Assembly: GCA_002398485.1 (NCBI GenBank)
Contig: DGYV01000014.1
Location: 6,549 to 22,543 of the forward strand
Source: Peptococcaceae bacterium UBA4997
GTDB lineage: Bacteria; Bacillota; Dehalobacteriia; UBA4068; UBA4997
Length of the DNA stretch: 15,995 nucleotides
Reading direction: 5' to 3'
Below, one piece after another: positions 1-15,995 of the stretch (position 1 is the first letter of the stretch; every line of letters begins with the position of its first letter). The notes under the pieces are model-generated. The model was not told where the DNA came from, made no database searches, and was given only the letters and a program-made list of their open reading frames with translations. A program made the translations under genes and the position numbers.

Positions 1-696
1 GATGGTTACGGCATATCCGTAAATATTATTTTTCCAGCCCGCAAAAGCAACCCTGCCGGCTGCCACACTGTAAACTTTGCTGCCCTCATCTGCACCTATA
101 TCCACCCCATGGTGAAAGCTTTTGCCACGCATTCCGAAATCCGAGGTTATTGGCCCTTTGAGCGGACACCGCCATTTAATGTTTGAAGTTGTTGTAGTTT
201 TATTTTCAGCTTTTACGGTGTTTCTTTGCAAAACCCCCATGCGGCTGGCCAACGCTTTTACTGCTATGCCATTAGGTTCATCATAAATATTGATAACCGG
301 AATGCTTATGCTTTGGCCTACATTTATCCTATTCGGGTCGATCAATTCATTATATGCGGCTAAAGTTTCTACTGTGGTGTTATATTTTTTGGCAATGCCC
401 CACAAAGTTTGGCCTTTTGCTACAAATACGGTTATTTCAGGATCCTGCGGCAAATAAACCACCTTGCCCACTGGCAATACGGCATCATTACCCAAATTAT
501 TCATGGCAGCAATCAACTCACTGTCCGTAAAACAACGCTCAGCAAGGCTTTTTAGGCTATCGCCGCTTTTTACCTGATACAAAAACCTACCCGAATCAGC
601 CTGTGCGGGCAAACTGAAAATAAGGCAAATAAAAACAGCTAAAACACAAATGATATATATGATTTTGTTTTTTGAAAATTTTAGGCTTCTAAACAA
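1..696 (-). CDS. Secreted LysM / M23 peptidoglycan endopeptidase (5' part, runs off the window)
   Basis: Predicted exported cell-wall hydrolase with peptidoglycan-binding domains. I read it from the sequence with a TTG start at 696-694, eight bases after an AAAGGAG ribosome binding site; this gives 232 in-frame residues up to the window edge. Residues 1-33 look like a signal peptide (basic start, hydrophobic stretch, LPAQA-type cleavage site). LysM repeats occupy about 39-83 (YQVKSGDSLKSLAERCF) and 90-134 (VFVAKGQTLWGIAKKYN). An M23 domain begins near 183 with SDFGMRGKSFHHGVDIG, carrying the first zinc ligands H195 and D199. The final HxH ligand of the family would lie beyond position 1, so catalytic completeness cannot be judged. 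The upstream 500 bases hold no clear promoter. Family assignment is confident; the exact bond cleaved is not shown. Confidence 0.88.
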   Translation of the reverse strand, partial: MFRSLKFSKNKIIYIICVLAVFICLIFSLPAQADSGRFLYQVKSGDSLKSLAERCFTDSELIAAMNNLGNDAVLPVGKVVYLPQDPEITVFVAKGQTLWGIAKKYNTTVETLAAYNELIDPNRINVGQSISIPVINIYDEPNGIAVKALASRMGVLQRNTVKAENKTTTTSNIKWRCPLKGPITSDFGMRGKSFHHGVDIGADEGSKVYSVAAGRVAFAGWKNNIYGYAVTI

Positions 697-1070
697 AAAA
701 CCAGCTCCTTTAACGCTTTCTTTTTGCTTATTATGGCGTCAAAAAGTAAAATTTATGCTAAAAACAAAAAAATAAAAACAATATGTGCTTCATTCTAAAC
801 CCAGCAATAACCCCCTGGATACCAAACTGCCATATTACAGTAATTGTAGTTTTGTCATCCTGAATAAAGTGAATTATCTTCAAGATTCTTCGCTTGCGCT
901 TAGAATTACAGTTACATAAAAATCTTTCTAAAAAATTTTTCCATATCGCACTTATCCATTTATTTAATGTAGCTTTTTTATTCTTTAAATATTTATGTTT
1001 GTAGATAAAACAAGAAAACTATTTGTGTTTGTTTTGCTTTTTTATTGTTATACTTACATAAAACCACAAA
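697..1070. other. Intergenic, AT-rich, no gene seen
   Basis: The gap between the LysM/M23 gene and the aldolase terminator carries no ORF with a credible ribosome binding site. It holds one copy of the dispersed near-palindromic repeat (853-911). The M23 gene's promoter must lie here on the minus strand, but I could not identify a convincing -35/-10 pair. Confidence 0.6.
853..911 (+). repeat. Dispersed near-palindromic repeat, copy A
   Basis: A 59-bp copy starting TGTCATCCTGAA and ending CTTAGAATTACAG, with the internal block ATTCTTCGCT. It shares order and orientation with the copies at 5496-5553 and 15299-15388. The outer arms are imperfectly complementary, so either strand could fold into a long hairpin. 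This copy is more diverged in its left half than the 5496 copy. Confidence 0.75.
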
Positions 1071-1098
1071 AAAGGAGCGGCATTAATGCCGCTCCTTT
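1071..1098 (-). terminator. Rho-independent terminator of the aldolase gene
   Basis: A perfect inverted repeat, AAAGGAGCGGCATT / AATGCCGCTCCTTT, is followed on the minus strand by a run of seven Ts counting those of the stem. It lies about 115 bases downstream of the fba stop codon. Confidence 0.85.
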
Positions 1099-1213
1099 GC
1101 AATCGATAAACATATAAAATCAAGTTTTTTTATTTAAATATTTTATGCCAAAGCACAAGTTATTTTAATCAAAATACTTCTTTAAGCTTTAAGCCAACTG
1201 TTCTTAACACATC

Positions 1214-2068
1214 CTAGGCCTGATTGGCAGAACCGAAAATACAAATTTTTTCCCTTACCAACTTGGTCATGGCTTCCCTGGCAGGGCCAAGCACCTTACG
1301 GGGGTCTATTTCTTTGGGATTCGCAGCCAGCACATCCTTAGCGGCCTTCATGAAAGCTTCTCTAACATTGGTATCTATATTGATTTTACGAACACCCAAG
1401 CTAACAGCTTCCTTTAGGGCCTCATCGGGCACACCCGAAGAACCGTGCAGTACTATAGGTATTTTTACCAGATTCCTAATGGCTTTCAAACGGGGCATAT
1501 CCAGCTTGGGCTCGCCCTTATAAACACCGTGAGCAGTGCCGATGGCTACAGCCAACGCATCCACACCTGTAGCCTGAACAAATTCCAAGGCTTCGGCGGG
1601 ATCGGTGAACAAGGCATCCCTATCGTGTACAAAAATATCGTCTTCCGTTCCGCCCAGCTTGCCCAATTCGCCTTCCACAGTAACACCTGCCGCGCGGGCG
1701 ACCTCCAGTACTTTATTGGTCAGGGTAATGTTTTCGGGCAGCGGATGTTTGGAACCGTCTATCATTACGGAAGTAAAACCGGCAGCTATACATTGTACAC
1801 ATTGTTCAAAACTGGTACCGTGATCCAAATGCAAAGCTACAGGCACATGAGTACGGCTTGCCGCCAAACGTGTCATAGCCACTATATAATCCAACCCTGC
1901 GTATTTGATGGCACCTTGGCTGGCCTGTACTATAACAGGTGAATTTTCCAAAGTTGCAGCATTGATGATGGCCTGTACTATTTCCATGTTGTTACAATTG
2001 AAAGCTCCTACTGCATAGCCACCCTTTTCCGCATTTTTTAGCAGCTCTGCCATAGTTACCATAGGCAT
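1214..2068 (-). CDS. fba: Class II fructose-1,6-bisphosphate aldolase
   Basis: Zinc-dependent cytosolic aldolase that interconverts fructose-1,6-bisphosphate with dihydroxyacetone phosphate and glyceraldehyde-3-phosphate in glycolysis and gluconeogenesis. The 284-residue length is normal for class II enzymes. Visible family residues are the catalytic Asp and zinc His in LHLDHG (D82, H83), the EGELG motif (E134), the zinc His in IGTAHGVYKG (H180), the zinc His in IVLHGSSG (H208), and the phosphate-binding KINIDTNVR (from 228). The start is supported by AAAGGGGGAT just upstream of ATG. It follows the zinc-ribbon gene by a short gap and probably shares its transcript, which ends at the hairpin at 1071-1098. 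Related GatY/KbaY tagatose-bisphosphate aldolases share this fold; the overall sequence looks like the Bacillota glycolytic Fba, so I prefer that name. Confidence 0.93.
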   Translation of the reverse strand: MPMVTMAELLKNAEKGGYAVGAFNCNNMEIVQAIINAATLENSPVIVQASQGAIKYAGLDYIVAMTRLAASRTHVPVALHLDHGTSFEQCVQCIAAGFTSVMIDGSKHPLPENITLTNKVLEVARAAGVTVEGELGKLGGTEDDIFVHDRDALFTDPAEALEFVQATGVDALAVAIGTAHGVYKGEPKLDMPRLKAIRNLVKIPIVLHGSSGVPDEALKEAVSLGVRKINIDTNVREAFMKAAKDVLAANPKEIDPRKVLGPAREAMTKLVREKICIFGSANQA

Positions 2069-2110
2069 GATAAATCCCCCTTTAATTTTTATACTGAATT
2101 TGTATGTTTT

Positions 2111-2779
2111 TTAATAAACTGGCTGATTTTTGCTACCTCGCACAGCATTTGCGGTAGTTATCTTCAAACCCTCCTGTGTGATAATAAGAGTTTTAGCTTC
2201 TGTTAGCAAATGGCTGTCGTTTTGAGCCGCCGCCGAAAGTACACCATGATTACCACATTCGGCACAGCCTATAACAATACTGTTATGCTCTATATCTATA
2301 TTAAGATCTACCCTGCCGCACTTCTGGCAGCAAATATTGCCGTTGCCGTAAAGTGTGTTCAGTGCTGCAAGCATTTTACCCATAACTGCGGGTGCCTGAA
2401 AATGGCCTTTGAGTTCATCCTCATATTCCGTTAAAAGCATACCTTCCGCTGTAAGCACAGCTAAAACGCTTTCCTTGGAACCTATATAACCCAGGTGAAG
2501 GTCGTCTATATCACAGTTCAAATCATAAACCTCACCATTTTGCAGCTCATTAACCTCATAAATGAATTCATGGGCTTCTTCACAGCAAGGGCCGTAAATG
2601 TTGATAAGCAAACTACGGTTGCTGTGAAACTCCACCAGGCATGGTTTGGCACCGCAGGAACATTCCATTTGCCAAATTTTGGTGCGGTGCAGTTTGAATA
2701 AAGACATAGAACGATACAGCATTTGTTTGCCGCATTCAGGGCAGCGCATTGCCAAAAACAGATCCGTAGCAAGCAGCAT
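2111..2779 (-). CDS. Uncharacterised protein with two zinc-ribbon-like cysteine clusters
   Basis: I do not recognise a named family. The chosen ATG (2779) follows AAAGGAGG by eight bases and gives 222 residues. The reading frame is open back to an ATG at 2905 (42 extra residues, weaker AAGGG site), which would add a hydrophobic, lipoprotein-like N terminus (a stretch ending ELSC); that start is the main alternative. Cysteine pairs are CPEC (13/16) with CSC (40/42), then CQKC (151/154) with CAEC (172/175), a layout typical of zinc ribbons. A CC pair also lies at 65-66. No catalytic motif is visible. It sits 42 bases upstream of fba on the same strand, so the two are probably co-transcribed. 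The role is unknown; nucleic-acid or protein binding is only an inference from the zinc ribbons. Confidence 0.75.
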   Translation of the reverse strand: MLLATDLFLAMRCPECGKQMLYRSMSLFKLHRTKIWQMECSCGAKPCLVEFHSNRSLLINIYGPCCEEAHEFIYEVNELQNGEVYDLNCDIDDLHLGYIGSKESVLAVLTAEGMLLTEYEDELKGHFQAPAVMGKMLAALNTLYGNGNICCQKCGRVDLNIDIEHNSIVIGCAECGNHGVLSAAAQNDSHLLTEAKTLIITQEGLKITTANAVRGSKNQPVY

Positions 2780-2964
2780 GGACCAAACCTCCTTTGCCAG
2801 ATTCGCCAAGCTCAACAATACTGCACTTGAGCTACATGATAATTCCACAAGGGCAAAGCAAAATCCTGCCAAAGTTAAAACTGACCTAAACTTTTTGTAT
2901 ACCATAAGCCTTCCCTTTTGCCACTTTGCGTTTAAACATGAAGGAAAAGCTGATTTTTTAACGA

Positions 2965-2993
2965 ATTACAACAAATAGGCTATTAAAATACAA
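2965..2993 (-). promoter_or_regulatory. Candidate sigma-A promoter for the zinc-ribbon gene and fba
   Basis: Read on the minus strand, TTGTAT (2993-2988) and TGTAAT (2970-2965) are separated by exactly 17 bases. They match the consensus -35 at 4 of 6 and -10 at 5 of 6 positions. It would start transcription near 2958, ahead of either possible start codon of the zinc-ribbon gene. Confidence 0.4.
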
Positions 2994-2997
2994 GCCA

Positions 2998-3006
2998 TGA
3001 TATAAT
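2998..3006 (+). promoter_or_regulatory. Extended -10 promoter for the FemAB-alr operon
   Basis: TGATATAAT is a perfect TGn plus TATAAT extended -10 element, about 22 bases before the start codon of the FemAB gene. No good -35 lies 17 bases upstream, which is normal for extended -10 promoters. The same nine bases occur ahead of argS on the other strand. It lies within a few bases of the divergent candidate promoter at 2965-2993. Confidence 0.55.
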
Positions 3007-3028
3007 CAATTATTTTTAGCGGGAGGCA

Positions 3029-4132
3029 ATGGTTTTGACACTTTCAGCACGGGTATTAAATATAGAGGATAAAGCAAAATTCAACAGATTTATGGAAACA
3101 CACCCCAAGGGCCATGTTCTGCAAAGCTGGGAATGGGGAGAAGTAAAAGCGGTTACGGGCTGGAAGCCCATTAGGGTAATGGTGGAGGATGAAAAAGGCA
3201 GCCCTGTTGCTGCCGTATCCCTTTTAAAACGCCGTTTGCCCGCAGGCATGGGAGCCATTTTTTATTCCCCCCGCGGCCCTGTTATAGATGCAGAAAACCT
3301 TGCGGCTTGGGATGTACTCACCCAAAAAGTGAAAGAGCTGGCTCACACAAACAAAGTTGTTTTTTGGAAATCGGACCCCGATGTAGATATAGATACGGAG
3401 CTGGGTACCACCTGGCAAAAAACCTTGCAAGCTTACGGCTTCAAAGCTGTGGATAAGGGCGAGGGCTTTGAAGGTGTACAGCCGCGCTATGTTTTCCGTT
3501 TAGATATACACAACGATTTAGAAACACTGCTTGCGGCCTGCCACCAGAAAACACGTTACAATATCCGTTTAGCGGCCAAAAAAGGTGTTAAAATAGTACG
3601 CAACCCGGGCAGGGAAGCTTTGCCCATTTTTTATAAAATTTTAGTGGAAACCGCCACGCGCGACCGTTTTTTGATTCGCCCTTATAGTTATTTTGAAGGC
3701 TTTTATGATAATCTTAAACCTGCAGGCCAGGCTGAGCTTTTCATGGCTTATTTGGATGATGAGCCCATTTCGGGCACGCTTGCCTTTAAAATGGGTAATA
3801 AGGCTTGGTATATTTACGGGGCTTCCAGCAACAAGCACCGCAATTATATGCCAAACTATCTTATCCAGTGGTCTATGATAGAATGGGCCAAGGAAAATAA
3901 CTGTACTATGTACGATTTCCGCGGCGTACCCGGCGATGTAGGCAAAGACCACCCTCTTTACGGACTTGTCAAATTCAAGCGTGGTTTTGGCGGTAAATAC
4001 ACCTGTTTCATTGGTGAGTACGATTTAGTATACAGGCCGTTCATGAATAAAATCTATAGCATTGCCGAACCTGCTTACCAAAAGTTGGTGCGGGTACTTA
4101 TTCGTTACAAAAAAAAGCTTAAAGGCAAGTAA
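3029..4132 (+). CDS. FemAB/MurM-family peptidoglycan bridge aminoacyltransferase
   Basis: Predicted to transfer an amino acid from aminoacyl-tRNA to the lipid II stem peptide at the cytoplasmic membrane face. The 367 residues show family hallmarks in both GNAT-like halves: LQSWEWGEVKAVTGWKP (31-47), FYSPRGPVID (78-87), KTRYNIRLAAKKGVKIV (174-190), and YIYGASS (261-267) followed by NYLIQWSMIEWAKE (276-289) and YDFRGVPG (295-302). No long coiled-coil arm, as in staphylococcal FemA, is evident. The ATG lies only two bases after GGGAGG; TTG at 3035, eight bases after it, is a plausible true start two codons later. The next gene follows after 17 bases and is alanine-racemase-like, so the pair forms a cell-wall operon. 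The amino acid transferred cannot be read from sequence. Confidence 0.88.
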   Translation: MVLTLSARVLNIEDKAKFNRFMETHPKGHVLQSWEWGEVKAVTGWKPIRVMVEDEKGSPVAAVSLLKRRLPAGMGAIFYSPRGPVIDAENLAAWDVLTQKVKELAHTNKVVFWKSDPDVDIDTELGTTWQKTLQAYGFKAVDKGEGFEGVQPRYVFRLDIHNDLETLLAACHQKTRYNIRLAAKKGVKIVRNPGREALPIFYKILVETATRDRFLIRPYSYFEGFYDNLKPAGQAELFMAYLDDEPISGTLAFKMGNKAWYIYGASSNKHRNYMPNYLIQWSMIEWAKENNCTMYDFRGVPGDVGKDHPLYGLVKFKRGFGGKYTCFIGEYDLVYRPFMNKIYSIAEPAYQKLVRVLIRYKKKLKGK

Positions 4133-4149
4133 AAAGCAAGGAGGCGCCT

Positions 4150-5298
4150 ATGCTTAGTTATAACCGTTGGGTAGAGGTGGATTTGGATATTCTGGCTGCA
4201 AACTACCATGCCATGCGTGAATTTTTGCCGCATCAAACAGCCATTATGGCGGTTGTAAAAAACAATGCCTACGGACACGGCGCTGTGGAAACAGCTAAGC
4301 TTTTTCAAGCGGAAGGTGTGGCCATGCTTGCCGTAACTACCTTGGATGAAGGCGTAGAGCTGCGTTTGGCTGGCATAGAAATACCCATACTGGTTTTTGC
4401 TCCCGTTTTAAAGGATGAAGCCGATGCCTTCTTCAAGTGGGATCTTACCCCATCCATAGGTAATACGGAAGGCCTTTTTGCTTTAGCGGAAACCGCAGGT
4501 TCAAGGCAGATAAATTGTCATTTAAAAGTGAATACGGGCATGAGCCGCATGGGCATTGAACCAAACCACGCGGCGGAACTTGTAGATACGGCAACTCGTT
4601 TTGAAAATATACATATAACAGCTGTTTATTCCCATTTTGCCACAGCTTTGGAAGCGGATTTGAATTTTGCCAAAAAACAGCTTGCGGTTTTTCGCCATGT
4701 ACAGGAGGATATTCGTGCCTTAGGCGGTAAGGAGCTTGTTTACCACATTTGCAACAGTGCCGTGGCTTTGCGTTTGCCTGAAGCACGCCTACAGATGGTA
4801 AGGCTGGGTTCCGTATTATATGGACAATGCTCCTTCGCTGAGGAATTTGGCCTTAACATTCAAAACCCTTGGCAAGTTAAAGCCAAAGTAGTTGCAGTGC
4901 GTGATTTGGCAGCGGGCCAAAGCGTAGGCTACGGCAGGGATTTCACCGCCGCCAAACCTATGCGCATAGCTATTTTACCCATAGGTTACGGCGACGGCTT
5001 CGGCGCAGATATAAATGCCCGCCCCATAACCATCAACAGTGCTATTCGTACCATGGCCCGTTCAGTAGGCAAAGTTGCTTTGAACAAAGGTATGCGGGGC
5101 GTATATTTCGGAAATATTTTTTTACCTGTAGTGGGTCGTATAGCCATGCAGGCAACTGCCATAGATATAACAGGTACGGAAATAGCCTTGGGGGATATAG
5201 TGAACATACCCATGCGCCGTACTACCGCAAGCCCTAGGCTGCCCCATTTATACATACGCGGCGGGCAGCCCATAAAAGCCGTTTCTGTTTGTGAATAA
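4150..5298 (+). CDS. alr: Alanine-racemase-like PLP enzyme, divergent C-terminal domain
   Basis: Fold-type III PLP enzyme expected to interconvert L- and D-alanine for peptidoglycan. The 382 residues start after AAGGAGG with good spacing. The N-terminal TIM barrel is canonical: WVEVDL (7-12), AVVKNNAYGHG with PLP lysine K37, VNTGMSRMG (R133), YSHFATA (160-166), HICNSA (199-204), MVRLG (R218). The second catalytic base, Y261, is present in SVGYGRDF, and PIGYGDGF (277-284) follows. The C-terminal domain is abnormal. The usual GRxxMDQ motif reads GRIAMQA (Q334 for Asp). The tyrosine before RVPR in known racemases aligns with proline (SPRLPHLY, P362). Roughly 25 residues normally preceding that motif are missing. 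It is co-transcribed with the FemAB gene. It may be a working alanine racemase of a divergent subfamily or act on another amino acid. Confidence 0.85.
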   Translation: MLSYNRWVEVDLDILAANYHAMREFLPHQTAIMAVVKNNAYGHGAVETAKLFQAEGVAMLAVTTLDEGVELRLAGIEIPILVFAPVLKDEADAFFKWDLTPSIGNTEGLFALAETAGSRQINCHLKVNTGMSRMGIEPNHAAELVDTATRFENIHITAVYSHFATALEADLNFAKKQLAVFRHVQEDIRALGGKELVYHICNSAVALRLPEARLQMVRLGSVLYGQCSFAEEFGLNIQNPWQVKAKVVAVRDLAAGQSVGYGRDFTAAKPMRIAILPIGYGDGFGADINARPITINSAIRTMARSVGKVALNKGMRGVYFGNIFLPVVGRIAMQATAIDITGTEIALGDIVNIPMRRTTASPRLPHLYIRGGQPIKAVSVCE

Positions 5299-5311
5299 AA
5301 CTAAAATAAAG

Positions 5312-5358
5312 AAATAAAGGGCCTTGCTTTATATTTTATAAAGCAAGGCCCTTTATTT
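5312..5358. terminator. Strong hairpin terminator after alr, probably bidirectional
   Basis: Perfect 22-bp stem with a 3-base loop: the left arm 5312-5333 contains AAAGGGCCTTGCTTTATA and the right arm 5337-5358 is its exact complement. A- and T-rich stem ends supply U-tracts in both directions. It lies 14 bases after the alr stop, between convergent alr and pyrG. Confidence 0.85.
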
Positions 5359-5360
5359 AT

Positions 5361-5388
5361 AAGATTCGCAGCCACGCTCAGAATGACA
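5361..5388 (+). repeat. Remnant of the dispersed repeat (right arm only)
   Basis: AAGATTCGCAGCCACGCTCA followed by GAATGACA matches only the right end of the repeat seen complete at 5496-5553. It directly abuts the alr terminator. The left arm is absent. Confidence 0.55.
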
Positions 5389-5495
5389 AAAAGAAAGCAT
5401 TATATTATTTTAATGTTTTCAGTTCTAAAATAATTCTTATTTTACATACAAACCCCCAAGGAATAAAGCAATCTGTTTTGCTTCCACACAAAAAC

Positions 5496-5553
5496 TGTCA
5501 TCCTGAACGCAGTGAAGGATTTTAAATATTCTTCGCTGCGCTCAGAATGACAG
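5496..5553 (+). repeat. Dispersed near-palindromic repeat, copy B (best preserved)
   Basis: 58 bp running from TGTCATCCTGAACGCAGTGA to CTTCGCTGCGCTCAGAATG and ACAG. The outer arms (TGTCATCCTGA and TCAGAATGACA) and inner arms (GCAGTGAAGGAT and ATTCTTCGCTGC) are complementary with few mismatches around an AT-rich centre, so the whole element can fold as one hairpin. It lies in the gap between convergent alr and pyrG. I recognise this sort of repeat as common in intergenic DNA of many bacteria; no transposase is encoded. Confidence 0.8.
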
Positions 5554-5606
5554 TTAATATTTAAGCAACAAAACAGCTTACAGGCTAAAATTATAAAGAT
5601 AACCGA

Positions 5607-7208
5607 TTATTTATTGTTCTGCAAAGAGGCACCTATAAAATCCCTAAATAAGGGGTGCGGTTTTTGCGGACGGGATTTAAATTCAGGGTGGAACTGGCAG
5701 GCCAAAAACCAGGGGTGATCTTTCAACTCCACTATTTCCACGGTTTCGCCATCCTCCGTAACGCCGCTCATGATCATACCTTTATTTTCAAAACGCTCCC
5801 TATAAGCATTAATAAATTCATAACGGTGGCGGTGCCGCTCAAAAATAAGCTCGGAACCATAGGCCTTGGCCGCCAAACTACCGGGCTGCAAACGGCAGGG
5901 CAATGAACCTACCCTTAAGGTGCCGCCCAAACTACCGTTACAAATGGCGTTGTCCCAATATTGGAAAATGATTTCCGGGTTTTCGGTTTTGGTTTCGGGC
6001 ACTGTAGCATCTTTTATGCCTACAACCTCCCTGGCAAAATCCACCATGGCCATATGCATACCCATACCCATACCCAAAAACGGTATTTTATTTACCCTTG
6101 CATAACGCGCGGCCAGCATTTTGCCATAACCGCCGCGGATACCAAAGCCACTGGGCACGATAATGCCAGCCATGCCCGCCAACTCTTTTTCGTAACGTTC
6201 TTCCGTAAGTTTGGCCGCATCTATCCATTTGACATCCAGCTTTACATTATGATAAATAGCGGCATGGCGCAGAGATTCGCTTATGCTCAAATAAGCATCT
6301 GGCAACTGTACATATTTGCCTACCAGCGCTATGGTCATAGGTATTTCTACGCTCTTAGCTTTTTGGCAAAAATCCAGCCAATCCTCCACTGCAGCAGGAT
6401 TTAGCTTGATGTTAAGCTTGTCCGCCACTATCTTATCAAAACCTTGTTCCAAAAGCACCAAAGGTACTTCGTAAATGGTATCAACATCGGGCACCTGCAT
6501 CACCGCATCTTTATCTATATCACAAAATAAAGATATTTTATCTGTTATATCCTTGGCCAGCGGGAAAACTGAACGGCAGATGATTATATCGGGCTGAATA
6601 CCTATACTGCGTAATTCCTTGACGCTGTGCTGAGTAGGCTTGGTTTTGGCTTCGCCTGCCGCTTTTATGTAAGGCACCAAGGTTACATGCACAAAAAGTG
6701 TATTTTCTTTGCCCAAATCACGCCTTAACTGGCGGATCGTCTCCAAATAAGGCAGGGATTCTATATCCCCAACAGTACCGCCTATTTCAGTTATCAAAAC
6801 ATCCAAGTCCTGCTCACGGGCAAGGCGAGTCATTGCCGATTTTACTTCATTAGTTATATGGGGTATAACCTGTACGGTAACACCATCATAAAAACCGCTG
6901 CGCTCCTTATCCAAAACAGAGCGGTAAATTTTACCCATCGTAATTGAAGAATAACGGGTCAAATTGATATCCACAAACCTTTCATAATGCCCCAAGTCCA
7001 GGTCGGTTTCTGCGCCGTCATCGGTTACAAAAACCTCACCATGCTGATAAGGTGTCATGGTCCCGGGATCGGGATTGATATAGGGGTCAAACTTTTGAAT
7101 AGCTACTTTTAATCCCCTGCTTTTCAAAAGCCGCCCTAATGACGCAGCCGTAATACCTTTCCCCAGTGATGAAACCACACCGCCTGTTACAAACACAAAT
7201 TTAGTCAT
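5607..7208 (-). CDS. pyrG: CTP synthase lacking the glutaminase nucleophile cysteine
   Basis: Makes CTP from UTP, ATP and an amino donor; last step of pyrimidine nucleotide synthesis. The ATG at 7208 is preceded by GGAGAGG at about nine bases; an in-frame TTG six codons upstream has no such support. The 533 residues are full length. The synthase domain is canonical: P-loop GGVVSSLGKG (9-18), DPYINPDPGTMTPYQHGEVF (41-60), DLDLGHYERF (69-78), EIGGTVGDIES (141-151), KTKPTQHSV (188-196). The class I glutamine amidotransferase domain (from about 292) keeps ERHRHRYEF (457-465) and the His and Glu of QFHPEF (H507, E509). However, the nucleophile motif, normally FLGICLGMQ, reads FLGMGMGMH, with G381 at the cysteine position. 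The oxyanion loop reads VPSGFGIRGGYG rather than VPGGFGxRGVEG. The synthase half is expected to work with free ammonia. It follows argS. Confidence 0.94.
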   Translation of the reverse strand: MTKFVFVTGGVVSSLGKGITAASLGRLLKSRGLKVAIQKFDPYINPDPGTMTPYQHGEVFVTDDGAETDLDLGHYERFVDINLTRYSSITMGKIYRSVLDKERSGFYDGVTVQVIPHITNEVKSAMTRLAREQDLDVLITEIGGTVGDIESLPYLETIRQLRRDLGKENTLFVHVTLVPYIKAAGEAKTKPTQHSVKELRSIGIQPDIIICRSVFPLAKDITDKISLFCDIDKDAVMQVPDVDTIYEVPLVLLEQGFDKIVADKLNIKLNPAAVEDWLDFCQKAKSVEIPMTIALVGKYVQLPDAYLSISESLRHAAIYHNVKLDVKWIDAAKLTEERYEKELAGMAGIIVPSGFGIRGGYGKMLAARYARVNKIPFLGMGMGMHMAMVDFAREVVGIKDATVPETKTENPEIIFQYWDNAICNGSLGGTLRVGSLPCRLQPGSLAAKAYGSELIFERHRHRYEFINAYRERFENKGMIMSGVTEDGETVEIVELKDHPWFLACQFHPEFKSRPQKPHPLFRDFIGASLQNNK

Positions 7209-7296
7209 TAGCCCTTTCCTCTCCAAATCGTTTATAATAATTTAATTTTATATCCTTTGTTAGCTTAATTTCTGTTCAACAACATAATAAATAAAC

Positions 7297-7314
7297 CCAA
7301 AACAGCAGTTTTGG
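7297..7314 (-). terminator. Possible weak terminator between argS and pyrG
   Basis: CCAAAAC / GTTTTGG with a 4-base loop, followed on the minus strand by GGTTTATTTATT. The stem is short and A/T-rich, so it may only attenuate, leaving argS and pyrG partly co-transcribed. Confidence 0.35.
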
Positions 7315-7350
7315 AAAATATCTTTTACCACTTACGGCCAACAAATAAAC

Positions 7351-9033
7351 TTACATATGTGCAGGTGAGGCAACTCCTATAAGGGTAAGCGCGCGAGCAA
7401 TGCAAAGCGCCGAGGCCTTGCAAAGTGCCAGCCTTGCTATTTGCAGATCCTTTTCCACACCCAAAACCCTGCAATTACCATAAAAAGCATGGAAAATACC
7501 CGCCAGATCCAAGGCATACACGGGTAGCCTATGCGGCTCCAAATTCAGCGCGGCATAAGCGATTTCATCCGGCAGATCCAAAAGCTTGCGTATCAGTATA
7601 TCTTCACTTTCCTCTTTAAGAAGATCAAATTTTATTTCCTTAAGATTAGGCAGCTTAATGCCCTGTTCTTCAGCTTGTGCCAAAATGCTGCAAATACGCG
7701 CATGCGCATACTGTACATAATAAACAGGGTTATCGGAGCTTTCACTTTTTGCCAAATCCAAATCAAAGTCCATTTGGCTGTCGGCACTGCGCATGGCAAA
7801 AAAGAAGCGCGCGGCATCCACGCCTACCTCATCCATCAATTCCTCCAGCGTTACATAAGTGCCCGCCCTTTTGGACATCCGCATGATTTCGCCGCCTTGA
7901 AACAGGCGCACTAACTGCATCAAAATAACATCTAGGTTTTTAGAGTCATAACCCAAAGCATCTACACCCGCTTTCAGTCTGGCCACATGGCCGTGATGAT
8001 CCGCCCCCCAAATGTTTATTACCTGTTCAAAACCGCGTTCGAATTTATTTTTATGGTAAGCTATATCCGCCGCATAATAAGTTGGAATACCGTTGGCACG
8101 TACCAAAACCTCTGCCTTTTCAGCGCCAAAACTATCAGCCTTGAACCACAAGGCACCTTCTTTTTCCTCTATATAGCCCTTATCAGCCAGTTCCTCCACC
8201 ACTTCGCTTACAGCACCCGAATCATGCAGGGATTGCTCACTGAACCAAACATCGTAATTTACACCAAAACGCTCAAGCCCCGCTTTGATGGCAGTGATTT
8301 TTTTATCCAGTGCATAACGGGTAAATACTTCACGCCTTAGATCCGAGGCCGTATTAAGGTATTTATCGCCAAATTCTTTTATAAAAGCATGCATGGTGCG
8401 CTGAACATCTTCCCCATGATAGCCATCTTCAGGGAAGGGCACATTTTCACCCAATTCCTGCAAATAACGAGCCTCTAAAGAAAGACCGAATTTTTCAATT
8501 TGATTACCTGCATCATTCACATAAAATTCCCGTTCCACCTCATAGCCGGCCGCTTGCATAACAGATGCCAGGCTATCACCTATGGCAGCGCCGCGCGCAT
8601 TGCCCATATGCAATTCACCTGTAGGGTTGGCACTTACAAATTCTACTTGTACCTTTTTGCCTTTACCGGCATTGGAATCACCGTAATGTTCGCCTTCCAG
8701 TAAAATAGCCGTTAAACCAGGGTTGAGCCAACCTGCAGACATGGTAAAATTAATAAAACCTGCGCCTGCTACTTCTGCTTTTTCGGCCAGGGTATCACTG
8801 AGATCCAAATGATTTATCAAAATTTCGCCTATTTTGCGAGGATTCATGTGCGCCTGCTTTGCCAAAAGCATAGCCAAATTACCCGCAAAATCGCCATGGC
8901 TGCGTTCCCTGGGAACTTCAATAACGAAATCAGGCAGTATATCAAAGCTTATTTCAGCATCATTCTTAGCTAAAATTGCTGCCTGTTTCAGTTTTTCGTA
9001 AAGATTTTCCTTAATTTCCTTAATCCAACTCAT
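7351..9033 (-). CDS. argS: Arginyl-tRNA synthetase
   Basis: Class I aminoacyl-tRNA synthetase that charges tRNA-Arg in the cytosol. The 560 residues match the usual length. The N-terminal Arg-tRNA-synthetase add-on domain (about 1-100, with PRERSHGDFAGNLAM at 41-55) precedes the Rossmann catalytic core, whose HIGH-type motif is ANPTGELHMGNARGA (135-149). Further core motifs are REFYVNDAGNQ (168-178), INIWGADHHGH (339-349) and the KMSK-type loop MRMSKRAGTYV (384-394). A helical DALR anticodon-binding domain closes the protein, ending in SPAHM. The start is fixed by GGAGGAAACT directly before ATG. An extended -10 promoter lies 40 bases upstream and pyrG follows downstream on the same strand. 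Nothing appears missing. Confidence 0.96.
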   Translation of the reverse strand: MSWIKEIKENLYEKLKQAAILAKNDAEISFDILPDFVIEVPRERSHGDFAGNLAMLLAKQAHMNPRKIGEILINHLDLSDTLAEKAEVAGAGFINFTMSAGWLNPGLTAILLEGEHYGDSNAGKGKKVQVEFVSANPTGELHMGNARGAAIGDSLASVMQAAGYEVEREFYVNDAGNQIEKFGLSLEARYLQELGENVPFPEDGYHGEDVQRTMHAFIKEFGDKYLNTASDLRREVFTRYALDKKITAIKAGLERFGVNYDVWFSEQSLHDSGAVSEVVEELADKGYIEEKEGALWFKADSFGAEKAEVLVRANGIPTYYAADIAYHKNKFERGFEQVINIWGADHHGHVARLKAGVDALGYDSKNLDVILMQLVRLFQGGEIMRMSKRAGTYVTLEELMDEVGVDAARFFFAMRSADSQMDFDLDLAKSESSDNPVYYVQYAHARICSILAQAEEQGIKLPNLKEIKFDLLKEESEDILIRKLLDLPDEIAYAALNLEPHRLPVYALDLAGIFHAFYGNCRVLGVEKDLQIARLALCKASALCIARALTLIGVASPAHM

Positions 9034-9071
9034 AGTTTCCTCCAGTTTAAAAATTATCTAAACTGTTCTTT

Positions 9072-9080
9072 ATTATATCA
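9072..9080 (-). promoter_or_regulatory. Extended -10 promoter for argS
   Basis: On the minus strand the bases read TGATATAAT, a perfect extended -10 identical to the one ahead of the FemAB gene. A start near 9065 gives a leader of about 30 bases to the argS ATG, too short for a T-box. No clear -35 is seen. Confidence 0.5.
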
Positions 9081-9173
9081 TTAAATAAAAAAAAAAGAAA
9101 TGCCGTATAACAGGTAAAATAACTTTTTCAACAAAAACCTTAAACTTTTAAGATTAATTTTTGTCAAATAAAA

Positions 9174-9200
9174 AAGGAACGGTAAAAAATACCGCTCCTT
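9174..9200 (-). terminator. Terminator of the ECF sigma / anti-sigma operon
   Basis: Minus-strand RNA forms AAGGAGCGGUA / UACCGUUCCUU with one G-U pair and a 5-base loop, then a U-rich tail (TTTTATTTG after the stem). The same bases give a mismatch on the plus strand, so it acts for the minus-strand operon ending at 9220. Confidence 0.8.
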
Positions 9201-9219
9201 AAACAAAGCTTTTTTTATT

Positions 9220-10407
9220 TTATGGCAGCTCAGCCGTAAACAAGCTATTGTAGGTTTTGCCGCTTTCCTTTGCTAAAAATGCTATGGTTTGATTATCGTT
9301 GAACCATAATACATCCGTAACTACGGAATCATAAACTTTGAACACCTGTTTTTCCAAAGGATAGCCCACATAAAGGCTGCCCGCCTCATCAGTGAACATT
9401 AGTTTGCTGCCGTTTGGCGACCAGGCAAGCAGGCTACCGCCCCCATCCTCGCTTAAAAGATAGGGCTCATCAATAAGGGCTCCACTGACCCATAAACCAG
9501 GGTTTTCACCGCGCACATTAGAGGCCTGCAATGATTTATCGGGTGAAAAAATAACAGTGTTTACGGCATAGGTAGCGCAGGCATTACGCAATACCTCGGT
9601 AGTTTGTGATCCATCCGTTACCGTGAAAACACTTAGGCATTCGGGTTCTGCCGCTTTTTCAACGGAAGCCTTCCAAAGCGCTAATTCTTGATTTTCATAG
9701 GTATAAAAACCAATTTCACTTTTGCCCGATGCATGAATCCCGTAAATATCGCTTTTATCATAATTTGCCAATAAACGAATATGCAGGCTGCCTACAGCCT
9801 CTGTACCGAAGCTGGCTTGCGGCAACAAGCTTAAGCCTTCGCCGGGCGTAGGTTTTTCTGGCACAATGGCTTCGGGTTTTGTACCCACATTATTTACCGC
9901 AGTATTATTAGGCTTTTTAGAATCGGCTGCGGCCAGTAAAGTTTCCGCTATTTGAGTATTATTTGAAACAGGTATATTGTTATCACTATCCGTTATGGCA
10001 GGTTCAGTTACTGCAGGCGGATTTTCAACAACCTCAATAGGAGTTACAGGTACATTGTTACCCATGGTGCTTATACCTAATATCAAGGCAAAAGCTGCGG
10101 CAACCGTACCCAACCCCGCAAAAGCAGCACGGCGGGGAAAACGTAACACTTTGGTTTGGGGAGCCCCAAACGCAGCCTCCCTTACAGGCAGGCTTGCCAT
10201 GACACGCGCGCTGAAATCCGCAGGCGGTTCAATAGGAGCAAAAACTCCCTGCAAGCCTGCTTCCAAAGCTTTGGCTTCCGCCAGCAAGGCCGCACAATCA
10301 GCACAGCCCTTTATATGTTCTTCCAAAAGGGCGGCGGCTTCGGCATCCAGCATACCGTCCAAATAGCTGTAGATTTGTTTTTGATATTTAAGACAATCCG
10401 CGAACAC
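9220..10407 (-). CDS. Membrane-bound zinc anti-sigma factor with extracytoplasmic sensor domain
   Basis: Predicted to hold the upstream-encoded ECF sigma factor inactive at the membrane until an envelope signal arrives. I prefer a GTG start at 10407, eight bases after AAGGGGG and two bases after the sigma stop codon; an ATG at 10431 overlaps the sigma gene and lacks a ribosome site. From the GTG it has 395 residues. The cytosolic N terminus carries the ZAS motif with C5 and HIKGCADC (H31, C35, C38). One membrane helix (about 93-115, AAFAGLGTVAAAFALILGIS) follows. A Pro/Asn/Thr-rich linker leads to a C-terminal domain with propeller-like pieces (VIFSPDKSL, LAWSPNGSKLMFTDEAGSLY, VLWFNDNQTIAFLAKESG), suggesting a beta-propeller-type outer domain. 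The ligand or stress sensed is unknown. The operon ends at the hairpin at 9174-9200. Confidence 0.85.
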   Translation of the reverse strand: MFADCLKYQKQIYSYLDGMLDAEAAALLEEHIKGCADCAALLAEAKALEAGLQGVFAPIEPPADFSARVMASLPVREAAFGAPQTKVLRFPRRAAFAGLGTVAAAFALILGISTMGNNVPVTPIEVVENPPAVTEPAITDSDNNIPVSNNTQIAETLLAAADSKKPNNTAVNNVGTKPEAIVPEKPTPGEGLSLLPQASFGTEAVGSLHIRLLANYDKSDIYGIHASGKSEIGFYTYENQELALWKASVEKAAEPECLSVFTVTDGSQTTEVLRNACATYAVNTVIFSPDKSLQASNVRGENPGLWVSGALIDEPYLLSEDGGGSLLAWSPNGSKLMFTDEAGSLYVGYPLEKQVFKVYDSVVTDVLWFNDNQTIAFLAKESGKTYNSLFTAELP

Positions 10408-10409
10408 CG

Positions 10410-10976
10410 TTAACGCCCCCTTCCCGTACATTCTTTTAATTTTTTTTGCAGCATTTGCTTGCCCCTAAAAAGCCTGGTTTCAATTGTGGAAACGGGCAAT
10501 TCCAAATAAACGCCTATTTCCTGATAGCTTAGTTCCTTAACATAACGCAGGTAAATAGGCTCGCGAAACTTATCGGGTAAAGACAGGATAGCTTCGTCGA
10601 TCATTTCACCCAGTTCTTTATTATAATATGCTGCTTCAGGCTGATTTGCTATGTTATCTGTATCAGCTATGATTTCTGCGATACTGTCCAAATCCGTTGC
10701 TGCTTTCGGCTTCTTTTGTAAAACATTTATACAAGTATTGTGCGCCACCCGATACATCCAGGAAAAAAACTTTTTATTCGCGTCATAACGCCCCAGTGCT
10801 TTATAAACTTGTATAAAAGCTTCCTGAGCCAAATCCGCCGCTTCGTTGTAATCGCCGCAAAGCCTGTATGCCAAGCTAAAAATTTGCTTTTCATAACGCT
10901 TTACCAGTACTTCAAAGGCGGAATCATCACCGTTTTGGCACAGCCTCGCCAATTCCTCATCAAGGAGGTATGGCAT
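10410..10976 (-). CDS. ECF (group 4) RNA polymerase sigma factor, SigW/RpoE type
   Basis: Alternative sigma factor that directs RNA polymerase to a stress or envelope regulon. The 188 residues show sigma region 2 (about 20-88: FEVLVKRYEKQIFSLAYRL, then DLAQEAFIQVYKALGRYD and FFSWMYRVAHN) and region 4 (about 126-180: ILSLPDKFREPIYLRYVKEL, then SYQEIGVYLELPVSTIETRL) joined by an acidic linker. There is no region 1.1 or 3, as expected for ECF factors. AGGAGG lies seven bases before the ATG. The next gene is its anti-sigma factor, two bases away from the preferred start, indicating translational coupling. Such operons are often autoregulated, but I could not identify a definite ECF-type promoter upstream. 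The regulon is unknown. Confidence 0.93.
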   Translation of the reverse strand: MPYLLDEELARLCQNGDDSAFEVLVKRYEKQIFSLAYRLCGDYNEAADLAQEAFIQVYKALGRYDANKKFFSWMYRVAHNTCINVLQKKPKAATDLDSIAEIIADTDNIANQPEAAYYNKELGEMIDEAILSLPDKFREPIYLRYVKELSYQEIGVYLELPVSTIETRLFRGKQMLQKKLKECTGRGR

Positions 10977-11312
10977 ATTTTATCCTCCTATGTCATAAAT
11001 ACAAATTCTTATGTTAAAAACTTGCAAAAATCTTGAATTATTTTTTATCTTACCTGTTTAAGCTCACACAACACAACAATTTTTACCAAAAATATACTTT
11101 TTTATTTTAGCAAAGTGTATACATCTATTTTACCATAAATACTGCCATTATTTAATCTTTTTTGCTAGTATATATTCAAAAATTATACCAAAAAAACTAA
11201 ATATTGGCTTATTTTTAAATATAATCCATTAATTTGTCAGTTTTTGTCAGGAGGATTTAGCACCAAAAAGGTTATATATATATCTTAAAACTTTATTTAA
11301 GGTAGGTTTATT
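10977..11312. other. Divergent intergenic region between the sigma operon and the HD-GYP-like gene
   Basis: AT-rich gap of 336 bases without a credible ORF. It must hold promoters for both directions. On the plus strand TATAAT occurs at 11220-11225, about 90 bases before the next start codon, but without a matching -35 or TG extension, so it is only a weak candidate. No strong inverted repeat was seen. Confidence 0.5.
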
Positions 11313-12434
11313 ATGACACAAACACAAATAGCAAATAATATACAACTTCATTATCTTACAGGGCTTCCAAGCAGGGATAACTTATACAACGATATTGCTT
11401 CACAGCCAAAGGGCAACCTGCATTTATTGCTTTTCAGCATTGCCGGTTTCCCCTACCTTAATTTACCCCCTTGGGAGAACGACCGACTTATTGTAAAAAC
11501 AGCACAAATGCTTTCGGAAATGCTGCCTGAAGGCGCTGCGCTTTATCAATGGCGAGATTACAGCTTTGCCGTTTTATTGCCCTATTATAACCTTGTTTTC
11601 AGCCAGAAATGGCAGAATCAGGTATTGACAAAAGCAGAGCAGATAAAATTGCCTGCCCATATTTTGGAACACTTCAGTTTGCTTTCAACCATGGTTTCCT
11701 CACCCCCCATACCCATGCCCAAATTTTTGCAGGAAGCAGAAACAGGCCTGCAAGCGGCCATTCAAAGCTTTAGGGATTTTTCCTTTTTCAACTTATCTTC
11801 TTCATCACCTATTTTTTCTTCATCCTCCCCAATTGCCTCTTCAGCCAAGGCAAAGGAATATATACAATTTGCCTTGGCTCGCTTGTGGGCAAAAGATCCT
11901 TATTTTATTTATTTACATAATGCTTCGGCAATTTACGCCAAAGCCCTTGCCGTACAACTGGACTTAAGTGCCGAAAATATAAAACACTTGGCTACCGCTG
12001 CGCTTTGGCAGGATGTTGCCATGAATGAACTGCCCTTGAACGTATTATGCGGTTCAGAGCCCTTACAAAACTGTGATTGGCAGCAAATAAAAAAACACCC
12101 CGTAATCGGAGCAGAACTTTTGAAATATTTGAATATGGATGAAGCGGTTTGCGAAGCCATACGTTACCACCACGAAAACTGGAACAGTGGGGGTTACCCC
12201 AATCAATTAAAGGGCACAGATATACCCATAAATGCCCGTATCCTGCGGATTTGCACAAGCTGGGCCTCTTTACAACTACCACGCCCCTGGCGCAATGCTT
12301 GCAATATGGTTGAGGCTTTAACTGTTATTCAAAAAGGTTCGGGGATATATTACGACCCTGCCCTGGTTAAAGAATTTCGTAACATAGTAAACAGCTTGGC
12401 AGCACCCCAGGCTTCATTGCTCGCTATAACCTAA
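11313..12434 (+). CDS. Degenerate GGDEF plus degenerate HD-GYP domain protein
   Basis: Looks like a cyclic-di-GMP-type signalling protein whose enzymatic residues have gone. AGGTAGG lies six bases before the ATG. Of 373 residues, the N-terminal part (about 13-130) resembles a GGDEF domain: it opens with LTGLPSRDNLY (15-25), and WRDYSFAVLLP (80-90) stands where RxGGDEFAVLLP is expected, so the GGDEF loop is lost. A Ser-rich linker (SSSSPIFSSSSPIASS, 162-177) follows. The C-terminal part (about 185-360) is HD-GYP-like: H202, KHP (261-263), HHENWNSGGYP (286-296), KGTDIPINARI (300-310) and GSGIYYDPALV (342-352). The central HDIGK motif reads QDVAM (233-237), losing the metal His, and the later DAYDAL-type Asp is also lost (CTSWASL). 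It is probably a sensor or scaffold rather than an enzyme. Its 3' end overlaps the convergent phospholipase-like gene by 21 bases. Confidence 0.82.
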   Translation: MTQTQIANNIQLHYLTGLPSRDNLYNDIASQPKGNLHLLLFSIAGFPYLNLPPWENDRLIVKTAQMLSEMLPEGAALYQWRDYSFAVLLPYYNLVFSQKWQNQVLTKAEQIKLPAHILEHFSLLSTMVSSPPIPMPKFLQEAETGLQAAIQSFRDFSFFNLSSSSPIFSSSSPIASSAKAKEYIQFALARLWAKDPYFIYLHNASAIYAKALAVQLDLSAENIKHLATAALWQDVAMNELPLNVLCGSEPLQNCDWQQIKKHPVIGAELLKYLNMDEAVCEAIRYHHENWNSGGYPNQLKGTDIPINARILRICTSWASLQLPRPWRNACNMVEALTVIQKGSGIYYDPALVKEFRNIVNSLAAPQASLLAIT

Positions 12435-13331
12435 ATAATTGCCTTCGGGCAGCAGGCTTATAATCAAATCAAGATTATCCCTACCCTGCCAATATTTACA
12501 AATAAGCGGAAAAAGAACTTCCCCTTTGGTAATAGCTTCCTGGCACAGTTCCCAAAAGCCGCCGTCTTTAACTATTTCTGTAACACCTACCGAAGGGTTT
12601 ACAGGGTACCAATACCAATCCAGCCTGCGGTTACCCCAGCTTAAAAAACCTATGGCCTTGCTAATACCATACATAAGGCCTTTTTTATCTGTCATTTTAT
12701 AAAAGCGCAAATAATCACGGTAAGCAGCTTTGATATTTTCACCGCTGGGCGGCAAAAGCTTGCCCTGCCAAATTTCAGCTATGCCCTCACGGTAAAACTC
12801 AATTATTTCATTTGGTATAGGATAAGGCAAACGCAAAATTTGGTAAATAGACTGGCGCTCCTTTCGCACCACATCCGCAAACACATCTGCCGCTTCAAAT
12901 TCCTTATATACCAGCATATCCAACTCTATTTCCAGCCTAGTATGCTTATTTTGGCCTATACTTTTGATTGGTGAAACTAAGGAATATACCAGGGGATGAA
13001 CCGTATTATCCACCAAAAAATGTGCCAAAACCCCCAAAACATAAGCAGCCAGCTTTTCATAGCTTTCGCCTTTATTTTTTAATTTTTTTACTCTTTTGAT
13101 GCCCCAAATCAAAAATTCATGGCATTTTTCACGATGCAAACGGCTGCTTACATCATAGCGACTGGCTAAAAAGACATGTTCCCAGTGATGATAAAGGAAA
13201 AAGTCCGGCCCCTGACAACCTATTTGAAAGCAGGGTACAGACTCCAAAGGCAATATATCCTCCGGATAATCATAAAACACACTTTTTAACATTTCCTCAC
13301 CCAGCAAAAGGTGAGTCCAGGCATTGGGCAT
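12414..13331 (-). CDS. Zinc-dependent phospholipase C family protein
   Basis: Member of the family annotated as zinc-dependent phospholipase C (S1/P1-like helical fold); true substrate unknown. The 305-residue protein starts after a GGGGGA site, six bases before ATG. Candidate metal ligands seen are H7 in NAWTHLLLGE, D43 in GCQGPDFFLYHHW with H48/H49, and H104, D108 and H112 in VLGVLAHFLVDNTVHPLVY, the pattern that defines the family. There is no signal peptide, so unlike the clostridial toxin-type enzymes it is probably cytosolic. It runs toward the HD-GYP-like gene and overlaps its end by 21 bases. The hairpin at 13356-13387 lies just upstream and leaves little room for a separate promoter, so expression may depend on readthrough from the Gin-like gene or on a promoter overlapping the hairpin. 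Confidence 0.8.
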   Translation of the reverse strand: MPNAWTHLLLGEEMLKSVFYDYPEDILPLESVPCFQIGCQGPDFFLYHHWEHVFLASRYDVSSRLHREKCHEFLIWGIKRVKKLKNKGESYEKLAAYVLGVLAHFLVDNTVHPLVYSLVSPIKSIGQNKHTRLEIELDMLVYKEFEAADVFADVVRKERQSIYQILRLPYPIPNEIIEFYREGIAEIWQGKLLPPSGENIKAAYRDYLRFYKMTDKKGLMYGISKAIGFLSWGNRRLDWYWYPVNPSVGVTEIVKDGGFWELCQEAITKGEVLFPLICKYWQGRDNLDLIISLLPEGNYLGYSEQ

Positions 13332-13355
13332 TTTGTTTCCCCCAATTTACAAAAT

Positions 13356-13387
13356 AAATATAGGACGATCTTCATCGCCCTATATTT
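13356..13387 (-). terminator. Hairpin terminator or attenuator after the Gin-like gene
   Basis: On the minus strand AAATATAGGGCGAT and ATCGTCCTATATTT pair along 14 positions (one G-U) around a 4-base loop, followed by ATTTATTTTG. It lies 70 bases after the Gin-like stop and 25 bases before the phospholipase-like start codon. Confidence 0.6.
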
Positions 13388-13456
13388 CTACATATATAAG
13401 CCTGCTTCCTTTATATTTGCTTTTTTATTTTGTATTCATGGTCGGGCGTCCTACAG

Positions 13457-13663
13457 CTAGATAATTTTTTTGCTTAAAGGAGCAAGCCTAACCATCATTT
13501 GCGGATAATCAGGTGTTTTTGCCTGCAAATTACAAATTTCCGCTTCGCAATCCAAACAAATAAATTTGCCTTTTATATAAATACCACCGTGCATCCCCTC
13601 TTTGTGTACCTTGCCGCAAATAAAACAAACCGGCAATATAACACCATCCACCACACCCACCAC
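13457..13663 (-). CDS. Gin (CsfB)-like anti-sigma-G zinc protein
   Basis: Small protein (68 residues as drawn) resembling Gin/CsfB, which in Bacillus binds and inhibits the forespore sigma factor SigG (and SigE). The recognisable pattern is CFICGK (13-18), a Gly/Ile stretch (GGIYIKGKFICLDCEAEI, 26-43) containing CLDC, then TPDYPQMMVRLAPL, close in spacing to the CxxC / FICxxCE / DY / L signature of CsfB (64 residues). The four cysteines would bind one zinc. The start is uncertain: GTG codons occur at 13663, 13660, 13654 and 13651, and the AAAGGTGG site best suits one of the last two. A hairpin follows downstream. It implies sporulation ability or ancestry. I am fairly but not fully sure of the family, because the protein is short. 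Confidence 0.72.
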   Translation of the reverse strand: MVGVVDGVILPVCFICGKVHKEGMHGGIYIKGKFICLDCEAEICNLQAKTPDYPQMMVRLAPLSKKII

Positions 13664-13750
13664 CTTTTGTTAGGTCATAAATTATCATATGGCGAAAAAT
13701 GTTTTTTTGTGTATGTCTGCCAAAAATAAATTTATGCCGTAGTTTTTAAG

Positions 13751-13781
13751 TATATTATGGCTTAAAAAAACCCATAATATA
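13751..13781. promoter_or_regulatory. Inverted repeat upstream of the small helical gene
   Basis: TATATTATGG (13751-13760) and CCATAATATA (13772-13781) form a perfect 10-bp inverted repeat with an 11-base A-rich spacer, 28 bases before the start codon at 13809. Centre-to-centre spacing of 21 bases (two helical turns) suits a dimeric regulator. It could equally be an RNA hairpin in the leader; no U-tract follows. Confidence 0.45.
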
Positions 13782-13808
13782 ACTAAATTTCATTCAGGCG
13801 GTGATAAT

Positions 13809-14237
13809 ATGGAAATCAACACTCATTTGCTTGGTTATATTTATGAAAATGCCAAAATGGGCGAAAATGCCATCAACCATGTTTTGCCCGCGGTGGAAAA
13901 CATGGATTTACGCGGCGAGCTTTACCAACAAAGGGAAGGATACCGTAATTTTGCCCTTACTGCCGCCAAAGAATTGGCTAAAAACCAGGAAATACCTCCC
14001 AAACCAAAATTACGAACTGAAGCAGGTGCCTATATAGGCATAAAAATGAATACCCTAAAGGATAACAGCCCAAGCCACATAGCTGAAATGACCATCAACG
14101 GCAGCACTATGGGCATAATTCAAATAACCAAAAAAATTAAGGATTTTCCGAAAAGTGATTTTAAAAGCCTAGATCTTGCCAAAAACATTATTACCTTTGA
14201 ACAGCATAATATAGATAATTTAAAAAATTACCTATAA
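13809..14237 (+). CDS. Conserved small helical protein of unknown function
   Basis: 142 residues, no signal peptide or membrane helix, no cysteines. The start follows AGGCGGTGAT with normal spacing. Sequence suggests a helical bundle: YIYENAKMGENAINHVLPAV (10-29), LRGELYQQREGYRNFALTAA (34-53), then MNTLKDNSPSHIAEMTINGS (80-99), TMGIIQITKKI, and a closing helix LAKNIITFEQHNIDNLKNYL. The repeated Glu/His spacing recalls ferritin-like four-helix proteins, but I cannot assign metal ligands. I have seen similar uncharacterised proteins in Clostridia with the conserved SHIAEM...GSTMGI block; no function is known to me. It is transcribed alone, divergent from the Gin-like gene, behind the inverted repeat at 13751-13781, and ends at a shared hairpin. 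Confidence 0.82.
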   Translation: MEINTHLLGYIYENAKMGENAINHVLPAVENMDLRGELYQQREGYRNFALTAAKELAKNQEIPPKPKLRTEAGAYIGIKMNTLKDNSPSHIAEMTINGSTMGIIQITKKIKDFPKSDFKSLDLAKNIITFEQHNIDNLKNYL

Positions 14238-14270
14238 CAATTTAAGTAAAAATATTATTTTGCCAACAAA

Positions 14271-14315
14271 AATACCGCTTCGCCAAAGCTAAAAAGAAGA
14301 TGGCAAAGCGGTATT
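14271..14315. terminator. Bidirectional terminator between the helical gene and pdaB
   Basis: AATACCGCTTCGCCA (14271-14285) pairs with TGGCAAAGCGGTATT (14301-14315) with one mismatch that becomes a G-U pair on the minus strand. T-rich tails follow on both sides (ATTTTATTTTATG rightward; ATTTTTGTTGG on the minus strand). It lies between the two convergent genes. Confidence 0.8.
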
Positions 14316-14340
14316 TTATTTTATGATTTGTTAAATAAGC

Positions 14341-15123
14341 TTATTCTAAAAGCTTTTGTACACCGTTAAAATCCGTATAAGTATTGCCATCAAGCAAAAG
14401 CTCACCAACGGGCACTATGGTATAGCCTTTTTCCTGCAAAGCGGCAATGATATGGTCTACCGCCTCCGCCGTATTGGTGCCGTTATTATGGAAAAGCACT
14501 ATATCTCCTGACTTTACACGTGAAAGCACGCGTTCCTCTATTTCTGAAGCGGAAAGATTCTTCCAATCTAAGCTATCTACCGACCATTGTATAGCCCTAA
14601 AACCAAGCGACTCCACCTTAGCCAGTGAAGTATTGTTATAATCACCAAAAGGCGGCCGGAACAAACTTGCTTCATAACCTGTTATTTCCTTAATCATTTG
14701 AAAATTGGCTAAAAGCTCCTTTTCTATTTCCGCTTCGCTCAGGGCGGAAAAATGGGGGTGCGTGGTTGAATGCAGCCCTATCTCATGTCCCTTTTCAGCT
14801 ATGGTTTTCGCCATTTCAGGAAATTCCTCAAGCCATATGTTAACTAAAAAAAAGGTGGTTTTAATTTTGTACTTATCCATAATATCCAAAATGGCAGATG
14901 TATGTTCGGCGCCCCAGGTAGCATCAAAGCTTATGGCCACACATTTATCTTCCCTGTCCACGGCATATATGGGCACAAGCCTTACATTTCCTGTAACCTG
15001 GGAAACCCAATAATTACCTTTTGCCGACAAAAAAAACAAGGCAAAAGCCGTAATAATAAAAATTGCCAAAATAACACTGAGATACTTATATTTGCGTCTA
15101 CCGCTTAAATCTAAAACATACAT
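14341..15123 (-). CDS. pdaB: PdaB-like polysaccharide deacetylase (sporulation type)
   Basis: NodB-fold membrane-anchored deacetylase, probably acting on peptidoglycan outside the membrane; PdaB of Bacillus is needed for spore stability. The start follows GGAGGTG seven bases before ATG. The 260 residues begin with a basic N terminus and one membrane helix (about 14-33). NodB motifs: SFDATWG (65-71, the PdaB variant of TFDDG with catalytic base D67), HSTTH (H118 and H122, metal), RPPFGDYN (R156), WSVDSLDW (180-187), and IVLFHNNG (H212). The Ala after D67 is usual in PdaB and not by itself a sign of inactivity. It lies just beyond the end of an rRNA operon, shares its strand, and is separated from it by a strong terminator. 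The symbol is an assignment by similarity. Confidence 0.85.
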   Translation of the reverse strand: MYVLDLSGRRKYKYLSVILAIFIITAFALFFLSAKGNYWVSQVTGNVRLVPIYAVDREDKCVAISFDATWGAEHTSAILDIMDKYKIKTTFFLVNIWLEEFPEMAKTIAEKGHEIGLHSTTHPHFSALSEAEIEKELLANFQMIKEITGYEASLFRPPFGDYNNTSLAKVESLGFRAIQWSVDSLDWKNLSASEIEERVLSRVKSGDIVLFHNNGTNTAEAVDHIIAALQEKGYTIVPVGELLLDGNTYTDFNGVQKLLE

Positions 15124-15576
15124 AAAAAAACACCTCCATTGCGCATATATTAGAAAATATGTGCCAATGTGGGCTTTAGACCAAAAAGCTTATGTTAGAT
15201 TACAAAAAACACCTTATGTTTTACATTATAGGGTTTGCCAAAGCTTTTTTAGATTACTACACCACTTACAAGCTTCACTCTGAAATATAACGGCTTGCCT
15301 GTCATCCTGAACTCCGTTACAGGTATTGAAGCGTACAAGCTTAACTAACGTATTTTTAAGATTCTTCGCTTATGCTTAGAATGATAAGATACGTATTGGC
15401 ATAAAAAGTCCATGTTCAGAATGATAAAACAACTATAGATTGCCGTATCGAGCGTTGCTACCAATAACAGCAAGAAGGTATAAATTTTTATTGGTATCTT
15501 ATCTCTATTCTATTTTATTCCTATCCTATTTATATAAGAAAATGCTCATCATAGTAAGGTCATTTAAAAACAAAAA
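15124..15576. other. Intergenic between pdaB and the rRNA operon terminator, repeat-rich
   Basis: No gene with a credible start is seen. It contains a degenerate copy of the dispersed repeat (15299-15388), a second repeat end (15414-15427), and a weak inverted repeat TACCAATAA / TTATTGGTA (15459-15467, 15488-15496). The pdaB promoter must lie in the first part, but I could not identify it; sporulation sigma consensus elements were not convincing. Confidence 0.55.
15299..15388 (+). repeat. Dispersed repeat, expanded and degenerate copy C
   Basis: Starts CTGTCATCCTGAAC and ends ATTCTTCGCTTATGCTTAGA then ATGATAAG, so both arms of the family are recognisable, in the same orientation as the other copies. 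The middle is about 30 bases longer than in the 58-59 bp copies. A further right-end fragment, TTCAGAATGATAA, follows at about 15415-15427, suggesting two copies side by side, one broken. Confidence 0.65.
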
Positions 15577-15616
15577 GCGGGAATGCTTATGGTATATTTA
15601 CCTAAAGCATCCCCGC
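15577..15616 (-). terminator. rRNA operon terminator
   Basis: On the minus strand GCGGGGATGCTTTAGGTA pairs with TACCATAAGCATTCCCGC (one G-U, one mismatch) around a 4-base loop, followed by TTTTTGTTTTTAAATG. It lies 18 bases after the 3' end of the 5S rRNA. Confidence 0.87.
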
Positions 15617-15634
15617 AAAATGGATAAAAAAATT

Positions 15635-15742
15635 CTGGCGACGTCCTACTCTCCCAGGTTTCCCAAGTACCATCGGCGCTAAAGGGCTTAACTTCTGTGT
15701 TCGGGATGGGAACAGGTGTGACCCCTTTGCTATCGTCACCAG
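15635..15742 (-). rRNA. rrf: 5S ribosomal RNA
   Basis: On the minus strand the gene opens CTGGTGACGATAGCAAAGGG and closes AGTAGGACGTCGCCAG, whose ends pair. Internal hallmarks are CACACCTGTTCCCATCCCGA and AAGTTAAGCCCTTTAGCGCC. About 108 nucleotides, slightly short against the usual 115-120, the difference lying in the helix IV/V region (ACTTGGGAAACCTGGGAGAG). End positions are good to a few bases. Confidence 0.95.
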
Positions 15743-15858
15743 AAAAGGTTTAACTTTTTTGGATAAAGCTATTAAGTTTTTTGGCTGAACCATATATTTT
15801 TTCAGGTCTTTCACAACCGCATAGAGAAATTTTGGAATTGAATTAAATAAACCTTCAG

Positions 15859-15995
15859 GTCAAGCCCTCGACCAATTAGTACCGGTCAGCTGCGAACATT
15901 GCTGTTCTTCCACTCCCGGCCTATCAACCAGATAATCTTTCTGGAGTCTTACCAGATTAACTCTGTGGGAAATCTCATCTTGAGGCTGGCTTCGC
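15859..15995 (-). rRNA. rrl: 23S ribosomal RNA, 3' end (partial)
   Basis: On the minus strand the last 137 bases of the window read as the conserved 3' end of 23S rRNA, including GCCTCAAGATGAGATTTCCC, GTAAGACTCCAGAAAGATTA, and the end GTACTAATTGGTCGAGGGCT then TGACC. The gene continues beyond the window. The 116-base spacer to the 5S gene contains no tRNA. Confidence 0.95.

Follow-up and report, generated by a model that had tools for sequence, protein, structure and literature searches.

The pyrG_a locus and its active-site residues

The window (the whole stretch of DNA analysed here, 15,995 nucleotides from Peptococcaceae bacterium UBA4997) belongs to contig C69 of a draft genome that totals 1.71 Mb over 72 contigs and is 81% complete. 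Its minus strand carries pyrG_a (5607..7208), a gene with an ATG start encoding a CTP synthase-like protein of 533 amino acids, as judged by the open reading frame, alignment, profile and fold model. The PyrG family of CTP synthases is described by TIGR00337 and by the domain pair PF06418 and PF00117; in a profile search PyrG_a matched TIGR00337, named 'glutamine hydrolyzing CTP synthase', over the whole protein with 754 bits against a cut-off of 463. The synthase (amidoligase) domain comprises residues 1–265 (6414..7208, minus strand) and the glutaminase (GATase) domain residues 291–533 (5610..6338, minus strand). Upstream lies argS (7351..9033, minus strand), with 62–67% identity in the relatives that carry a Cys-less gene. 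On the other side, neighbourhood comparison identified alr (alanine racemase; 4150..5298, plus strand), a femX-like gene of the FemAB type (3029..4132, plus strand) and, at the end of the conserved cluster, fba (class II aldolase; 1214..2068, minus strand); alr and femX are reversed in orientation compared to relatives.

PyrG_a aligns end to end with the solved chain of E. coli CTP synthase, and this alignment agrees with the earlier note in placing Gly381 (codon GGT; 6066..6068, minus strand) in the column of the E. coli nucleophile Cys379. As the note had also read, residues 379–384 are encoded by three GGTATG hexamers (6057..6074, minus strand; CATACC three times on the plus strand), so that the nucleophile-elbow motif is GMGMGM in place of GICLGM. 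The changes extend beyond this motif: Ser353 (6150..6152, minus strand) occupies the column of the oxyanion-hole Gly351, which is Gly in all 178 Cys-bearing proteins of our residue table, and His385 (6054..6056, minus strand) that of Gln383, which is Gln in 98% of them. These 178 proteins bear Cys by definition, and some are near-identical to each other. The note's further statement that the frame is open and that the synthase half and the remaining triad are intact is borne out: the frame (7208..5607, minus strand) has no internal stop, and His507-Pro-Glu509 (5682..5690, minus strand) is retained in both the residue table and the same E. coli alignment, where His507 pairs with His515 and Glu509 with Glu517. 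PyrG_a also retains the equivalents of E. coli Lys18, Lys40, Asp72, Glu140, Asp147, Glu149, Lys187, Lys189, Gln192 and Lys223, which we take to form the ATP, UTP and Mg site. Judged from the residues lost, it is almost certain that PyrG_a cannot hydrolyse glutamine, since formation of the glutamyl thioester requires the Cys.

Of 163 database proteins, made up of the query and of search matches selected because they resemble it or Cys-less proteins, 152 have Cys in the nucleophile column, as do all 80 loci from named genomes. An 81%-complete draft genome and a short hexamer run might suggest that a low-complexity stretch had been missequenced or misassembled, but a second database record (P0002), 99% identical to the PyrG of the window, has the same motif, 13 related genomes also lack the Cys, and further GATase residues are changed as well. 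An error is thus very unlikely, to the point of being negligible. The suggestion that slippage or local duplication of the hexamer helped to replace the motif did not hold up: relatives read GIGMGM, AVGMGM, ALGMGM or AIGMGM at the same length and with other codons, so point substitutions suffice. GGT accounts for 111 of the 270 Gly codons across 11 genes of the window, and the hexamer repeat is by itself unremarkable. Loss of the glutaminase could also free the domain interface for another amine donor or nucleotide substrate, giving a CTP-like product not made from NH3 and UTP, and the sequence is compatible with this; the unchanged UTP/CTP-site residues and the lack of a biosynthetic cluster around pyrG_a nevertheless make such a role most improbable.

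Loss of the nucleophile across the class

To place pyrG_a among its relatives we searched 43 genomes of the class and read their pyrG genes. The PyrG proteins of G037 and G041 are, over the last 500 residues, those of the database entries for Dehalobacterium formicoaceticum and Candidatus Formimonas warabiya, which identifies the class as that of Dehalobacterium (Peptococcaceae at NCBI). A pyrG gene adjoins argS and femX-alr in families f1 (10 genomes including that of the window), f4 (3) and f5 (1), and the Cys is missing from all 14 of these operonic genes, replaced by Gly in f1 and f5 and by Asn in f4. On whether the Gly is fixed in relatives, a point the earlier note had raised, the absence of Cys holds throughout but the replacing residue varies. 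All 14 genes are full-length open frames except that of G007, which is split over two contigs with the Cys position still readable. In Moorella and in the class sister G036, a pyrG that does encode the Cys sits among these same neighbours, indicating that pyrG_a is the ancestral gene in its ancestral place.

Elsewhere in the class the Cys is usually kept. In families f2 and f3, pyrG was found in 13 of 21 genomes, without adjoining argS or femX; 11 of these genes encode Cys, that of G028 encodes Gly and that of G022 is very divergent. The eight genomes outside the order gave seven pyrG matches, all with Cys. The PyrG of G038, read by tblastn and excluded from the tree and the residue table, has Cys. 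In total, 18 class members keep the Cys in the sole copy found.

Several unusual proteins were encountered in the course of the survey. The sole pyrG found in G022 (89% complete) encodes a full-length PyrG-like protein (L070:984-2552), 29% identical to that of the window, without the P-loop and without the Cys motif; from its sequence it appears to be a former CTP synthase with neither activity left. The sole pyrG found in G028 (L066; genome 85% complete) and database protein P0124, which belong to another tree group, have Gly for Cys and Asn for the triad His, and the GuaA of G028 also lacks its GATase domain. A Tissierella-like PyrG (P0102, Cys to Ala) and a Dehalobacterium-like PyrG (P0028, Cys to Ser) are, by their sequences, independent losses. 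P0114 is a Cys-bearing CTP synthase of 910 amino acids fused to a FemAB protein, the genes for which adjoin in the pyrG_a cluster; either the fusion is genuine or a stop codon has been lost and read through, and the protein was trimmed to 540 residues for the residue table.

A 69-row tree groups the operonic Cys-less proteins with the metagenomic P0003, P0004, P0040 and P0125 and separates them from the other 50 rows (support 100/97), and this operonic group persists when only the synthase domain is used and 8 redundant rows are excluded (83/76). P0028 (Ser), P0102 (Ala) and G028/P0124 (Gly) fall elsewhere, and the tree needs four changes in all. The nucleophile was probably lost before families f1, f4 and f5 split.

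A second pyrG beside guaA

A second gene, pyrG_b, was seen in 13 of the 14 genomes with an operonic Cys-less gene, and in all 10 cases where the position is readable it encodes Cys. No second pyrG was found in G002, and the second-pyrG fragments of G007 and G015 are 95–97% identical to the second copies of sister species. In the genome of the window contig C37 breaks off within this gene, leaving its C-terminal 29 residues only. This piece is 66% identical to the PyrG of the window over 29 residues, compared to 84% over 25 residues and 73% over 30 residues (G006) for second copies, and it is followed by guaA, as is the second copy in G006, G001, G013 and G012. The second copy is probably present in this genome as a complete, normal enzyme. 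At 9650-11092 of L032, on C37, several long stretches of N interrupt and flank guaA and lie just downstream of the second pyrG, indicating that this region was scaffolded and not fully sequenced. A second pyrG, which the earlier note had proposed to look for and would have taken, if intact, as refuting its reading, was thus found in 12 of 13 relatives and as an end piece in the genome itself; it argues against any dependence of the cell on ammonia for making CTP and leaves the claim about the protein unaffected.

In the 69-row tree the second copies cluster with the f2/f3 genes in a separate group (98/93), and the trees set PyrG_b apart from the operonic Cys-less group. An AU test failed to reject a single clade uniting the two groups (p 0.325), the branches being long, and pyrG_b may have arisen by transfer or by an old duplication.

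Selection, predicted fold and domain asymmetry

We next asked how the Cys-less genes have been maintained. Estimated with YN00, omega was 0.024–0.084 in six Cys-less pairs, compared to 0.031–0.054 in four Cys-bearing pairs; for the GATase part alone it was 0.037–0.127 and 0.037–0.074, respectively. The gene of the window is in none of the pairs, and 3 of the 13 pairs gave no whole-gene value. The Cys-less relatives are under strong purifying selection, which points to a kept, glutaminase-dead isozyme, and selection maintains even the inactive GATase domain. A redundant copy slowly decaying since the second pyrG arrived would fit the stepwise order of loss, with the Cys gone in all, then the His or the oxyanion Gly, then Asp72 in genus g2; with open full-length frames, a preserved neighbourhood and omega values this low, we consider such plain decay improbable. 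An AlphaFold2 model of PyrG_a built from 16 sequences had a mean pLDDT of 83.2 and a pTM of 0.84 (residues 46–56 and 422–428 fall under 50), and among PDB structures it best matches CTP synthases, along its entire length and at a TM of about 0.8–0.9.

The accumulated changes are uneven between the domains. Using 152 reference proteins, from which the 24 tested class members and two more were excluded, we counted changes at near-invariant columns: PyrG_a of the window is changed at 4 of the 134 in the synthase domain and at 12 of the 74 in the GATase domain (Fisher p 0.0016). The other operonic Cys-less proteins have 5–18 synthase and 11–23 GATase changes, the 24 Cys-bearing class members 0–18 and 0–7, and three stray Cys-less proteins 0–5 and 2–5. 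The asymmetry is not significant in P0004 (p 0.083), P0124 (p 0.33) and P0102 (p 0.62). The GATase losses fall in PyrG_a and the synthase changes in PyrG_b (in f4, PyrG_a has 17 in the GATase and 5 in the synthase domain, PyrG_b 3 and 18), as would be expected if labour were divided in a mixed complex, PyrG_b freeing ammonia from glutamine and PyrG_a using it. However, the synthase catalytic residues checked in PyrG_b are retained, so it needs no partner, single copies in f2 reach up to 15 synthase changes, and PyrG_a of genus g2 is damaged on both sides; we consider a division of this kind unlikely.

The L4 loop (E. coli Arg105, Asp107, Leu109) links the hydrolysis of glutamine with the synthase reaction, and at first it seemed notable that it had decayed along with the glutaminase. 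We do not count this as evidence: the loop varies in Cys-bearing proteins too, with Arg105 present in 60% and Leu109 in 83% of the 178, and it is altered in PyrG_b of G006, G012 and G013.

Genus g2, which belongs to the same family as the window, differs in the synthase half. Its copies have Arg for Lys40 and Ala for the Mg-binding Asp72, and they retain the UTP/CTP-site residues checked. The f4 and f5 copies, like that of the window, retain the whole synthase site; the triad His is missing in f4 and f5 as well as in P0040 and P0124. Read from the alignment, the g2 losses are the strongest result against one common function. Since this sister genus also lost Asp72, the main rival to an ammonia-using enzyme is a regulatory or structural partner that would join PyrG_b tetramers or filaments, bind UTP or CTP with little or no turnover and tune PyrG_b. 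Conservation of a dead GATase domain would agree with such a role, as would the state of PyrG_b, whose synthase half is, judging by sequence distances, fast-changing in two-copy genomes (synthase/GATase distance ratio 0.80–0.95, compared to 0.54 ± 0.06 in 152 database proteins). The ratio is also shifted in ten single-copy relatives of PyrG_b (0.60–0.81), however, and the whole synthase site is retained in the copies of the window, f4 and f5. We regard a regulatory role as possible but doubtful.

Other amidotransferases of the class

The GuaA of the window genome keeps its Cys (ICYGMQ), as do three more class-I amidotransferases with the motifs GTCAG, GVCGG and GICRG, presumably PdxT-, CobQ- and C26-like, respectively; carA was not found in this genome, which is incomplete (81%). 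Beside the second pyrG, guaA is reduced in several other genomes. In G012 and G017 it has a short GATase part without the Cys motif, in G003 and G020 that part is absent, and in G009 it is likewise absent within its contig; G012, G003 and G020 each encode an additional GuaA of full length that has GICYG. The short Cys-less remnant ('MKQDMIVILDLGS...') precedes an intact synthetase part (G012 L034:3789-5114, G017 L035:1-3120), and remnants of the same type were seen in L250 (G035), L257 (G039) and L258 (G037, which by its PyrG is Dehalobacterium formicoaceticum). GuaA proteins of about 330–365 amino acids without the GATase domain are encoded at L044 (G003), L064 (G020), L051 (G009), L252 (G040), L255 (G029) and L256 (G028). 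Archaea have GMP synthetases whose glutaminase is a separate subunit, and a partner may similarly feed the short GuaA.

Across the class, the GuaA search gave 44 matches in 33 of 43 genomes. The motif is present in 21 and missing from 8 of the 30 loci read, the remaining one being too short to tell, such that 8 of 29 judged loci (in G012, G017, G028, G029, G035, G037, G039 and G040) lack it. For CarA there were 24 matches in 23 of 43 genomes, and 20 of the 22 readable ones have the Cys. The two exceptions are the second CarA of G003 (L194/L213, contig C14; Cys to Gly, His to Tyr), the other CarA of that genome having its Cys, and the CarA of G022 (L227; Cys to Ser). The CarA of G039 (L205) keeps the Cys with Tyr in place of His. 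We tentatively suggest that the Dehalobacterium class may have a parallel, ammonia-fed set of nucleotide amidotransferases, some beside glutamine-using copies, able to draw nitrogen from glutamine or free ammonia. Such a set would comprise a glutaminase-dead CTP synthase, a GMP synthetase whose GATase domain is missing or ruined and, in individual genomes only, a CarA without the Cys.

A possible ammonia-dependent isozyme

Collectively, these results suggest the following. pyrG_a is the CTP synthase gene in its ancestral position (argS-pyrG-femX-alr-fba); it lost the glutaminase nucleophile in one order of the Dehalobacterium class and was retained beside a second, complete CTP synthase, pyrG_b, adjoining guaA. 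PyrG_a would phosphorylate UTP with ATP and then aminate it with free ammonia, acting as an ammonia-dependent isozyme beside the glutamine-using copy. CTP synthase phosphorylates UTP and receives NH3 tunnelled from the GATase domain, and exogenous NH3 is usable, according to the review PMC9138612; the E. coli G352P variant described there has no glutamine-dependent activity and is almost fully active with NH4Cl. Given the intact synthase site of PyrG_a, ammonia-dependent CTP formation is the simplest prediction, and the glutaminase-less GuaA and Cys-less CarA proteins of the same class favour it. Four points weigh against this reading: the g2 copy, without Lys40 and Asp72, may not make CTP; simple ammonia use needs no selection on a dead GATase domain (omega 0.037–0.127); a normal copy makes a second CTP synthase unnecessary; and the GuaA of the window genome has its Cys. 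On balance, an ammonia-dependent CTP synthase isozyme appears the most likely identity of PyrG_a, a view we hold with moderate confidence. The inference of the earlier note that the enzyme uses ammonia is in this respect supported, the nucleophile being missing, glutamine use lost and ammonia the likeliest donor; the setting beside a second pyrG was not foreseen there.

CTP synthase is, to our knowledge, treated as glutamine-dependent throughout life, and in our limited search of open-access PMC papers neither titles nor abstracts described a naturally occurring CTP synthase without the Cys. The relatives have a conserved glutaminase-dead paralogue of CTP synthase beside a normal copy, and the window genome probably does too. 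A natural copy with a dead GATase domain lets one ask why cells pay glutamine, and not ammonia, for CTP; further questions are what the dead domain is kept for and whether anaerobes of ammonium-rich habitats use ammonia for nucleotide synthesis. The curated model still names pyrG_a 'glutamine hydrolyzing', and such losses therefore go unseen.

Comparison with known systems

PyrG_a resembles the PyrG family (TIGR00337) in whole-length homology, fold, synthase active site and gene neighbourhood, and differs from it in lacking the catalytic Cys and the first oxyanion Gly and in having, in relatives, an ordinary copy alongside. Engineered variants of E. coli Cys379 are GATase-dead CTP synthases. 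Another laboratory parallel is G352P, in which glutamine use is abolished, the synthase is untouched and, by the account in PMC9138612, ammonia activity is kept; that enzyme carries one engineered change, whereas PyrG_a has a natural, long-kept set.

In carbamoyl phosphate synthetase I (CPS I) the glutaminase Cys is replaced. PyrG_a shares with CPS I, as predicted from its residues, an inactive glutaminase and an intact synthase site, and 13 of 14 genomes have a second pyrG alongside, which encodes Cys in all 10 readable cases; that of the window contributes the C-terminal end only. If our preferred explanation holds, both are ammonia isozymes beside glutamine isozymes, though CPS I belongs to another enzyme family, needs N-acetylglutamate and serves the urea cycle (PMC6022934). 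The NAD synthetases show the same ammonia/glutamine split, between single-domain and two-domain forms in one bacterial amidotransferase family (PMC3376133). In their ammonia form the glutaminase domain is absent, whereas in PyrG_a it is present, folded by prediction and, to judge by its residues, dead.
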